A DNA stretch of 64,000 bases, taken from contig NZ_MASN01000030.1 in NCBI RefSeq assembly GCF_001861355.1, positions 310,001 through 374,000 of the forward strand, in the 5' to 3' direction. The notes below the pieces were generated by a model that saw nothing but the letters and a program-made list of their open reading frames with translations, was not told the DNA's origin and searched no databases. The position numbers were made by a program, and so were the translations under genes. The stretch comes from Natrialba sp. SSL1. GTDB lineage: Archaea > Halobacteriota > Halobacteria > Halobacteriales > Natrialbaceae. Below are positions 1-64,000 of the stretch, in pieces; the stretch's first letter is position 1, and the number at the start of each line of letters is the position of its first letter.

Positions 1-744
1 AGAGGTATACCCCTCGCCGCTGTCGGCGATGATATTTCCGTTCCAGTGCACCAGTCGCCACCGCCACTCGTCGGCGCGATCCTGATACACTTCGAAGCGA
101 CTCGTTCGACTGCGTTCGGCTGTCGACTCTGAACCAGTCTCGTCAGTCGCCGCGCTGTCGTCGGGTGAGTCGGCAGCCGCAGTCGGGGAGAGAACGACCG
201 GCTCCGATGCCGGTTCCGGTTCCGATTCCGATTCTCGCTCCTGCTCAGTTGCTTCTCCCTTCCCGTCTTCTGTCTCCTCTTCTGTCTCCAGTGATTCAAC
301 CCGCACACTCACGTCGTCGACTGACTCGTCCCACTCGAGTTCGATCTCGAGTTCGTTGGTGACAGTGTGGCGGCTGTCGGTGTCGTCGGCTTCGGTGGGT
401 GTGTCGGTGTCTGTGTTGGCGTCCTCGTCCTCATCTTCATCCCCATCTTCGTCTTCATCTTGATCTTGATCTTCAGCAACCGACTCGTACTCGCGTTCGA
501 TTTCGATTTCGAGGTCGACGCGCGAGGGGATCGTCACGGAGACGGCCTGGTCGTCGTCGAGGAGGTGGAGCGGCCGCTCGTTGTCGATCGCGACGGCGAG
601 GTCGTGAAAGAGAGCGACGAGTGCGTCGCGGTCGACGGTGTGTTCGTGTTCGATCTCTACCTCGTCCGGGCTGGCGTCGTCCGAGTCGGAGTCGGGGCCG
701 AGGTCGGAGTCGGACGCCTCTGCAGGTGTCTCGTCGGAGTCCAT
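1..744 (-). CDS. amphi-Trp plus DUF1508/YegP-like protein (cut by window edge)
   Basis: The minus-strand frame opens at an ATG (744-742) and runs off the left edge; 248 residues are visible. Residues about 28-85 (EHTVDRDALVALFHDLA, then IDNERPLHLL and SVTIPSRVDLEIEIE) match the amphi-Trp domain, a short haloarchaeal module with alternating charged strands. A very acidic linker with D/E-Q/D repeats follows, then a second amphi-Trp-like strand (TNELEIELEWDE). The last visible residues (RFEVYQDRADEWRWRLVHWN) are the start of a DUF1508/YegP-like domain, as in the HVO_2922 family. Function is unknown. The C terminus lies outside the window. Confidence 0.8.
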   Translation of the reverse strand, partial: MDSDETPAEASDSDLGPDSDSDDASPDEVEIEHEHTVDRDALVALFHDLAVAIDNERPLHLLDDDQAVSVTIPSRVDLEIEIEREYESVAEDQDQDEDEDGDEDEDEDANTDTDTPTEADDTDSRHTVTNELEIELEWDESVDDVSVRVESLETEEETEDGKGEATEQERESESEPEPASEPVVLSPTAAADSPDDSAATDETGSESTAERSRTSRFEVYQDRADEWRWRLVHWNGNIIADSGEGYTS

Positions 745-875
745 AGACGTCCTACGACGGTAATCGACGTAACGGTTGCCGGCGATGTGCCGGGTTCGGG
801 AAATCGCCGCCGAACCCGGACCCCGAGCGTGGAGAGGCCGGAGCGTTTTTGTCGGCGCGCTGTCTTCGCTCGCTC

Positions 876-2000
876 GTGACTTCCCGCGAGCGCCGCGTTG
901 ATGCAAATCAGATCCAGAACCAGGACCAGGACCAGGACCAGAACCGGACCGTCGTATTCGACCGAGACGAGTACACCTGTCAGCACTGTGGACAAGCGGG
1001 CGAGGACACGTCGCTGCGGGTACTTTCAGTCAACGACGTGGCAGCAGCGGGAACCGGAACCGACGACAACGCAACCGCCGAGTCGGGACATAGCAGCACG
1101 TTCGCGACCGTCTGCGACTCGTGTGCAGCGATACTCGACGGTGGAGAGGCGACCATAACCGAGGAACTAGAGGGGGCCGAACAACTCCAAGAAACCGACG
1201 TACCGACCGACGCCGACACAGGAGCCACGACGACGAGCGAGCAACTGTTCGCCCTCGTCCGCGAGACGACCCAGCAACAGGGAGAAACCGTCTCCGACGT
1301 CGCCTCGTTTGCCTCACTCACGACGACGCTCCCGGCGAAGATCGCAGACGCCGGTGCAGCGAACAGCGAGACTGAACCGGGTTCCAACGCCGACGATAGT
1401 AGCGAGACTGACAGCGGAGGCAGCGAAGATGCCAAAGACGGCGAGGACGGCACAGACACCGACGGCACCGAAGACACCGAGAACGACCAGTCGAACCCGA
1501 CCACCGCACTCGCCGAAACCGCACAGGAGTTCGTCGCAACCCGGCGCTCCCTCCTGCTCGCCATCGCCAGCGTCGACCAGCGACTCGCGCGACTGGACGA
1601 ACTCGAGTACGATGCGCCAGCGGCAACCGGCGACACCGGACCCAGTACTCCGACGCCCGCGCTCGCGGCGTTTCTCGAGACGGCAACGGAGTTACAGGAA
1701 ACGCTTCGAAAACTCGTCTCGCTCGCCGAGCAGGTAACCGCGGGGCTGGGCCGGTGTCACGGCTGTTTCGGTGGTCTATCCGAGCACGAGATTCCGGTGA
1801 CACCGACGGCGTGTCCGACCTGTGGACGGACGAGTGCGGAGACGAGCGAGTGGCAGCAGTCGGCGGCCGATTCGACGACCGTCGACTTCGAGCGACTCTT
1901 TTCGGCGATGAACGAGACGCTTCGGGAAGCGTCCGCGACGACCGAGCGACTCACTGATCGGACGACGGCGCTCGCGACTGAACTGGTCGCGGCACAGTAA
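876..2000 (+). CDS. zinc-finger protein with degenerate HNH-like N terminus
   Basis: 374 residues from a GTG at 876. This start is preferred to the in-frame TTG at 849 because a T-rich TATA-like stretch (843-850) lies about 26 bases upstream, as expected for a leaderless transcript. The N terminus carries a Gln/Asp repeat and then DRDEYTCQHCG, the classical opening of an HNH nuclease, and VCDSC about 60 residues later. The His residues of the HNH core are absent (LSVND where family members have a VHH-type motif). A disordered acidic middle is followed by a helical region and a C-terminal zinc ribbon (CHGC, then CPTCG). It is probably a metal-binding structural or DNA-binding protein rather than an active nuclease. 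Confidence 0.75.
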   Translation: MTSRERRVDANQIQNQDQDQDQNRTVVFDRDEYTCQHCGQAGEDTSLRVLSVNDVAAAGTGTDDNATAESGHSSTFATVCDSCAAILDGGEATITEELEGAEQLQETDVPTDADTGATTTSEQLFALVRETTQQQGETVSDVASFASLTTTLPAKIADAGAANSETEPGSNADDSSETDSGGSEDAKDGEDGTDTDGTEDTENDQSNPTTALAETAQEFVATRRSLLLAIASVDQRLARLDELEYDAPAATGDTGPSTPTPALAAFLETATELQETLRKLVSLAEQVTAGLGRCHGCFGGLSEHEIPVTPTACPTCGRTSAETSEWQQSAADSTTVDFERLFSAMNETLREASATTERLTDRTTALATELVAAQ

Positions 2001-2026
2001 CGCCAAACAATCGTCGTGACGACCGG

Positions 2027-2755
2027 CTACAGTTCGGTGGCCGACTCGAGTGCGATATCGATCGCGCGGGCGACGTTGTTCTTTGCCTTCTCCGGCAGTT
2101 CGTCGTCCTCAGTGTCGGTTCCCTTCTGGGTGCCTTCGACGAGGTTGCCGTCGACGGTACAGATTGCGCCAGCGCGAAGGCCCTTGCGGCGGGCGAGCGT
2201 GAAGATTGCGGCGGCTTCCATCTCGACGCAGAGCAGGCCGGCGTCCTCCCAGTCGTCGACTGCCTCGTCGGTTTCGGCGTAGTAGGCGTCGTCGGAGGCG
2301 ATCGGACCGACGTGGATGTCCTCGTCGTTCGCTTCGGCGGCGTCGACGAGCGATGAGAGCACGTCGTACGACGGGACAGCCGGGTACTCGACGTCCTCGT
2401 AGCGCTTCGACGTGCCTTCGTTCTTCGCCGCGCCGCTGGCGACGACCATGTCGCCGATTTCGATACCGGACTGGAGCGCACCGGTCGTGCCGACGCGGAC
2501 GAACGTCTCGACGCCGACGTTCGCGAGCTCTTCGATCGCGATTGCCGCCGACGGGCAGCCGATCCCGGTCGAACAGATCGTCAGCTCTCGGCCCTCGTAG
2601 GTGGCGTTGACGACCTTGTACTCACGATTCTGTGCGACGGTTTCGGCCTCGTCACAGTGGTCTGCGATGCGGTCGACACGGCCCGGATCGCCCGGAAGCA
2701 GTGCGATATCGGTCAGGTCTCCCTCGTCGACCAGCAGATGCGGTTGCGTTGCCAT
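2027..2755 (-). CDS. udp: nucleoside phosphorylase (uridine phosphorylase family)
   Basis: 242 residues, full length for the PNP/UDP family. It cleaves a nucleoside with phosphate to free base and ribose 1-phosphate in the cytoplasm. Visible motifs are LPGDPGRVDRIA near residue 20 (phosphate binding), FVRVGTTGALQ in the middle, and CVEMEAAAIFTLA (the family EMEA motif that contacts ribose). Substrate cannot be read from sequence: haloarchaeal members annotated as uridine phosphorylase may act on guanosine or other nucleosides. It lies close to a PfkB kinase, an R15P isomerase and DeoC, which would use its sugar-phosphate products. Confidence 0.9.
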   Translation of the reverse strand: MATQPHLLVDEGDLTDIALLPGDPGRVDRIADHCDEAETVAQNREYKVVNATYEGRELTICSTGIGCPSAAIAIEELANVGVETFVRVGTTGALQSGIEIGDMVVASGAAKNEGTSKRYEDVEYPAVPSYDVLSSLVDAAEANDEDIHVGPIASDDAYYAETDEAVDDWEDAGLLCVEMEAAAIFTLARRKGLRAGAICTVDGNLVEGTQKGTDTEDDELPEKAKNNVARAIDIALESATEL

Positions 2756-2837
2756 ACCGTCGCCTTCCGCGGGTGACGAGAAAAAAGGTTCGAGAATGTG
2801 GCGTCTGCGAGCCGTAAATGCGAGCGACCAGCGGTAG

Positions 2838-2903
2838 TTCGAGCCGATTGCGGGCGGCGAGCGATCAGATGAGATTCGAGTCGGCTGCGGGCGGCAAGCG
2901 ATC
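2838..2903. repeat. imperfect direct repeat, two 29-base copies
   Basis: Copies at 2838-2866 and 2875-2903 start with TTCGAG, share the core TGCGGGCGGC and end AGCGATC. They match at about 25 of 29 positions with a spacing of 37 bases. The pair lies between the nucleoside phosphorylase start and the HalOD1 gene end. Confidence 0.6.
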
Positions 2904-2944
2904 GGAACGCTTCCGAGTTGATTGTGGACGACGGACGACGACCG

Positions 2945-3244
2945 TCAGTTCGAGGCGACGAGTACTTCGTCGGGATGCACCGTAACGACGGCATCGCCGA
3001 CGTGGAACGTCACCTGCTCGACGGTCCGCTCGCGTCCCATATTCGTCGCCTCGAAGAGGGAATCGAGGGCTTCCGGGTCGACGTAGTCGTACAGTCGGGT
3101 ACTCGCCTCCGTCACGTCCTCGTCCCGGTACTGCGCCAGCGCCGTTGCAACGGCGATACTCGGCGGTTCCGATGCTGTGCGGTCGTACCGGACGCGCCGA
3201 CCGAATTCGCATCCGTGGGAGTTGCGTGGCCTGTAATCTGTCAT
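2945..3244 (-). CDS. HalOD1 output domain protein
   Basis: 99 residues. The segment YDRTASEPPSIAVATALAQY, then LYDYVDPEALDSLFEA, then VTFHVGDAVVTVHPDEVLV has the layout of HalOD1, a haloarchaeal domain usually found alone or at the end of signalling proteins. It is presumably a small cytoplasmic output or regulatory protein whose partner is unknown. It stands alone on the minus strand between the nucleoside phosphorylase and PfkB kinase genes, so a regulatory role for that block is possible but unproven. Confidence 0.8.
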   Translation of the reverse strand: MTDYRPRNSHGCEFGRRVRYDRTASEPPSIAVATALAQYRDEDVTEASTRLYDYVDPEALDSLFEATNMGRERTVEQVTFHVGDAVVTVHPDEVLVASN

Positions 3245-3384
3245 GTCTCTCCGTCACGTCTCCGTGACTATCTATTCAGGTGGCCAACGGCGCCGCCCAT
3301 ATAGCTACCGTCAGACAACATGGGGTGAGAACCGCACGACGGCACCGTAATCGGCGTCAGACGTTTGTATGACGTATTTTGCGA

Positions 3385-4347
3385 TCAGAATCTCGTACTG
3401 AGAAAGTCCGTCACCCGCGACAGCGACGGCGCGCTACGGGCCCCTTCTTCACTCGCCGTCAACGCACCGCAGGCGTTTGCGAACTCGAGTGCCCGCTCGA
3501 TATCGACACTCGAAATTGACGATACCGGGGGCGCTGACGGTTCCGACTGACCCGCTCCGTCCTCGGACCCGAGGGACGTGCCCGCACACTGCTCGAGCAG
3601 CGTCGCGATGAAGCCTGCGGCGAAGGCGTCACCAGCGCCGGCCGTGTCGACGGTGTCGACGTCGAATCCGGGGTGGACGTAGGAGCCGTCGGGCGTGTGG
3701 ACCTCCGCGCCGTCGCCGCCGTACTTGACGGCGACGATCCGGTCGTCGAACACCGAGCCGACGTACTCGTCCTCGAGAAGGCTGGCGATCTCCTGATCGT
3801 TCGCGAAGACGATATCGGCGACGGCGAGCGCGTCGGTGTAGTCGCGGTCGCAGAGTCGCCGTCCTGGATCGAAGCTGACGCTGACGCCGGCTTCGTTCGC
3901 CGTCTGGGCGATTGCACCGGCAGTCTCGGGTCGCTGACTCGTGAGGTGGACGTGATCCGCGCTGCGAATCCGATCACGGTCGAGATCCGCGGGCGTGACG
4001 GCCTCGTTGACGCCATCGTTCCCGAGGACGGCGACCTCGCCCTCGTCGTCGACGAGCAGATACTTGACCGCGGTGTCCGCGCCCTCGACGACCCGGAGCC
4101 CGTCGAGTGAGACCCCGGCGGACTCGAGTTCCCGACTGGCGAGCAGGCCGTTGTCGTCGTCACCGACGCTGCCGATGAGCCCGGTCTCGAGGGAAAGGTT
4201 TGCGAGTGCGGCGGCGACGTTCGCGGCGCTGCCCCCGCCGGAGCGGTGTTGTGAGCGGATTGCGGACTCACAGTCGGCTTCAGGAAGCCGATCGACACGA
4301 AGGGTCACGTCCCAGTTGACGTGACCGGCAGTGAGCACCCTGACCAT
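3385..4347 (-). CDS. PfkB-family sugar/ribose-1-phosphate kinase candidate
   Basis: 320 residues, ribokinase/PfkB fold. The N-terminal GGGSAANVA motif is at residues 37-45. The C-terminal motif DTAGAGDAFAAGF has its catalytic-base Asp at 240 and the GAGD anion hole. It transfers phosphate from ATP to a sugar, nucleoside or sugar phosphate. Lying between a nucleoside phosphorylase and an R15P isomerase gene, it is a good candidate for the ATP-dependent ribose-1-phosphate kinase of the halophile nucleoside degradation route. That substrate is inferred from context; a nucleoside kinase or ribokinase is the alternative. A Ser/Gly/Glu-rich insert lies near residues 255-275. Confidence 0.85.
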   Translation of the reverse strand: MVRVLTAGHVNWDVTLRVDRLPEADCESAIRSQHRSGGGSAANVAAALANLSLETGLIGSVGDDDNGLLASRELESAGVSLDGLRVVEGADTAVKYLLVDDEGEVAVLGNDGVNEAVTPADLDRDRIRSADHVHLTSQRPETAGAIAQTANEAGVSVSFDPGRRLCDRDYTDALAVADIVFANDQEIASLLEDEYVGSVFDDRIVAVKYGGDGAEVHTPDGSYVHPGFDVDTVDTAGAGDAFAAGFIATLLEQCAGTSLGSEDGAGQSEPSAPPVSSISSVDIERALEFANACGALTASEEGARSAPSLSRVTDFLSTRF

Positions 4348-4379
4348 TCATCGGAACGACGACCGCGGATGAGAAAAGT

Positions 4380-5201
4380 CTAGGCAACTGCGAACAGGAG
4401 CACGTTGTGTACGCCCGGGCCGAGGCCGACGGCGGCGATGAACGCGAGCACGAGTCGCGCCTGTCGCGGTGCCTCCTCGACGTACTCGCGGAAGAGACCA
4501 AGAACGACCATCGCAAGCGCGACTTTGACGACGATGAACAGCCAGCCACCGCCGATGTACTCGGCCGTTGGCAGCGCGTGGCCGGCGTCGAGGATGAGTT
4601 CCGAAAGCGGGACTTCCTCGCCGGCACCGAGAATGTCGTAACCGATCGCGGTCGAGACGCCGTCGAGCGCGTGGCCGAAGACGACGAGCACGCCCGTCGC
4701 CCCCGTGACGGCTGCGACGTCAGTGAACCAGAGACCGAGGACGAGCCAGGCCAGCGCGGTGACGACGCCGGAGATCACGACGGCAATCACGGGCCAGAAC
4801 GGCTCGAACGTACCGAGTTCGACGCTTTCGAACAGCAGAAACATCGTGAAGACGGCGAAGAATCCGGTGCCGACCGTTCCGAGCGGCCGCTCGATCGTCG
4901 GCTGCAGGCCGCCGCTGTAGAGAAAAATCGACAGCACCCAGACGAGTCCTGCAACCGTCGCCGTTACCAGGTAGACACTCGGCGCGGCGAACAGTACTTC
5001 TATCGAGTCGGGATACGCCTCAGTCCGGTGGAGAACGTGCAACGTCGACCCGAACAGCATCCACGGCGCGAACGCAAGCACCGTCCGATCGGTGACTGGC
5101 GGCCCCAACGTCCACAGCAGCGCAACGACACCCCCGAGCACGGCGAGAAGTGGCACGAGAAGGTACCACGCCGGGAGGACGAAACCCTCAGGCAATACCA
5201 T
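4380..5201 (-). CDS. DUF63 family membrane protein
   Basis: 273 residues from the ATG at 5201 (MVLPEGFVLP, a usual haloarchaeal start for this family); an in-frame GTG at 5219 is the alternative. About seven or eight hydrophobic helices run along the whole length. The motif GHALDGVSTAIGYD in the second half and the C-terminal GLGPGVHNVLL are typical of DUF63, an archaeal integral membrane family of unknown function. It sits between two sugar-phosphate genes on the same strand, but no link to their pathway is visible. Confidence 0.85.
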   Translation of the reverse strand: MVLPEGFVLPAWYLLVPLLAVLGGVVALLWTLGPPVTDRTVLAFAPWMLFGSTLHVLHRTEAYPDSIEVLFAAPSVYLVTATVAGLVWVLSIFLYSGGLQPTIERPLGTVGTGFFAVFTMFLLFESVELGTFEPFWPVIAVVISGVVTALAWLVLGLWFTDVAAVTGATGVLVVFGHALDGVSTAIGYDILGAGEEVPLSELILDAGHALPTAEYIGGGWLFIVVKVALAMVVLGLFREYVEEAPRQARLVLAFIAAVGLGPGVHNVLLFAVA

Positions 5202-5268
5202 ACCCCCTACTGTCGACACCAGTAACTAACACTTTCCGATCAGTGTCGATTCGTCTGACGGCCAGGAC

Positions 5269-6318
5269 CTACTCCTCCCAGGGTTCTGCCGTCGTCTCGC
5301 CGAACAACTCGCGCATCAGCGTGACGATACTCTCGGGTGGGAACTGCCCGCGTTCGGTGACGATGGCGTCGATGTATCGCGGCGGCGTCACGTCGAACGC
5401 GGGGTTTTCGACGGTTAGCCGGTTCTCGTTCTCGCTACTGGCTTCGTCGTCGGTCCCGTTTCCGGCAGCCGATCGGGGCATCTCAGTGGAGGGCTCGATC
5501 TCCGCTCGATCCGCCGCCGAAAGCACCTCTCGCTCGTCGCGCATCTCGATCGCAACCGTATGCCCCGTCATCGTGTCCGGATGCAACTTGATCGTCTGAG
5601 CCGCCACCATCACCGGTACACCGCGTTCGCGTGCGTTCACCGCCAGCCCGCTCGTTCCGATCTTGTTGATCACGCTCCCGTCCGCCGCGATGCTGTCGGC
5701 TCCGACCAGCACGTGATCCGCCTCATCCAGATATCGCCGCGCCGCGTTGTCCACGATCAGCGTCACCGGAACACCCAGTTCGCGCAACTGGCGCGCCGTA
5801 ATATGGCCCTGCTTTCTGGGACGTGTCTCCTTGACTATCGCTTCGATCTGTTTGCCGGACTCGAGTGCAGCCTCGATACACGCCAGGGCATCCGTCGAGT
5901 GGCAGTGGGTCAGCACGACGTCGCCGTCGCGGAGTCGGTTCGCGCCGATTTCGCCGAGTGTGGACTGGGCCTGCTCGAGTTCCGTGCGAAACGTGTCGGC
6001 GCGCTCGATGGTCGACGCGCGGAGGGCAGCGACGGTCTCGCCCTCCATCCCGCGGAGGACGTATCGGAGGGCGTTCGGCAGGCTGACGGCGGTCGGACGG
6101 GTCTCGTAGAGTTCGCGTGCGCCGGCGCGGAGGTCGCGCTCGAAGGCCGCCGAGTCGGGTGCCTCAGAACGTTCGGCCTGCGTCGCGAGCGCCGCCGCGG
6201 CAGCGTCTGCGATCGTTGCAGCGCCGCGAATCCGCATCGCTGCGATGTCGTCGGCCGTACTTGTGACGGCCGGGTCGACGACGGGGTGGTTGGGGTCGGG
6301 GTCCGGGTCCGAGTCCAT
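5269..6318 (-). CDS. ribose-1,5-bisphosphate isomerase (eIF2B-like)
   Basis: 349 residues. It interconverts ribose 1,5-bisphosphate and ribulose 1,5-bisphosphate. Visible features are RIRGAATIA (29-37, phosphate loop of the MtnA/eIF2B/R15Pi group), LTHCHST with the likely catalytic Cys139, and GADSI with Asp208 as second catalytic residue. The Cys/Asp pair fits R15P isomerase, but methylthioribose-1-phosphate isomerase shares the fold. Residues 280-300 are a Ser/Asn/Glu-rich loop. The start faces deoC with only 71 bases between, so the two probably share a divergent promoter region. This is the signature enzyme of the archaeal pentose bisphosphate route. Confidence 0.85.
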
Positions 6319-6389
6319 GTCATACCGTTACACGCCACCGGCCAAAAGTAATCGGGCGGGTTTTTGATCGTTCGACGAGTCGGTCCGCT

Positions 6390-7091
6390 ATGGCTCCCGA
6401 ACTGGATCGCGACGAACTCGCGCCGCTGATCGATCACACCGTCCTCGGTCCCGAGACGACGACCGCCGACGTAGCCGCCGTCCTGGAGGAGGCAGCCGAA
6501 CACGGCATGAACGCCTGTATTCCGCCCTACGCGGTCGAGGACGCCGCTGCAGCCCACGAGGACGTGACCATTGCGACGGTCATCGGCTTCCCACACGGCC
6601 AGCAGACCCACGAGATCAAGCGCCGCGAGGGCGTCGACGCCTGGAAAGCCGGCGCGGACGAACTCGACGTCGTCATCAACGTCGGTCGGCTGAAAGCCGG
6701 CGAGGACGACGTGGTCCGGGCCGAACTGGCCGAACTCGTCGCCGCGGTTCCGATTCCGGTCAAGGTCATCATCGAAACCGCACTCCTCACCGAGGAGGAG
6801 AAACACCGAGCCTGCGAGGCCGCCGTGGCTGCAGACGCGGCGATGGTGAAAACCTCGACCGGATTCGCGAGCGTTGATCCGGAGGATCAACGAGCGAACG
6901 GTGAAACCGTGAGCGGTGGGGCGACGATCGAGGACGTCCAACTGATGAGCGAGTACCTGCCAGTCAAGGCAAGCGGCGGCGTCGGCAGCTACGACGAGGC
7001 GATGGCCATGGTCGAGGCCGGGGCCGAGCGAATCGGGGCCTCGAGTGGGGTCGAGATTCTGTCGGGTGCGCCGACGGCGGAGACGGAGTGA
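6390..7091 (+). CDS. deoC: deoxyribose-phosphate aldolase with a 15-residue insert
   Basis: 233 residues. It splits 2-deoxyribose 5-phosphate to acetaldehyde and glyceraldehyde 3-phosphate (class I aldolase). The catalytic Lys154 is in MVKTSTGF, with helper Lys125 in [11 protein letters not shown] and Asp93 in [11 protein letters not shown]. Between KTSTGF and GGATIEDV, where Bacillus-type DeoC has only a few residues, this protein carries an extra stretch (about residues 161-175; 6870-6914) built from two DNA palindromes. A T-rich TATA-like element (6358-6366) about 25 bases before the ATG suggests a leaderless transcript. Divergent from the R15P isomerase gene. Confidence 0.93.
6870..6914 (+). 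repeat. palindromic in-frame insert inside deoC
   Basis: A 45-base block made of two hairpins separated by the word GAGC. The first has GTTGATCC (6873-6880) and GGATCAAC (6884-6891), a perfect 8-base stem with a GGA loop. The second has ACGGT (6898-6902) and ACCGT (6906-6910) with a GAA loop. GAGC flanks both hairpins on each side. It translates in frame without stops, so the gene stays open. Confidence 0.65.
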
Positions 7092-7140
7092 AGGGAGGCA
7101 ACGAAACGGAGAACGAGAAGGGCGAACAGTGCCGAGGGAA

Positions 7141-7980
7141 TTAGCTCAAATCTGCGGATTTGAATCGCATGTATCCAACGGCGAGCGGTGCGACGATCCA
7201 CGCACAGAGAACCACGGGTGCAAACTCCGGCTGGACGTAGAACGGCGCGTCGGCTGGCGGGAGACTACCCGCCGCGATGTCAACGTCAATCGTTCGTGTA
7301 ATCTGAAAGAGCGCTTCGCTGGGGAGGAGTTGCGAGACAAAACGGTACAGCATGGGCGCTTCGGCGAAGCCGAATACGTCTACGTGGAGCCGCCGTACCA
7401 GATACCCAGCCGAGACGAACAGTGTGAACACGTTGAGTGTGACGTACACACCAAAGCCGGCGGCCGCTGCACGGGCCTTACTGGCGACCGACGCAGAGAT
7501 ACCGATCGCGATGGCGACGTAGATGACAGCGTAGAGTGCCATCACTCCCATCGCGACGAGATACGTTCCGACCGGAAAGACCGGATACAGCGCGAGCAGT
7601 GAGGCAGCGACGACGAGCGAGGCGAAAATAACACCCAGTACCATCACCGCACTTCGGCTCACGAACTTGCCCACGACGACATCCCGGCGCGTGTTCGGCA
7701 GCCCGAGCAGGAACGCGATACTGCCGGTCTCTCGCTCGCCGGCGATGGCGAGGTAGGCCACGACCAGCGCGACGACGGGAATCAGGAGCGAGCCAATCGT
7801 AGCGACGCCGGCCAGAACCGAAACGACACCCTCGCGGGCAGTGTCGTGAAACCGTACCTGGCTTCTCTGTATGAACATGAAGAATCCGACAAAACCAGCG
7901 TAGATGGTAACGGCAAGCCAGACGATTTTCGACCGACGGGCGTCCAGAAAGTCCTTCCGAGCAACGTCGAGCGCACTCAT
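7141..7980 (-). CDS. ABC-2 type transporter permease
   Basis: 279 residues with six predicted membrane helices, beginning MSALDVARKDFLDARRSK, a start pattern of haloarchaeal ABC-2 permeases. The motif VAGERETGSIAFLLGLPNTRRDVVVGKF after the second helix is the cytoplasmic coupling loop typical of the family. It forms the membrane part of an exporter with the ATPase encoded just upstream; the two reading frames overlap by four bases (start of this gene at 7980, stop of the ATPase at 7977), so they are co-translated. Substrate unknown. Confidence 0.9.
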   Translation of the reverse strand: MSALDVARKDFLDARRSKIVWLAVTIYAGFVGFFMFIQRSQVRFHDTAREGVVSVLAGVATIGSLLIPVVALVVAYLAIAGERETGSIAFLLGLPNTRRDVVVGKFVSRSAVMVLGVIFASLVVAASLLALYPVFPVGTYLVAMGVMALYAVIYVAIAIGISASVASKARAAAAGFGVYVTLNVFTLFVSAGYLVRRLHVDVFGFAEAPMLYRFVSQLLPSEALFQITRTIDVDIAAGSLPPADAPFYVQPEFAPVVLCAWIVAPLAVGYMRFKSADLS

Positions 7981-9020
7981 ACGGACACCTCCGTGGACGA
8001 CTGACGACCATCGGCAGTTCCGTCGTCGTCAGTAGCGTCACTACTCCCACAGCGACCACTCTCATCACTTCCACCACTCCCACCGCCGCCACCACCACTA
8101 CCGCCCCCGACAGGCACATCTCCCGTATACTGATTGAACAACTCCTCCATCGAGGCCGGCTCAGAGACGATATCCGCGACCGTCGCCCGCTCGTCGACGT
8201 GCCTGACCACGTCCACCTTCGCAGCTGCATCGTGGCAGTCGACACGGAGTTCCGCCCCCTCGAGTACAACCGCCTCGACGACAGGTAGTTGGGACAGTTC
8301 AGCGGTGATCGACTCCGGCACTGACTCGAGTGCCAGCCGAATTCGAGACGATTGCTCCAGGTCGTCGCGGAGCGTCTCGATGTCGTCGAGCGCGACCAGC
8401 CGTCCCCCGGACATGATGGCGACGCGGTCGCAGACGGCTTCGACCTCGGAGAGGACGTGACTCGAGAAGAAGACGGTCGTCCCGTCGGCGGCGAGGTCCT
8501 GAATCGTCGCCCGCAGTTCTTGAACGCCGGTCGGATCGAGACCGGACGACGGCTCGTCGAGTACGAGGAGGTCCGGGTCGCCGACGAGCGCCATCCCGAA
8601 GGCGAGTCGCTGGCACATGCCCTTCGAGAAGCCGCCGGCACGGCGGTCTGCTGCATCGACGATGCCGACCCGTTCGAGGATAGCGTCGGGATCGTCGGCT
8701 GCGTCTTTCGTTCGGATGACCCACTCGAGATGCTCGCGAGCGGTTAGTCTGTCGTAGAGGCTGTAGCCGTCGGGGAGGACGCCGATTCGTTCGCGGGTCG
8801 GCGCGAACTCGCCGCTAACGTCCTGGCCGAGCACCGTTGCGCTGCCGGCGGTCGGCGAAACGTAGCCGAGGAGGATGTTGATCGTCGTCGACTTCCCGGC
8901 TCCGTTCGGGCCGAGAAAGCCGAATATCTCGCCCTCGTCGACGCTAAAGGAGAGGTCGTCGACGGCGAGGACGCCGCCTGGATACGCCTTTCGCAACCCG
9001 GAGACTTCGATGGGGACCAT
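7977..9020 (-). CDS. ABC transporter ATP-binding protein (exporter type)
   Basis: 347 residues. Walker A GPNGAGKST near residue 38, Walker B LLVLDEPSSGLDP, and a variant signature GFSKGMCQRL in place of LSGGQ, which is common in CcmA/NatA-type exporter ATPases. A D-loop and switch His follow (SSHVLSEVEAVCD). The C-terminal tail is Gly/Ser-rich, low complexity and probably disordered. It powers the permease translated from the overlapping downstream frame. A TATA box at 9045-9054 lies 25-34 bases upstream of the ATG, consistent with a leaderless two-gene operon. Confidence 0.92.
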   Translation of the reverse strand: MVPIEVSGLRKAYPGGVLAVDDLSFSVDEGEIFGFLGPNGAGKSTTINILLGYVSPTAGSATVLGQDVSGEFAPTRERIGVLPDGYSLYDRLTAREHLEWVIRTKDAADDPDAILERVGIVDAADRRAGGFSKGMCQRLAFGMALVGDPDLLVLDEPSSGLDPTGVQELRATIQDLAADGTTVFFSSHVLSEVEAVCDRVAIMSGGRLVALDDIETLRDDLEQSSRIRLALESVPESITAELSQLPVVEAVVLEGAELRVDCHDAAAKVDVVRHVDERATVADIVSEPASMEELFNQYTGDVPVGGGSGGGGGGSGGSDESGRCGSSDATDDDGTADGRQSSTEVSV

Positions 9021-9044
9021 ACTGGTGCTCGCCGCTATAGTGAC

Positions 9045-9054
9045 AATATATTTT
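9045..9054 (-). promoter_or_regulatory. TATA box of the ABC exporter operon
   Basis: AAAATATATT read on the minus strand, 25-34 bases before the ATG at 9020. The position fits an archaeal TBP site for a leaderless transcript. Confidence 0.55.
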
Positions 9055-9129
9055 CGAATGAGTCTGAAAGAAAGAGAGGTATGGAACGGCGACCCACCGG
9101 GTCAGCACGTCAGCACGCAGTTATTGGAG

Positions 9130-10311
9130 CTACTCGGACTCGAGTAGCCGCGAAACCACAGGCGACTCGTCGGATCCGAGCGCCGACCGGACGAGCAGGT
9201 GGCCGCCGAGTTCGGCGAGGCTGATGACGTCGTCGGCGCCGGCGCGCTCGAGTTTCGCCGTGTTCTCGCGGTCGGTCGCGGCAGTGACGATGCGAACGTC
9301 CGGGCGGAGTTCGCGGGCGGTGAGAACCGCCAGCGCGTCCTCGGCGTCGTTGTTCGTCGCGACGAGCACGGTGCGTGCGCTCTTGATCTTCGCCCGTTCG
9401 AGTGGCCCCTCGTCGCTCGGGTTTCCGGAGAGAACCCGGATATCACGCTCTGACAGCTCGCTCGCAGCCGTTTCATCTCTGGTGACGACGAGGAACTGCT
9501 CGTCGGCGTCGGCGAGTTCGGTGACGATCGGTTCGGTCAGGTCCCCGTAGCCGAGGACGAGTACGTGGTTCTCGAGGAGTTCGAGTTCTGAATCGGTCAT
9601 AATTCCGAGTGTCTTTGAGATTCGGGCCTGGATTGCGGGGCCGACGAGCGCCCCGATGGCGATACCGAAGCTGGCGACGCCGAGGACGACGACGGACATG
9701 GTAAACAGCTGTGCGATTTCGGTTGTCGGGCCGATGTCGCCGTAGCCGACGGTGCTCGACGTGATCAGGGTGAAGTAGAAGGCGTCGAGCAGGTGTTCGA
9801 TGCCGTCGAAGTCCTCGCGAAGCGCGTACGCGCCAAAGGTGCCGTAGGCCTGCACGCCGACGAGCGCGCCGCCCGCAGCAAGTTGTGTCGTCGTCAGCGA
9901 GAGCGAGCGGTCGAACCGCCGACGCGTCAACAACAGCGTCGGCATTGAGACGACCGAGAGCACGACGAGCGGAAGCGAGTACGAACTCGCCTGGAGGAGC
10001 CCCTGCACAGCCGTCAGTGGCAAGAGGAGCAGTGTTGCCCACCAGCCGGCCCGCAGTCCGCGTCTGAGTGCAAGTACGCTCCCAAGCATGAGAAAGCCAG
10101 TGAGTGCTCCGGTGAAGCCGACCGCGTTCTGCACGGCGACGGGAACGTGTGGCGCGAGCGGGCCGAAGTCGGCGGCCGCCTGGTCAATTCTGAGGATACC
10201 GGTCGCAACCGACAGCAGTGCGACGAGCAATGCAAGGCCAACGGCTGCGCGCGTCGTCACGATCCAGCGCCAGTTCTCCGGCAACCGTTCGGTCACCCGT
10301 TCGCCGACCAT
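9130..10311 (-). CDS. potassium channel with TrkA-N (RCK) domain
   Basis: 393 residues from the ATG at 10311 (a GTG three codons upstream is possible). There are four or five N-terminal hydrophobic helices, then a pore loop with selectivity filter TVGYGD at about 187-192 and a last helix. A cytoplasmic Rossmann domain follows (HVLVLGYGDLTEPIV from about 249, then VVTRDE and VLVATNNDAEDAL), the TrkA-N/RCK gating domain. No TrkA-C domain is evident after it. It would be a ligand-gated K+ channel in the cytoplasmic membrane, relevant to the high internal K+ of haloarchaea. Confidence 0.92.
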   Translation of the reverse strand: MVGERVTERLPENWRWIVTTRAAVGLALLVALLSVATGILRIDQAAADFGPLAPHVPVAVQNAVGFTGALTGFLMLGSVLALRRGLRAGWWATLLLLPLTAVQGLLQASSYSLPLVVLSVVSMPTLLLTRRRFDRSLSLTTTQLAAGGALVGVQAYGTFGAYALREDFDGIEHLLDAFYFTLITSSTVGYGDIGPTTEIAQLFTMSVVVLGVASFGIAIGALVGPAIQARISKTLGIMTDSELELLENHVLVLGYGDLTEPIVTELADADEQFLVVTRDETAASELSERDIRVLSGNPSDEGPLERAKIKSARTVLVATNNDAEDALAVLTARELRPDVRIVTAATDRENTAKLERAGADDVISLAELGGHLLVRSALGSDESPVVSRLLESE

Positions 10312-10486
10312 TCTATACACACCGTTCCAGCCTGGGTGTAGTTAAGCGTCTCCGTCCGTCACGGTCCGTCGGGCAACCGTTACGCAAGAGAACACCTCGA
10401 CCAACAGAACACCTCGATCAACAGGGCAGCGCTACTGCACACCTCGGAGCGGTAGCTACTTGCCTTCGGCACCGATATCGCCACCT

Positions 10487-10771
10487 ATGCCAACGGAGTG
10501 GAAACTGTTCGCAGACCTCGCCGAACGCGCCGGGGACAAACAGGTCACCGTCGACGCATCGGCCGGTGACACCGTCGACGACGCGCTCTCCGAACTGACC
10601 GCGGACCGACCCGCCGTCGGCGACCGCGTCCTCACCGACGACGGCGACCTGCGATCGCAGATCAACGTCATGCGAAACGGGACGAACGTGCTCGTCGAAG
10701 AGGAGGGACTCGATACGGTACTCGAGGAGGGCGACGAACTTGCGTTATTCCCGCCGGTCAGCGGCGGCTAA
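10487..10771 (+). CDS. samp1: ubiquitin-like small archaeal modifier protein SAMP1
   Basis: 94 residues from the ATG at 10487. MPTEWKLFADLAE at the start and ELALFPPVSGG at the end match Haloferax SAMP1 closely, including the C-terminal Gly-Gly that is adenylated by UbaA and joined to lysines or used as sulfur carrier (MoaD-like) for molybdopterin. Beta-grasp fold. The upstream in-frame ATG at 10460 would add nine residues not seen in the family. The stop codon ends at 10771, immediately next to the stop of the convergent GNAT gene. Confidence 0.93.
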   Translation: MPTEWKLFADLAERAGDKQVTVDASAGDTVDDALSELTADRPAVGDRVLTDDGDLRSQINVMRNGTNVLVEEEGLDTVLEEGDELALFPPVSGG

Positions 10772-11734
10772 CTAGAGCGCGCCGCTGAGGACAAAGTCCG
10801 GCTCCTCGGAAATCGTCGCACCCGCGTAGGAGGCGTCGCTGACGACGGCGGCCGTCTCCGGGATCAGTACTCGCGTCCGATCAGCGCCGAGAGCAGCGGC
10901 GTCGCGGCTGAGGGCGGCGAACAGCGATCGAGTTGCGTCGACGTCCTCCCAGGCACCGACGCCGTACTCGGCCCAGGTTTCATCCTCACCGTCGTCGTTC
11001 TCGCGCTCGTAGGTTCGGAGTCGGTAGGAGGCACCGACGTATCGACCGTCGCGTTCGACGGCGAAGACCTCGGTGTCGTCGTTCGCGTTGATCGCATCGT
11101 TCGCGTCGGTCCTCCCGTTCTCGCCGCCTGAATCGGACGCGAACTCCAGGAAATCCTGTCGCGTGAGTTCGCGCATGGACCACGTCTCCTCCGGCGCGTA
11201 GCCGAGCCCGTTCAGGTGTTCGCGAGCGTCACTGTTGGTCCAGTACCGCCAGGCGGCACTGGGGTCGTTCGTCACCGTGTCAGGACCCGAGGCGTCGGGG
11301 TTGGGTTTCGGATGTGCAAACCGGAACTCGGTCGCTGGTTCGAGACCACTCTTTCGCGCTGCACCGAGCGACGCTGCGTTCCACGAGAACACCATCACGC
11401 GGCCGACGGTTGCGCCCTGCTCGCGCGCCCACTCGAAACAGGCGTCGTTGAGCCGCCCGCTCAGGCCCTGACGCTGGTAGTCGGGATTGACCCGCATTCC
11501 CTGGAACCAGGCCTCGTCTGGCGAGACCATCACGGCCTGGACGATCCCTGCGACGTCGTCGCCGGCGTCGGCGAGGAACGTCTTCTTGTGATCGTCGTCC
11601 TCGTCCTCGAGCCAATCGTGGTAGACCTTCGGGATGTAGTCGCCGCCGCGGTCCGTCCAGATCTTCTCGGTGAAGGCCTTGACGCCCTCATAATCGTCGT
11701 GCGTCGCTCGCCGGATGTGAATACCTACTGACAT
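10772..11734 (-). CDS. GNAT family N-acetyltransferase, possible two-domain
   Basis: 320 residues from the ATG at 11734; the longer frame to 11830 overlaps gatD and adds Arg-rich sequence unlike a real N terminus. The first half is a GNAT domain (IHIRRATHDDYEGVKAFTEKIW; acetyl-CoA loop VNPDYQRQGLSGRL). The second half (FAVERDGRYVGASYRL through a helix to VLIPET) looks like a second, degenerate GNAT lobe. Substrate unknown. The ATG lies 5 bases after the gatD stop, so it is probably the second gene of a gatD operon. Confidence 0.85.
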   Translation of the reverse strand: MSVGIHIRRATHDDYEGVKAFTEKIWTDRGGDYIPKVYHDWLEDEDDDHKKTFLADAGDDVAGIVQAVMVSPDEAWFQGMRVNPDYQRQGLSGRLNDACFEWAREQGATVGRVMVFSWNAASLGAARKSGLEPATEFRFAHPKPNPDASGPDTVTNDPSAAWRYWTNSDAREHLNGLGYAPEETWSMRELTRQDFLEFASDSGGENGRTDANDAINANDDTEVFAVERDGRYVGASYRLRTYERENDDGEDETWAEYGVGAWEDVDATRSLFAALSRDAAALGADRTRVLIPETAAVVSDASYAGATISEEPDFVLSGAL

Positions 11735-11739
11735 CGCGA

Positions 11740-13020
11740 TCACTCCCAGGGAACCGACCGCTCCTGCAGTTCGCCGGCGATCGAGGTCTGCATCGTCTCT
11801 GTGACGGAGTCCTCGTTCGCGAGCGCCCACATCAGCTTCACCTTTGCCGTCCCTGGGAGAGTGTCGCCAGCCTCGATGACACCGGCGTCGAGGAGGTCCC
11901 GACCCGTATCGTAGACACGGTCACAGACTCGACCCTCGAGACACTGGCTGGTCATAACGACAGTCGTACCGTCTGCGACCAGTTCCTCGATTCGCGGGAT
12001 CAGGTCCGTGTGGACGTGTCCGAGTCCAGTTCCCTCGATGACCAGCCCGTCGGCACCCTCGACCACGTCGAGGAAGGCCGGATCCATTCCCGGCGTAAAC
12101 TTCAGCAGTTCCACGTCGGACTCGAGTGCAGCCGAGAGTTCGAGGTCGACCTCGCCGCGTTGCTGGTAGTCGCGGCGGAAGCTGACGGTTTCACTGTCGT
12201 AATCGACGGTGCCGAGTGGCTCTGCACCGATGGTTTCGAAGGCGTCGCGGCGGGAGGTGTGGTTCTTTCGGACGCGGGTGCCGCGGTGGAGCGCGCAGCT
12301 GTCGTCCGACTCGGAACCGTGCATACAGACGAGGACCTCCGCGCAGTCGCTCTTTGCGGCTTCGACGGCTGAGACGGCGTTCATCACGTTGTCCGAAGAG
12401 GGTCGGTCGGCCGAGCGCTGGCTGCCGGTGAAGACGATCGGGACCGGCGTCTCGAGCATGAAGGAGAGCGCCGAGGCGGAGTACTGCATCGTGTCGGTGC
12501 CGTGCATGACGACGACGCCATCCGCGCCGTTCTCGATTTCCTCGTGGACCGCCTGAGCGAGGTCTTGCCAGATCGGCGGCTCCATATTCTCGGAGAGGAT
12601 GTTCGCGACGACGCGCCCGCGGTAGTTCGCGCGGCCGGCTAGGTCGGGAACGGCACGCAGCACGTCCTCGGCGTCGAACTGAGCGGTCACCGCGCCAGTC
12701 CGGTAGTCGACTGTCGAGGCGATGGTGCCGCCGGTCGAGATCAGCGAGATGGTCGGCAGGTCGTCGTCGAACTCGACTTCGTCGCTGGCGTCGTCGGCAG
12801 CGTCTTCTGCGGCGTCAGCGTCGGCGTCGTCAGCAGCGTCGCCGTCGATCTCGTACACATCTTCCGCAAGAACCGAAATGTCGGCCCCGTCTCGGTCGAC
12901 ACCGACGTTGTATCCACCTTCGAGTTTCACCACGAGCTGCTCGTCCGTGCTGGAGGGAAGCAACACGCCTTCGTACGTGCGATCCGCGCGGTCGACGCGA
13001 ACGTGATCGCCTGGATTCAT
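11740..13020 (-). CDS. gatD: glutamyl-tRNA(Gln) amidotransferase subunit D
   Basis: 426 residues from the ATG at 13020 (MNPGDHVRVDRADRTYEGVLLP is the conserved GatD start; the longer frame adds an Arg-rich tail). The N-terminal barrel is followed by an Asp/Ala linker and an L-asparaginase-type domain: ISTGGTIAS carries the catalytic Thr, then VVMHGTDTMQYSA and KNHTSRRDAF. GatD releases ammonia from an amide donor for GatE, which converts Glu-tRNA(Gln) to Gln-tRNA(Gln). gatE is not in the window. Followed by the GNAT gene. Confidence 0.93.
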   Translation of the reverse strand: MNPGDHVRVDRADRTYEGVLLPSSTDEQLVVKLEGGYNVGVDRDGADISVLAEDVYEIDGDAADDADADAAEDAADDASDEVEFDDDLPTISLISTGGTIASTVDYRTGAVTAQFDAEDVLRAVPDLAGRANYRGRVVANILSENMEPPIWQDLAQAVHEEIENGADGVVVMHGTDTMQYSASALSFMLETPVPIVFTGSQRSADRPSSDNVMNAVSAVEAAKSDCAEVLVCMHGSESDDSCALHRGTRVRKNHTSRRDAFETIGAEPLGTVDYDSETVSFRRDYQQRGEVDLELSAALESDVELLKFTPGMDPAFLDVVEGADGLVIEGTGLGHVHTDLIPRIEELVADGTTVVMTSQCLEGRVCDRVYDTGRDLLDAGVIEAGDTLPGTAKVKLMWALANEDSVTETMQTSIAGELQERSVPWE

Positions 13021-13093
13021 ACGAACGGGTTGCGCGTCGGCGGACTTGAAGGCACGCTTTCCGCCCAACGGCAGCCGACTCCACACCCGATCG

Positions 13094-13318
13094 CTAGCCG
13101 GCGACGCCGATAACGACGAGTCCCAGCCCGGCGAGCAAGAGAACGCCCGCAATCATCGCCGTCAGCAGCCGAACCGTTGCCAGCGCGTCCTCGGACAACT
13201 CGAGTCGGGGGTAGAAGTGGCGGGCAGCAGAGAGTGCCCCCAGCCCGATCGCGATGGCGATAATTCCGAAGGCGACCAGATCGACGTTCACACTCCCCTC
13301 TACCAGCCCGTTGGTCAT
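13094..13318 (-). CDS. small two-helix membrane protein
   Basis: 74 residues with two hydrophobic helices (VDLVAFGIIAIAIGLGAL and TAMIAGVLLLAGLGLVVIG) joined by a short loop RHFYPRLELSEDALA. ATG at 13318. It ends 73 bases upstream of gatD on the same strand. Homology and function not recognised; the acidic loop and codon usage fit a real haloarchaeal gene. Confidence 0.65.
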   Translation of the reverse strand: MTNGLVEGSVNVDLVAFGIIAIAIGLGALSAARHFYPRLELSEDALATVRLLTAMIAGVLLLAGLGLVVIGVAG

Positions 13319-13487
13319 AAACGTCGTCCGTGTCGGTGACGACGGTCACGGCAAGAAACTGAAAGCGGAACTGCATCCGTCTCTGGCAGGGGTACTCGAG
13401 TACCCAAACACGGACGGGGAGTGACCCGGTCACGAAAGGTGACAGGACAGGGAAAAGACCATGGTGCCGGCGACCCAGCGTTCGTAT

Positions 13488-14153
13488 ATGAACGACCGCT
13501 CGGACGAGGTGACCGAGCAGCGAGACGGCGACCCCCGCTCGACCGACGACCTCCTCTCAGAAACGGAGCAGTTGCTTTCGGAGACGGGTGGTGCTGGCGA
13601 TGGTGGTACTGGTACTGGTGCTGGTGCTAGTGGCCCCGGAGAGCCCAGTCAGGCTGCCACCAGAGACGCCACGTCGAGCACCGCCGCCGATGCAGGAATG
13701 GACGACCTCTCGAGGTTTGGTACCGGTCCGGAACCGGAACCCGAAGCACGCGAGCGGACGGCGGCCGACGCAGGTGGCTCTCGCCTCGGCAAACTCACGG
13801 GCGGGCGCTCCCTCGAAGAGTACTTCTCTCCGAAGGCGTTTCTCGCGCTCGTGCTAACCCTTGCGGTCGGCCTGTTCGCTGGCGGCGCGGTGATCCCCAT
13901 CGCCGGACAGCTCATCGGTATCTTCGCCACTGCCTTCCTGATCGGCGTCATTACGTCGAAACGGCGGTATCTGGAGCTAACGGGCGCTGGAATCACCGCC
14001 GGGATGGTGACGACGCTGGACCCGGTCTACTTCGCACTCGGCTCCGGCCTGACGCTGCTCGGAATCGGTGCGGCGATCGGGTTCGTCGCCTCCGTCGCCG
14101 GCTACTACTTCGGTCGCGACCTTCGCGACGGATTGGTTCGAGACGTTCCCTAA
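13488..14153 (+). CDS. membrane protein with disordered N terminus
   Basis: 221 residues from the ATG at 13488 (MNDRSDEVTEQ; an upstream ATG at 13461 would add nine residues). The first 115 residues are acidic and low complexity, with a Gly/Thr/Ala run encoded by repeated GGTACT/GGTGCT words. They are followed by GGRSLEEYFSPKAFL and three or four membrane helices to residue 210 (VGLFAGGAVIPIAGQLIGIFA, AGMVTTLDPVYFALG, IGAAIGFVASVAGYYFG). A haloarchaeal membrane protein of unknown function. Confidence 0.8.
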   Translation: MNDRSDEVTEQRDGDPRSTDDLLSETEQLLSETGGAGDGGTGTGAGASGPGEPSQAATRDATSSTAADAGMDDLSRFGTGPEPEPEARERTAADAGGSRLGKLTGGRSLEEYFSPKAFLALVLTLAVGLFAGGAVIPIAGQLIGIFATAFLIGVITSKRRYLELTGAGITAGMVTTLDPVYFALGSGLTLLGIGAAIGFVASVAGYYFGRDLRDGLVRDVP

Positions 14154-14197
14154 GTCGCCACTCGTATACTCCTGCGTCAGGTTTTGGATAGTACCAC

Positions 14198-14512
14198 ATG
14201 CCCCATGAGTACGACAAACTCGTTCGAGACAATATTCCGGAGATGATTTTGGAAAACGGAGAGACGCCAGTCACACGAACTGCCAGCGATGCGGAGTACG
14301 AAACGTACCTCTGCAAAAAATTGCGCGAAGAGGTCGAGGAGTACGTCGCTGATCGGGACGTGGACGAATTGGCCGACGTACTCGAAGTGCTCCACGCGAT
14401 ACGGAAGTTCGAGGGCGTCTCCGAACAGGAACTGCACGATCGGAGAGAGCGAAAAGCCGACGAACGGGGCCGATTCGACGAGCGACAGATTCTCGAGCGC
14501 GTGACGGACTGA
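14198..14512 (+). CDS. MazG-like nucleotide pyrophosphohydrolase
   Basis: 104 residues. The start MPHEYDKLVRDNIPEMI and the helices LREEVEEYVADRDVDELADVLEVLHAI give the EExxE...ExxD metal-binding signature of all-alpha NTP pyrophosphohydrolases (MazG/HisE fold). The KLVRDNIP opening marks the phosphoribosyl-ATP-pyrophosphohydrolase-like house-cleaning subgroup, which probably hydrolyses abnormal nucleoside triphosphates. It is not the hisE gene itself by context. Stands alone. Confidence 0.88.
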   Translation: MPHEYDKLVRDNIPEMILENGETPVTRTASDAEYETYLCKKLREEVEEYVADRDVDELADVLEVLHAIRKFEGVSEQELHDRRERKADERGRFDERQILERVTD

Positions 14513-14544
14513 TTCGAGGGCGTGACAAAATAACCGGACGGGAG

Positions 14545-15204
14545 CTACCCGTTCGTCGTCAACTCCCAGCCGCGCTCCGTTCGCTGAACGACCCCCTCGT
14601 CTGCCATTGACTCTAACAGCTCCGCGATGACCTCTCGCGGCGCATCGAGTTCTCGACCCAGTTCGCCAACCGACTTCGGCTCCGTCCGAATTGTCGCCAG
14701 CAGGTCGGCGTAAATCCGACTTTCCGGGCCAGCACCGACGGTTTCCGAAATCTGGTCGAGAACGTCGTACAGCTGACTCTGCACCCAGCGCTGGGCCAGC
14801 GACAGTTCGTTCTCGAGTCGCTCCAGGTCCTCGAGTGCACCCAGCAGTTCGTCGAGTTCGTCGAGTTCGTCGCAGGCGACATCGAGGGAGAGGTGCCGAC
14901 AGGTAGAGATATCGAAACTGTTGTTGGTCGGGTAGGCGCTCTTGCTGGCGAAGCCGTAAGGGGAGACGGTGACCTCGAGGCGGACGTTGCGAGCGATGTG
15001 GAAGTACTTCCGGCGCTGGTCGTCGACGTGGCTCTCGATCAGGCCGGCCTCCTCGAGTTTGCGGAGGTGTTCGATGACTGCCTTGGGACTAACGCCAATG
15101 TATTCGGAGATTTCAGTCACATAGCAGGGTTTGCGAGCGAGAAGACGGAGGATACGCCTCCGATTCTCGTTTCCCAGTAGATCCAACAAAGCGGCGGAGT
15201 CCAT
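14545..15204 (-). CDS. ArsR-like winged-helix transcriptional regulator
   Basis: 219 residues from the ATG at 15204. The N-terminal wHTH reads MDSAALLDLLGNENRRRILR, then YVTEISEYIGVSPKAVIEHL, then KYFHIARNVRLEVTVSP, a pattern of haloarchaeal ArsR-family regulators. A Leu/Glu-rich coiled coil follows (ELDELDELLGALEDLERLEN), then a second winged-helix-like segment at the C terminus (SVGELGRELDAPREVIAELL). The two HTH units and the coiled coil suggest a dimeric DNA-binding protein. Target unknown. Confidence 0.85.
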   Translation of the reverse strand: MDSAALLDLLGNENRRRILRLLARKPCYVTEISEYIGVSPKAVIEHLRKLEEAGLIESHVDDQRRKYFHIARNVRLEVTVSPYGFASKSAYPTNNSFDISTCRHLSLDVACDELDELDELLGALEDLERLENELSLAQRWVQSQLYDVLDQISETVGAGPESRIYADLLATIRTEPKSVGELGRELDAPREVIAELLESMADEGVVQRTERGWELTTNG

Positions 15205-15310
15205 CGGTGGAGGGTATGGTATCACCGCTGAAAAGCGTGTCTGCTCGGGGGAGGAGGCGTGACGTGCTCACACACGGGGACTCCCGAGCAACGGTGATGA
15301 AATTGGGGAG

Positions 15311-15430
15311 GTGTCTGTGTCTGCGTCCGTGCCAGTGTCTGTGTTCACGTCGATATCTGCATTTCCGCGTTTGTGTCTGTGTCCGCGTCGATAGCTGTAT
15401 CCACGTTTGTGTCTGTGTCGTGCCTGTATC
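15311..15430. repeat. degenerate hexanucleotide (GTGTCT) tract
   Basis: About 20 units of a degenerate 6-base word (GTGTCT, GCGTCC, ACGTCG) stay largely in phase. Read on the minus strand the phase would code Asp-Thr-type repeats, but no gene starts or ends sensibly across it. It lies between the ArsR regulator start and the end of the secreted protein gene. Confidence 0.6.
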
Positions 15431-15500
15431 AGTTCCGACACGCAATCCAGCAACAGTCACGCAGTACGATGAGCCGACTTCGATTTCTCCCGGCTAACGA

Positions 15501-16628
15501 CTACCCGCGTTCTGTCGACCCCGCGGACGAGGACGTGTTCGGCGCTTGGTTGCCGTTCTCGGCCGTCGAGTCGCCGCCGCGATCGGTCATATCGGTCCCG
15601 GAATCGCCCGATGAACTCGAGTGCTCATCCGACTGGCCAGGGGCGGTCTCCGAATCCTGGGAGACGTTCTGACTCGATTCGTTCGCGTGATTGGCGTCCT
15701 GTCCGTTCCCCTGTCCAGCGCGTTGATCGGGCTGGTCAGGGCCAGATTCAGACGTTTCGTTAGCACCGTTCCCCTGGTTCTGATCCTGTCCCTGTCCCTG
15801 GCCCTGATCTGAACCCTGACCAGGCCGCTGGTCCTGATCAGGATCGGGTCCGGAACCAGCGCCAGCTCCCTGGTTTCCGGGCGAACTGCCAGTGTCTTGC
15901 TGTTCGGCACCGCTATCTGGGCCCGCGTGTGCCGGTGGACCGCCACCAACGCCAGGATGGTCCTCGAAGCCAGGAAGCCCCCGTGCAGTCGTCGCAACCT
16001 CCGGGCCAGTGAGTTGCGAGGCGTTCTCCTGAAGGGTTTCGAACCGCGTTGGGTCGTGACCGACCGCGACGCCTTTCGGCTTCGTTCGCTCGATCGAGTC
16101 GTTCAGCGAGGCGATTTCGACAGTCAACCGCGTCAGTCGTGCCTGGTACGCGGCCGAGGAGAGTTCGTCCTGTCGCTCACGCAATTCCTCGCGTTCGGCC
16201 TCGAGTTCGGCGAGACGAGTGTCGAACGATGTCGCGCGTTCATCGACGAGCCGTGATTTCGAATCGTTGTCGGCCGTCTCGTACGTCGCGTCGAACAACC
16301 CGTCGTCAACCGCGTGTTCAGCCTCCGCGGATGTCGACTGCATGAAGTCGGCAACGGTCGTGTTTGGACTCGAGTTTGCGTTCGCGTTCGTCTCCGATCC
16401 GGACTCCGATCCGTCGGTATCACTCGTCTCGCTTGTCTCGTTCGTCTCACTCGTCTCGCTTGTCTCGCTTGTCTCGCTCGCAAACAGCGCCGAGACGGCG
16501 TATGTCTGTTCGTCCGTGTCCCCCATCTCGTCGGGCGTCGCAGGGACGACAGCCGCGCCCGCAACGGGAGCGATCGTCAGTCCGATGACGGCAAGAAGGA
16601 CGAAGCCGACGACCTGAGTAGTACTCAT
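15501..16628 (-). CDS. secreted low-complexity protein with coiled coil
   Basis: 375 residues. An N-terminal Sec-type signal (MSTTQVVGFVLLAVIGLTIA) is followed by a Ser-Glu-Thr repeat (SETSETSETNETSET) and a central charged coiled coil (TRLAELEAEREELRERQDEL, then RLTVEIASLNDSIERTK). A 150-residue tail rich in Gly/Gln/Asn/Asp comes last (DQGQGQGQDQNQGNGAN). No catalytic domain is visible. It is likely exported and disordered at both ends. Function unknown; haloarchaeal secreted proteins with a similar coiled core exist, but I cannot name the family with certainty. Confidence 0.75.
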   Translation of the reverse strand: MSTTQVVGFVLLAVIGLTIAPVAGAAVVPATPDEMGDTDEQTYAVSALFASETSETSETSETNETSETSDTDGSESGSETNANANSSPNTTVADFMQSTSAEAEHAVDDGLFDATYETADNDSKSRLVDERATSFDTRLAELEAEREELRERQDELSSAAYQARLTRLTVEIASLNDSIERTKPKGVAVGHDPTRFETLQENASQLTGPEVATTARGLPGFEDHPGVGGGPPAHAGPDSGAEQQDTGSSPGNQGAGAGSGPDPDQDQRPGQGSDQGQGQGQDQNQGNGANETSESGPDQPDQRAGQGNGQDANHANESSQNVSQDSETAPGQSDEHSSSSGDSGTDMTDRGGDSTAENGNQAPNTSSSAGSTERG

Positions 16629-16923
16629 CGTGTTCGCTAGCTGCTTTCTCGGAACGTCCTAAAAAGTCGAACCTTCGTTCGAACCGTTCAATCACCAACG
16701 GTGATCGATACACCACGTTCTGAACGGTTCACCGGCTATTCGCGTCGAGTTCTGAAACCCGCATCTTCGGCAAGAACAAGGCGAAATCAGCGACTGAAAC
16801 CGATGTGAAACGTGAAACAGTACCCCATGTGACGGTTGGTGGACGTGAAAGGCCTCTGATAGCGGACCGGGATAAGCCTGTCTGCCAATAGTTATGTCAC
16901 TTCGGACCATGGGTACTAGTGTC

Positions 16924-17340
16924 ATGTTCGAGGCCTTCTCGCGGAACTACTACCTCGGGCGACTGTACGTGACCCCGACCGACGGGGACCGCGCGCTCAT
17001 GCACAGCGACCAGCACGAGCGGATCAACGAAGCGGTGTACGCAACCGGTGACGGCGTCGAACCGCTCGATACACCGCTCGTGATGAAACTCGAAACCCAG
17101 CACTTCCCCGTCCACGGCGACGCTGCCGTCCCGACGGACACGCTCGCCCTCCCAGAATCCGTACTCACAGACACCGAGATCAGAAACCCGCCTTCGCTTC
17201 GGGAGGTGCTTCTCGCACGCCGTGAATGTGCCACGCAGTTGCTGTCGTTCTTCCCGGGACTGAGGCAAGCGAACGGGAGCCAGCATCGTAGCGGCACCGA
17301 CTCGAGTCTCGAGGACGACTTCCCGGGTGCCGGAACCTAG
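16924..17340 (+). CDS. DUF5802-type haloarchaeal protein
   Basis: 138 residues from the ATG at 16924 (MFEAFSRNYYLGRLYVTP); an upstream ATG at 16894 adds ten residues unlike the family. The conserved block RALMHSDQHERINEAVYATG followed by LVMKLETQHFPVHGD fits the haloarchaeal DUF5802 family. Soluble and acidic. Function unknown. The next gene (Vms1-type) starts 35 bases downstream on the same strand. Confidence 0.78.
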   Translation: MFEAFSRNYYLGRLYVTPTDGDRALMHSDQHERINEAVYATGDGVEPLDTPLVMKLETQHFPVHGDAAVPTDTLALPESVLTDTEIRNPPSLREVLLARRECATQLLSFFPGLRQANGSQHRSGTDSSLEDDFPGAGT

Positions 17341-17375
17341 ATTTAGAAGTACTCTCGGATCACCTGTTCGGTCAG

Positions 17376-18437
17376 ATGCTCGACGAGTTGCTCGGCCGCG
17401 CGTCGCTAAAGGAGCGCATCGACGAACTCGAGGAGGAGCGTGACAATCTGGAAGCGCGCTACGAAGCCGAATCCGAGCGCCGAGCCGACGCCGCGACGGC
17501 CAGACAGGAGGCCGAAGCGGAGGTCAACCGGCTCGAAGACCGCATCGCGCAACTCGAGGGCGAACTCGAGCGCCTGGAGGACGACGACGCGGCGACGACG
17601 GGACTCGAGTACACCCGCCAGGAAACGCTTCGCGGCGGACGACTCGAGGAGGTGCTGGATCGACTCGAGTCGGTTCGCACGGAGCCTGAGGGGGCGTTGA
17701 CGGCAGTGGTGTCGGATGAGGACGATCTGCGGTCGACGGGGCAACGCGAGCGCCATAGTCCGCAGTTCGACAGCGATCTCGCGGCTGTGCTCGGCGAGCG
17801 AACCGTGCTCGTGGACGAGGCCGCGCCGTGTCTGCTCTGTGTCGACGACGCGGGGCTCGTTTCGGTGGTACTCGAGCCGCCGGTGTTGCCGGCCGAGTTC
17901 GGTTCGGGCGATGGGGAGCGGAGTGGGACTGGCAATAGCAACAGTACCAGCAACGCCAGCGCCGGCACTAGCGCAACCACCGCCAGTGACTTCGAATCCG
18001 GCTGGCGAGACCGCTTCGTACTCGAGCGCGAGTGGTTCCTGCCGAGGGGACACTCGGTGCTCGCCCTCGTCAGAACCGATCTGTTCGCGGTCGGAGTCTA
18101 CGACGGCGACGACCGCATCGCCTACCGCGGATTCGAGAGCGACGTGAAGGGCAGTCACTCCAAGGGCGGCTTCTCGCAGGCCCGTTTCGAACGGATTCGT
18201 GACGGCCAGATCGACGACCACCTCGACGATTGCCGTGACGCACTCACGGACGTCCTCGCAGACGAACCCGACGCACGGCTCTTCCTGACGGGCCAGCGCG
18301 GCGTCATCGAGACGTTGGCCGACGAATCGGACTTTGCGCCGGATGCAACCGCAGCCGTCGACGCGACCGGCGATCCGAAGGATGCACTCGAGGACGCATA
18401 CGGCTCGTTCTGGACGACTGAACTGTCTGTGTTGTAA
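17376..18437 (+). CDS. Vms1/Ankzf1-type peptidyl-tRNA hydrolase
   Basis: 353 residues. A coiled coil at residues 8-75 is followed by a core domain split by a Gly/Ser/Thr-rich loop, and then SDVKGSHSKGGFSQARFERIR, the glycine-rich loop with the conserved Gln that marks the eRF1-like VLRF1 domain of the Vms1/Ankzf1 family. These enzymes release nascent chains from peptidyl-tRNA on stalled 60S/50S subunits in ribosome quality control. The rest (DHLDDCRDALTDVLADEPDA, FLTGQRGVIETLADE) fits the archaeal members. Confidence 0.85.
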   Translation: MLDELLGRASLKERIDELEEERDNLEARYEAESERRADAATARQEAEAEVNRLEDRIAQLEGELERLEDDDAATTGLEYTRQETLRGGRLEEVLDRLESVRTEPEGALTAVVSDEDDLRSTGQRERHSPQFDSDLAAVLGERTVLVDEAAPCLLCVDDAGLVSVVLEPPVLPAEFGSGDGERSGTGNSNSTSNASAGTSATTASDFESGWRDRFVLEREWFLPRGHSVLALVRTDLFAVGVYDGDDRIAYRGFESDVKGSHSKGGFSQARFERIRDGQIDDHLDDCRDALTDVLADEPDARLFLTGQRGVIETLADESDFAPDATAAVDATGDPKDALEDAYGSFWTTELSVL

Positions 18438-18545
18438 CGGCTGAGCGAATTGGGAAATCGACAACTCGTGGGAAAGCCGTGGGAAGAAACAGTCATCGCC
18501 TGCTGCGAACTCCATCGTTAAGTACCCCCCAGTGCATTCGTCGGT

Positions 18546-19571
18546 ATGCGCGTCGCAATTCTCGCACACGAACAGTTCCCCGGACGGGCCAAGACGGCGC
18601 TTGGCATCCTCCGGTACGCCGACTACGACGTGGCCGCGGTCCTCGACCGCGACACGGCTGGCGACCGGGTAAACGACTACGTTCCTGACGTCCAGGACGC
18701 CCCGATCGTCGAAAGCATGGACGCCCTCGCGGACGATGACCTCGACGCTCTCATCATCGGTATCGCCCCCATCGGTGGCGGTCTCGAGGAAAGCTGGCGC
18801 GACGACATTACGGCCGCACTCGAGTCCGGCTACGACGTCGTCTCGGGACTGCACCACTTCCTCTCGGAGGACGACGAATTCAGTCGACTGGCGGACGAGC
18901 ACGGCTGTGAACTGCAGGACGTGCGCAAACCACCCGAAGACCTGACCGTGAGCCAGGGCATCGCGGACGAGGTCGACGCGGAGGTCATCCTCACCGTCGG
19001 CACCGACTGTGCGGTCGGCAAGATGACCGTCTCGATGGAACTCGCCCGCGACGCTCGCGACGCCGGTTACGACGCGGCCATCATCCCAACTGGCCAGACC
19101 GGCATCATGATCGAGGGCTGGGGGAACCCGATCGACCGCGTCATCTCGGACTTCACCGCCGGCGCGGTCGAGGAGATGATCCTCGAGAAGGGCGACGAAC
19201 ACGATTACCTCTTCGTCGAGGGTCAGGGCAGCATCGTCCACCCGGCCTACTCGGCGGTCACCTGCGGCATTCTCCACGGCGCGATGCCGGACAAACTCGT
19301 CCTCTGTGACGAGGTTGGCCGCGAAGCCATCCACGGCTACGAATCGGTTTCGCTCCCACCGATCCAGACCTACGTCGACCTCTACGAGGACCTCGCTGCG
19401 CCCGTCTCCGAAACAGAGACCGAAATCGTCGCCGGCGCGCTCAACACGGCCGACCTCGACGACGACGAGGCAGCCCGCGAGGCCGTCGAGGAGTACGCCG
19501 ACGACCTCGGCGCACCCGCCGTCGACGTCATCCGTCAGGATACCGACGAGGTCCTTGAGGTGCTGCTATGA
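18546..19571 (+). CDS. dgcN: DUF1611 protein, DgcN-type D-glutamate N-acetyltransferase
   Basis: 341 residues, DUF1611 family. The N-terminal Rossmann-like half is followed by a P-loop-like motif LTVGTDCAVGKMTVSMEL and the block IIPTGQTGIMIEGWG, then LFVEGQGSIVHPAYS and CDEVGREAIHGYE. In marine bacteria DUF1611 DgcN acetylates D-glutamate and the adjacent enolase-superfamily DgcA racemises the product. Here the downstream epimerase frame overlaps by four bases (ATGA), the same pairing. Activity is inferred from that context. Start chosen at the first ATG with good upstream spacing. Confidence 0.85.
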   Translation: MRVAILAHEQFPGRAKTALGILRYADYDVAAVLDRDTAGDRVNDYVPDVQDAPIVESMDALADDDLDALIIGIAPIGGGLEESWRDDITAALESGYDVVSGLHHFLSEDDEFSRLADEHGCELQDVRKPPEDLTVSQGIADEVDAEVILTVGTDCAVGKMTVSMELARDARDAGYDAAIIPTGQTGIMIEGWGNPIDRVISDFTAGAVEEMILEKGDEHDYLFVEGQGSIVHPAYSAVTCGILHGAMPDKLVLCDEVGREAIHGYESVSLPPIQTYVDLYEDLAAPVSETETEIVAGALNTADLDDDEAAREAVEEYADDLGAPAVDVIRQDTDEVLEVLL

Positions 19572-20608
19572 ACCTCGAGACGAGCTTCCAGCGGCGCACG
19601 CTGCCACTCGAGTACCCGTTCACCATTTCCCGCGGGACGAAGACCGAGACGGAGACCGTCACGGTCCACATCGAGGACGACGAGGGCAACGTCGGTATCG
19701 GCGGCGCGGGGCCGTCCGAACACTACGGCGAGACGCTCGATACGGTCGAGGCGCTCCTGCCGGACCTGCTTGCGGTCGTCGAGGACGAAAACGATCCACA
19801 GCAGCTCGCACGTATCGAACGTCGGCTGCGCGAAACCGTCGAGCGCAATCCGTCGGCCCGCTGTGCGGTCAGCATCGCGCTGCACGACCTCGTCGCGAAA
19901 CGCCACGACGAGCCGCTGTACCGGTACTGGGGACTCGATGCCGAAGAGACGATCCAGAGCTCCTACACCATCGGAATCGACGACACGGAGACGATGCGCG
20001 AGAAGACCGAAACCGCCGTCGAACGCGGCTACGGTACCCTGAAGGTCAAACTCGGCACCGACCGTGATATCGAAATTATTCGGACGCTTCGCGAGGTCGC
20101 GCCGGACGCGCGCCTCTACGTCGACGCCAACGAGGCCTGGACGCCTCGCGAAGCCGTCTCGAAGATCGAACGCCTCGCCGAGTTCGACCTGGAGTTCGTC
20201 GAGCAGCCGATCCCCGCGGAGAACGTCGAGGGTCAGCGCTTCGTCTACGAGAACGCCGCGCTGCCGATCGCGGCCGACGAGTCCTGCATCACGGTCGACG
20301 ACGTGCCCCAGATCGCAGGTCGGTACGACATCGCGAACCTGAAACTGATGAAGTGTGGCGGCCTGCAGGAAGCAAAGCGCATCATCCACACCGCCCGCGC
20401 CCACGGCATGCAGGTGATGTGTGGCTGTATGAACGAGTCGAACGCCTCCATCGCGGCGGCCTGCCACCTCGCGCCGATGCTCGACTACGCCGACCTCGAC
20501 GGCTCGCTGCTACTCGAAGAGGACCCCTACGACGGCGTTCCGATGCCGAACGGCACCATCGATCTCGCCGCACTCGACGTGCCAGGAACTGGCGCCCGAC
20601 TCGAGTAG
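19568..20608 (+). CDS. dgcA: dipeptide epimerase / DgcA N-acetyl-D-glutamate racemase
   Basis: 346 residues, enolase superfamily, muconate-lactonizing subgroup. The KxK catalytic motif is in YGTLKVKLGTD, the metal ligands are in LYVDANEAW, FVEQP and AADESC, and the second catalytic Lys in ANLKLMKCGG. It abstracts an alpha proton and epimerises an amino-acid derivative or a dipeptide. Translationally coupled to dgcN through an ATGA overlap, which favours N-acetyl-D-glutamate over L-Ala-D/L-Glu dipeptide as substrate. The latter stays possible because the family motifs are shared. Confidence 0.88.
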   Translation: MNLETSFQRRTLPLEYPFTISRGTKTETETVTVHIEDDEGNVGIGGAGPSEHYGETLDTVEALLPDLLAVVEDENDPQQLARIERRLRETVERNPSARCAVSIALHDLVAKRHDEPLYRYWGLDAEETIQSSYTIGIDDTETMREKTETAVERGYGTLKVKLGTDRDIEIIRTLREVAPDARLYVDANEAWTPREAVSKIERLAEFDLEFVEQPIPAENVEGQRFVYENAALPIAADESCITVDDVPQIAGRYDIANLKLMKCGGLQEAKRIIHTARAHGMQVMCGCMNESNASIAAACHLAPMLDYADLDGSLLLEEDPYDGVPMPNGTIDLAALDVPGTGARLE

Positions 20609-20733
20609 TCGACTCACTACGTCGACGAACGCCGTGGTGTAGCCATTTCTGCTGACACGCGCTTTCGATAGAAAAGACGGTCTCGCTGACCGCCAACATG
20701 GTTTACAACGCCAGTTGCTGTGGTGATGCTGGC

Positions 20734-21801
20734 ATGAGTGAGGACGACCAGAAAGGGGAGTACGTCTCTCGGCGGACAGTACTGCAAGCATCCGGGAGCG
20801 CCGCTTCACTCCCGGTTTTCGGTTCAGGGGTGGTGAGCGCAGACGGTGCGAACGGCGCTGGCGAGGCCCACGCGGCGTTCGAGCGCTGCCCCGACGCGAC
20901 GATCAGGCCGAGTATGGGTCACTGCGAGGGAGCGAGTATGGAGGGCTGTGCCGACGACCATCCCGTGACGATCGAGCTTCGAGACGCAGTCCAGCAGACC
21001 CTTGAGACCGAGTACCCGGACGCGGGTGCGTTGCTCGACGCGGGGTTCAAACCGTACTTCGATACCCTCGACGTGGCCGACGAGGACGGCTGGTCCCACT
21101 GGCTCAACCCGGAGTTCATCGGCGACGACGAGGTTCTGCACCCGGAGCGACCGGAATCCGTTCTCGTCGACAACAGCTCCTGGCGCTCCATCGGGGTCAT
21201 GTTCATCGCGACGCGCGACGGTGAGGCGGTCGAGCCGCCGATGGTATACGACGAAGGCGGTGATGGTCGGGATGACGAGAGCGAGGACGACGACCACGGA
21301 GCACATCACGGGGACGGAAACGGGGAGGGGGACAGTCACAGCCACGGGAATGAAGACGGGGATGGACACGAACACGAGCACGGCGATGATGAGCACGGAC
21401 ACGGCGATCACGGGCACGACGAACACGAACACGATCACGGAGACGAAACCGACACCCGCTGCTCACCCTGGCACTACCACGCCGGACTCCCCGGTCGCTT
21501 CGCGTGGTGGTTCTACCAGCAGGCCTACGAAACCGAGTTCACCGACGGCGAGAAGACCCTCCCCTGTCGCACACCCTGTATGATGCACGTCTGGACGATC
21601 GACCACCCCGAGGGCGTCTACGCACACGACGCCCCGCCAGCCGAGTACCGCGAACAGCCGCCCGTCGCCGAAGCCGGCTTCGAAACCGACGCCGACCCCG
21701 GCACGGACGACCTCGGCTGGGACGCTCTCCCGGAACAGGAGCGTCCCGCCCACCTCCCGCACGAAATCGAACTGCCATTGCTGGACCGATTCCTGCCATA
21801 G
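20734..21801 (+). CDS. Tat-exported histidine-rich metal-binding protein
   Basis: 355 residues from the ATG at 20734. A twin-arginine signal (YVSRRTVLQASGSAASLPVF) leads into a Cys-containing domain (GHCEGASMEGC) and the conserved block DEDGWSHWLNPEFIGDDEVL. A roughly 60-residue insert of His/Asp/Gly/Glu (HEHEHGDDEHGHGDHGHDEH) follows, then CSPWHYHAGLPGRFAWWFYQ and CRTPCMMHVWTIDHPEGVYA. The His run resembles the mobile metal loop of zinc-binding proteins such as ZnuA. The domains around it have conserved His, Cys and Trp and are of unknown function. Convergent with the P-loop kinase gene. Confidence 0.8.
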   Translation: MSEDDQKGEYVSRRTVLQASGSAASLPVFGSGVVSADGANGAGEAHAAFERCPDATIRPSMGHCEGASMEGCADDHPVTIELRDAVQQTLETEYPDAGALLDAGFKPYFDTLDVADEDGWSHWLNPEFIGDDEVLHPERPESVLVDNSSWRSIGVMFIATRDGEAVEPPMVYDEGGDGRDDESEDDDHGAHHGDGNGEGDSHSHGNEDGDGHEHEHGDDEHGHGDHGHDEHEHDHGDETDTRCSPWHYHAGLPGRFAWWFYQQAYETEFTDGEKTLPCRTPCMMHVWTIDHPEGVYAHDAPPAEYREQPPVAEAGFETDADPGTDDLGWDALPEQERPAHLPHEIELPLLDRFLP

Positions 21802-21852
21802 AGCACCGATGTGCCGTTTTCACCGGTGACCACGTAAACACGCACACGTCCC

Positions 21853-22314
21853 TTACACCCACGAGCGGACCGCAGCAGCCACGCGCTCGACCGCCTCCGA
21901 CACCGAACAGTCGTCCGTCTCGAGTCGCACGTCCGCAGCCGGCTCGCTGAACTCGCGATACACCACATGTACTCCCTGCTCGTCGATTCGGTCCGCTTCA
22001 GCGCGGGCACGGTTGCGCGCCAGACACGTCTCGAGGGTCGCTGTTACGTAGACGAATCGAACCTGAATATCCGGCAGCGACCGAAACCGCGTCTGCCAGC
22101 GCCGCCGGTAGAACGTCCCGTCGACGATCGCAATCTCGTTGCTTTCGGTCTCGCGAACCGCCTCGTAGAGCCGCTCGTACGTGCGTCGCGAGTAGTCATC
22201 CGAATGAAAGAGGGAGAGTGTGTGGGCGGGGTACTCGAGTACCAGCGTCTGGTGAAGCCGGGTAGCGATACTCGTTTTTCCGGCACCTGGCGGCCCGCAG
22301 ATGACGACGATCAC
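21853..22314 (-). CDS. small P-loop kinase (PSTK/adenylylsulfate-kinase-like)
   Basis: 153 residues. Walker A is at residues 7-14 (GPPGAGKTS); the motif FHSDDYSRRTYERLYEAV is the lid region. IVDGTFYRRRWQTRF is a Walker B-like Asp, and ETCLARNRAR is the adenine-contact Arg helix. This is the pattern of the zeta-toxin/PSTK/APS-kinase P-loop group, in which a small metabolite or tRNA-bound residue is phosphorylated. The substrate cannot be read from sequence. The upstream region holds three G-quadruplex motifs. Confidence 0.8.
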   Translation of the reverse strand: MIVVICGPPGAGKTSIATRLHQTLVLEYPAHTLSLFHSDDYSRRTYERLYEAVRETESNEIAIVDGTFYRRRWQTRFRSLPDIQVRFVYVTATLETCLARNRARAEADRIDEQGVHVVYREFSEPAADVRLETDDCSVSEAVERVAAAVRSWV

Positions 22315-22665
22315 GGCTGTCGGGTGGGTGTAGGGGGTGAGGGTATAGGTTGGTGTTGATGTTGGCGTGGGTTGGGTTTGGGTTTGGGTTCGTCTGGATC
22401 TGTATTGGTGTTGGCGTGGGTTTGGGTATGGGTGCGGGTACTGATCTGGTCAGTGGTGGTGTCGGCATCAATGCTGCTGTTTCCGATGCTGCTGTCGGTA
22501 TTGGTGTTGGCACCGAAAGCGACGAACAGTCGCTGGCAAGCGCCAGAGACCAACGATGGAGCGGATAGCACGAACGGAATCGGATCGATGCGAAAAACGG
22601 GCCGAAACAGGCGACCCATACCGGGTATCCACACCAATTTAGGAATCGCAGACGGAGAGATAGCC
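22315..22665. repeat. gene-free spacer with three G-quadruplex motifs
   Basis: No gene seen in 351 bases between the divergent kinase and cupin genes. The plus strand is G/T-rich with three canonical four-tract G3 motifs at 22322-22343, 22369-22388 (GGGTTGGGTTTGGGTTTGGG) and 22418-22438. The remainder has GTGTTGGTATTGGT-like words to about 22515, then ordinary sequence with a TATA-less run up to the cupin start. Confidence 0.75.
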
Positions 22666-23010
22666 ATGGGCTACGATACTGCAGCAAAAACTGATCCAGA
22701 GTCGGTCGTTCCCGAAGAGTTCGGCGGTATGTGGTTCCTCAAGGACGAACTAGGAACCGAGGAACTCGGGCTCTCGATTCTCGAACTCGAGCCCGACGGC
22801 AAGGGGAAAGAACACGACGAGACTCAGACGGACCAGGAGGAGATCTACTACGTCGTCGAGGGCGAGATCGACGTCGATCTAACCGACCGCGAGGAGACGG
22901 TGACACTCGATTCCGACGAGGCCATTCGACTCGATCCGGAAGAGAGTCGCCAGTTGCACAATCGTGGCGACGAGCGAGCGAAGCTGGTGTTGGTCGGCGC
23001 ACCGCTGTAG
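22666..23010 (+). CDS. cupin domain protein
   Basis: 114 residues from the ATG at 22666 (MGYDTAAKTDPESV); the longer upstream frame covers the G/T-rich spacer and is not coding. Single cupin barrel: ELEPDGKGKEHDETQTDQEE corresponds to cupin motif 1 (the usual GxxxxHxH is degraded to KGKEHDETQTDQEE), followed by YYVVEGEIDV and LDPEESRQLHNRGDE (motif 2 with His). It may bind a metal or act as a small regulator; no substrate can be assigned. Confidence 0.85.
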   Translation: MGYDTAAKTDPESVVPEEFGGMWFLKDELGTEELGLSILELEPDGKGKEHDETQTDQEEIYYVVEGEIDVDLTDREETVTLDSDEAIRLDPEESRQLHNRGDERAKLVLVGAPL

Positions 23011-23035
23011 GTGAGTGACAGCTGGCGGCGATTGC

Positions 23036-23103
23036 GTATCGGGTACCGAGTAGTGCGTATCGAGCATCGGGTATCGGGTACCGAGTAGTGCGTATCGAGC
23101 ATC
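23036..23103. repeat. tandem 35-base direct repeat
   Basis: Two adjacent copies, 23036-23070 and 23071-23103, each starting GTATCGGGTACCGAGTAGTG and ending ATCGAGCATC, nearly identical over 33 bases. Located 26 bases downstream of the cupin stop codon. Internal sub-words (GTATCGGG, GTATCGAG) suggest growth from a shorter unit. Confidence 0.75.
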
Positions 23104-23274
23104 CCATTCGTCCTCGACGGTACTAGAGGATCGACAGCGAGGTCTCACCTCGTAACCGGATGAGCCGGATGCCGAGACAGTGCGAAGACACGAATGAAGG
23201 CGGCGACAGAGACAGGTCAAACCGCCGTTGTAGTTAGAAGGAGAGCTATACGCCCGTTTCACGATTGCGTCAGT

Positions 23275-23772
23275 ATGGACCGCCGAACGTATCTCGCCCT
23301 CAGCGGGGCCGGGCTCGGGACTATCGGTGGCTACGTCGGCTGGAATCGACTTCGCTACCCGACAGTTCCCGACGGGATGACTGTCGACACGCTGTCGCTC
23401 AGTCGGAACGTACTCGAGTCCGACGAACGGCAAGTCCTCGCTGCGAGAGAAGAACGCCACACCGTGATCGAAACCGAAGCGGCCGCGAGAACCGAAATAC
23501 GAGCTATCGAGTCCGCTACCGACTTCGTAGCCGCCACTACTTTCGAGGAAGCGTTTCTCATCGTCGTTCAAAACGGCATGCGATCGGACGCTGCACTCGA
23601 GTTACAGTCGGTCGGGCGAACGGACGACGGGCTGGACCTACAGATCACTGTTGACAATCCGTTGCTCCCCGATCACGACGATTTAACGACACACTCACTT
23701 CTGGTGCGGGTCACAGACGAGAAATGGAGGGTTCCAGGCGACATCGCTGTTGCTATCGAGGGGTATCGCTAA
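23275..23772 (+). CDS. exported or anchored hypothetical protein
   Basis: 165 residues from the ATG at 23275 (MDRRTYLALSGAGLGTIGGY), a short RR-containing signal or anchor sequence. The rest is a mixed alpha/beta domain with TEIRAIESATDFVAATTFEE, then FLIVVQNGMRSDAALELQSVG and DLTTHSLLVRVTDE. No family recognised. The RR pair, alpha/beta pattern and acidic composition fit a haloarchaeal exported protein similar in layout to the next gene. Confidence 0.7.
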   Translation: MDRRTYLALSGAGLGTIGGYVGWNRLRYPTVPDGMTVDTLSLSRNVLESDERQVLAAREERHTVIETEAAARTEIRAIESATDFVAATTFEEAFLIVVQNGMRSDAALELQSVGRTDDGLDLQITVDNPLLPDHDDLTTHSLLVRVTDEKWRVPGDIAVAIEGYR

Positions 23773-23908
23773 CAACGTCTCATACGCAACCACCAGCGAT
23801 GACAGGAACCATCACGGTGTGCTGTTGATTCAGGGATGGCAACGGCGCGTGCGAACAGCGTTCGTCGGCGACCACCATGTTTATTCCCCACCACAATTGC
23901 ATGTAGAT

Positions 23909-24388
23909 ATGAACCGGGTTTCTCGCCGTCGGTTTCTCGCGACCAGCAGTGTTGGACTCGCTGCGGTCGCTGGGTGTCAGAACCCGCTTGACCGAGACGC
24001 CGAGACTTCGGAGATTTCAGTTGGGTATTCCGTGACACGTCCACCGGAAACCGACGCGGGTGAGCCCGGCTGGATACTCATCACTCGGACAGAGGGTGCG
24101 TATACTGTGACGTTCGACATGCGAGTGTGTGGGTCTGTCGAAGAGGTTGTTGCTACTACGTCGAGTGAACAGGAGTATACAGTCGACCTCAGTGGGGAGT
24201 TGAGCGACGCCGAAACGTGCCAACCCGAACGCGTCCTCGGGACGGCTGAGGTGCCAACGGAGACGCTGCAGCTATCATTTCGGGTGACAGTCAATGGTGA
24301 GCAGTTGACGGTGATCGAACGAGGCGGCACAACCACGTCTCTGCATCAGATACCCGATCTTCTCACGGAAGAGACGAGTGGTGAGTGA
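23909..24388 (+). CDS. Tat lipoprotein, hypothetical
   Basis: 159 residues from the ATG at 23909. MNRVSRRRFLATSSVGLAAV followed by the lipobox AGC gives a Tat signal and a likely lipidated Cys at residue 22. The mature part is beta-rich (SEISVGYSVTRPP, YTVTFDMRVCGSVEEV, LQLSFRVTVNGEQLTVIER) with two further Cys, like other small haloarchaeal surface lipoproteins. Function unknown. Same strand as the preceding exported protein gene, with a 136-base gap. Confidence 0.75.
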   Translation: MNRVSRRRFLATSSVGLAAVAGCQNPLDRDAETSEISVGYSVTRPPETDAGEPGWILITRTEGAYTVTFDMRVCGSVEEVVATTSSEQEYTVDLSGELSDAETCQPERVLGTAEVPTETLQLSFRVTVNGEQLTVIERGGTTTSLHQIPDLLTEETSGE

Positions 24389-24441
24389 CGGTGTCGGCGT
24401 TGGTGTCGGTGCCAGTATCTATATATCAGGCACGAAAGCAC

Positions 24442-25221
24442 TCAATACGTCACTTTTCCACCGGAAACGTTGAGCGCCTGGCCCGTAACCCGATCCGCGG
24501 CGTCCGAGCAGAGATAGGAAACGGTCTGTGCGACATCGTCCGGCGTGACGAACGAGTGGGTGAGCGTCTTCCCCTCTTTCTCGGCGACAATTTCTTCGCG
24601 TGATTTCTCGGAGGTGGCCGCTTCCTCGTCGATGACGGCCTCGATCCGCGGCCCCTCGACTGACCCCGGACAGATCGCGTTCGCCGTGACACCGTGTGGC
24701 CCGCCCTCCGCTGCCGTCGTCCGCGTGAGACCAAGAATGCCCGCTTTCGAACTCGTATACGGACTCCGTTCGGGAACCACCCGTTTGCCAGACGCCGAGG
24801 AGATGTTGATGATACGGCCGTACTCGCGGTCCTTCATCCCGTCGAGTACTGCCTTCGTACAGAGGAACGGCCCACGGAGGTTGACTGACAGCGTCTCGTC
24901 CCACTCCTCGAGGGAGACGTCCTCGATCGGAGCCGTCGGTCCCGCGATCCCGGCGTTGTTGACGAGGATGTCGAGCTTGCCGACGTGATCTCTGGCCGTC
25001 TCGATTGCGTCGGTGATGCTCTCAGGATCGGTGAGGTCGAGGTGTGTGTCGATCGCCGACCCGCCGGCAGCCTCGATCTCGGCAACCGTCTCTTGCCGGG
25101 CCGATTCCTCGAGATCTGCGACGACGACCGTAACACCGTGACTCGCGAGTGCGAGGCTGATCTGTCGACCGATACCGACGCTCCCACCGGTAACGAACGC
25201 TGTTTCGCCGTGGATGTCCAT
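24442..25221 (-). CDS. short-chain dehydrogenase/reductase (SDR)
   Basis: 259 residues, classical SDR. The cofactor motif TGGSVGIG is at 11-18, Asp in VVVADLEE near 36 suggests NAD preference, NNAG is near 88, and the catalytic Ser/Tyr/Lys set lies in ISSASGKRVVPERSPYTSSK. Family members are 3-oxoacyl-ACP reductases, 3-hydroxybutyrate dehydrogenases or glucose dehydrogenase-like enzymes. The C terminus (LCSDAADRVTGQALNVSGGK) is typical of the FabG group. Substrate not determinable. Confidence 0.9.
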   Translation of the reverse strand: MDIHGETAFVTGGSVGIGRQISLALASHGVTVVVADLEESARQETVAEIEAAGGSAIDTHLDLTDPESITDAIETARDHVGKLDILVNNAGIAGPTAPIEDVSLEEWDETLSVNLRGPFLCTKAVLDGMKDREYGRIINISSASGKRVVPERSPYTSSKAGILGLTRTTAAEGGPHGVTANAICPGSVEGPRIEAVIDEEAATSEKSREEIVAEKEGKTLTHSFVTPDDVAQTVSYLCSDAADRVTGQALNVSGGKVTY

Positions 25222-25358
25222 GACTACTGCTCACAAGACGGCAGCTGTACATGTGCCTTGTGACCAGTCGGCAATAGTCGCCCGTTGGCGGGTTGAAGGG
25301 TTGAAAGATTGAAGATGTCAAACACAAACGAACGTTGCAATGGGGGCACCAACGCAAC

Positions 25359-26414
25359 TCAGCCAAGATCCTCTTCCCGCTCGGACTCTCGGAGAATGAA
25401 CGGCCCCATCGCGAGCGTCCGCTTTGCGATCGTCGCAATTCGAAGAATGTACGCGATAAACAGTACGAACGGCGAAATGCCGATCACGAAGCCCGCGCTG
25501 GTGAGCCAGACGAGGTTGTCGACGCCAAGCGTGGTTCCCGGGAGCGCGCTCGCGTCGATGTACATGATCATAATCGCCATCACCGTTAGTGCAGGCACCG
25601 CGATATAAAGCAGTCCCCGCGAGAGGTTGATCAGTTCCCACTGGAAGTAGAGCGTTTTGAAGTGCTCACGAGCCGGCCCGAACAGTTTGAGCGTCTCGAT
25701 CATCTCGTCGAGTTTTTCGCTCGCTTCCTCAGAGAGTGAGTCCCGGTGGTCGACGCGGATCTTGCGTGCGTCGTAAATCTTCCGCGAGTAGTTGTACCTG
25801 AGCGCACCCCAGATCACCTCGAACGTGCCGAACTGGGCCTCTTCGAGGTCGTCTTTGACGTGATCCGCGTTCTCACGAACGTCTCCGGTATAGTCGTTGA
25901 TCGCTTCCCGTAGCTCCTCGTCACGCTCGTCTTCGACGGCGGACTCGAGTTCGTCCGCTCGCTCCTGCACACCGTCGACGAGTTCGAAGAGGAAGCCGGC
26001 CGGCTCTGGGGGACTGATGTCCTCGCTGATCGTGTCCTCAGTGTCCTGTCGAAAGTCGACGGACTCCTGCATCCGGCTGCGCTGGCTCCCGACTGCACCG
26101 AGTTCCTGGGAGAGAACGAGCTGGTTGATCGTGACGACGATCGAGGTGCCGGTGATGATCGCGCCGATGAACGAGGAGAAGAGGAACTCGATGCCGTCCT
26201 GGTTGGCCACAATCTCGCGCAGCGGCGTCAGGCCGATTTGACTCGTGACGATCAGGATCACGAAGACAGCACCGAGAATGCCCGCGGTGAGCGTAAGTCG
26301 GTTGACCCGGAGTAAGAGCCATAGTTTCAGGCCACCGAGTCGTTCAGTGCTTTCTGTGTCCGCCGGCCCACTCGCCGACCCGTCGTCTGCCGCACCCGAA
26401 TTCGCGTTGCTCAT
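25359..26414 (-). CDS. four-helix membrane protein, paralogue A of the HPP array
   Basis: 351 residues from the ATG at 26414. TM1 (LTLTAGILGAVFVILIVTSQ), TM2 (FLFSSFIGAIITGTSIVVTI), then a long helical charged domain (about residues 115-255) and TM3 and TM4 near the C terminus. Conserved with the paralogue 777 bases upstream: NQLVLSQE after TM2, LFGPAREHFKTLYFQWEL before TM3, AYILRIATIAKRT after TM4. Both are 351 residues long. The charged domain is predicted coiled and on one membrane face. No named family recognised; its neighbour is an HPP protein. Confidence 0.8.
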   Translation of the reverse strand: MSNANSGAADDGSASGPADTESTERLGGLKLWLLLRVNRLTLTAGILGAVFVILIVTSQIGLTPLREIVANQDGIEFLFSSFIGAIITGTSIVVTINQLVLSQELGAVGSQRSRMQESVDFRQDTEDTISEDISPPEPAGFLFELVDGVQERADELESAVEDERDEELREAINDYTGDVRENADHVKDDLEEAQFGTFEVIWGALRYNYSRKIYDARKIRVDHRDSLSEEASEKLDEMIETLKLFGPAREHFKTLYFQWELINLSRGLLYIAVPALTVMAIMIMYIDASALPGTTLGVDNLVWLTSAGFVIGISPFVLFIAYILRIATIAKRTLAMGPFILRESEREEDLG

Positions 26415-26515
26415 CGACTGTAGCGGATCCACCACGTCGAGTGACAAAAACCGTTGGCAGGAAGTCGTCGGGCGCACGCCGCCCGAAAGTATCCATATCG
26501 GCAGCTACTCAAGCC

Positions 26516-27082
26516 CTACCTCGGATCCTCGGGTTTGACACCGTAGAAATCCTGCACACGGTCGACGATGGTATTGTGAAAGACGACGAGCAGCGCGACC
26601 GCGACGACAATGATCGCCCCCTCGAGAAGCGTCGACATGAGCCCCAGTGCGACGATAAGCGTCGTCGCACAGGCTGCGGGATGGTTCGTGTTCGACCAGA
26701 GCATACCGACCGTCGTGAGCAGCATCGCGACGATACCGCTGATGACGAGCCTGCCAACCTCACTCGAGAAGGGTTCGCCCTGTTCGAAGGCGTCGACGAC
26801 GACGATGCCGTCGGCGAAGAGGACGTACGCGATGAGCCCACAGATAGCCGCGACGGCGTGGCCACCAATAACATGGTAGGGGCCTTCTGCACGGTCTTTT
26901 TCGCCGGTTGCGAGGAGGTACGCAGACGGCCCGAGACTCGGAAAGAGAAACGGTTGCCCGGACGCCCAGGCGAGCCCGCCGAGAAAGAGAAAGTGAAGGG
27001 TGACGTTCGTACCAGCGCTCAAGTCGTCTCGAACGTTGATCGTCTCTTCCGTGCTGGCACGGACCTTGTTCCAAAAGCCCAT
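26516..27082 (-). CDS. HPP family membrane protein
   Basis: 188 residues from the ATG at 27082 (MGFWNKVRAS). After a short cytoplasmic start come four or five helices with HFLFLGGLAWASGQPFLFPS, LGPSAYLL, and the conserved SNTNHPAACATTLIVALG, the hallmark of HPP proteins, which place His-Pro in a membrane helix. HPP members in plant plastids transport nitrite, but the archaeal role is unknown. It lies between two paralogous membrane genes on the same strand, with gaps of 108 and 101 bases. Confidence 0.9.
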   Translation of the reverse strand: MGFWNKVRASTEETINVRDDLSAGTNVTLHFLFLGGLAWASGQPFLFPSLGPSAYLLATGEKDRAEGPYHVIGGHAVAAICGLIAYVLFADGIVVVDAFEQGEPFSSEVGRLVISGIVAMLLTTVGMLWSNTNHPAACATTLIVALGLMSTLLEGAIIVVAVALLVVFHNTIVDRVQDFYGVKPEDPR

Positions 27083-27190
27083 CGACTGTTGGTGAACACG
27101 ACCGAGGGTATAAGTGTCAGGCCGGAACGACCGCCGAACGCGGGTGATCGATCCGTCGGCGAACTCGCGGGGATCCACAGCACACGGCCA

Positions 27191-28246
27191 CTACTCGAGT
27201 TCCTCGCTTCCCGAGGTGGAAAACGGGCCGCTATCTGGCTCTTTCTGGGGCATCATCGGCCCGACTGATGCGGTGCGGCGCGTAACGGACGCGGTCCGGA
27301 GAATGTACGCCGCGAGCAGGGCCAGCGGCGCGACCACGACCGCGATGAGCGCGCTGACGACGTACGGCAGATAGGCGATAGTCATACTCGCGCCACCGAA
27401 GTCCGCGTAGATGAAGCCGATGAGCATCGCCGCCAGGATCGCCGGCACGCCCGTATAGATCGTCAACTGCGAGAAGCGCGTCAGTTCGCGCTGGAGGTAC
27501 GTCGTCTTGAAGTGCTCGCGGGCAGTCGCAAACAGCGTCAGGTCGTCGATCAAGTCGTCGAGCGCACCGATAGACTCGTCCGAGAGCTCGTCCTCGTAGC
27601 GATTTCGAAGCTGGCGGGCGACGTACAGCTGCCACGGCGCGTTGTAGCCGATCGCCGCCGACAGCGCGGTAAACGCGTCGAGCTCCGAGTGTTCGAGTGT
27701 ATCGTCGAGACGGTCGCTGCTCTCGAACACCGACTGCGTGAACTGCCCGATCAATGTTTCGAGATCCTCGTTCTCGTGGCCCGCAGCCGATTCGGAGAGT
27801 GTCGACGCACTCGAGTAGATCGACTCAGCGAGCAACTCGAGGAAGGCTGCCGGTGATGCCGGTGGTGCTGGTGCGCCAGCGGTGTCGGAGACGTCCGTCC
27901 GAAACGAGAGGACGCTCTCGAGTTGGTTACGAGCGTCACCGGCGGACGCGAACTCCTGTGAGAGGATGAGCTGGTTGATCGAGACGACGAGGGTGACGAG
28001 CGAGAACGTCCCGGCGATCATGCCGCCGGCCAGGCGGGTGATCGAATCGTCGTTGACGAACGAAATCAGTCCGAGTTCGTTCAGGAGCAAGAAGAAGACG
28101 AAGACACTGAGCGAGATGAGTGCTGCGACGAGCAACCGGTCGCCGTCGACTAGCAGCCACTCCCGAACCCGAGTCAGTGAGTTCGTTCGCTGGCCCATAT
28201 CCGTGCCATACGACTCGAGCGTCTCGTCTGCCTCCGGAGCCGCCAT
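27191..28246 (-). CDS. four-helix membrane protein, paralogue B of the HPP array
   Basis: 351 residues from the ATG at 28246 (MAAPEADETLESYG); the longer frame is a low-complexity shadow over an octamer repeat. Same plan as the protein at 25359-26414: TM1 LLVAALISLSVFVFFLLLNE, TM2 with VSINQLILSQE, a charged helical domain, LFATAREHFKTTYLQREL, TM3, and TM4 ending AYILRTASVTRRTASVGP. Motif spacing is preserved and length is identical, so the pair arose by duplication. The middle domain differs (fewer Glu/Lys, more Ser/Ala). Confidence 0.8.
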   Translation of the reverse strand: MAAPEADETLESYGTDMGQRTNSLTRVREWLLVDGDRLLVAALISLSVFVFFLLLNELGLISFVNDDSITRLAGGMIAGTFSLVTLVVSINQLILSQEFASAGDARNQLESVLSFRTDVSDTAGAPAPPASPAAFLELLAESIYSSASTLSESAAGHENEDLETLIGQFTQSVFESSDRLDDTLEHSELDAFTALSAAIGYNAPWQLYVARQLRNRYEDELSDESIGALDDLIDDLTLFATAREHFKTTYLQRELTRFSQLTIYTGVPAILAAMLIGFIYADFGGASMTIAYLPYVVSALIAVVVAPLALLAAYILRTASVTRRTASVGPMMPQKEPDSGPFSTSGSEELE

Positions 28247-28600
28247 AGGTGGCGTTCCACCGATGTGACAATAAGCGCCTGCGTTGCATAGCCTGCTCGC
28301 ACGAATCGTGAGCGCTCGAGTCGGCTGTGTGGGCCGGAGAGTCAGGGACGACCGGTGAGGGAGCGAGAGTGTGAGAGCGTGAGAGCACACGAGTACGAGA
28401 GTGCGAGAAAGCCAGAAAGTCAGAGAACAAGAAAGCAAGAAAGCCAGAAAGCCAGAAAGCCAGAAAGTGAGAGCCACCGCGAACACAACCAGGCTGACGG
28501 TTCAGGGCCTACACTAAAATGCGTCGGCAGTGTCGCTCTCACCAGCGATGCCCCTATCCGTCCAGAGAGAACGACTGGTAGTCTATCGGCGGTGGCCGAG
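28247..28600. repeat. gene-free spacer with 8-base tandem array
   Basis: No gene seen in this 354-base stretch between the divergent paralogue B and lipoprotein genes. At 28363-28474 lies a 14-unit array of a degenerate octanucleotide (units GCCAGAAA, GTGAGAGC, GCAAGAAA). The last 130 bases before 28601 are ordinary sequence. Confidence 0.8.
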
Positions 28601-29164
28601 ATGACGCCGCCAAACACACCCAGTTATCGTGGTCGTGATTGTGGTCATGATCGTGGTCGTGAAAACCGAACACCGACACGACGACACCTGCTTACCGCAC
28701 TCGGCGTCGGTATCCCCGCAGTCCTCGCCGGCTGTACCGACGCCGGCCTCGGTATCGGCGTCGAAACCGGCCCGACGTACGAGGACGGAACCGTCGATGT
28801 CCCCGACGATGCCGAAGAGCGCTCCGTCGAGGAAATGGCAACCGCCGAAGCGCTCGCCGAACTCGAGAGTCAGGAAGGCGTGACCCCGCTCGAACGACTC
28901 GCCATCGTCGACCACGAGTTCGCCTTCGAGGACGACTTCCGCGGCTCGACCGTCCAGGGAACCGTCGAAAACACCGACGGACGGGTCGAACTCGTCGAGG
29001 TACGCGTCCGCGTCTACAACGACGAGGGCGAACAGATCGGGCGCTACCTCGACACCACCGGCGACCTCGATCAGGGCGGCGAGTGGGCGTTCGAAGTGAT
29101 TCTACTCGAGTCACCCGAGGATATCGCCTCCTACGATATTGCGGTTATCGGGACGCCGACGTAG
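28601..29164 (+). CDS. FxLYD-type lipoprotein
   Basis: 187 residues from the ATG at 28601. The N terminus holds a twin-arginine-like pair (RTPTRRHLLTALGVGIPAV) and a lipobox LAGC. A Glu-rich helical part (about 60-100) is followed by a beta domain, GSTVQGTVENTDGRVELVEV, VRVRVYNDEGEQIG, GEWAFEVILL, which matches the FxLYD extracellular domain pattern. Surface lipoprotein, function unknown. The longer upstream frame covers the octamer array and is rejected. Confidence 0.8.
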   Translation: MTPPNTPSYRGRDCGHDRGRENRTPTRRHLLTALGVGIPAVLAGCTDAGLGIGVETGPTYEDGTVDVPDDAEERSVEEMATAEALAELESQEGVTPLERLAIVDHEFAFEDDFRGSTVQGTVENTDGRVELVEVRVRVYNDEGEQIGRYLDTTGDLDQGGEWAFEVILLESPEDIASYDIAVIGTPT

Positions 29165-29197
29165 GCGTCGCTTGCGAACAGAATGGAGTGTGAGTCG

Positions 29198-30091
29198 TTA
29201 CGAGTTCTCTTCGTCCTGCAGTTCCGCGAGTTCGGATTCGATTTCGGAGTCGTCGACATCGGTGTCGAGGTCTGACTCGTCGAGGTCGACATCACCGCTG
29301 GGTTCGGCGGCCGCTTCTGCCTCTGTCTCGGTCTCGACGTCAGTTTCCGTTTCGATGTCCGCCTCGGCTGCCCCAGCATCCGCGGCGGTCTCACCCTTCC
29401 CCATATCGGATTTGAGCGTCTCGAGTTCGGCCTCGACACCGCTGCCCGTCGAGAGGTCCTCGAGTTCGCGGTCGATCTGGTCCTTGTCGGACATGACGTC
29501 GTCGAACGCACCGGTTTCGTGGAGTTCGTCGAGGGCGGCCGCACGGGCCTCCATGTCCTCGGTCTGCTCTTCGGCGCGCTCGATGGCCCGGCCGACGTCT
29601 TCGAACTCCTCGCCGGTCGCAGTCATCGCTTCCGAGACAGTGGAACTCGCTTCGGCGGCCTCGTAGCGCGCTTTCATCGTCTCCTTTTTGGTGCGGAACT
29701 CCTCGATTCGGGTCTGGAGTTCGTCCTTCTGGTCGATCAGGCTGTCTTGCTGGTTCTGCAGCTCCGAAATCTGGCGCTCCAGATCCTCGATCTGGTTCAT
29801 CTTCGTTTTCTTCTTCTCGAGTGCGCGTCGAGCCAGATCCTCGCGGTCCTGCTGGACCGCGGTTCGTGCCTGTTCGTTGTGTTTCTCGACGTTCTCCTCG
29901 AGACGCCGCTTTTGCATCTCGAGGCGTTTCTTCTGGGTGGTGAGATCGGCAATGCCGCGTTTGACCTCCTGAAGCTGGTCGCGCATCTGCTCGTACGAGT
30001 AATCAAGCGTCTGCGTCGGGTCCTCAGCCCGGTTGAGCAGGGAGTTGATCTTCGACCGGATGACGTAGGAGGTCCGAGAGAGGATGCCCAT
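29198..30091 (-). CDS. pspA: PspA/IM30 membrane-stress protein
   Basis: 297 residues. The start MGILSRTSYVIRSKINSLLN is the amphipathic membrane-binding helix, followed by a long coiled coil to about residue 220 (EVKRGIADLTTQKKRLEMQK; NQIEDLERQISELQNQQDSL). An acidic tail of Asp/Glu/Thr repeats extends beyond the usual family length. PspA polymers bind damaged membrane and protect it. The haloarchaeal homologue also responds to salt stress. Transcribed away from the lipoprotein gene. Confidence 0.9.
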   Translation of the reverse strand: MGILSRTSYVIRSKINSLLNRAEDPTQTLDYSYEQMRDQLQEVKRGIADLTTQKKRLEMQKRRLEENVEKHNEQARTAVQQDREDLARRALEKKKTKMNQIEDLERQISELQNQQDSLIDQKDELQTRIEEFRTKKETMKARYEAAEASSTVSEAMTATGEEFEDVGRAIERAEEQTEDMEARAAALDELHETGAFDDVMSDKDQIDRELEDLSTGSGVEAELETLKSDMGKGETAADAGAAEADIETETDVETETEAEAAAEPSGDVDLDESDLDTDVDDSEIESELAELQDEENS

Positions 30092-30210
30092 ACTCCTACG
30101 TAACGCTCGTCACCCTTAAAAACATCACATCAACGACAGACTGAGACGAAATTCCGGTCGGTGCGTCGTCTCTCGCCGATTTGATTAGGCGCCGACGCGA
30201 ACGACTGGGT

Positions 30211-30894
30211 ATGACCGACAGTGACGTGCTCGTGCCCGGCGCCCGAGACGTACGCGGGACGCTCACGGAGCCAGCGGAGGGGGCGAACGGGAGTAGGAAT
30301 TCGATCGTCGTCGCCTGTCCACCCCATCCCCAACACGGCGGCTCGCGAAGCGACAGCCGACTCGTCGCCGTCGCAGAGCGCCTGCAGGAGAACGGCATCG
30401 CCTGCCTCCGATTCGACTACGGCGCGTGGGACGAGGGCTACGGCGAGCGCGAGGACGTGCGAAACGCCATCCGCTGGGCCGCCGACCGCTACGAGCGCGT
30501 CGGCGTCTTCGGCTTCAGTTTCGGCGCGAGTCTCAGCCTGCTCGCACCGGCCAGCCTCGACGGCGCGGACGACCCACGAGTTGTGGCTATCGCCGCACTC
30601 GCACCGACCGCGACACTCGCACCCGACCTGGATTCCACGGCGGCACTCGAGTCCGTCTCCTGCCCAGTCAGAATTGTTGTCGGTGAGCGAGATACGACGG
30701 CAGAGTGGGAGCCGGTGGTTGAGCGGGCACAGGAGCTAGCTGGTGAGGATGAGGCTGGTGATGAAAACGAAGCCGAAGACAGGGACGGAATCGAGGTCGT
30801 CACCCTCCCTGCGGATCACTTCTTCGTCGGCCAGACGGACACTGTCGCCGAGACTGTGGTGCCGTTTCTCGAGTCGGCGCTTCGCACGGAGTAA
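30211..30894 (+). CDS. alpha/beta hydrolase (dienelactone-hydrolase-like)
   Basis: 227 residues from the ATG at 30211. VACPPHPQHGGSRSDSRLVA is the oxyanion-region loop; FGFSFGASLSLL contains the nucleophile elbow GFSFG with Ser as nucleophile. The later Asp (GERDTTAEW) and His (ADHFFVGQTD) complete the triad. Family members hydrolyse esters or dipeptides. Substrate unknown. The stop lies 2 bases before the stop of the convergent HerA-like gene. Confidence 0.85.
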   Translation: MTDSDVLVPGARDVRGTLTEPAEGANGSRNSIVVACPPHPQHGGSRSDSRLVAVAERLQENGIACLRFDYGAWDEGYGEREDVRNAIRWAADRYERVGVFGFSFGASLSLLAPASLDGADDPRVVAIAALAPTATLAPDLDSTAALESVSCPVRIVVGERDTTAEWEPVVERAQELAGEDEAGDENEAEDRDGIEVVTLPADHFFVGQTDTVAETVVPFLESALRTE

Positions 30895-30895
30895 A

Positions 30896-32836
30896 TCAGT
30901 CCCGGCCGTGTCGTGTCAAACACGTCGAGAGCCCGATCAGCTCGACGGGTTCGGAGTTGTCCGGCGAGTAGACAACCATCTGTCCTTTCTCCATGTAGGG
31001 CACCTTCGACTCGAGGTTGCTCGGAATATTTACGCTCTTGATCGCGTCCTCGTCGCCCAGGTTGAGCACGATAGTCGTGTTGATCTGTTTGAATACTGCG
31101 TCGTGGATGTCCTGCGGGTCCTGCGTGATCAAGAACAAGCCGAGTCGCTCCTTGCGGCCCTGTTTTGCGGCCTCGGTGAACTTTGTGATGACCTTCCCGG
31201 CCTGCACCGAGTCCGCGTCGGTGAGGAAGTTGTGCGCCTCGTCCATGCCGAGAACGAGCGGCGTCTCCTTGATCCGGTCGTAGGTCGGGTCGTTCGAGAG
31301 CTTCTGGTCGATCAGCAGCGAGGAGAGCGCGAGCACGATCGTCTCCGTCGCCCGCGTATCGTTGATGTGGTAGGTCGGCACCACGGTCAGTCCGCCGGGG
31401 CGGACGAACTCGTGGACCAGATCAGTGATCGGTCGTGCGTCCTGATCGAAGACGTGCCCGAAGCCGAGCACACGCCGGCGGACGGCGTCGAAGGTGGCCT
31501 CGTGGACGCGACCCGACTCGTCTAGCTCCTCGCGCAGGGCGGGATCGTCGAGGAAGCGCGTGAACTCGTCGTAGGTCGCGTCGTTGCCGTACTGCTCGCG
31601 GAAGCGCGGCAGGAGCACGCTGACGAGCGCGCCGTACTGGTTGTCGTTCAGCCCGCTGCTCGCGACCAGCCACGGATTCTCGTGGACCATCGAGAACGGG
31701 ATCGTGAACTCGACCTGTTCCGCGCGGTGGTGGCCCGCGGCGTAGGACGACGATCCTATCTTGGGGACGAACGCCGTCGTATCGTCGACCCCACCGTAGG
31801 CGACGCCCTCACGCTCGAGTCGGCGGGCGAACTCGTCGTCCATGTCGGGGTTGTCGTCGTGCATCTGGGCGTACTCGTCCTGCGGGTCGAACTGGACGAC
31901 GGCGGGGCCGACCTCGCGGCCGTCTTCCATGGGGTATCGGCGCTCCTCCGCGAGATACTGCCGGAGGACGTTCTTCGCGCCGTGGGTCTTCCCCGACCCC
32001 GTCCCGCCCGCGACGAGCGTGTGGCGGAAGACGAGCGGGTCGCCCGCGTCGTAGTCGTCCTTTAGCCGGTAGTCGATGGTGGGTGGTGAGGCGGCGGTTC
32101 GAACCTTCTCGCCGCCGACCGAGAGGTGGCCGAGGAAGACGCCGTCGTCGGGCATCTTCAGCCCGGTCTTGATCGCCTCGGTGTCGTCTGCCTCGCGGAT
32201 CACCGTCTGGGGCTTGGGAACGCGGTCCGTCATCCGGCGCTTGAGTTCGCCATCGTCGTCGTAGAGGATAGCGACCGGCTCGAGGTTCGCGACGAACTTG
32301 TAATCGGCCTCCTCGATACCGTCCGAGCGCATCGCACGGCGCGCGTGAATCTCCGTCGCGTCGTCGGCGTGATACTGCTGGGCGTACTCGAGTCCGGTGA
32401 TGCGACAGAACAGGGTTTCACCGGCGCCACCTGGGTACGGCGCGAGCAGATAGCTGCCGATGCGGACCGACGAGCGGTTGCCGCGGGTGACGTAGGCCCG
32501 CAACTCGGTGTCGTCGCTGTCCTCGGCGATTCGTAGCCCCTGGGAGACACAGAGTGCGCCGATGCCGACATCGTCGCCGCTCGGTTCGACGGCTGTCGTT
32601 TCGAACGTGTCAGTGTCGGCGTCCGAGGGGGGGTCAGCGTCAGAGTTGGACCCGGACCCGGTCGAACTCGAGTGTGTGCTTGGCGACGTGTTGGCAGGGT
32701 TGGTGCCGCTCGGCTCGGACGGTGATGTGGCGTCCGCCGCGTTGCCGGTACCGCTGCCGTTGCCGTCGGTGTCGGCGTCACCGGCATCGGCATCGGCATC
32801 GGCGTCGAAATCACCAAAGTCACCCAGATCAGTCAT
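30896..32836 (-). CDS. herA: HerA-like ATPase (DNA translocase)
   Basis: 646 residues from the ATG at 32836 (MTDLGDFGDF). An Asp/Ala/Ser-rich disordered N terminus (to about 75) is followed by a HAS-barrel-like domain (about 85-245) and the RecA-like ATPase: Walker A AGGTGSGKTHG near 277-286, Walker B LVLGMDEAHNFL near 526-535, sensor-like LFLITQDPQDI and the C-terminal block VPYMEKGQMVVYS. HerA drives 5'-end resection with nuclease NurA. A NurA gene lies 8.6 kb away on the same strand rather than next door. Confidence 0.85.
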   Translation of the reverse strand: MTDLGDFGDFDADADADAGDADTDGNGSGTGNAADATSPSEPSGTNPANTSPSTHSSSTGSGSNSDADPPSDADTDTFETTAVEPSGDDVGIGALCVSQGLRIAEDSDDTELRAYVTRGNRSSVRIGSYLLAPYPGGAGETLFCRITGLEYAQQYHADDATEIHARRAMRSDGIEEADYKFVANLEPVAILYDDDGELKRRMTDRVPKPQTVIREADDTEAIKTGLKMPDDGVFLGHLSVGGEKVRTAASPPTIDYRLKDDYDAGDPLVFRHTLVAGGTGSGKTHGAKNVLRQYLAEERRYPMEDGREVGPAVVQFDPQDEYAQMHDDNPDMDDEFARRLEREGVAYGGVDDTTAFVPKIGSSSYAAGHHRAEQVEFTIPFSMVHENPWLVASSGLNDNQYGALVSVLLPRFREQYGNDATYDEFTRFLDDPALREELDESGRVHEATFDAVRRRVLGFGHVFDQDARPITDLVHEFVRPGGLTVVPTYHINDTRATETIVLALSSLLIDQKLSNDPTYDRIKETPLVLGMDEAHNFLTDADSVQAGKVITKFTEAAKQGRKERLGLFLITQDPQDIHDAVFKQINTTIVLNLGDEDAIKSVNIPSNLESKVPYMEKGQMVVYSPDNSEPVELIGLSTCLTRHGRD

Positions 32837-32897
32837 ACACAACTCATCTGACTGGTTCCTAAAACGCGTTTCCCTCCTGGCCAGAGTGTTCAATCAG

Positions 32898-33734
32898 CTA
32901 CGATATCCGGCCCGTGTGCCGGGCAACGACGACCACGAGGGCACAGAGAACCCCGAGGGAGAGACCGACGAGCGCAGTTGCGAGGAGCGAACCGTTCCCC
33001 TCCGACACTGCCGTCATCACAGCCGAAACGGGACCGCGTTCGGAGCCACCCGCATCAGTGGTGCCGGTGTCGGCCGCGTCCGCGGACTGGCTCTCCCCGC
33101 TCGCTGCCTCGTCGTCCTCGATCACAACCGTCGTCGGCCCATCCACGACGGGGACCGGCCACTCGCTCTCCAGTTCGACAGCTGTGTCGCCGAACTCGAG
33201 TGCCGTCTCGCCGGCAGGGGCGTCCGGGTGGGCCGTGACGGTCACCGTCGCAACGGTGTCCAGACCGGTTGCGCCGCCGGCGACCGGATCGCGCCACTGC
33301 TCGAGGAGTGCCGTTCCCTCGTCGTGGGCCAGTGTCCCTTCGGCGTGGACGGTCGTCTCAGTACCCTGTTCGAGCCACGGGCCGCGCTCGATGTCGGTGA
33401 TCTCGAGTCCGTCCGGGTCGTACGCCGCGACGAACTCGAGTGCGACGACGCCGTCGTCGCCGTGGCCGCCTTCCGCGTAGAGGTCGACGTCGATTGTGGT
33501 GGACTCACCGGGCTCGAGGGAAAGATCATCCTCGTCAGTTGAGAGGATCGCAACCTGATCAGCGCCGGCAGCGGGGCCGACGGCAGTGATGATGCCGAGA
33601 AGGAATGCACCGAGCAGGAGCGAACTGACGAGATAGACGGAGACCGTGGATCGATTCGGCCGGGTGCTGGCGAATCGAGAGAGGAGTGAAAACAGCCGCG
33701 AACGGTGGGGAACCGGTGAATTGGACCCGGACAT
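32898..33734 (-). CDS. cohesin-like surface protein, membrane-anchored
   Basis: 278 residues. A basic N terminus and TM/signal (VSVYLVSSLLLGAFLLGIIT) precede a cohesin-like beta domain at about 60-215 with the motif LEITDIERGPWLEQGTETTV, then LAHDEGTALLEQWRDP and TVTVTAHPDAPAGETALEF. A Ser/Asp linker and a C-terminal TM (LLATALVGLSLGVLCALVVV) with basic tail complete it. The paralogue at 35664-36584 shares ERGPWLEQG and the EQWR(D/E)P motif. It may bind a dockerin partner or mediate surface contacts. No dockerin recognised in the window. Confidence 0.8.
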   Translation of the reverse strand: MSGSNSPVPHRSRLFSLLSRFASTRPNRSTVSVYLVSSLLLGAFLLGIITAVGPAAGADQVAILSTDEDDLSLEPGESTTIDVDLYAEGGHGDDGVVALEFVAAYDPDGLEITDIERGPWLEQGTETTVHAEGTLAHDEGTALLEQWRDPVAGGATGLDTVATVTVTAHPDAPAGETALEFGDTAVELESEWPVPVVDGPTTVVIEDDEAASGESQSADAADTGTTDAGGSERGPVSAVMTAVSEGNGSLLATALVGLSLGVLCALVVVVARHTGRIS

Positions 33735-33994
33735 GCGGTAAGTGTTCGTGCTCCGTCGACATATGATCCCCGACGGTCGGAGTTGGTCGACGGACGACTG
33801 GCAACTGGTCGTAACGGGCAGACAGTACGTACAGCAGGGCGCGGTTGGTGTCGCTACAGTTTCACGGCTGGGCGCTCACCAGTACAGACCGGGACAATCG
33901 TCCCCTGCACACCCGAACTCCGCTGCCGGTGCCGGCCCAACAGCGACAGAACCCGGAGCCAACGCAACCGAACACGCCGTCTCGAACGTCCGAC

Positions 33995-34654
33995 TCAGAG
34001 TACATCCGTCGACGCGTCCGCGGGCGACACCTGCCCTGCCTCACGATCGTAGTCGATCGCACCGATCTCGGCAAGCGCCGGCAGGTGGTTGTGGTGCAGT
34101 TCGATCGTCGCCTCGTAGGCATCGGTCGGACCGACCGACAGCGTCGTCGCGAGCGCCGTCGCCAGGTCGTCCACCGACAGCGACTCGTCTGCGTTCTCGA
34201 TGTACTCGAGTAGCCCCAGGCGGACGGGGTGGACGAGGCGGTCGAGGAGGAGTGCTTCGGTGCCCGACCCAGTCTCTACGAGCAGTGAGAGGATATCCGG
34301 CGAGATGGGTGGCTCCTCGATGAGGGTGACGGTGCCGTCGGTGGCGTCCGTGTCGCGCTCGCCATCGGCTGGCGACCAGTCGACGAGGCCGTGTGCGTCG
34401 AGACGCGGTAGGTGGTGGTGGACGAGGTCGATGCGAATCTCGTGGCGGCGCTGGCCGGTCGAGACATCCGCACCGGACCGCTCGACGAGAGCGGTGGTTA
34501 GTTCCGACAGCGTGTGCGTGTAGTCACGTGCGTCTGTGAGTAGCGAGAGAATACGGACACTGCGCGGGTGTCGGAGCACGTCGTACCGCTCAGGTGGCAC
34601 GTCGGCTAACGGATCCGGCTCCCCAGTACCGCCGAAGTGAACGTCGGAACTCAT
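33995..34654 (-). CDS. DUF7344-type regulator with two winged-helix repeats
   Basis: 219 residues from the ATG at 34654. Two winged-helix repeats are visible: RYDVLRHPRSVRILSLLTDA, then RIDLVHHHLPRLDAHGLVDW, and a second one ALLLDRLVHPVRLGLLEYIE, then ATIELHHNHLPALAEIGAI. The (H)NHLP-L motif is repeated almost exactly, so the domain is duplicated. This is the pattern of haloarchaeal DUF7344 wHTH proteins. Likely DNA-binding; it lies between the two cohesin-like genes and may control them. No operator visible. Confidence 0.75.
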   Translation of the reverse strand: MSSDVHFGGTGEPDPLADVPPERYDVLRHPRSVRILSLLTDARDYTHTLSELTTALVERSGADVSTGQRRHEIRIDLVHHHLPRLDAHGLVDWSPADGERDTDATDGTVTLIEEPPISPDILSLLVETGSGTEALLLDRLVHPVRLGLLEYIENADESLSVDDLATALATTLSVGPTDAYEATIELHHNHLPALAEIGAIDYDREAGQVSPADASTDVL

Positions 34655-35177
34655 CACCTGAAACAACCGCTGCAAGGGGGATAAGCACATTTCCAAAACG
34701 ATTTGGGCACCACATATGATATTACTCGCCGAATACGCTCATTACCGGAACAGCTGTCGGAATTCGGCCCAGGGATCGGACGTATATTCTCGATATACAG
34801 TCATAACTGACTGATTGTCAACTCATCAGACCAGTACGAGTGGGGTGACCTGACTCGCGAAATAACGCTACGCTCATCGTAGTCGATGATTACCAGGTTC
34901 AATACGATAGTTGAGACGGATAAACAGTCTGTACTCGAGTGCGGCGAGTACAGCAAGTGATGCAAGTGAGCGAGCACGGCAGGTGCGACAAGTGAAGCGA
35001 GCGTAGCGAGCGCTCGACAGCTCCAGCGAACGCGACGAGGAATCAACATCAACCAGCGCGGCCGAACAGGAGCGGTTGAGATGAACCGATACTCGATCGG
35101 AAGACACCGTGACAGACGTTGTCTCTGCCCGCGAAACCGTGCAGGAAGCTTTTGCGTTGGGGACCCGTAGTGAACGT
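34655..35177. other. gene-free stretch with AT-rich and GCAAGTGA-like tracts
   Basis: No gene seen in 523 bases. The first part (34690-34830) is AT-richer than the surroundings with possible TATA-like words (ATATGATATTA near 34714). The later part (about 34950-35020) has repeated words GCAAGTGA and GCGAGCG. The open frames here are short and lack acidic composition. Confidence 0.6.
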
Positions 35178-35522
35178 ATGCTCATGGTACGCGGTCGTGC
35201 AGGTGGGACCGAGCTGACGGGGACGCTGTACGAACGGGGCGAGCAGGCCCCGACGTTCAAGGGTGCGCCGAACGAGGCCGCCGCGTACGTCTGGGTCTGT
35301 GACGAGTTCTACGAGGTCGACAGCGGCGGTTCGAGCCAGTTGGTCGACGGCCGTGAAGTCAACCTCGCCTTCGAGTCGCCGATGCCGCGCGGGTTCGATA
35401 CGCGCGAGCAGGCGGTCGACGCGGCCAAGGAACACGTTCGGACGCAGTTCGCACGGATCGGGGTCGATCCGGCAAGCGTCGAGTTCGAAGTGGAGAAGGC
35501 GGAGTTGGAGACTGATCTGTAG
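35178..35522 (+). CDS. DUF7113-type haloarchaeal protein
   Basis: 114 residues from the ATG at 35178 (MLMVRGRAGGTELTGTLYER); an alternative GTG at 35109 would add 23 residues that do not fit the compact family. Conserved segments are GAPNEAAAYVWVCDEFYEVD and PRGFDTREQAVDAAKEHVRT. Small soluble protein of unknown function, recognised as a haloarchaeal conserved hypothetical; the DUF number is from memory and not certain. Confidence 0.75.
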   Translation: MLMVRGRAGGTELTGTLYERGEQAPTFKGAPNEAAAYVWVCDEFYEVDSGGSSQLVDGREVNLAFESPMPRGFDTREQAVDAAKEHVRTQFARIGVDPASVEFEVEKAELETDL

Positions 35523-35540
35523 CGTCTCTGAAGCTAATTT

Positions 35541-35577
35541 GGAGCGGTTCTGTAGCGGCTCTGGAGCGGTTCTGTAG
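35541..35577. repeat. two exact 15-base direct repeats
   Basis: GGAGCGGTTCTGTAG occurs at 35541-35555 and 35563-35577, spacing 22. It lies just downstream of the DUF7113-type stop codon, before the convergent second cohesin-like gene. Confidence 0.75.
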
Positions 35578-35663
35578 TGGAACTGAATCCCCTTCGGAGC
35601 AACGCTAATACACCGAACAGGACAGGGCACTCACAACCGGCCGAACGGCGACTGCTTAGGCTT

Positions 35664-36584
35664 CTACTGCTGACCGCGATTGTGCCTCGAGCGACGGAAA
35701 CGGCGGGCCAGAGCGAGCGAGCCGCCCCCGAGGACCGCCCCGGAAAGAAGCGCAGTGAAGCCGGGGACGGAGTCAGTTTCGGCGTCGTCAGTAGCCGCCT
35801 GTTCGTCGCTCTCGGTGACAGCAGTGCTCCCGTCGTCAGCATCGCCGTTACCGTCACCAGCGCCGTCGCCATCGCTGGTACCAGTATCCAGAGACTCGCG
35901 GTCGATATCCGCAAGATCCGGGTGATCGAACGGCTCGACGGCGTCCTGCTCGTCGCCAGCACCGTTACTGCCGTCACCGACCGTCACCTCGATACCCTGT
36001 GCGTCAATTGGCAGCGGCCAGTCGCGGAGCAGGTTGATCCTCGTCTCGGCGAACGAAATTTCCGTCTCCACGTCGGGTGCGTCGTCGGCGACCTCGCCGG
36101 TCACCGTGACGAGTTCGCCGTGGCCCGTCGCCCCGTCGCCAGCCGGCTCGCGCCACTGCTCGAAAATGGCGGTGCCATCGTCGTGAGCGAGCACCTGGTC
36201 GGTCTCGATCGTTGCCTCCTCGCCTTGCTCGAGCCACGGTCCGCGTTCGATCTCGGTGATCTCGAGTAGCTCGGGATGATACTGCGCGGCGAGTGCGACC
36301 TCACTGACGCCTTCGCCGTCGTGGCCGCCCTCGGTGTAGAGGAGGACATCGACGGTGAACTCCTCGCCGGGTTCGGCGTCGACGGTGTACGGCGTCGGCG
36401 TGAGGGTCGCGTACTGATCGCCGGCCGCGGCGGGGCCGACGAGGGCTGTTCCCGCGATGGGCGTTCCGATCGCGGCGAGGACGAGGAGCGCGGCGAGTAC
36501 GCCGACGCTGGCGACGGCGAGCGATGTACTGCGGGCGGCTGTGTTCCCGTCGGTCTTCGTGGGACCGGATCCAGTGCGTGTCAT
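35664..36584 (-). CDS. cohesin-like surface protein with PGF-CTERM tail
   Basis: 306 residues. N-terminal signal or anchor (SLAVASVGVLAALLVLAAIG) then a cohesin-like domain (about 60-210): LEITEIERGPWLEQGEEATI, LAHDDGTAIFEQWREP and VTVTGEVADDAPDVETEISF, closely parallel to the protein at 32898-33734. An Asp/Gly/Ser-rich disordered linker follows. The C terminus VPGFTALLSGAVLGGGSLAL followed by basic ARRFRRSR has the PGF-CTERM form, which archaeosortase ArtA cleaves and lipidates. So this paralogue is probably a processed surface protein, whereas its partner keeps a plain TM. Confidence 0.82.
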   Translation of the reverse strand: MTRTGSGPTKTDGNTAARSTSLAVASVGVLAALLVLAAIGTPIAGTALVGPAAAGDQYATLTPTPYTVDAEPGEEFTVDVLLYTEGGHDGEGVSEVALAAQYHPELLEITEIERGPWLEQGEEATIETDQVLAHDDGTAIFEQWREPAGDGATGHGELVTVTGEVADDAPDVETEISFAETRINLLRDWPLPIDAQGIEVTVGDGSNGAGDEQDAVEPFDHPDLADIDRESLDTGTSDGDGAGDGNGDADDGSTAVTESDEQAATDDAETDSVPGFTALLSGAVLGGGSLALARRFRRSRHNRGQQ

Positions 36585-36686
36585 AGGCAGATAGCTGGGT
36601 ACGTATTGCGTGTCTCACTGCAGCGAGCGCGGTGAACCGCTTGAACCGTTCGTAAACGGTCAACGGCGGTGAATCACGTCAGTTGA

Positions 36687-38948
36687 TTACGCGTTGCGGT
36701 CGTCGTCGCGCACCGACTCCGACGCCGTGTCGTCGCCGGATTGCTGGCGCGCGTAAAGATACGTTCCCGCAGCGCCGCCACCGAGTGCAGCGAGCGGACC
36801 GAAGCCTGGCAGTCCGTCGTCTGGGTCGGCATCGTCGCCGTCTGCACCCACATCGGTATCGGTGTCATCGTCCGTCTCCGCGTCGCCGTCCGCATCCGCT
36901 CCCTCATCCGCTGACTCGTCACCGTCCGACTCCTCGCCGAGCACCGCGCTCGCGCTCACATCCGACTTGAGCTTGAACCGGTCGTAGCCGTCCGAGGTCG
37001 GCACCTCGAACTCGTAGTCCCAGGCGTCCTGATCCGGTTCGTACTCGCCGAACAGGCGAAGCACCGGCTCGTCGACCTGTTCTGCGAGGGCGGCCAACTC
37101 GTCCGCATCGAACGTCACGTCGACCGTCTCGCCATCGGCACTCGCACCCGTCGCCGCAAGGTCGTCACCCGTCCGGATGACCGCACGGAACGACTCCTCG
37201 GCGATCTCGGCCGCACCGGACGGCACGTCGATCGTCAGCGTGATCGTCTCCTCGTCGTGGGCGACAGTCGCCGCAGCAACTTCCTCGTCCACCCGAAGCA
37301 TCCGGTTCTCGCGTTCCGGGGCGACGGTGTCTTTCTCCTCGAGTTGGTCCAGAATATACGGCCCCTGGAACTGGCCGGACTCGAGTACGAGCTCGCCTTC
37401 GGAGAGGATGTCCGAGTTGCCGATCGAGTAGTCGTTGTGCGCGAGATAGTAGGTCGCCTCGTCGTCAATCGGTTCGCCGCCAACGAAGACGTTGTCGACC
37501 CAGACCTCGTCGGCGTGGCCGGACCACTCGTAGGAGACGCCCGAGACCTGGATCGCGGGCTGGGCACCGAACTGGTCGTCCGGGTGCGAACGGACTTCGG
37601 ATTCGAGGTAGTCGCGGACCTGCTCGCCCGTGATTTCGACGACCTCGATCTCGTTCGGGAACGGGAGGATGTCCATCACGGCGGTGCCGGGAATCTCGCC
37701 GGGACCGTGGGTCGAGTCGCCGCGGATACCGCCCGCGTTCTGGGCGGCGATGTCGACCTCGATATCGCCGATCTCACCGACCGAGCGCATCGTGTCGGTC
37801 ATCAAGTTCCCCCAGTTGGTCTCGACCGCGTAGTTGTCGAACGTCGCGTCGAGTTCGACCTCGCTCTCGAAGGCCGTCTGTCCGAGTTCGGCCTCGAGTT
37901 CGGCCGACCACGACTCGGCGATGTCGGCGATCGTCTCGTCTTCCTCGACCTCGTCGGTGTAGCGGACGGAGATTTCGTCGTACTCCTCGACGACCGGGAG
38001 GGGGTCCCACTCGGGCAGCAGGAGGTCAGTCCGCTCCCAGTCAACCAGTTCGCCGTCGGCGTCGAGCGTGATCGCACCGACGTGGTCGAACTCGTCGCCG
38101 AACTCGCTGATGACCGTGTCGCCGACGATATCGGGTTCGTCGAAGACGACGCCGGAGTGCGAACCGACGATGGCGTCGAGACCCTCGACGGCCTCAGCGA
38201 GCGTGTAGTGAATCCCGGTTGAAACGTGCGAGGCGAGCACGACCACGTCGGCACCCTCCTCGCGGAGCGCGTCAACCGCCTCCTGGGAGCCTTCGACGTA
38301 GTCGAGCACCTGCCACTCCTGTGGGTAGTCCGTCAGCGAGTGGAAGTTGCGCGAAACGAGGCCGAAGATGCCCACCGTCAGGTCACCCGCCTCGAACGTC
38401 TTCCAGCGCTCGGTGCCGGGAACGGCGTCGCCGTTCTCGTCGAGCAGGTTCGCGACGACCCACGGGAACTCGCTCTCCTCGAAGCGCTCGGTCGCGACCT
38501 CGGCCCCGAAGTCGTACTCGTGGTTGCCGACGCCGACGACGTCGACATCCATTTCGTTCATCGCCTCGATCATGTGCTCGCCCTCGTACTCGAGTCCGAG
38601 CATGGACGGCGCGAGGTCGTCGCCGTTGCCGACGAACAGCGAGTGGTCGTGGTCCGCCAGCACGTCCTCAACCACCGTATAGTAGCGCGCGAGGTTCAGT
38701 TCGTCCTCCTCGGCGTCGAAGAAGCGCCCGTGGAAGTGTGTGTCGTGGACGAGCGTGACGGTGTCGTCGGCGTCGGCCGCGGCCCCGACGCCGGTGCCAG
38801 TCTCGGCCGCGCCGGTCGCGGCCGCCGGCAGCAACGCACCGGCGGAAATACCGGCGGTCGTGCCGAGGAACCGTCGGCGGCTAGCTGTGTTGCCAGCGTG
38901 GTCGTCCTGCGTACTATCGCTCTCCCGCATCCCGGAATCCCGAGCCAT
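36687..38948 (-). CDS. UshA-type 5'-nucleotidase, Tat-exported, PGF-CTERM
   Basis: 753 residues from the ATG at 38948. Tat signal SRRRFLGTTAGISAGALLPA, then the metallophosphatase domain: TLVHDTHFHGRF, FVGNGDDLAP, GVGNHEYDFG, and LASHVSTGI. The C-terminal nucleotidase domain has AQNAGGIRGDSTHGPGEIPG, then DILPFPNEIEVVEITG and the substrate-binding block. An acidic linker and LPGFGPLAALGGGAAGTYLY give a PGF-CTERM-like tail. Expected to hydrolyse external nucleotides or cyclic nucleotides to nucleosides, feeding the salvage block at 2027-7091. Confidence 0.88.
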   Translation of the reverse strand: MARDSGMRESDSTQDDHAGNTASRRRFLGTTAGISAGALLPAAATGAAETGTGVGAAADADDTVTLVHDTHFHGRFFDAEEDELNLARYYTVVEDVLADHDHSLFVGNGDDLAPSMLGLEYEGEHMIEAMNEMDVDVVGVGNHEYDFGAEVATERFEESEFPWVVANLLDENGDAVPGTERWKTFEAGDLTVGIFGLVSRNFHSLTDYPQEWQVLDYVEGSQEAVDALREEGADVVVLASHVSTGIHYTLAEAVEGLDAIVGSHSGVVFDEPDIVGDTVISEFGDEFDHVGAITLDADGELVDWERTDLLLPEWDPLPVVEEYDEISVRYTDEVEEDETIADIAESWSAELEAELGQTAFESEVELDATFDNYAVETNWGNLMTDTMRSVGEIGDIEVDIAAQNAGGIRGDSTHGPGEIPGTAVMDILPFPNEIEVVEITGEQVRDYLESEVRSHPDDQFGAQPAIQVSGVSYEWSGHADEVWVDNVFVGGEPIDDEATYYLAHNDYSIGNSDILSEGELVLESGQFQGPYILDQLEEKDTVAPERENRMLRVDEEVAAATVAHDEETITLTIDVPSGAAEIAEESFRAVIRTGDDLAATGASADGETVDVTFDADELAALAEQVDEPVLRLFGEYEPDQDAWDYEFEVPTSDGYDRFKLKSDVSASAVLGEESDGDESADEGADADGDAETDDDTDTDVGADGDDADPDDGLPGFGPLAALGGGAAGTYLYARQQSGDDTASESVRDDDRNA

Positions 38949-39227
38949 GCCAACAAACGGTGAGAACAGACACAAATACGTTTACAATTTCCACTATGTA
39001 TGTCAAACCATAGTACGGTAGCCGTTGGAACTGGATTCAGACGCGATACCAACGGCAGCGCCAGTCTCTATCTCCCGGCTACCCGGTTTTCCATTCCGAA
39101 CGGGAGACCCCATTGTACGGGGCACGCCACCCCATCGTACGGAGCCAGATTACGCGCCCATCCGCGAATACCCAGCCGACACATCGGCAAATAGTTTGAT
39201 ACGTTCACGCTGCGTACCACGGAGACG

Positions 39228-40079
39228 ATGCGGGTGTTACTCACGGGGGCGTTCGGGCGCGTCGGAACTGCAGTCATCGAACACATCGGCTCCGAGCATA
39301 CGTTCACCTCTCTCGATTTAGACGCGAAACCCGACCCTGCACTCGAGAGCGACGCAGAAATCGATACCGAGAGCGATGTCGTCGTCGCCGACGTTGCGGA
39401 CTACGATTCGATTCGGCCGGCGTTCGACGGGCAGGACGCCGTCGTGCATCTCGCGGCGGCACCTCGCGTCGACGATCCGTGGGAGGACGTACTCGAGAGC
39501 AACATCATCGGCACGCACAACGTGTATCGGGCGGCCCACGAGGCGGGCGTCGAGCGAGTGGTTTTCGCGTCGACGAACCACGTGATGGGGATGTACGAAC
39601 GCGAGTACGCGCCAGAGTTGTACGGTGACGATGTCGATTTCCGACTCGATCACACGGATCCGGTGCGGCCGGATTCGGATTACGGCTGCTCGAAGCTTTT
39701 CGGCGAGGGGCTGGGTCGGTATTACGTCGAACGCGAGGGGCCGATCAACTACCTGCACGCGCTTCGGATCTGTAGCGTGCACCCGCCGGCGTACGACCAC
39801 CCCTACGGTCCCGCGGAACGAGGTGTCGACGAGGGACAGTGGGAGCGCGACAGCGAGGCGTACCGCCGCCGCGTCGCTCGGCAGAACGCGATGTGGCACT
39901 CGCGTCGCGATCTCGCGCAACTGGTTGACTGCTGTCTTCGCTCGACTGAGCCGGGATACGACACGTTCTACGGTGTGAGTGACAACGCACGGCGATGGTT
40001 CGATATCGAGCACGCTCGCGACGCGATCGGCTACGAGCCGCTCGATAGCGCCGACGACTGGACGGCGCCACCAGCATGA
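39228..40079 (+). CDS. NAD-dependent epimerase/dehydratase, Azf-like paralogue
   Basis: 283 residues. Rossmann motif GAFGRVGTAV at the N terminus, VVHLAAAPRVDDPW, VVFASTNHVMGMYE and the catalytic Tyr/Lys in YGCSKLFGEGLGRYY. The conserved block NAMWHSRRDLAQLVDCCL is shared with the Azf-type glucose-6-phosphate dehydrogenase at 54409-55152 (AMWLSYRDCAHLFDRCI), but this member is longer, has a different N-terminal loop, and its substrate is unknown. The frame overlaps the next one by four bases (ATGA). Confidence 0.83.
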   Translation: MRVLLTGAFGRVGTAVIEHIGSEHTFTSLDLDAKPDPALESDAEIDTESDVVVADVADYDSIRPAFDGQDAVVHLAAAPRVDDPWEDVLESNIIGTHNVYRAAHEAGVERVVFASTNHVMGMYEREYAPELYGDDVDFRLDHTDPVRPDSDYGCSKLFGEGLGRYYVEREGPINYLHALRICSVHPPAYDHPYGPAERGVDEGQWERDSEAYRRRVARQNAMWHSRRDLAQLVDCCLRSTEPGYDTFYGVSDNARRWFDIEHARDAIGYEPLDSADDWTAPPA

Positions 40080-40723
40080 AATCGGACGAATCAGCGCCGT
40101 CGGAGACCGCCCGATCGAAAATCGATCGCGAAGGAACTGCGGCCACGACCGGTGCAGACCGATGGGCGAACGTCGCCTACGAACAGCGCCGGCCGGCTGA
40201 AATCGTCTACGACCAGTACTGGAATCACGTTCGACACGTCGAAGAAGAAATGTGGGCGTACACGCGCATCTGGGCGCTCATCATTACCGCCGTGTTCACG
40301 GTGCTCGGCTCGAGTATCCCGATCGAAGCCAAACTCGGCGCTGCGTTCTTCGGTGTCGTCATGTCCGTACTCGGCTTTTTCATCGTCTATCTGCTCCGGG
40401 TTCCGTTTCTCGATTTCTTCCTGACGACCGAACTCATCGCAAAGAACGACTTCGAACTCCCGGCCAGTCACAGACGCACCGACGATATCACGGACTTTCG
40501 CATCGACAAGGGTGTCGATATTCCGGACGTCCTCGTCATCGTCTACGCGACCGTGACGGGCGTGCTGATCGCGAGCGGTGGCGTCCTCGTTGACCAGACG
40601 CACCTCGGTCTGGGAGCGGGAACAGTCGTGACCGTCTCGCTTCTGATCGTCTACCGACGGCACATCGTCCCGAAATACAAAGAGACCGTATCGGACCTGC
40701 TGAAGAGCTTCGACGAGGAGTGA
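40076..40723 (+). CDS. membrane protein coupled to the Azf-like gene
   Basis: 215 residues. After a soluble N terminus of about 55 residues, four helices: IWALIITAVFTVLGSSIP, AAFFGVVMSVLGFFIVYLL, IPDVLVIVYATVTGVLIASG, and LGAGTVVTVSLLIVY, then a basic tail. Motif YDQYWNHVRHVEEEMWAYTR precedes TM1. Its ATG overlaps the upstream stop (ATGA), so the two are translated together, which links this membrane protein to the oxidoreductase. No family recognised. Confidence 0.75.
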   Translation: MKSDESAPSETARSKIDREGTAATTGADRWANVAYEQRRPAEIVYDQYWNHVRHVEEEMWAYTRIWALIITAVFTVLGSSIPIEAKLGAAFFGVVMSVLGFFIVYLLRVPFLDFFLTTELIAKNDFELPASHRRTDDITDFRIDKGVDIPDVLVIVYATVTGVLIASGGVLVDQTHLGLGAGTVVTVSLLIVYRRHIVPKYKETVSDLLKSFDEE

Positions 40724-40821
40724 CGGAGTCGGATTCTACTGTGTGTCAAACTATATATTGGTGATTGTTACGACTGTGTCCGGAGACGATAGTACAGTAT
40801 AGACAGCAACACAGAACGACA

Positions 40822-41367
40822 CTATTGGCGGATATCGAACGACACCCGCACTCGCTCGGCCGCGTCCTCGGGAATCGACTCATAGCTACGAATCATGACA
40901 GAGCCAGTCTCTGTCTCCCAACTCTCCGGCCCCTGCCACTCCGAGCGACCGGCTTCGTCGTACCGGGGCCGGACTGCAGTGTGATCGTCCTCGAACTCGA
41001 CAACGATAGGTAGCCCAGTCGTTGCGTCCGGATCAAACGATACTCGCGTTTGCACTACCAGCAGATCCTCTCCGCTATCGATACTCTCTTGCAGTCGTGC
41101 TGTGGTGACCTCGGTGAGCTCGTCCCATCGAAATACCTCGTGGTCACGTTCGCGTTCGTCAGCAACCAGTGCATCGTTCAGAAACACGTAGGCATCAACC
41201 GGCCGACGCTCGTCCGTCAATGAGTCGATTAGCACCGGGTAGTCGGCCGGTTCAGTATACGACCTGCTCTCGGGTTCGCTCGTCTCGGTTACGGCCGAAC
41301 AACCAGCAACCGTGCTTGCGAAGGCAGTTCCAAGACTACAGCGGAGAACAGTGCGACGGGAGGGCAT
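40822..41367 (-). CDS. Tat lipoprotein, hypothetical
   Basis: 181 residues. MPSRRTVLRCSLGTAFASTV, then AGC gives a Tat signal with lipobox (lipid Cys at 23). The mature part starts Thr/Ser/Glu-rich and then has a mixed domain: YPVLIDSLTDERRPVDAYVF, DHEVFRWDELTEV, LLVVQTRVSFDPDATTGLPI, and SVMIRSYESIPEDAAERVRV. Surface-anchored, function unknown. The AT-rich stretch 41392-41406 lies 25-39 bases before the ATG and is a good TATA box. Confidence 0.78.
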   Translation of the reverse strand: MPSRRTVLRCSLGTAFASTVAGCSAVTETSEPESRSYTEPADYPVLIDSLTDERRPVDAYVFLNDALVADERERDHEVFRWDELTEVTTARLQESIDSGEDLLVVQTRVSFDPDATTGLPIVVEFEDDHTAVRPRYDEAGRSEWQGPESWETETGSVMIRSYESIPEDAAERVRVSFDIRQ

Positions 41368-41391
41368 ACCAGATAATATCTAAGTTAAGCC

Positions 41392-41406
41392 ATAAAAATT
41401 TTTATT
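41392..41406 (-). promoter_or_regulatory. AT-rich promoter (TATA) of the lipoprotein gene
   Basis: A 15-base A/T run (AAATAAAAATTTTTA on the minus strand) 25-39 bases upstream of the lipoprotein ATG at 41367, in a region otherwise rich in G+C. Confidence 0.5.
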
Positions 41407-41420
41407 TGTCACTTTTCGCG

Positions 41421-42695
41421 TCAGAAATCCCCCTCCCACCGATGGTCGTCGTACGTCCGGCGCTGTGACGTCTCGAACTGGGACTCGAGTGTCTCTCGAA
41501 GCGAGCGCTTCTCCGTCGCGCTGATCCGGGCGAGCTCGTCGGCCTTCTCGACGATGGTCGGTGGGCCGTGGGAAACCGCCACGTCTTGCAAAACCTGCAT
41601 CGTGAGGCGCTCGCGAGTCTCCGGATCGCGAGTGAACGCGTAGGGAGCCTCGACGCGGAAGATGAGGTCCTCGCGCGGGTCGTAGACGACGAAGAAGGTG
41701 ACCTCGTACTGCTCGCGGTCGAGGCGGCGCTCGACGCCGAGTGCGTCGCCCTCGATCGACAGCGGCCGGTCGACGCCGCCGCGCGAACGGAACCAGTTCG
41801 TGTACGTGAGCGCGTCCGTGTCCCGTTCCCAGCGGGTGCCCTCGATGTCGTCGACGAACTCGCCGCGCTCGAGGAGCCGGGTGAACAGCGCGCTGTCGTC
41901 GGCCCAGGGAACGCTGACGTCCACGTCCCGATTGCGCTTCAGCGTGCGCGTGATAACCCGCGTCGCGGGGTTCTTGACGAAGCCGATCAGGGGGACGCCG
42001 CGGTCGACGAACGACTCGACGAGTCGGACGTAGTTCTCGAGTACCGTCGTCGGTCGCGGGTCTTCGAGCAGGAAGTCGGCGAGGTCGGGGTGCTGGTCAG
42101 CCCAGCGCAGCAGCCCGCGCGGATAGAGCGGGCCGTCTAAGACGAGCAGGTCCGACACGTCCTCGGCGTAGGCGAGTGCGTGCTTGCTCTCGGCGAGGTA
42201 GAGCGCGAGCGCGTGGACGACGCCCTCGGCGAAGCGGGGCAATGGTGGGATCTTCACGGCGCGGCTGCGGCTGTAGCCCTCGTCGAACTTGCCCCACTCC
42301 TCGTCGACGGTCATCGTCTCGTCGTTCGAGTGGACCGTCATCACCGTGGTCCGCGAGCGGTGGAGGTCGAGGTCGCTCGGCGTCGTGCTCATCGCCGCCT
42401 GCGCGATGTCGATGACGAGGCCGTTCTTGAACGTCGTCGGATTGATCGTCCCCGCGTCGAGGCCGTGGACGGTCGGGAACTGGCGGTCCTGCAGGGCGAC
42501 ATCCTCGCAGTCGACCAGCCGGCGAGCCTGTTCATCGACCGGCTCGAGTACCGTCCGCCCGTCGTGGTGGAGAGGGTCGAGGAACGACTCCCAGACGGTT
42601 TCGGCGAACTCGCGGCGATCGCGTTCGTCAGCGCCGTGGTCGATCCGTCTGGCGAGTTGCGCGATGCCGTCGAAGTGAACCGGATCGAGTGTCAT
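41421..42695 (-). CDS. nurA: NurA-family 5'-3' nuclease
   Basis: 424 residues from the ATG at 42695 (MTLDPVHFDGIAQLARRI). NurA fold with metal-binding Asp in VHGLDAGTINPTTFKNGLVI and a second Asp in LLVLDGPLYPRGLL, then GFVKNPATRVITR. Insert-rich, longer than many NurA proteins. NurA degrades DNA ends together with the translocase HerA. In Sulfolobus-type genomes herA and nurA lie next to each other, whereas here they are 8.6 kb apart. Confidence 0.85.
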   Translation of the reverse strand: MTLDPVHFDGIAQLARRIDHGADERDRREFAETVWESFLDPLHHDGRTVLEPVDEQARRLVDCEDVALQDRQFPTVHGLDAGTINPTTFKNGLVIDIAQAAMSTTPSDLDLHRSRTTVMTVHSNDETMTVDEEWGKFDEGYSRSRAVKIPPLPRFAEGVVHALALYLAESKHALAYAEDVSDLLVLDGPLYPRGLLRWADQHPDLADFLLEDPRPTTVLENYVRLVESFVDRGVPLIGFVKNPATRVITRTLKRNRDVDVSVPWADDSALFTRLLERGEFVDDIEGTRWERDTDALTYTNWFRSRGGVDRPLSIEGDALGVERRLDREQYEVTFFVVYDPREDLIFRVEAPYAFTRDPETRERLTMQVLQDVAVSHGPPTIVEKADELARISATEKRSLRETLESQFETSQRRTYDDHRWEGDF

Positions 42696-42868
42696 GCCCG
42701 TTGGCTCCCGCCGTGAGCGCAAAAAGCCAATGGTCGGTGCCCGTGAGGACGGCGGTACTACCTGGCCACCGGTTGCGCCCCGATATACACGGAACCTGTT
42801 AACTTGATGCCGGGTAAATTATCATCAGAAAAATTATATGAGGTAGTCGCATGGATGTCACTGTCCCG

Positions 42869-43132
42869 ATGTCACACCGAGGTATGGAGACAGGCGAGCG
42901 CGAGGAACACGCGGTCAACTGGCGGCAGACGAACGGAAGCGTGACGCTCTACGAAGACGAGAATCCGGACGCCTGGATCCGACTCGAATTCGAAGCCGGC
43001 GTCGACCCGGCGCATCGACTCTACATGATCTGCGACGACTGCGGTGCGGTGTTCGCCCAGCGGTGTAAACCCGGAAAGAGCACCATCTGCGGCGACTGTG
43101 GGGCGACGTTCGACCACGACTCGGAGTACTGA
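42869..43132 (+). CDS. small zinc-ribbon protein
   Basis: 87 residues. Start set to ATG 42869 because the TATA-like AAATTATATG (42831-42840) fits a leaderless start there better than the upstream ATG at 42851; 42884 is also possible. Two CxxC knuckles, ICDDCGAVFAQ and ICGDCGATFDHD, form one zinc site. The N-terminal part has NWRQTNGSVTLYEDENPDAW. Probably structural or nucleic-acid binding; family not recognised. Precedes gpmI on the same strand. Confidence 0.72.
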   Translation: MSHRGMETGEREEHAVNWRQTNGSVTLYEDENPDAWIRLEFEAGVDPAHRLYMICDDCGAVFAQRCKPGKSTICGDCGATFDHDSEY

Positions 43133-43249
43133 AAACCACCTGTTTGTTTCTCGTCAGTTTCTCAGCTCTCTCCCGTCTCCTTCAGAGCTGCATCGATCGC
43201 CAACAGCGACAGCTAGTTACCCCAGGCCGAATATCGCCAACACGTACAC

Positions 43250-44773
43250 ATGGACGCCGCGTTGATCGTACTCGACGGCTGGGGACTCGGCACCGACGAC
43301 GGACGGGATGCCGTCGCCGCCGCCAACACGCCGACGTTCGATCGGCTCGCAGCAACCGGCGCGACCGGCGAACTCGAGGTCGCCGGCCGCCGCGTCGGCC
43401 TGCCGGACGGACAGATGGGCAACAGCGAGGTCGGCCACCTGAACATCGGGGCCGGTCGCGTCGTCTACCAGGAGTACACCCGCATTGCTGACTCCATCGC
43501 GGACGGCTCCTTCCGGGAGAACGACGCGATCAACACCGCTTTCGAGAACGCGCGCAAGAATGGTGGCCGCGTCCACTTCGTCGGTCTCGTCAGTGACGGC
43601 GGCGTGCACGCAGACCAGGAGCACCTCCACGCGCTCATCGAACTCGCAGCAGACCGCGAGGTCGAGGCGATCACGCACGCGATCACCGACGGTCGGGACA
43701 CCTCGCCGACCGGCGGCCGCGAGTATCTGCGCGAACTCGAGTCCGTCGTCGCTGAACACGGGACGGGTCACGTCGCGACGGTTTCGGGACGGTACTACGC
43801 GATGGACCGCGACCAGAACTGGGAGCGAACGAAGCGGGCGTACGATGCGATCGTCGACCGGCGGGCAGAGTATGAAGTCGACTCCGCAGTAGCGGCAGTC
43901 GAGGAGTCCTACGACCGCGGTGAGACGGACGAGTTCGTCGAGCCGACCCTCGTTGCTGACCAGCCAGCACTGGCAGACGGCGATTCCGTCGTCTGGTTCA
44001 ACTTCCGCTCGGACCGCGCGCGCCAACTCACCCGCATGCTCGCGGATATCCGCCCCGAAGACTGGGCGGACGAGTTCGAAACCAGCCCGCCAGACGCCGA
44101 GGTCGTCATGCTAACCCAGTACGACAAGACGTTCGACCTCCCGATCGCCTACCCGCCGAACCAGCCCGAAAACGTGCTCGGCGAGGTGCTCGCAGACGCG
44201 GGCAACACGCAGCTTCGGATCGCGGAATCCGAGAAGTACGCCCACGTCACCTACTTCCTGAACGGCGGCCGCGAGGTCGAGTTCGACGGCGAGATCCGCG
44301 AAATCGTCGAGAGCCCGGACGTGCCGACCTATGACTTGCAGCCGGAGATGAGCGCACCCGAGGTGACGGACACCGCAATCGAAGTCATCGAAAGCGACGA
44401 TCCGGACGTACTCGTTCTCAACTACGCCAACCCCGACATGGTCGGCCACACCGGCGACTACGAGGCCGCGATTGAGGCCGTCGAAGCCGTCGACGAACAA
44501 CTGGGTCGGCTCACGGACGCACTCGAGTCCGCCGGCGCTGACGTGCTCATCACGGCGGACCACGGTAACGCCGACGATATGGGAACCGAAGCCGAGCCCC
44601 ACACCGCACACACGTACAACGAAGTGCCACTGGTCTACCTCGCGAGCGACGGGACGGACGGCGGTCGAACCGTCCGCGAGGGCGGCACCCTCGCCGACAT
44701 CGCGCCGACGATGCTCGGGTTAATTGGGATCGACCAGCCGCCGGAGATGACCGGCGAGTCGCTACTCGAGTAG
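43250..44773 (+). CDS. gpmI: 2,3-bisphosphoglycerate-independent phosphoglycerate mutase
   Basis: 507 residues, full length, alkaline phosphatase superfamily. LIVLDGWGLG at the start holds the metal Asp; GQMGNSEVGHLNIGAG carries the phosphorylated Ser; ITADHGNADD near the C terminus carries metal ligands. Converts 3-phosphoglycerate to 2-phosphoglycerate with Mn2+ in lower glycolysis and gluconeogenesis. Its terminal motif SLLE is followed closely by the convergent hypothetical gene. Confidence 0.95.
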   Translation: MDAALIVLDGWGLGTDDGRDAVAAANTPTFDRLAATGATGELEVAGRRVGLPDGQMGNSEVGHLNIGAGRVVYQEYTRIADSIADGSFRENDAINTAFENARKNGGRVHFVGLVSDGGVHADQEHLHALIELAADREVEAITHAITDGRDTSPTGGREYLRELESVVAEHGTGHVATVSGRYYAMDRDQNWERTKRAYDAIVDRRAEYEVDSAVAAVEESYDRGETDEFVEPTLVADQPALADGDSVVWFNFRSDRARQLTRMLADIRPEDWADEFETSPPDAEVVMLTQYDKTFDLPIAYPPNQPENVLGEVLADAGNTQLRIAESEKYAHVTYFLNGGREVEFDGEIREIVESPDVPTYDLQPEMSAPEVTDTAIEVIESDDPDVLVLNYANPDMVGHTGDYEAAIEAVEAVDEQLGRLTDALESAGADVLITADHGNADDMGTEAEPHTAHTYNEVPLVYLASDGTDGGRTVREGGTLADIAPTMLGLIGIDQPPEMTGESLLE

Positions 44774-44810
44774 GTACTGAGACGAGTTTCCTGCGACTAG
44801 TTCGAGCGCA

Positions 44811-45593
44811 TCAGGAATCGTCATCCGAGTCGGTGGTCGGGTCGGCAGTCGAGTTACTCGCTGGATCGGTACTCGAGTTGGTGGTCGGATCCGCGGTCGA
44901 GTCACCGAGTGGATCGTCGATCCAGTTGTAACACCGAAACGACGACGGCGCTGCGTCGGACGTGAGCATCTCGAGTGGGATGAACCCCTCGCCAGCGCGA
45001 GCGCCCGCGCGGCGTTCGTCGGGGTCGTCCGAGAGCGTCATCAGTTTCGCGTTCAGTGAGAACGTTACCTCGAGGGTTCCCGTGTGGGTACTGGTATCGG
45101 TGCCAGTGCCGGTCTCGGTATCAGTGCCAGTCTCGGTGTCGTCGGGTTCGAACGAAATCGAAGCGCCGCCGCTTCCGACACCGAAGATAGCAATTTCGTC
45201 GGTCGTCGAGACCGCGACATCGTGGCTTTCGAGGCCAGCAGCGAGGTCGGCGAGCCAGTCACCCAGTTCGTCGCGGTCGAGTGACTGCTCGAGATCGAAG
45301 CTCCCGTCTGCCGCCATCTCACCGTCGTCGAACGCGAACTCGGGATAGGCGAGTTTCTCGTCGGGAAGGACGTGAGCCGTCTCGTCGGGATCCGGCGGAC
45401 AGTCGGGGACATCGAGTTCGTCACTGATAGCAGACCGCAGTGCCGGCGAGTCGGAGTCACTCTCATCATCGCGGCCACGGCCACGACCGCGGTCACCGTC
45501 GCAGCCACGGTCACCGTCACCGGTATTAGCAGTATCGCCGTCGGCTCGGACATCCCCGTCGGTCAACCCGTCGTCGGTCATCGGCCAGTTCAT
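44811..45593 (-). CDS. conserved haloarchaeal protein of unknown function
   Basis: 260 residues; an ATG four codons in (45581) is also possible. The N and C termini are disordered (Asp/Gly/Arg and Asp/Ser/Thr repeats). The middle has a clear conserved domain: SFDLEQSLDRDELGDWLADL, AIFGVGSGGASISFEPDD, then GTLEVTFSLNAKLMTLSDDP and the tail SFRCYNWIDDP. A disordered insert of Thr/Asp/Gly splits it. The pattern is recognisable across haloarchaea but I cannot assign a function. Convergent with gpmI. Confidence 0.75.
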   Translation of the reverse strand: MNWPMTDDGLTDGDVRADGDTANTGDGDRGCDGDRGRGRGRDDESDSDSPALRSAISDELDVPDCPPDPDETAHVLPDEKLAYPEFAFDDGEMAADGSFDLEQSLDRDELGDWLADLAAGLESHDVAVSTTDEIAIFGVGSGGASISFEPDDTETGTDTETGTGTDTSTHTGTLEVTFSLNAKLMTLSDDPDERRAGARAGEGFIPLEMLTSDAAPSSFRCYNWIDDPLGDSTADPTTNSSTDPASNSTADPTTDSDDDS

Positions 45594-45787
45594 TCGCGAC
45601 CGCGCACTTGAAACTGTGCGCCGCGCTGGCGGTCTCGATGGCGACGAAAGGGGACTCGAGTACTGCGTGTGAGTTTCCGGTTGGGTGTCGGGTGCCGGGT
45701 ACCGACTGTCGAACGTCGAGTGTCATCTGTCTCGACCGATATTGCAGCTACTCCCAGCTTTACGTCTGTTCGCTGTGAGGTTCTCCT

Positions 45788-47074
45788 ATGGGAGACGACA
45801 CCAACGAACGGCGGTTCGCGACGAGCAGCATTCACGCCGGCCAGGAATCGGATCCGACGACAGGGGCGCGCGCCCCGCCACTGTACCAGACGACCTCCTA
45901 CGAATTCGAGGACACGGACCACGCCGCGGCCCTGTTCGGCTTAGAGGAGTTCGGCAACATCTACTCGCGGATCATGAACCCGACGAACGCGATGCTAGAG
46001 GAGCGCATCGCCGAACTCGAGGGCGGCGTCGGCGCGCTCGCGACCTCGTCGGGAATGGCCGCGTTCGACCTCGCGACGTTCATCCTCGCGGACGTGGGCG
46101 ACAACATCGTCTCTGCATCGTCGCTGTACGGCGGCACCTACACCTACCTCACCCACACCGTCGCAAAGCGCGGTATCGAGACGAAGTTCGTCGACACGCT
46201 CGACTACGACGCCTACGCCGAGGCGATCGACGACGACACCGCGTTCGTCCACCTCGAAACGATCGGCAACCCTGCGCTCGTCACGCCTGACATCGAGCGG
46301 ATTGCCGATATCGCGCACGAACACGACGTCCCGCTGTTCGTGGACAACACCTTCGCGACACCCTACCTGTGCCGGCCACTCGAGCACGGCGCGGACCTCG
46401 TCTGGAACTCGACGACGAAGTGGATTCACGGCGCGGGATCGACGGTCGGCGGCATCCTCGTCGACGGCGGCTCGTTCCCCTGGGACGAGGGCGACTATTC
46501 CGAACTGGCCGAGCCGAATCCGGCCTACCACGGCATCAACTTCTTCGAGACGTTTGGCGAGCAGGCATTCGCCATTGCCGCCCGTACCCGCGGGCTGCGC
46601 GACCTTGGCAACCAGCAGTCGCCGTTCGACGCCTGGGTCACGCTGCAGAAACTCGAGTCCCTTCCGCTGCGAATGGCAAAACACTCGGAGAACGCGATGG
46701 CCGTCGCGGAGTACCTCGAGGACCACGCCGATGTCTCCTGGGTGAACTACCCTGGACTCGAGAGCCACGAGACCCACGAGAACGCGACGGAGTACCTCGA
46801 GGACGGCTACGGTGGCATGATAACCTTCGGCCTCGAAGGGGGCTACGACGCCGCGGAGACGGTTTGCAACGAGGTCGAGCTGTTCAGCCTGCTGGCAAAC
46901 GTCGGCGACGCGAAGTCGCTGATCATCCATCCGGCGAGCACGACTCATCAACAGTTGACCGAGGAGGAGAAACTGGCGAGCGGGACGACCGACGACCTGG
47001 TGCGCATTTCGGTCGGCATTGAGGACGTCGACGACATCATCGCGGATCTGGAGCAGGCGATCGAGCAGGCCTGA
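45788..47074 (+). CDS. metY: O-acetylhomoserine sulfhydrylase (PLP, Cys/Met metabolism)
   Basis: 428 residues. Cys/Met-metabolism PLP family, type-I fold. RFATSSIHAGQESDPTTGAR and ALATSSGMAAFDLATFI are typical openings; the PLP lysine lies in VWNSTTKWIHGAGST. The length (about 430) and the FFETFGEQAFAIAARTRGLR block indicate O-acetylhomoserine aminocarboxypropyltransferase (MetY) rather than the shorter cystathionine gamma-synthase/lyase. It forms homocysteine from O-acetylhomoserine and sulfide. metX, often adjacent in haloarchaea, is not in the window. Confidence 0.88.
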   Translation: MGDDTNERRFATSSIHAGQESDPTTGARAPPLYQTTSYEFEDTDHAAALFGLEEFGNIYSRIMNPTNAMLEERIAELEGGVGALATSSGMAAFDLATFILADVGDNIVSASSLYGGTYTYLTHTVAKRGIETKFVDTLDYDAYAEAIDDDTAFVHLETIGNPALVTPDIERIADIAHEHDVPLFVDNTFATPYLCRPLEHGADLVWNSTTKWIHGAGSTVGGILVDGGSFPWDEGDYSELAEPNPAYHGINFFETFGEQAFAIAARTRGLRDLGNQQSPFDAWVTLQKLESLPLRMAKHSENAMAVAEYLEDHADVSWVNYPGLESHETHENATEYLEDGYGGMITFGLEGGYDAAETVCNEVELFSLLANVGDAKSLIIHPASTTHQQLTEEEKLASGTTDDLVRISVGIEDVDDIIADLEQAIEQA

Positions 47075-47173
47075 CGAGGTCGTTCCGGGCCGTACGATCG
47101 CTATTCGGACACAGCGTGTTCACTCGCCGAACTGTGCCCACGCGATTAAGGTGTCGGCGTCCGACACTCCGAT

Positions 47174-47566
47174 ATGGCAACCGGGCTTCTCACTGCAGCA
47201 ACAGCGGATCGGATCGTGACCACCTGCCGTACCGCGATCGGCGACAGCCTTCGATCGGTCACCTACTTCACCCGCGACGACTACGAACAGCTCTATCTCC
47301 GCGAGGACCTCGAGCGCGACGCCGACCTCTCGACGTTCATCGGCCACGAGTGGCGCGGCTTCAAGACCGTCCAGACCGCCTACGAGCGGTCCGAACTCGG
47401 CCAGTACAACTACACCATCCGCGTCTTCGACAACGGCTTCCTCCTCCGAGTCACCACCGAGAGCAAGGGCGTCATTATCACGACCGACGGCCTCACGCTG
47501 AAGGATTTCGAGGAAGTCGCAACGGCACTCGATACGGTTCTCGGCGACATCGACGACGCGGTGTGA
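47174..47566 (+). CDS. DUF7522-like haloarchaeal protein
   Basis: 130 residues. VTYFTRDDYEQLYLREDLER, STFIGHEWRGFKTVQTAYER, YTIRVFDNGFLLRVTTESKG, and TTDGLTLKDFEEVATALDTV make a compact alpha/beta domain typical of haloarchaea-only hypothetical proteins. The Roadblock-like layout is only a suggestion. The DUF number is from memory and uncertain. Encoded alone, 99 bases after metY. Confidence 0.72.
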   Translation: MATGLLTAATADRIVTTCRTAIGDSLRSVTYFTRDDYEQLYLREDLERDADLSTFIGHEWRGFKTVQTAYERSELGQYNYTIRVFDNGFLLRVTTESKGVIITTDGLTLKDFEEVATALDTVLGDIDDAV

Positions 47567-47683
47567 GCAAGAGCGGAAGGGCCCAAGAGCAGCTGCCGAA
47601 CGAACACAGTTCAGTCTCCCAGCGACACCTCACGAGCGCCCGGTATCGAAATACAAACGAACGACAAAAGGAGGCTGTTCGTC

Positions 47684-47875
47684 TTAGCTAGTGCCCGGTT
47701 CGCTATCGGCGTCGTCATCTGGCGCGCGCGACCGGGATGACGCGTCGTCATCGCGGGCCGGAGACGGTCGCTGGTCCGAAACGGCACCGATCGGGAGGCC
47801 AGAGCCGAGATCGCCATCAGTTCCGAGGAGACGCGCAAAGCGACGACGTTCAGCAGCGTGTCTATCGAGATCCAT
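47684..47875 (-). CDS. possible small acidic protein
   Basis: 63 residues from the ATG at 47875 (MDLDRHAAERRRFARLLGTD), with an acidic Asp-rich second half (DDDASSRSRAPDDDADSEPG). Its composition fits a haloarchaeal protein, and the antisense frame over the same bases (47691-47978) is Arg-rich and Met-poor, so the minus frame is the better choice. No homology recognised. Convergent with the preceding gene; low confidence. Confidence 0.4.
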   Translation of the reverse strand: MDLDRHAAERRRFARLLGTDGDLGSGLPIGAVSDQRPSPARDDDASSRSRAPDDDADSEPGTS

Positions 47876-48181
47876 GCCAACGAAACACGTCGGGATCGGT
47901 TGTAGTAATGCACGTCGTTTCCACTGGAAAGAGGTGACTACGATCATGAAACGGTGCCACGCCTGCGTGCGGTTGTGACCTGTAACAGTTCCCTACGAGC
48001 GACACTCGGGACGAGTAACAATTCCGTTCTCCAGACAGTTGCACTCGAGTACGACGGTCAGTGCGCGATCCCCGGCGACCAGACGGGGCGACCACGGGGA
48101 CACCAGCCACGGACGACAGCGGACTGTTGTCCCACGAACGCAACACCCTTTTCGCCGACGACCCTTGCTTGCTGTACGAAC
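47876..48181. other. gene-free stretch
   Basis: No gene seen in this 306-base interval. It holds ordinary sequence without repeats of note; only a ten-codon ATG frame (near 47946) and antisense shadows are open. Confidence 0.55.
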
Positions 48182-48790
48182 ATGACGTCCCTTCCCGACG
48201 CGATCGGCCGCGAACTCGCGGCCCACGATGCGTTCGATCCAGCCGAGCCGACCACTGGGGTCACTGAGGCCACCGAGGCCACTGAGGCCCCCGAACAGTA
48301 CGAACTGACGACTACCGTGTTCGACGCGCGCGTGAGTGCAATCGACGCGCCAGAGCCGCGTGACGGCCGGCTCTCCGTCGAGGTCACAGTTCCAACCCTC
48401 AACGCCGCCGTCGCGGACGAAACCGTCGCCCCCGTCGTCGAAGACGGCTGGTTCGAAACGCTCGAGCGGCGACTCGCAGACGCCTTCACCGTCGCACAGA
48501 CGGACACCCACGAGGAGCCACGGGTCGAGCGACACGACGAGACAGTGACGGTTGAACTCGAGTTCACCGCGTGGGACGCGGCCAACGGCGTCGCGGATGC
48601 GAAGGCGTTGATCGAGTACGTCGAGGGAACCTACGCCCAGGGAATTATTCCTGGCTACGAGTACGCGGGGCCGGCGGCGACGCTGCTAGAGAGTGCACAG
48701 AGTCGCGGTCAGCAGGCGGCCGATGGGGCGTCCGGACCGGAACAGGGACCAGACGACCACGGCCAGGGGAACGGCGGCGCTCCGCTGTGA
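48182..48790 (+). CDS. DUF5813-type haloarchaeal protein
   Basis: 202 residues from the ATG at 48182 (MTSLPDAIGRELAAHDAF); the longer frame from 47954 covers unlikely Cys/Arg-rich sequence. A Thr-Glu-Ala repeat (TEATEATEAPE), from three repeated 9-base DNA units, precedes the conserved core YELTTTVFDARVSAI, VTVPTLNAAVADE, VAPVVEDGWFETLERRLADA and VELEFTAWDAANGVADAKAL. This is the haloarchaeal DUF5813 pattern. The C terminus is Gly/Pro/Asp-rich and disordered. Function unknown. Confidence 0.78.
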   Translation: MTSLPDAIGRELAAHDAFDPAEPTTGVTEATEATEAPEQYELTTTVFDARVSAIDAPEPRDGRLSVEVTVPTLNAAVADETVAPVVEDGWFETLERRLADAFTVAQTDTHEEPRVERHDETVTVELEFTAWDAANGVADAKALIEYVEGTYAQGIIPGYEYAGPAATLLESAQSRGQQAADGASGPEQGPDDHGQGNGGAPL

Positions 48791-48907
48791 GCGGCAGACG
48801 AACTGGCAGTGCAACGAGAAGGTGGCGAGCAGACACCGGTGGAATGGTGCGCCGGTGGAATGGTGCACCGGCGGAATAGTGCTCTCCGACGTATTCGGGT
48901 GTGTCGA

Positions 48908-49138
48908 TTAGTCCATCGCGATATACGTCTGCGTATCCTCGACGCCGTCGATTCCCTGGATCTGCGTCGCTGCAATCTCCTTGACCGCAGCGGGCGTCTC
49001 GACGCTCGCCTTGGCGATGAGGTCGACGTCACCGGCGACGATGTGCGCCGACTCGACGCCGTTGATTCCCGTAATATCAGTTCGAAGTCGATCCGCTTCA
49101 CCGGTGTTCGCTTTGATCATGACGAATGCTGTGACCAT
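48908..49138 (-). CDS. stand-alone Lrp/AsnC ligand-binding (RAM) domain protein
   Basis: 76 residues. VTAFVMIKANTGEADRLRTD, GINGVESAHIVAGDVDLIAK and IQGIDGVEDTQTYIAMD form the alpha/beta RAM domain that senses amino acids in Lrp-type regulators. The N-terminal HTH of a full regulator is missing. The ATG shares one base with the stop of the upstream TrkA gene (TAATG), so the two are translated together. RAM proteins without HTH can pair with other regulators by oligomerisation. Confidence 0.85.
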   Translation of the reverse strand: MVTAFVMIKANTGEADRLRTDITGINGVESAHIVAGDVDLIAKASVETPAAVKEIAATQIQGIDGVEDTQTYIAMD

Positions 49139-49851
49139 TAGTTGAGTCCTCCAGTCGTCGTATCCGCGTCGATCGCCGTCGCAGCCTCGCTCGATCGCTC
49201 ACCGACCAGCAACTGCCTGACCTCGCTCAACACGTCGAAATCGGCGAGCACGACGAGTCGATCGCCGACCGCGAGCGACTCGTCCTCGGAGGGGATCTCG
49301 AGTGGCTGTTCTTCCTTGCCGAACGCGAGGACGGTTGCATCGCCGGGCAGTTGCAGTTCGCTGATGCTGTAGCCGTTAACGGGTGCCTCGTCAGTGATCG
49401 TCAGTTCGACGATCTGGAGATGCTGGGCGATGTCCGCGATTGCGCGGATTGTGCCACCCAGGAGGGCGTTCTTCGCGCCGATCGCGCCGAGACGTTCGGG
49501 ATAGATCACCTCGTCGACTTCCTCCGCGTACTTGCGGTAGATACCCTCGCGATAGGCTTCGTCGATTCGCATGACCGTCCGACAGCCGTGGTGTTTGGCG
49601 ATCATGCAGGCGGTGAAGTTGACGTTCAGGTCGCCGGTCAGCGCACCGAGTGCGTCGGCGTCCGCGACGCCGGCTTCCTCGAGAACCGCTTCGCGGGAGC
49701 CGTCGCCGTCGATAACGGTGAACGACTGTGTGCGAGCGCGTCGGATCATCGCCTCGTCGCGCTCGATGATCGTCACGTCGTGGTCTTCCTCGCGCAGGAC
49801 GCGCGCCGTCCGAAGGCCGACTCGGCCAGCGCCGATAATCACGAACCGCAT
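49138..49851 (-). CDS. TrkA-type K+ uptake regulator (TrkA-N plus TrkA-C)
   Basis: 237 residues from the ATG at 49851. N-terminal Rossmann fold FVIIGAGRVGLRTARVLREE, DVTIIERDEAMIRRA, and VIDGDGSREAVLEEAGV for NAD(H) binding; then RIDEAYREGIYRKYAEEVDE, and a C-terminal TrkA-C barrel (GYSISELQLPGDATVLAFGK, LAVGDRLVVLADFDVL). It probably gates a K+ transporter or channel. No TrkH-type subunit lies next to it; a K+ channel is at 9130-10311. Overlaps the RAM gene by one base. Confidence 0.88.
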   Translation of the reverse strand: MRFVIIGAGRVGLRTARVLREEDHDVTIIERDEAMIRRARTQSFTVIDGDGSREAVLEEAGVADADALGALTGDLNVNFTACMIAKHHGCRTVMRIDEAYREGIYRKYAEEVDEVIYPERLGAIGAKNALLGGTIRAIADIAQHLQIVELTITDEAPVNGYSISELQLPGDATVLAFGKEEQPLEIPSEDESLAVGDRLVVLADFDVLSEVRQLLVGERSSEAATAIDADTTTGGLN

Positions 49852-50564
49852 GGCAGGGGATACGGTCGCACCCGCCAATAAGGTTGCCCCACAGTATCAC
49901 ATCACATGGATCGTCGAACCGAGACGCATCGTCGATCGTGATAGAACAAACAGCGAACACAAGACAGTTGGTTTAATGACCCCACACCCGGAACAGGCAA
50001 CTGTCCGGGTCGGCAACAATTTACCACCGCCACCACCTACCGGCCACCCGGACGTTATGCGGCTCCTGCTGCCGACTGTCTGTTCGAGAGCCACCGGTTC
50101 GGGCAACTCCCCCTGTTTGCTACGCTGTGACTCAGAAACACTCCGGCCGACCACGGTGGCTCCAATATCGGCCGACACCGTCGCATCGATAGCAACAACG
50201 GAAATTATAGTAACAACTGCAACTAGTTACACGCTGATCGCCGAGCCGTCTGTCGATCAGGTGTGCAGTGACTTGCAGTTGCTACTATAGGTGTCGGGAG
50301 TTGCGAGAGACCCAATAGGCCCGTTCGACACGGGACGGCTGGTTCCCTCCCGGACCACACCTGCCCAAAGCGACTGCACTGATGAGTATGGAACTCCGAC
50401 CGACGCGCTATTGACCGAGTTTCACTGGCGTTGTACGACGGCAACACACTGCCACATTTTGGGCGGAAATCGCCCATACCGGTGGAATTCACCAATCGCT
50501 ACGACCTATCGACAGCGGCCACGGGCTGCAGCGGAGAACGGAGCGATCTGAACGCACTCGGCAG
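49852..50564. other. gene-free stretch containing an inverted-repeat element
   Basis: No gene seen in 713 bases: the open frames (49897-50178, 50223-50495) are short, and neither gives a plausible protein. The sequence is AT-richer than its surroundings. At 50206-50289 two near-identical 17-base arms face each other across 50 bases (see separate entry). Confidence 0.6.
50206..50289. repeat. 84-base element with 17-base terminal inverted repeats
   Basis: Left arm 50206-50222 (TATAGTAACAACTGCAA) and right arm 50273-50289 (TTGCAGTTGCTACTATA) are inverted repeats with one mismatch. The 50-base centre carries no gene. No clear target-site duplication flanks it. It could be a MITE-like remnant or a regulatory palindrome. 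Confidence 0.6.
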
Positions 50565-50840
50565 TCAGGTATCGACGTACTGGCGTTCCCACTCCCGCCG
50601 ATCATCGATCACCTGCCGTCCCTCGTCACTGATCGCGTAGTAGTTCGTTCGTCGATCGAGCTCTCCCTTCTCGACGAGTTCCTTGTTTACGAGCGTGTCG
50701 AGATTTGGGTACAGCCGTCCGTGGTTGATCTCGGCGCTGTAGTAGGTCTCGATCTCGTCCTTTACGTCTTGGCCGGAGGGCTGGTCCGCTCCTGCAATGA
50801 CGTACAGGAGGTCCCGCTGGAACCCGGTCAGATCGTCCAT
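50565..50840 (-). CDS. PadR-family transcriptional regulator
   Basis: 91 residues, typical for short haloarchaeal PadR proteins. The winged helix reads GFQRDLLYVIAGADQPSG, then DVKDEIETYYSAEINHGRLY, PNLDTLVNKELVEKGELD and RTNYYAISDEGRQVIDD. It presumably represses a nearby transporter or its own gene; the 490-base spacer on its upstream side has no visible operator. Confidence 0.88.
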   Translation of the reverse strand: MDDLTGFQRDLLYVIAGADQPSGQDVKDEIETYYSAEINHGRLYPNLDTLVNKELVEKGELDRRTNYYAISDEGRQVIDDRREWERQYVDT

Positions 50841-51329
50841 GTTTCACCCATACGCTCACACCACGACAGCGACTATTTGTTATCTACGGCGTATCAGGCA
50901 ATAGACCGGAGTTTCAGGCAATCTAACGTGCGTTTTCGGTCACTACTCGAGTTGCAATACAGAATCGATCTGTGCAGAGAACTGCCCGATGATGTTCGGA
51001 TAACGTGCCGAGATGACGACAGACAGCCGGTCTCGGCGGCAGTACCGAACGGCTTCGATATCGAATGTCTTCATTAGCGGGTGCGTAGGTTCACCCCAAT
51101 CGGAAACTGACGCGCTCACTCCGGTCCCATCGGGGGATAACTGGTCACAGGAAAGTCTGCCGCGGCTGTCACCAGTGTTACCACCACTGCTGCCACCGCC
51201 ACATCCCCTACCGCTACTGCTGCCACCGCTACTTCTACCACTGCCACTGCTGCAACCGCCGTCACCGCGACCAGCGACGAGCCGTACAAATAGCATCGTT
51301 TAGGGGCACTCGCCAGAGAGACCGCGGGT
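50841..51329. repeat. gene-free stretch with C/A-rich low-complexity tract
   Basis: No gene seen in 489 bases. The minus frame 50943-51296 is mainly the antisense of a low-complexity tract (Gly/Ser-rich) and is rejected. The tract lies at about 51177-51268 and is built of ACCACTGCTGCC-like words, coding-like in phase but with no supporting start. A TATA-like ACAAATAG at about 51287-51294 lies 36-43 bases before the transporter ATG. Confidence 0.6.
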
Positions 51330-52115
51330 ATGGACCACCAGCAGGGATCCGACGATGCAGCGACATCGGCACGAGAGCAACGCCCGGGATCAGCGTCAAC
51401 GCCACCAACAGCACCATCGGCACCAACACCGACACCGTCTATCCCACAAGTCTCACTCATCGGCCTCTTCGTCGCCGCACTCGTCACCGCCCAGGTGACA
51501 GCCGCGAAGGTACTCGAGTTCTCGCTGCCGTTCGCGCTGCCGGTCACGGGTGCGGAGCTCGTGTTGCCGGGTGCAGCGCTCGCGTACGCGTTGACCTTCC
51601 TGGCGAGTGACTGCTACGCCGAACTGTACGGTCGACGGGCAGCACAGGTCGTCGTCAACGTTGGCTTCGCACTGAACTTCGTGGTGCTCGTGCTCGTCTG
51701 GTCGACGATCGCTGCCCCGGCACAGGATCCGGCAGTCGCGAGCGAGTTCGAAAGTGTGCTCGGCGCGTCGACGAACATCGTCATCGGGAGTCTGCTCGCG
51801 TACCTCGTCAGCCAGAACTGGGACGTGTTCGTCTTCCACTGGATCAGGGATCGGACCGGCCGCGAAAAGCTCTGGCTGCGAAACATCGCCTCGACGGCGA
51901 GCAGCCAGGCGATCGACACGGTGATCTTCGTCTCGATCGCGTTCGCGATTGCGCCGCTGACCCTCGGCGTCGGCTTCTACCCCGGCTTCGAGGGCGTCAT
52001 CGGCCTGATCATCGGCCAGTACCTGCTGAAGCTCGCGATTGCGGTTCTCGACACGCCCGTGGTCTACGCGATCGTCTCGTTCGTCCGCTCGCGCAACGGC
52101 TCTGCAGCGGTGTAA
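51330..52115 (+). CDS. queuosine-precursor transporter (YhhQ/DUF165)
   Basis: 261 residues. A disordered Ser/Thr/Pro-rich N terminus of about 40 residues precedes six helices. Family motifs: IGLFVAALVTAQVTAAKVLE, ALAYALTFLASDCYAELYGR, SLLAYLVSQNWDVFVFHWIR, and the conserved NIASTASSQAIDTVIFVSIA. Members take up queuine or preQ0-type precursors; in archaea these feed the tRNA modification archaeosine. TATA-like ACAAATAG upstream. It stands alone, followed by the convergent-free aminopeptidase gene on the same strand. Confidence 0.9.
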   Translation: MDHQQGSDDAATSAREQRPGSASTPPTAPSAPTPTPSIPQVSLIGLFVAALVTAQVTAAKVLEFSLPFALPVTGAELVLPGAALAYALTFLASDCYAELYGRRAAQVVVNVGFALNFVVLVLVWSTIAAPAQDPAVASEFESVLGASTNIVIGSLLAYLVSQNWDVFVFHWIRDRTGREKLWLRNIASTASSQAIDTVIFVSIAFAIAPLTLGVGFYPGFEGVIGLIIGQYLLKLAIAVLDTPVVYAIVSFVRSRNGSAAV

Positions 52116-52207
52116 GCGTCGCCCTGAGTGGATCCAGAACTCTCGACTCGGCGGTACGTGTGGAGCCAAACGGTGACGACTTTATGGAACCACTCACACG
52201 TGCCGGT

Positions 52208-53302
52208 ATGGACGAACGCATTCGCGAGCACGCGGACGTACTGGTGGACTGGAGCGCACGCGTCGAGGCCGGCGACAACGTCGTTCTCTCCGTCGGTCCC
52301 GACGCCCACGAACTCGCCGTCGCCGTCGCCGAGAAACTCGGCGAGCGTGGCGCGAACCTCCTCGCAACCTACAGTTCCGGCGAGGTCACACGCGCATACC
52401 TCCGAGCTCACGACGACGAGTTCGACGAGAATCCGAGCCACGAGCGCGCGCTTATGGAAGAAACGGACGTCTACCTCTCGATTCGCGGCGGACGGAATAC
52501 GAGCGCAACGGCCGACGTCCCCGGCGAGACCCGCACTGCACACCGCCAGGCTCGCGACGAGATCCGCGAGGCGCGCTACGACACGCGCTGGGTGTCGACT
52601 GTGCACCCGAACCGCTCGCTCGCCCAGCAGGCCAACATGGCCTACGAGGAGTACCAGGAGTTCGCCTACGACGCTATCCTGCGCGACTGGGAATCACTGG
52701 CCGACGAGATGGCGAACATGAAGGAGCTTCTGGATGAGGGCTCCGAAGTCCGACTCGTCTCCGAAGGAACCGACCTCACGATGACTATCGAGGGCCGAAC
52801 CGCAGTCAACAGCGCCGCCTCGGTCGCCTACGACTCGCATAACCTCCCGAGCGGCGAGGTCTTCACCGCGCCCGCCGCCACCGAGGGCGAAGTCACCTTC
52901 GACGTGCCGATGACGCTCCGGGGAGAGGCCGTTCGGAACGTCCGACTCGAGTTCGAGGATGGCGCAGTCGTCGACTACGACGCTGACCAGGGTGCAGACG
53001 TTATCGGTGATATCCTCGACGCGGACGAGGGTGCGCGTCGTCTGGGAGAACTCGGAATCGGGATGAACCGCGGCATCGACCGCTATACGGACAACATTCT
53101 CTTCGACGAGAAGATGGGCGATACGATCCACCTGGCGCTCGGGCGAGCCTACGACGCCTGCCTGCCGGAGGGTGAGACGGGCAACGATTCAGCGGTTCAC
53201 GTCGACATGATCACCGACGTGAGCGAAGCGTCGCGGCTCGAAATCGATGGCGAGGTCGTCCAACGCGACGGACAGTTCCGCTGGAACTGGGAGGACGAGT
53301 AG
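52208..53302 (+). CDS. M29 family aminopeptidase
   Basis: 364 residues from the ATG at 52208, 28 bases after a TATA-like TTTATGG; an upstream ATG at 52184 is less likely. The conserved metal-site pattern of M29 is present: SGEVFTAPAATEGE, RRLGELGIGMNRGIDRYTDN, LFDEKMGDTIHLALGRAYDA, and SAVHVDMITDVSE. Cobalt/zinc-dependent exopeptidase that removes N-terminal residues from peptides in the cytoplasm. Family length is about 360-410, so it is complete. Confidence 0.9.
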   Translation: MDERIREHADVLVDWSARVEAGDNVVLSVGPDAHELAVAVAEKLGERGANLLATYSSGEVTRAYLRAHDDEFDENPSHERALMEETDVYLSIRGGRNTSATADVPGETRTAHRQARDEIREARYDTRWVSTVHPNRSLAQQANMAYEEYQEFAYDAILRDWESLADEMANMKELLDEGSEVRLVSEGTDLTMTIEGRTAVNSAASVAYDSHNLPSGEVFTAPAATEGEVTFDVPMTLRGEAVRNVRLEFEDGAVVDYDADQGADVIGDILDADEGARRLGELGIGMNRGIDRYTDNILFDEKMGDTIHLALGRAYDACLPEGETGNDSAVHVDMITDVSEASRLEIDGEVVQRDGQFRWNWEDE

Positions 53303-53712
53303 GGCGAGTGGGGGAATTCACGGGCGAACGTAGTGAGGCGACGGGATCAGGGCCGGTACTTTGCTTAGGGCGGCCATAGAACAATTTCGCCCGGCACAAC
53401 GGGAACCTAAACAGTCGGAACTGCGCGCATAATAATATGCGATTCCGTGCTCGGATCGAGTACCGCCTCACCGGTGGCGGCGAGTAACCGGTCAGAGAGT
53501 GCATCCCGGCGTCCAGTTTCCGTCATGGTTTGGCCGCACTCTCCGTTTCGACAGTTGTCTGCCCGCCCCGCCGGAGGCGGTAGATATCCGGCACTTTCAG
53601 TTCCTGACGCCACCAGTGCGTTCGACTAGACAGCACCATACCGCCCTCGTGAGAACCAGCCACCGACACCCTCTCCACTCTCCCCCGAATACTGACCAGC
53701 AGACACCCACCT
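53303..53712. other. gene-free stretch
   Basis: No gene I can support in 410 bases. A short minus frame (ATG at 53526-53524, about 39 codons) lacks flanking signals. AT-rich word AATAATATG at 53431-53439 could be a promoter element for an undetected small transcript. Confidence 0.5.
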
Positions 53713-54327
53713 ATGCGCGACCACCTCCGGGCCGGCATCGCCATCTACAACGACGGCTTCTACCACGCCGCCCACGACGCCTGGGAAGACCACTGGCTCG
53801 ACCTCGAATCCAGCACCGACGACGAACACCTCCTCCACGGCCTCATCCAGGCCACCGCCGCCGTTCACCACGCCCACACCCGAAACTGGGAGGGCGCGAT
53901 TGGGCTAGCTGACAGTGCACTCGAGTACCTCGCCGATCTCCCGGACAGCTATCGCGACGTTCGGCTCCCACCGCTGCGCTCGTTCCTCGCCGCGCTCGCC
54001 GCTGACCCCGAACTCGTCGAACGGCGTCCACCCGCCCGCATCGAACACGAAGGCGACGTGCCGACACGCGAGGATCTCGGCTTCGACGCGACGGCGATCG
54101 CCGCGCTCGTGCTTGCCGACGAACTCGGCTACGAGGTGGGTCCAATCGAGCAGGCACTCGAGTACGCCGAGCGCGATCTGGCGGCGGGCGAGGACGATAG
54201 CGTGTTCATCTCGCTACTGTTCGATTTCGTCCGCGAAGATGCTCACCGCGGAATCGTCGCTCAGCGGTTGGCTGGACACGTCGAGCGTCGACAAGCGAAG
54301 GAGTCGGATGTGGAGGGGCTGTTCTGA
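53713..54327 (+). CDS. DUF309 family protein
   Basis: 204 residues. The start RAGIAIYNDGFYHAAHDAWE with EDHWLDLES, then LLHGLIQATAAVHHAHTRNW and GAIGLADSALEYLADLP is the all-helical DUF309 domain with its conserved His/Glu/Trp. The C-terminal half (DLGFDATAIAALVLADELGY, then helical tail EYAERDLAAGEDDSVFI) is longer than in bacterial members. Function unknown; DUF309 may bind a small ligand or metal. Confidence 0.88.
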   Translation: MRDHLRAGIAIYNDGFYHAAHDAWEDHWLDLESSTDDEHLLHGLIQATAAVHHAHTRNWEGAIGLADSALEYLADLPDSYRDVRLPPLRSFLAALAADPELVERRPPARIEHEGDVPTREDLGFDATAIAALVLADELGYEVGPIEQALEYAERDLAAGEDDSVFISLLFDFVREDAHRGIVAQRLAGHVERRQAKESDVEGLF

Positions 54328-54408
54328 GGGTGCGCGAAGAGCGGGGAAGAGTTGAGAGAAGAGCGGAGCAAATGGAGAACTCCGGAGACACAACGAACGC
54401 GACTCTGA

Positions 54409-55152
54409 TCAGTCGTGCTGTGCGGAGTTGTCCTGCGGTTCGTAGCCGAGCGACGCTTTCGCGCGGTCGATCGAGTAGTACTTGCGGTCGTTGTCGGAGA
54501 TACCGTAGACGATTTCGAACTCGTACTCCGCGCGGATGCAGCGGTCGAACAGGTGTGCGCAGTCGCGGTAGGAGAGCCACATCGCCTGGCCGCGCTCGTA
54601 GTCGATCGGCGGATGGTCCTTCGTGAGGTTGCCGATCCGAACGCAGGCGACGGAGAGGCCGTATTCGTCGTGGTAGTACCGCCCGAGGGACTCGCCGGCG
54701 GCCTTGGAGACGCCGTAAAGGTTCCCCGGTCGCGGGAGTTCCGTCCCGTCGAGCAGGTAGTCGTCGTGCGCGCGGTACATCTCGGGGGTGCGTTCGTCGG
54801 TTTCGTACGCGCCGACGGCGTGATTTGAGGAGGCGAAGACGACCTTCTCAACGTCGGCGTCGACTGCGGCCTCGAAAATCGTCTGCGTGCCGTCGATGTT
54901 GTTCGTCAGGACGCTATCCCAGGGCGCTTCCGGACGCGGGTCGCCCGCGAGGTGGATCACCACGTCGATCCCTTCCATCGCGTCGCGGACGGTTTCCTCG
55001 TCGGTGATATCCGCGACGACGAACTCGCCCGGATGGTCCTCCGTCATCGGGTCGCGATCCATCAGCCGCCACTCGTGTTCGTCCGCGAGGTCGGCGAGGA
55101 TCGCCGTTCCGACGCGCCCCGCAGCCCCGGTAAGCAGGACCGACTGTGCCAT
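54409..55152 (-). CDS. azf: NAD-dependent glucose-6-phosphate dehydrogenase (Azf)
   Basis: 247 residues from the ATG at 55152 (MAQSVLLTGAAGRVGTAI). Rossmann NAD site GAAGRVG, then HLAGDPRPEAPWDSVLTNNI, FASSNHAVGAYETDERTPEM, catalytic YGVSKAAGESLGRYY and RGQAMWLSYRDCAHLFDRCI. The run matches the Haloferax volcanii enzyme Azf, which converts glucose 6-phosphate to 6-phosphogluconolactone and opens the oxidative pentose phosphate pathway in haloarchaea. A related protein lies at 39228-40079. Confidence 0.92.
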   Translation of the reverse strand: MAQSVLLTGAAGRVGTAILADLADEHEWRLMDRDPMTEDHPGEFVVADITDEETVRDAMEGIDVVIHLAGDPRPEAPWDSVLTNNIDGTQTIFEAAVDADVEKVVFASSNHAVGAYETDERTPEMYRAHDDYLLDGTELPRPGNLYGVSKAAGESLGRYYHDEYGLSVACVRIGNLTKDHPPIDYERGQAMWLSYRDCAHLFDRCIRAEYEFEIVYGISDNDRKYYSIDRAKASLGYEPQDNSAQHD

Positions 55153-55287
55153 TCGTTCGGTGTGAGGGAAAGCGTCGATAAGAACCATGCGGTTCTGGAC
55201 CGGGGCGCACGTCAGTGTCACACCGCGACCAGATGGGTGGAACGCCGGAGCGGAACGGCCTTCCATCGCGCCCGCGAACCTGTGACT

Positions 55288-55716
55288 ATGAGCGAGAGCG
55301 ACGACGAGCCCGAGTCAGCCGACTCGGAAACGGCAACAGCATCGACAGCTACGACAGCCCCGACAACCGCCGAAACCGCCTGCTTCGAAGCCGGCATCAA
55401 GTTCGGCACGCTCTACCACCAGTTCGCCGGCACACCCGTCTCACCCGACAGCGCGCCGAGTCTCGCCCGCGCGATGGAAGACTCCATCGAGAACCAGCCC
55501 CACTGCGTCGACGTGACTGTCGACGTGCGTACCGACGCACTCGACTCCGAACTCGCTGGGTCGGCGGCCGACTACACCGAGCTGACCGGACGGTTCCTCG
55601 AAGTCGAGATCGTCGTCGACTACGAGGGCCACGAGGTCGTCACACAGATGGCGATGGAGGACGGCTATCCGCTGATGAAGGTGGTTTCCGTGAGTGGCCG
55701 CGACGCGGGCGACTGA
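55288..55716 (+). CDS. mptD: archaeal dihydroneopterin aldolase (MptD)
   Basis: 142 residues from the ATG at 55288. A disordered Ser/Asp/Thr N terminus precedes the MptD domain: ACFEAGIKFGTLYHQFAGTP, SLARAMEDSIENQPHCVDVT, YTELTGRFLEVEIVVDYEGH and MAMEDGYPLMKVV. It cleaves 7,8-dihydroneopterin to 6-hydroxymethyl-dihydropterin and glycolaldehyde in folate/methanopterin-type pterin synthesis. The intergenic tract downstream is purine-rich. Confidence 0.9.
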   Translation: MSESDDEPESADSETATASTATTAPTTAETACFEAGIKFGTLYHQFAGTPVSPDSAPSLARAMEDSIENQPHCVDVTVDVRTDALDSELAGSAADYTELTGRFLEVEIVVDYEGHEVVTQMAMEDGYPLMKVVSVSGRDAGD

Positions 55717-55840
55717 GGGGGTGGTGAGACGGGAGGGGGCGTGAGGGACGGAGAGATGGAGAGGCAGTGAGACGGGAAGAGACAACGAGAGTGGAGAGGC
55801 AGCAGACGGGGAGAGACGGTGCAAGGGAAGAGACAAACGG
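55715..55840. repeat. purine-rich quasi-repeat (GAGACGGGA words)
   Basis: About 125 bases of nearly pure purine on the plus strand, with recurring words GAGACGGGA, GGAGAGGCAG and GGGAAGAGACAA. It begins at the mptD stop codon and ends before the AT-rich region that precedes the next gene. Confidence 0.7.
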
Positions 55841-55970
55841 ACCGCACAGCGCACAAACGACCTTCCTTTCGAAACCCACGCGCCGTTCGGACAGTACCGA
55901 TTCGCTCCCGGCCATTTTCACTTTCACTTTCGGGCGACCTTTTAACCTCGGTGACCGTGAACGTGGTGAC

Positions 55971-56447
55971 ATGAGCCAAGCGACACTCGGCGACGACGAG
56001 GAACTCTTCGGCGAAGCGGCCAACGAAATGCGCGAGGACGTCGAATCCTCGCTCGCGGACGCCTGGGACGCCCTCCCCGACTCGGACGACGTCTGGGAGG
56101 CCGACGCAGATAACGTCCTCGGCGTGCTCAACGCACTCAACTCCGCGCTCGACGCCGGCGACGCCGAGGACCACCTTCGCGACGCGAAGAAGTGGTTCAC
56201 CATGGGCCAGCGCGCCGACGCCTTCGACGACGCTGACGACCTCGAAGCAGAGATTGCCGACCTTGAGGAGACCATCACCGATATCAGCGAGGCCGGCGAG
56301 CAGGTCGGCGATCTCACCGCGACGATTCCGGCGCTACGCGGGGCACTCGAGGACGCCGGTCCAGATGCAGCTGACGAAGACGAGGCCGAAGAAGCGGAGG
56401 CGGCTGATGACGGCGACGAAGGCGAAGACGAAGACGACGAAGAATAA
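55971..56447 (+). CDS. DUF5790-type haloarchaeal protein
   Basis: 158 residues from the ATG at 55971. MSQATLGDDEELFGEAANEM, VESSLADAWDALPDSDDVWE, NVLGVLNALNSALDAGDAED, and LRDAKKWFTMGQRADAFDD are the DUF5790 signature. A coiled tail and an Asp/Glu terminus follow. Highly acidic and helical. Function unknown. A TTTTAA box at 55940-55945, 26-31 bases upstream, supports a leaderless start. Confidence 0.82.
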   Translation: MSQATLGDDEELFGEAANEMREDVESSLADAWDALPDSDDVWEADADNVLGVLNALNSALDAGDAEDHLRDAKKWFTMGQRADAFDDADDLEAEIADLEETITDISEAGEQVGDLTATIPALRGALEDAGPDAADEDEAEEAEAADDGDEGEDEDDEE

Positions 56448-56530
56448 CGTCGTTTCAGGTCCGTTCGCGACACCGGCTACAGCTACTCGCTACCTGCTAC
56501 CAGCTGCACGCTACACGCTACAGACGACAA

Positions 56531-57268
56531 CTACCGGCTATCGGGCACCGACACATCCCGCTCCGCAACCGCATCCAGCAACCGCGCCAACGACTCGGCC
56601 GCCAACTCGAGTAGCTCCTCGCCTCGTTCCTCGTCGCCCTCGGCTGGATCCCCGACGACACCGTTTTCGCTAAATTGTGCGGAATCGTAGGCCAGATTCA
56701 CGTAACTCGTCCACTCACCCCAGCTATCGGCAGCGCCGTCGCGCGCTTCTTCGATGCGGTCGTCGCGGACCAGTTCGGGTTCGATGTGTCGAAGGAGGGC
56801 CGTCTCGAGTGGCCCGCCGTGACCCATATCGGCGGAGTGCTCACCGACTGCGTTGAACCAGGTGAACGGAACCGTGTAGGCGTCGCCGTCGCGGGTGAGT
56901 CGCGCGCCGACCTCCCGGAGGGCGTTGACGTTGCCGCCGTGGCCGTTGACGAGGACGACGCGCTCGACGCCGTGGTGGGCTAGACTCTGAACTGATTCGC
57001 GGACGTAGCTGCGGAACGTGTCCGGCGAGACCCACATCGTGCCGGGGAACTGGCGGTGTTCTTCGGCAACACCGATCGGAATCGCTGGCGTTCGGAGCAC
57101 GTTGCGGTCGGTGCGCTCGAGGCCGGCGTCGGCGACCGCTTTGGCCGTGAGCACGTCGGTACCAAGCGGCGCGTGCGGGCCGTGCTGTTCCGTGCTGCCG
57201 ACCGGGACGACCGCGAGGTCGGCCTCGAGTTCCCCCACATCGGTCCAGGTGGCGCTGGCGAGATCCAT
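56531..57268 (-). CDS. creatininase family amidohydrolase (possible ArfB)
   Basis: 245 residues from the ATG at 57268 (MDLASATWTDVGELEADLAV); ATG 57295 adds nine residues. Metal motifs: PVGSTEQHGPHAPLGTD carries Glu, His and Asp; VLVNGHGGNVNALREVG carries the second His pair; ADMGHGGPLETALLRH completes the site. Members hydrolyse creatinine-like amides. In archaea the ArfB branch removes a formyl group in riboflavin/F420 synthesis, and that is the likeliest role, though not shown by sequence. Note mptD, another pterin-pathway gene, close by. Confidence 0.85.
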   Translation of the reverse strand: MDLASATWTDVGELEADLAVVPVGSTEQHGPHAPLGTDVLTAKAVADAGLERTDRNVLRTPAIPIGVAEEHRQFPGTMWVSPDTFRSYVRESVQSLAHHGVERVVLVNGHGGNVNALREVGARLTRDGDAYTVPFTWFNAVGEHSADMGHGGPLETALLRHIEPELVRDDRIEEARDGAADSWGEWTSYVNLAYDSAQFSENGVVGDPAEGDEERGEELLELAAESLARLLDAVAERDVSVPDSR

Positions 57269-57427
57269 AGCAGCATAGGCTCGGCGTTCGGACATGAAAC
57301 CGTCGGTGACTCGTGACCTGTGGTGCGTGACGCGTGACACGCCGTTCGAGGACCGGAAAGATCACGTATACGCCACCGTGGCGAACGCAAGGTCAACCGG
57401 TTTCCGACCAATCGGCGAAAGGCCACT

Positions 57428-57772
57428 ATGACCGACGATAGCCGCGAACTCGGCGTCGAACTGGGCGACCTCGGCGACGAACTCGAGTCGGTGTCGTACC
57501 CGATCAGCCAGGACGAGCTACTCGAGAAGTATGGGGACACGGAACTCGAGATGGGCGAGGAAACAGCGACACTCGAGGAGATCATCGGGCCGCTGAACGA
57601 GGATGAGTACCGGGACTACGGAGAGGTCGAACAGGCGATTATGAATATGGTTGGCGACGAGGCGATCGGGCGGAAGAACTACAGCGACCGAACGCCGCCC
57701 GCGGCGGGCGAGGACCGGCAGGATGAGGGTGCGCCGGATCAAGAAGGCCAGCGCGAGCAGGAGTCGTTCTGA
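57428..57772 (+). CDS. DUF5789-type haloarchaeal protein
   Basis: 114 residues. LGDELESVSYPISQDELLEK, TATLEEIIGPLNEDEYRDYG, and EVEQAIMNMVGDEAIGRKNY are the DUF5789 signature, related to DUF2795-like folds. Disordered tail. Function unknown. It lies between the divergent creatininase and the convergent ABC exporter genes. Confidence 0.82.
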   Translation: MTDDSRELGVELGDLGDELESVSYPISQDELLEKYGDTELEMGEETATLEEIIGPLNEDEYRDYGEVEQAIMNMVGDEAIGRKNYSDRTPPAAGEDRQDEGAPDQEGQREQESF

Positions 57773-57822
57773 GGGCGAAATGAGTTGTCGCTGAGTTAGT
57801 CGCGGAGTTAGTTATCGCCGAA

Positions 57823-59835
57823 TTAGTCGTCGCTAATTTCTGTGCGCGCGTGGCGACGCTGGGCGCGTTCGATAAACTCCTGTGGGAGTTCGTCGATCTC
57901 GCCGGCCTGAACGCCCCAGAGGTGCGAATAGAGGCCTTCGTTCTGCAGGAGTTCGGCGTGTGTACCACGTTCGACGATTCGGCCGTCCTCGAGGACGAGG
58001 ATCTGATCGGCGTCCTTGATCGTCGAGAGGCGGTGGGCGATAGCGAAGGTGGTTCGATCCTCGGTCAGGTCGTCGATCGAACGCTGGATGAGCATCTCGG
58101 TCTCCGTGTCGACGTCGCTGGTTGCCTCGTCCAGGATGAGGATGTCCGGATCCTTGAGGACCGCGCGGGCGATGGCGACGCGCTGGCGCTGGCCGCCGGA
58201 GAGTTTGACGCCACGCTCGCCAACCATCGTGTCGTACCCCTCGGGGAGGTTCTGGATGAACTCGTGGGCCTCGGCGGCCTTGGCGGCCTCGACGATCTCC
58301 TCGCGGTCCGCGCCGAAGGTGCCGTATGTGATGTTCTCCTCGACGGTGCCGTAGAAGAGGAACGAGTCCTGGCCGACGTAACCCATCGACTGGCGGAGGC
58401 TGGCCAGGGAAACGTCGCGGACGTCCTGTCCGTCGATGCGGATCGCCCCCTCGTTGACGTCGTAGAGCCGGAGGAGGAGTTTGAGGACGGTCGACTTGCC
58501 GGCCCCCGTCGGCCCGACGAGTGCGACCGTCTCCCCGCCGTCGACGTCGAAGCTTACGTCGTCGATGATCAGGTCCTCGTATGGGGTTTGGTCGTCGCCG
58601 TCACCGTCACCGACACCGTCAACGTCGACGTCATCGTCACCGGAATCCTGCAGTTCGTCCTCGTAACTGAAACTGACGTGGTCGTACTCGACTCGACCGT
58701 CTCGGACCTCGATCTCGTTGGCGTCCTCGTCACGCTCGATACGGCCCTGTTCGTCCATCAGGCCGAAGATTCGTTCGCTCGAGGCCTCCGCGCGCTGGTA
58801 CATGTTGATGACCTGTCCGAACTGGGCCATCGGCCAGACGAGTTGCTGGGTGTACATGATGAACGCGACGAAGACACCGGTCTCGAGGGTACCCGTGAAC
58901 GGCCCCGGTGCAGTGCCCATAAGTACCCAGTAGCCACCGACCAGGAACGTCAAGACGAAGCCGATTCCCGAAATTACCTGCAAGCCGGGGAAGAACTTGA
59001 TTCGTAGCCAAATAGCGTCCCAGTTGGTGTTGTAGTACTTGCGCGATACGTCGTTGACGCGATCGGACTCGTACTCCTCGGTGTTCGAGGACTTGATCAC
59101 GTTGATACCACCGAGGTTGTTCTCGAGCCGGGAGTTGACCTTCCCGACCGAGGAGCGGACGGCGGCGTACTTCGGTTGAATCTTCTGGACGAAGATGTAC
59201 GTGAAGATGGCGATCAACGGAACGGGTGCGAGCGAGACGAGCGCCAGTTGCGGGTTGAGCCAGAACAGCAGGAAGGTGATCCCGAACACCATCACGATTA
59301 GCCGGGTCGCCGAGTTCATCCCCTCGTTGAGGAACCGCTCGAGCTGGTTGACGTCGTTCGAGAGCACCGACATCATCTCACCGGTCTGTTTGTTCGAGAA
59401 GAACTCCATATCGAGACGCTGCATCTTGTCGTACGTCGCCGTTCGAACGTCGTGCTGGACGTCCTGTGAGAAGGAGTTAAAGCCCCAGTTTCGCAGCCAG
59501 TGAAACACCGCTCCGAGGACGAACGACCCCGCGACCACGACGACGACGAACACGAACTGTTCCGTCTCGCTCGCCGGAAGCCACGCCTCCGGCAGGACGG
59601 ATAACGGGACCTGCTCGTGAAACGCCTGTTCGCCAAAGATCGAGTCGATCGCAACCGCGAGCAACAGCGCTGGTAACAGATCCAGCGCACGCGCAAACAC
59701 GCTCGAAATGAGTCCGACGGTCATCGAAAACCAGTACGGACGGCCAAAGTCGAATATGAGCCGCCGCATCGGACTCTCTGCCTGCTCGCGTTGCTCCTCG
59801 AACGGATCGTCTTCGTCCCAGTCGACGCCGGCCAT
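57823..59835 (-). CDS. ABC exporter, fused membrane and ATPase domains
   Basis: 670 residues from the ATG at 59835. Six-helix transmembrane domain (residues about 25-330) then the ATPase: Walker A VGPTGAGKSTVLKLLLRL, Q-loop GYVGQDSFLFY, signature GGQRQRVAIARAVLKDPD with Walker B ILDEATSDVDTETE, and H-loop AIAHRLSTIKDAD. An acidic Asp-rich insert sits between the two domains. Works as a homodimer or with an equal partner. Substrate may be a lipid or peptide; not readable. It has no partner gene beside it. Confidence 0.93.
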   Translation of the reverse strand: MAGVDWDEDDPFEEQREQAESPMRRLIFDFGRPYWFSMTVGLISSVFARALDLLPALLLAVAIDSIFGEQAFHEQVPLSVLPEAWLPASETEQFVFVVVVVAGSFVLGAVFHWLRNWGFNSFSQDVQHDVRTATYDKMQRLDMEFFSNKQTGEMMSVLSNDVNQLERFLNEGMNSATRLIVMVFGITFLLFWLNPQLALVSLAPVPLIAIFTYIFVQKIQPKYAAVRSSVGKVNSRLENNLGGINVIKSSNTEEYESDRVNDVSRKYYNTNWDAIWLRIKFFPGLQVISGIGFVLTFLVGGYWVLMGTAPGPFTGTLETGVFVAFIMYTQQLVWPMAQFGQVINMYQRAEASSERIFGLMDEQGRIERDEDANEIEVRDGRVEYDHVSFSYEDELQDSGDDDVDVDGVGDGDGDDQTPYEDLIIDDVSFDVDGGETVALVGPTGAGKSTVLKLLLRLYDVNEGAIRIDGQDVRDVSLASLRQSMGYVGQDSFLFYGTVEENITYGTFGADREEIVEAAKAAEAHEFIQNLPEGYDTMVGERGVKLSGGQRQRVAIARAVLKDPDILILDEATSDVDTETEMLIQRSIDDLTEDRTTFAIAHRLSTIKDADQILVLEDGRIVERGTHAELLQNEGLYSHLWGVQAGEIDELPQEFIERAQRRHARTEISDD

Positions 59836-59910
59836 TACACCCACCTGTGAGCCGACTGGCAATAAGAGTTTGCTACGAATCGAAACACATCAGCCCACAT
59901 CGGTTCACGG

Positions 59911-60402
59911 TCACTCTTCGGCGAGTTCGACGTCGTCACCCGGTTCCATCCCAGTCTGGTTCGCGTAGCCCCGTGGTACTTCGAGCACCCACTCACCATG
60001 GCCGGTGTACTCGAGTGCCTCGCCATCCTCGCCCGGTTCGGGGGCGCGGGCGTGTTCGATCGACGTGATTTCGCGATCAGCATCGATGAAGATGATGTCG
60101 ATGTCGAAGTCCATGTCGCGCATGACGTAGGTTCGTTCGCCTTCGCTTGCATGGATGAACAGCATTCCCTCGCCGTCCTCGAGGGTGTCGTGATCGCTCA
60201 GACCGGTGTAGCGCTCCATGGGCGTGTCCGCGAGTTCGACCTCGATGGTCGCTTTGGGGTCGCCGCTCTCGTCGAGCACGTGGAGGGTGTTGGTGTCGTC
60301 CGCCCACGGGGCAGCGACGAGTCCGGTCTGGAGGGCTAGCGCGGCGATGAGCAGGAGTGCAGCGACGGCAAGCAGGCTTTTCCACACCCGCTCAAGAACC
60401 AT
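59911..60402 (-). CDS. DUF192 membrane-anchored protein
   Basis: 163 residues. N-terminal signal-anchor SLLAVAALLLIAALALQTGL. The DUF192 domain reads ADTPMERYTGLSDHDTLEDG, MLFIHASEGERTYVMRDMDF, DIDIIFIDADREITSIEHAR, and WVLEVPRGYANQTGMEPGDD. Exported small beta protein of unknown role, often next to metal- or cell-surface genes. It lies 75 bases from the ABC exporter start, on the same strand. Confidence 0.9.
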   Translation of the reverse strand: MVLERVWKSLLAVAALLLIAALALQTGLVAAPWADDTNTLHVLDESGDPKATIEVELADTPMERYTGLSDHDTLEDGEGMLFIHASEGERTYVMRDMDFDIDIIFIDADREITSIEHARAPEPGEDGEALEYTGHGEWVLEVPRGYANQTGMEPGDDVELAEE

Positions 60403-60462
60403 ACCGACGATGCGACGCGAGAAAGTAAAGGTTATTCGGACGGGGAGTCTTGTTCCGGATGC

Positions 60463-60536
60463 GGGCTCGTGGTCTAGCTGGTTATGACGCGGCCTTTACA
60501 AGGCCGAGGTCGGTGGTTCGAACCCGCCCGAGCCCA
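60463..60536 (+). tRNA. tRNA-Val (anticodon UAC)
   Basis: 74 bases. The acceptor stem GGGCTCG/CGAGCCC closes on discriminator A at 60536. Anticodon arm CGGCC-TTTACAA-GGCCG gives anticodon TAC at 60497-60499 (reads GUA and related Val codons). T arm GGTGG-TTCGAAC-CCGCC. No intron. A TATA-like AAAGGTTATT at 60427-60436, about 27 bases upstream, is the likely promoter. A 9-base-stem hairpin follows 4 bases after the gene. Confidence 0.95.
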
Positions 60537-60833
60537 CTATTGCTGGCGCGAACACATTCGTGAGCGCCAGCACTGTGACGCGAGTGGCGGGTTCGAAGTA
60601 GACCGAGGTTCTGCGCCCTCGGCGCAGGTTCTCGGGCGTGGTTCGAACCCACCCGAACTCTACTCCATTGAGACTCACCCAGCAATAGCTCACAGCACGC
60701 TGGGTAACAGAAAGAAACGAAATTGCAGCCAGTAGTTACTCGAGTACACACGCCACGAACGACGAGAAAACGGTACGTCACGGGAGGTCAACGGGGGCTG
60801 GTAGGGTCCAGGACGCTGATCAATCGCGAGTAG
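60537..60833. repeat. tRNA-Val trailer: hairpins and partial copy of the tRNA 3' end
   Basis: No gene seen in 297 bases. Hairpin 1: TGCTGGCGC (60541-60549) / GCGCCAGCA (60564-60572) with a 14-base loop. Hairpin 2: CTGCGCC (60611-60617) / GGCGCAG (60621-60627). Then GTGGTTCGAACCC plus CCCGA at 60638-60656 copies the T arm and acceptor of tRNA-Val (60514-60532) with one mismatch at this core. Confidence 0.75.
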
Positions 60834-61280
60834 TCACTGCTTGAGCCGCGCGACGTTCTCTCTGATCTGCCTGAAGAAGCCCTCGCCGGCGTCCCGTTCG
60901 AGCGCCGTGTGGAGCGTCGAGTTCTCCGGTTCGTCTTTAACGACGATGCGAAGGTATGGCTCGAGTTGCTCGAAGTTGTCTGCGAGGACGACGGTGTGGT
61001 TGTCCTCGTCGTGGTCGACGACGCCAGCGTCCGCCAGTTTCGGGACGTGACACTGGACGGACGAGACGTAGACGCTCTTGTATTCGTTCTTTGCGACCTC
61101 CTCGGGCGGGACGTCGTGTTCCCAGCCAGCGACTTGCTCTGCGAGTGTCGAGAGTTCGATCGGACCGTCCTGTCCCCGAAGGGCATACAGGAGGTACCGA
61201 CGCCGACGGTTGGCCAGTAACTCGAGGATAGTATCCGCCGAGAGTTCGTAGTCTGATTGGCTCGAGGTAAGTGCCCCCAT
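60834..61280 (-). CDS. DUF7344-like winged-helix protein
   Basis: 148 residues. ADTILELLANRRRRYLLYAL, then IELSTLAEQVAGWEHDVPPE, VYVSSVQCHVPKLADAGVVD, and HDEDNHTVVLADNFEQLEPY form one winged helix with the H(V/L)PKLxxAGxVD motif common to haloarchaeal DUF7344 proteins. A helical tail follows. Likely DNA-binding regulator. Compare the duplicated version at 33995-34654. It sits between the two tRNA genes on the opposite strand. Confidence 0.78.
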   Translation of the reverse strand: MGALTSSQSDYELSADTILELLANRRRRYLLYALRGQDGPIELSTLAEQVAGWEHDVPPEEVAKNEYKSVYVSSVQCHVPKLADAGVVDHDEDNHTVVLADNFEQLEPYLRIVVKDEPENSTLHTALERDAGEGFFRQIRENVARLKQ

Positions 61281-61471
61281 AACACGATATTACCGTCGAG
61301 TGCGGAAAAACGTGTCTTGAATATCTGTATATCCAACAGACGGCCGTTACACTGAGATTTCTCGAGGCGTAGCCTGGCCATTACGGGTGGTTATGTGTCC
61401 TACAGTTGGTTGTTGTGTGAGAGGAACACTGTCAGGAAAAGCACGTAACGGCCGGATGCAATTCGAAATCC

Positions 61472-61480
61472 TTTTTTATA
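61472..61480 (+). promoter_or_regulatory. TATA box of tRNA-Phe
   Basis: TTTTTTATA about 25-33 bases upstream of the tRNA-Phe gene, preceded by a purine-rich CGAAA (61464-61468) that may act as BRE. Confidence 0.6.
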
Positions 61481-61504
61481 CCATGGCCTGAACTACGAGT
61501 GCGA

Positions 61505-61578
61505 GCCGCCTTAGCTCAGACTGGGAGAGCACTCGACTGAAGATCGAGCTGTCCCCGGTTCAAATCCGGGAGGCGGCA
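61505..61578 (+). tRNA. tRNA-Phe (anticodon GAA)
   Basis: 74 bases. Acceptor stem GCCGCCT/AGGCGGC with discriminator A at 61578. Anticodon arm CTCGA-CTGAAGA-TCGAG gives anticodon GAA. T arm CCCGG-TTCAAAT-CCGGG. No intron. A near copy of its 3' end occurs twice downstream, at 61694-61712 and 61676+1000 (62676-62694), suggesting that this tRNA has served as an integration target. Confidence 0.95.
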
Positions 61579-61917
61579 TACTTTTGCGGCGAGCAACACC
61601 GCGAGCCGCAAGTATGCAATCCGAGCGGATTTGAGCCAGACGAGTCGCAGCCCGCGCAACGAGCGGAGTGAGTGAGCAGGACCGTCTCGGCGAGGTTCAA
61701 ATCCGGGAGGCGCATACCTCTTTTGACTCTTCGGGTTTTCTCGCTCACTACACGCGCTGCGGGAACTTCTTAGTCACAAAAACCAACTGCAACTACCTCG
61801 ACGCTCCCGTCAGTCGCGTTGAGTGAAACCGCGGCTCACTTCGTCCGCCGTGATGCGCTGACGCCCCTGAACGGTATTAGCAAAAAGCTTATTTCCCACC
61901 CACATTTTCATTTTTTA
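61579..61917. repeat. tRNA-Phe trailer with hairpin and second T-arm copy
   Basis: No gene seen in 339 bases. A hairpin pairs the bases from 61578-61590 (ATACTTTTGCGGC) with 61605-61615 (GCCGCAAGTAT). A second possible stem is AATCCG (61618-61623) / CGGATT. The 19-base sequence GGTTCAAATCCGGGAGGCG from the tRNA (61557-61575) recurs exactly at 61694-61712. The upstream promoter of the lipoprotein gene (AAAAAGCTTATT, 61882-61893) closes the interval. Confidence 0.7.
61882..61893 (+). promoter_or_regulatory. TATA-like promoter of the lipoprotein gene
   Basis: AAAAAGCTTATT, 25-36 bases before the ATG at 61918, in an AT-rich pocket. Confidence 0.45.
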
Positions 61918-62661
61918 ATGAAAAGGCGCGCCTTCATAACGGCGTTTGCAGGTTCGGCCCCACTGCTTTCTGCTGGCTGTCTCTCAAACACGTCATCGAA
62001 CTCGTCACAATCTCAGGCGTGCGATGCTGTTGAGATTACCCGAGCGTCTGTATCCGTGGAACCCCTGTGTGGTGGCGCCACAACGAGGACAGGGAGTGTA
62101 GAGGGCCAAGCAGGGGACTGCAACACGGAACTACTCCTCGAAATCGTCGACGAGGACGAAATCATCGAGGAAGTTACCGTCGAGACCAACAAGGGTGGGT
62201 GGTCGGTCGGTTTCGGCGAGGGACCAGAACAAGTACGGACGGTTCCCAGTCAAGGCGACAAACGTGTACGGATTCGTGGCCCGGGTGAGGAGATTCTTGC
62301 CTCGGAGCAACTTACCGTTTCGCACTATCTGGACTCACCAAACCTGGCTATTTGGGGGCCTGAGTTCGAGCCTGAGACAGTATCAGTCGGCGAGGACGTC
62401 ACGGTGGAATTCAGCATTGCGACGTACGGTGCTGAGACGTCATTCACTGCCGCACTCCTGGTCAACGGCGAAGCGGTAGAAACTCGTAACGGAGTGGTTG
62501 ACGGCAGACCAGACTGTCAACATGCCAGCGGACCGGAGTACGAGTTCAGTTACACCTTCGAGGAACCGGGTGAGCACGAACTGGCTAGCAGAATCACCGT
62601 CGACAGTTCCTCGAAGGGGGGTGACACTAATTCGATTGGAACGGTGACCGTGACCCAATGA
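61918..62661 (+). CDS. Tat/Sec lipoprotein with Ig-like fold, in tRNA-Phe island
   Basis: 247 residues from the ATG at 61918 (MKRRAFITAFAGSAPLLSAG then C), a Tat-like signal plus lipobox SAGC. Ser/Asn-rich linker, then beta-rich parts: VEITRASVSVEPLCGGATTR, CNTELLLEIVDEDEIIEEVT, and a C-terminal Ig-like half (FEPETVSVGEDVTVEFSIAT, YEFSYTFEEPGEHELASRIT). It has less acidic and more Ser/Cys-rich composition than its neighbours. It lies between two copies of the tRNA-Phe 3' end, so it may have come in with an integrated element. Function unknown. Confidence 0.78.
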   Translation: MKRRAFITAFAGSAPLLSAGCLSNTSSNSSQSQACDAVEITRASVSVEPLCGGATTRTGSVEGQAGDCNTELLLEIVDEDEIIEEVTVETNKGGWSVGFGEGPEQVRTVPSQGDKRVRIRGPGEEILASEQLTVSHYLDSPNLAIWGPEFEPETVSVGEDVTVEFSIATYGAETSFTAALLVNGEAVETRNGVVDGRPDCQHASGPEYEFSYTFEEPGEHELASRITVDSSSKGGDTNSIGTVTVTQ

Positions 62662-62928
62662 ACCAGGGCACAAGAGGTTCAAATTCGGGAGGCGATACAC
62701 GAAATCGATGCGGCGGAGGGGGGTCTGACGGGTGGCATGGAAGTAGACGTGGACCTGCCGACGGAGCCTGGCAAGTTTGTCGTCCGAACTGCGATCGGCG
62801 AGACGGCCCGCGAGAGCAATATTGCAGATAAACACGGTGACGGATGTATCAGCGTGCAGGTGTGGGTCGGGCCTGACGAGGTGCCATCGATTCTGACGCG
62901 GCATGACGGAACCGCGTGTCTCGAGTAG
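62662..62928 (+). pseudogene. 3' remnant of an exported protein gene
   Basis: An open frame without a start codon (preceded by a stop at 62659) gives VQIREAIHEIDAAEGGLTGG, then MEVDVDLPTEPGKFVVRTA and CISVQVWVGPDEVPSILTR, ending at a TAG at 62926-62928. The beta pattern and acidic residues look like the tail of a secreted protein. An internal ATG at 62737 could still yield 63 residues. The 5' end coincides with the third tRNA-Phe end copy (62676-62694), which suggests that recombination there removed the front of the gene. Confidence 0.45.
62676..62694 (+). repeat. third copy of the tRNA-Phe 3' end (att-like)
   Basis: GGTTCAAATTCGGGAGGCG differs from the tRNA-Phe end (61557-61575) by one base and lies 982 bases after the exact copy at 61694. 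The two copies bracket the lipoprotein gene. Confidence 0.65.
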
Positions 62929-63117
62929 CGACCGGTCCGAGGTGATGGCTGCTCGAGCCAGCAAGTGGGGCGAATAAAGCCACAATCTTGGAGACCAGGA
63001 GCTCCGATACCAATCCACACATGCTAACCTCGCAGTGAAACTCCGATTTTCGGACGTATCAGCACCCGTGCTGGTAGGTTCGGGATTAATGGATGACTCG
63101 CGCGTACGTATCTCCTA

Positions 63118-64000
63118 ATGACATCAATTGTCATGGATGATGTTAGCAAGTATTTCGACGGTGGGCAGACCATCGCGAACTACCGGCTAACGCTCGAGGT
63201 AGTCGACGGCGAGTTTCTGGTGTTTCTCGGCCCGTCAGGTTGTGGGAAGACGACCGCGCTGCGGCTGATTGCGGGGCTCGAGCAGCCGTCTGAGGGGGCG
63301 ATCTACTTCGACGACGAGCGGGTTGACGGGCGTTCGCCGAGCAGTCGCAACGTGGCGATGGTGTTTCAGAACTACGCGCTGTATCCGCATATGACGGTCG
63401 CGGAGAACATCGGGTACCCGCTGCGGGTTCGGGGCGTCCCGCCCGACGAGCGCGACCGAAAGGTCGAGGAAGTCACCACGTTGTTGCACATCGAAGATCA
63501 GGTCGGGAAGAAACCGGCAGCGCTGTCGGGTGGACAGCGCCAGCGGGTGGCGCTCGCGCGGGCGATCATCAGGGAGCCATCGGTGTTTCTGCTCGACGAA
63601 CCACTCTCGAATCTCGATGCGAAACTCCGCCAGGAGATGCGCGTCGAACTGAAACGGCTCCAGAACGAGCTGGACATCACGACCGTCTACGTGACCCACA
63701 ATCAGGAGGAGGCGATGAGCATGGCCGATCGGGTCGTGGTGATGAACCGTGGGACGATTCAACAGGTTGCGCCGCCACAGGAACTCTACGAGCGCCCGCG
63801 GACGGCGTGGGTAGCCCGGTTTATCGGCTCGCCGCCGATGAACCTGTTCGAGGGCACGCGGCGGAACGGGTCGATCGATTTCGGCGAAGCGGGAGCCGTC
63901 GAGTTGGGCGATGTACTGCGGGGCGGCGAGACAGTCGACGACGAGGTCGCGCGGCCGGCATCGCCGGGAAACGGTGACACTGCCAGCGTGGTGACGGGCG
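63118..64000 (+). CDS. sugar-type ABC ATPase (MalK/UgpC-like, cut by window edge)
   Basis: The frame opens at the ATG at 63118 and runs off the right edge (294 residues visible). Walker A is FLGPSGCGKTTALRL at about 38-46, Q-loop AMVFQNYALYPHMTV, signature ALSGGQRQRVALARAIIRE, Walker B VFLLDEPLSNLDAKLR, and H-loop YVTHNQEEAMSMADRV. The region after residue 235 (WVARFIGSPPMNLFEG) begins the regulatory TOBE domain of sugar-importer ATPases (MalK, UgpC, MsmX). Its permeases would lie beyond the window. Confidence 0.9.
   Translation, partial: MTSIVMDDVSKYFDGGQTIANYRLTLEVVDGEFLVFLGPSGCGKTTALRLIAGLEQPSEGAIYFDDERVDGRSPSSRNVAMVFQNYALYPHMTVAENIGYPLRVRGVPPDERDRKVEEVTTLLHIEDQVGKKPAALSGGQRQRVALARAIIREPSVFLLDEPLSNLDAKLRQEMRVELKRLQNELDITTVYVTHNQEEAMSMADRVVVMNRGTIQQVAPPQELYERPRTAWVARFIGSPPMNLFEGTRRNGSIDFGEAGAVELGDVLRGGETVDDEVARPASPGNGDTASVVTG

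Follow-up and report, generated by a model that had tools for sequence, protein, structure and literature searches.

Gene-less hairpin units ending in cognate tRNA tails recur behind tRNA genes of Halobacteria

Mobile DNA classically docks at tRNA genes, but what lies between such a gene and its downstream cargo is commonly written off as scar sequence. Here this DNA proves to be a defined, structured family of elements that turns over between species, stands behind between a third and over half of the tRNA genes in two congeners, and is spread through an archaeal order. The repeated tails of a tRNA-Phe gene analysed here are one case of this much larger phenomenon, and its main entity is the hairpin unit. 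We give an even chance to the reading that the tRNA-Phe locus holds a short array of mobile cassettes anchored at the tRNA, which would be non-autonomous and moved in trans by tyrosine recombinases. The open-access literature, to which our search was mostly confined, subscription papers falling largely outside its scope, yielded no published description of the hairpin units.

The window, a 64-kb stretch (G000:C30:310001-374000) of a draft haloarchaeal genome of 4.58 Mb, carries two such units, one behind tRNA-Phe and one behind tRNA-Val, with the following parts:

60463..60537, + strand, tRNA-Val (TAC), anchor of the second unit, 1 kb upstream of tRNA-Phe (ARAGORN, Rfam)
60538..60662, + strand, tRNA-Val hairpin unit, made up of hairpin A, an inverted T-arm at 60586-60597, hairpin B and, at about 60641-60662, the cognate tail copy
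61505..61578, + strand, tRNA-Phe (GAA), putative insertion target (ARAGORN, Rfam)
61557-61575, + strand, tail copy 1, the 3' end of tRNA-Phe itself
61579..61715, + strand, gene-less hairpin unit of tRNA-Phe, 137 bp, of the same class as units behind many tRNAs
61582..61612, + strand, hairpin A of the tRNA-Phe unit, T run first, with tandem G-A mismatches, directly 3' of the tRNA (from the fold)
61626..61637, - strand, inverted T-arm (T'), pairing with the T-loop and T-stem of tail copy 2
61638..61693, + strand, core of hairpin B (P2), AGACGAG...CGTCTCGGCGA, with a covarying stem
61694..61712, + strand, tail copy 2, exact, closing the unit at its right end and forming the left border of the lipoprotein cassette
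61713..62694, + strand, lipoprotein cassette between tail copies 2 and 3, with the same borders in G001
61918..62661, + strand, lipoprotein gene, 247 aa, lipobox LSAGC
62676..62694, + strand, tail copy 3, one mismatch, truncated, fused to a resident gene
62695..62928, + strand, remnant (3' part) of a second lipoprotein gene, of which G003 has an intact copy behind tRNA-Phe and the unit there

The original prediction of three tRNA-Phe tail copies holds: the 19-base tail GGTTCAAATCCGGGAGGCG is repeated exactly as copy 2 and with one mismatch as copy 3, and no further copy matching at 15 or more of 19 positions was found on either strand of the whole window. Since no other place in the 64 kb reaches this threshold, chance repeats could be ruled out, as they were by the non-cognate control described below. 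The predicted lipoprotein gene between copies 2 and 3 was likewise found, its 247-aa product matching no Pfam family above the cut-off, as was the truncated gene at copy 3 (ORF 62737-62928), whose reading frame is open upstream as far as the tail copy and which has an intact homologue in the congener G003. An Rfam scan gave tRNA as the sole family reaching its gathering score, with no intron family match in positions 60400-63100; assignment of the units to a known RNA family was therefore rejected. The prediction had missed the inverted T-arm between copies 1 and 2, and with it the same layout at tRNA-Val: the parts of the two units follow in identical order, and 57 nt separate the T-arm of the tRNA from its inverted copy in both. 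Copy 2 is no scar left by an ordinary element; it closes a gene-less two-hairpin unit belonging to an order-wide family. Hairpin A of this unit is also present in the genomes G002, G022 and G024.

The units share a common plan, which comprises from 5' to 3' a T run, hairpin A (frequently with a tandem G-A mismatch, GCGAACAA..TTCGTGAGC), the inverted T-arm T', the P2 stem-loop core and the cognate tail. T', made of the inverted T-loop and the first T-stem bases, and the tail are the two arms of hairpin B. The units measure about 95-170 bp, contain no genes and frequently stand in tandem, with up to four at Leu(TAG) in G002 and five, in the order XYXYX, at tRNA-Phe in G022. When 68 tail copies were aligned with their own tRNAs, identity was random upstream of the T-loop, 0.66-0.91 within it, 0.96-1.00 over the 12 bases that follow, 0.88 at the last tRNA base and at most 0.60 beyond, indicating a duplication that extends from the T-loop to the tRNA end and excludes the 5' strand of the T-stem. 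T' matches the local tRNA over the T-loop and about four bases of the stem, beyond which its sequence is random. A one-base insertion recurs in the copied T-loop (GTTCACAATC), for example at Lys, Thr and Arg in G000, and gives hairpin B a bulge on its tail side. Several classes of P2 are shared by unrelated tRNAs, such as CAGGGA-stem-GACCGTGG at Arg, Asp, Met, Thr, Ser and Val. Since unrelated tRNAs share hairpin B cores, local tandem duplication was rejected as the sole origin of the units.

Tail copies were counted at the tRNA loci predicted by ARAGORN in G000, the window genome, and in G002, the criterion being a match to at least 11 of the tRNA-specific last 13 bases 30-300 nt downstream. 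Cognate copies follow at least 16 of the 48 tRNAs in G000 and at least 26 of the 44 in G002, both counts being lower bounds because detection tolerates few indels; looser inspection of the window genome gave about 20 tRNAs. Tails of other tRNAs, used as a non-cognate control, scored as high in 0.7% of trials. The tRNA-Phe region, used as a query against 41 genomes of the order, gave many matches to its part 3' of the tRNA, and nearly all of those inspected in other genomes lie directly behind other tRNAs and end in the own tail of that tRNA. Small samples from six other families of the order had copies at 0/6, 0/5, 1/6, 4/6, 2/5 and 2/5 tRNAs. Outside Halobacteriales, none of 32 tRNAs had a tail copy, and occurrence of the element in all archaea was rejected for this sample.

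An exact pattern scan over a collection of 84,980 species, each represented by one genome, returned 79 matches in 76 stretches, all but three of which belong to Halobacteria. Sixty-seven matches lie at most 355 nt behind a co-directional tRNA; a cognate core (at least 10 of 13 positions) was present in 61 of the 79, several others being cognate with an indel. A scan of plasmids gave two matches, both on megaplasmids and with the tails of tRNA-Val and tRNA-Glu, of which only the Val one adjoins a predicted tRNA. No unit was found in phage records or by the pattern scan of IMG/VR, where the matches are unrelated sequences of 33-45% GC attributable to chance, and the idea that the units are the attP sites of known haloviruses was rejected on these grounds.

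Empty and occupied sites could be compared between congeners. At tRNA-Ala(GGC), where the window genome is empty, G002 carries a 130-bp unit with its tail copy followed by the same flank (292 nt, 88%), homology of the flank beginning at the first base past the tRNA end. A near-identical unit follows a 13-kb element at tRNA-Ala(CGC) of the window genome. In G002, an additional 154-bp unit at tRNA-Asn precedes a cassette common to both congeners (flank 97%), and Thr(CGT) has one extra unit. These differences between congeners are the result of units being inserted and lost, and not of drift. The turnover so observed is between species of one genus, since genomes were sampled one per species.

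The tRNA-Phe locus itself differs among relatives in carrying proviruses with integrases, gene cassettes or hairpin units alone, which supports the recombination at tRNA 3' ends and the turnover of cargo that had been proposed. Two units are present in G004. In G001, a 3.3-kb element with an integrase remnant is followed by the lipoprotein cassette and by the second unit of G004. G005 contains a 16.9-kb provirus-like element coding for a 342-aa integrase 46% identical to the integrase of SNJ2, and for a 913-aa protein which by eye looks like a tape-measure protein. G006 has units and a cassette (L066, 0.1-1.5 kb behind tRNA-Phe) with two small membrane-protein-like genes of SHOCT or DUF1707-like domains between tail copies.

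The lipoprotein cassette of the window aligns with that of G001 from 61686 to 62698, tail to tail, at 86.5% over 1012 nt; it is absent in G004, and the sequences of G001 and G004 rejoin exactly at the tail. The proposal that insertion and excision swapped lipoprotein genes thus stands for its outcome, a cassette bounded by tails in two congeners and absent in a third, but neither copy 2 nor copy 3 is an ordinary insertion scar. Homology with G003 starts at 62692, within copy 3 and partway through a lipoprotein gene that is complete in G003. Next to the cassette there is thus a deletion, which took away the front of the resident gene, and copy 3 is a deletion joint in that gene, not a clean insertion border. 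The lipoprotein gene is rare, with close homologues in a handful of 293 genomes, and its status as an obligate cargo of tRNA-Phe was rejected, as two close homologues lie away from tRNA-Phe and have no Phe tails.

The comparisons demonstrate precise insertion at the tRNA end, cognate tails, arrays, turnover between congeners, gene cassettes with the same borders and covarying hairpins. According to the reading to which we give an even chance, the crossover would lie in the T-loop, which leaves the tRNA whole and puts a duplicate of the segment from T-loop to 3' end on the far side. Most cassettes are gene-less units, and some, such as that of the lipoprotein, carry genes. No unit contains a recombinase gene and no autonomous version was found among the loci analysed; we infer that tyrosine recombinases like those of proviruses found at the same tails act in trans, and that cassettes may move as circles. 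Hairpin B is a candidate folded recombination site: pairing of T' with the tail would recreate double-stranded T-loop and T-stem DNA from one strand, so that the folded single strand would offer the same duplex as the tRNA gene, in the manner of attC sites in integrons. Proviruses and other integrase-bearing elements do occupy the same tRNA tails, in support of this mechanism. The direct question raised is whether the folded hairpin recombines with the tRNA T-loop, and the precise empty sites between congeners make such recombination testable.

The main difficulty for this mechanism is the occurrence of near-identical hairpin B cores at different tRNAs, with tail and T' each matching the local tRNA. 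A simple exchange with an attP fails here, as it would leave the tRNA disrupted by a foreign tail. Either rewriting of the arms must then be assumed, or an origin of the tail by target-site duplication. In the latter case, a transposase- or Cas1/casposase-like integrase would insert the hairpin DNA and repair would duplicate a tail of about 16-21 bp, in a manner comparable to CRISPR adaptation. Long duplications of this kind would account at once for tails that are always cognate and for the same cores at many tRNAs, and the empty sites fit them equally well. They would not yield T', which lies within the insert and is also cognate (T-loop and first T-stem bases), and the same segment is used by proviruses with tyrosine integrases. 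We regard target-site duplication as rather unlikely.

Full integrase-bearing elements at the same tails could also mean that the units are remnants of tRNA-targeted proviruses, whose ends were fused by internal deletion and which were then amplified by homologous recombination between tails; one type of unit in G022 retains a piece of the tRNA-Phe anticodon arm, like a provirus attachment site. This origin is unlikely in view of the uniform size and two-hairpin plan of units found order-wide at nearly all isotypes, of their strongly covarying stems, and of the lack of these hairpins in the provirus ends examined. Elements with SNJ2-type integrases (the pleolipovirus SNJ2 and its relatives) have as attP core the last 13-14 bases of the tRNA, and share with the units a direct repeat made of the tRNA 3' end (3' strand of the T-stem and acceptor). 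They are, in contrast, several kb long and code for an integrase, whereas the units measure about 95-170 bp without an integrase gene, and the attP regions of SNJ2, Halfgib1 and Humcor2 are devoid of hairpins A and B and differ from the ends of the units. Membership of the units among the SNJ2 elements thus fails on gene content and hairpins.

A global fold of the units aligned with MAFFT was uninformative because the tops of the hairpins vary, and covariation was assessed per position instead, in 62 distinct units collected with a pattern that leaves the stem free. The first four stem pairs of hairpin B are Watson-Crick in 94-97% of units compared to 33-68% after shuffling, and the first pair, at 97% (shuffled, 33%), is C-G in 26 units, G-C in 20, A-T in 8 and T-A in 6. 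The hairpin structure is thus under selection, either as RNA or as single-stranded DNA. Hairpin tips are GNA triloops in 43 of the 62 units and GNRA tetraloops in 6. The GNA triloop is a stable form in DNA, and the tips hint weakly at DNA, the genome background being biased in the same direction. At the RNA level, downstream hairpins could serve for termination or 3' processing while T' masks the extra tail against misfolding with the tRNA. Such a role is consistent with the placement of the T run and hairpin A immediately after the tRNA and with the pairing of T' with the tail copy; yet about 40-65% of tRNAs have no detected unit and orthologous tRNAs differ within a genus, and the prevalence of GNA over GNRA tips argues in the same sense, if weakly given the background. 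We consider an RNA-level role improbable.

The cassette that both congeners carry at tRNA-Asn contains a gene for a 153-aa protein which is a clear member of the PDDEXK_5 family of homing endonucleases (PF11645, E = 2.5e-29, 102.5 bits for a cut-off of 26.1); it lies at C30:396068-396526 in G000 (L207) and at L170 in G002. Genes of this family occur in 115 of 243 genomes searched, and nearly all of those inspected in Halobacteria stand directly behind tRNA-Asn, -Asp or -Pro in the same direction, often adjoining tRNA-Asp or lying between two copies of it. The loci were taken as two overlapping samples of 30 each, 60 in all, from the family of the window genome and from the whole order. The family sample has two exceptions, a gene just 5' of another tRNA and a gene located where a contig starts, and the order sample has one, without a nearby tRNA. 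The PF11645 family includes I-Ssp6803I, the homing endonuclease of a tRNA group I intron; unlike a nuclease of that kind, the gene at tRNA-Asn lies behind the tRNA between tail copies, and its family membership suggests a possible homing role. In a homing model, this PD-(D/E)XK nuclease would cut tRNA genes that are unoccupied and the gene cassette would be copied in by repair, with the units as passengers. The position of its homologues behind tRNAs at nearly all of the 60 loci would suit this model, which is very improbable given that the nuclease is found neither at tRNA-Phe nor at most unit-carrying tRNAs, and in fewer than half of the genomes. The tRNA-Asn beside the nuclease gene (L208-L223) has a predicted intron of about 33 nt in some genomes and none in others.

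Integrons and CALINs, including archaeal integrons, consist of cassettes in tandem, bounded by imperfect hairpins whose tops vary; genes are present in some of the cassettes and others are empty (PMC9668308). Like these, the units are imperfect hairpins in which structure is conserved over sequence, with a covarying stem and variable tops. Unlike integrons, they are anchored at dozens of tRNA genes as opposed to one attI, and the arms of their hairpins match the local tRNA. Membership among integrons fails, as the integron integrase (TIGR02249) has no match above the cut-off in 31 genomes. The inner edges of the units, GAAC/GTTC, bear no more than a loose resemblance to the attC boxes RYYYAAC/GTTRRRY. 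The MITEs and palindromic elements of Haloquadratum are, like the units, short, non-autonomous, palindromic repeats (PMC3119063), whereas the units are confined to tRNA 3' ends, where they duplicate the cognate tRNA tail. Genomic islands formed by tandem accretion likewise have direct repeats of a tRNA end around their cargo; the recurrent entity here is instead a defined two-hairpin unit, present at between a third and over half of the tRNAs.

By analogy, the array looks like a tRNA-anchored counterpart of the gene-cassette arrays of bacteria. We tentatively raise the possibility, doubtful on balance, that Halobacteria have a distributed integron-like cassette system, in which tRNA T-loops would be the entry sites and folded single-stranded hairpins with cognate T-arms the exchange sites, while gene-less cassettes would accumulate and turn over at between a third and over half of all tRNA genes and some carry lipoproteins or a tRNA-homing nuclease. 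If true, the shuffling of small genes such as those of lipoproteins without a nearby integrase would be explained, and the system would be a potential natural source of site-specific insertion tools for archaea.

Inserts composed of hairpins without a tail were also observed. In G001 (L061, 3.2-3.3 kb behind tRNA-Phe), a hairpin-only insert lies at the T-loop of a provirus attachment site, and the Y units of G022 (L076) are hairpin-only inserts that follow a leftover piece of the tRNA-Phe anticodon arm, suggesting that hairpins might insert alone. In G017, a tRNA-Phe unit without a tRNA (L274, G017:C1:1776000-1790000) starts in the middle of the T-loop and adjoins a 419-aa integrase-like gene; it was probably displaced from the tRNA-Phe at G017:C1:1834177 by an element of about 51 kb. 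The 13-kb element in tRNA-Ala(CGC) of the window genome (L205, G000:C43:1-15412) has a 337-aa integrase-like gene at its far end and is followed by the hairpin unit, after which the left end of the element is repeated. At tRNA-Gly(TCC) in G002 (L148), a 2.9-kb element coding for a 369-aa integrase has the same hairpin unit on both sides.
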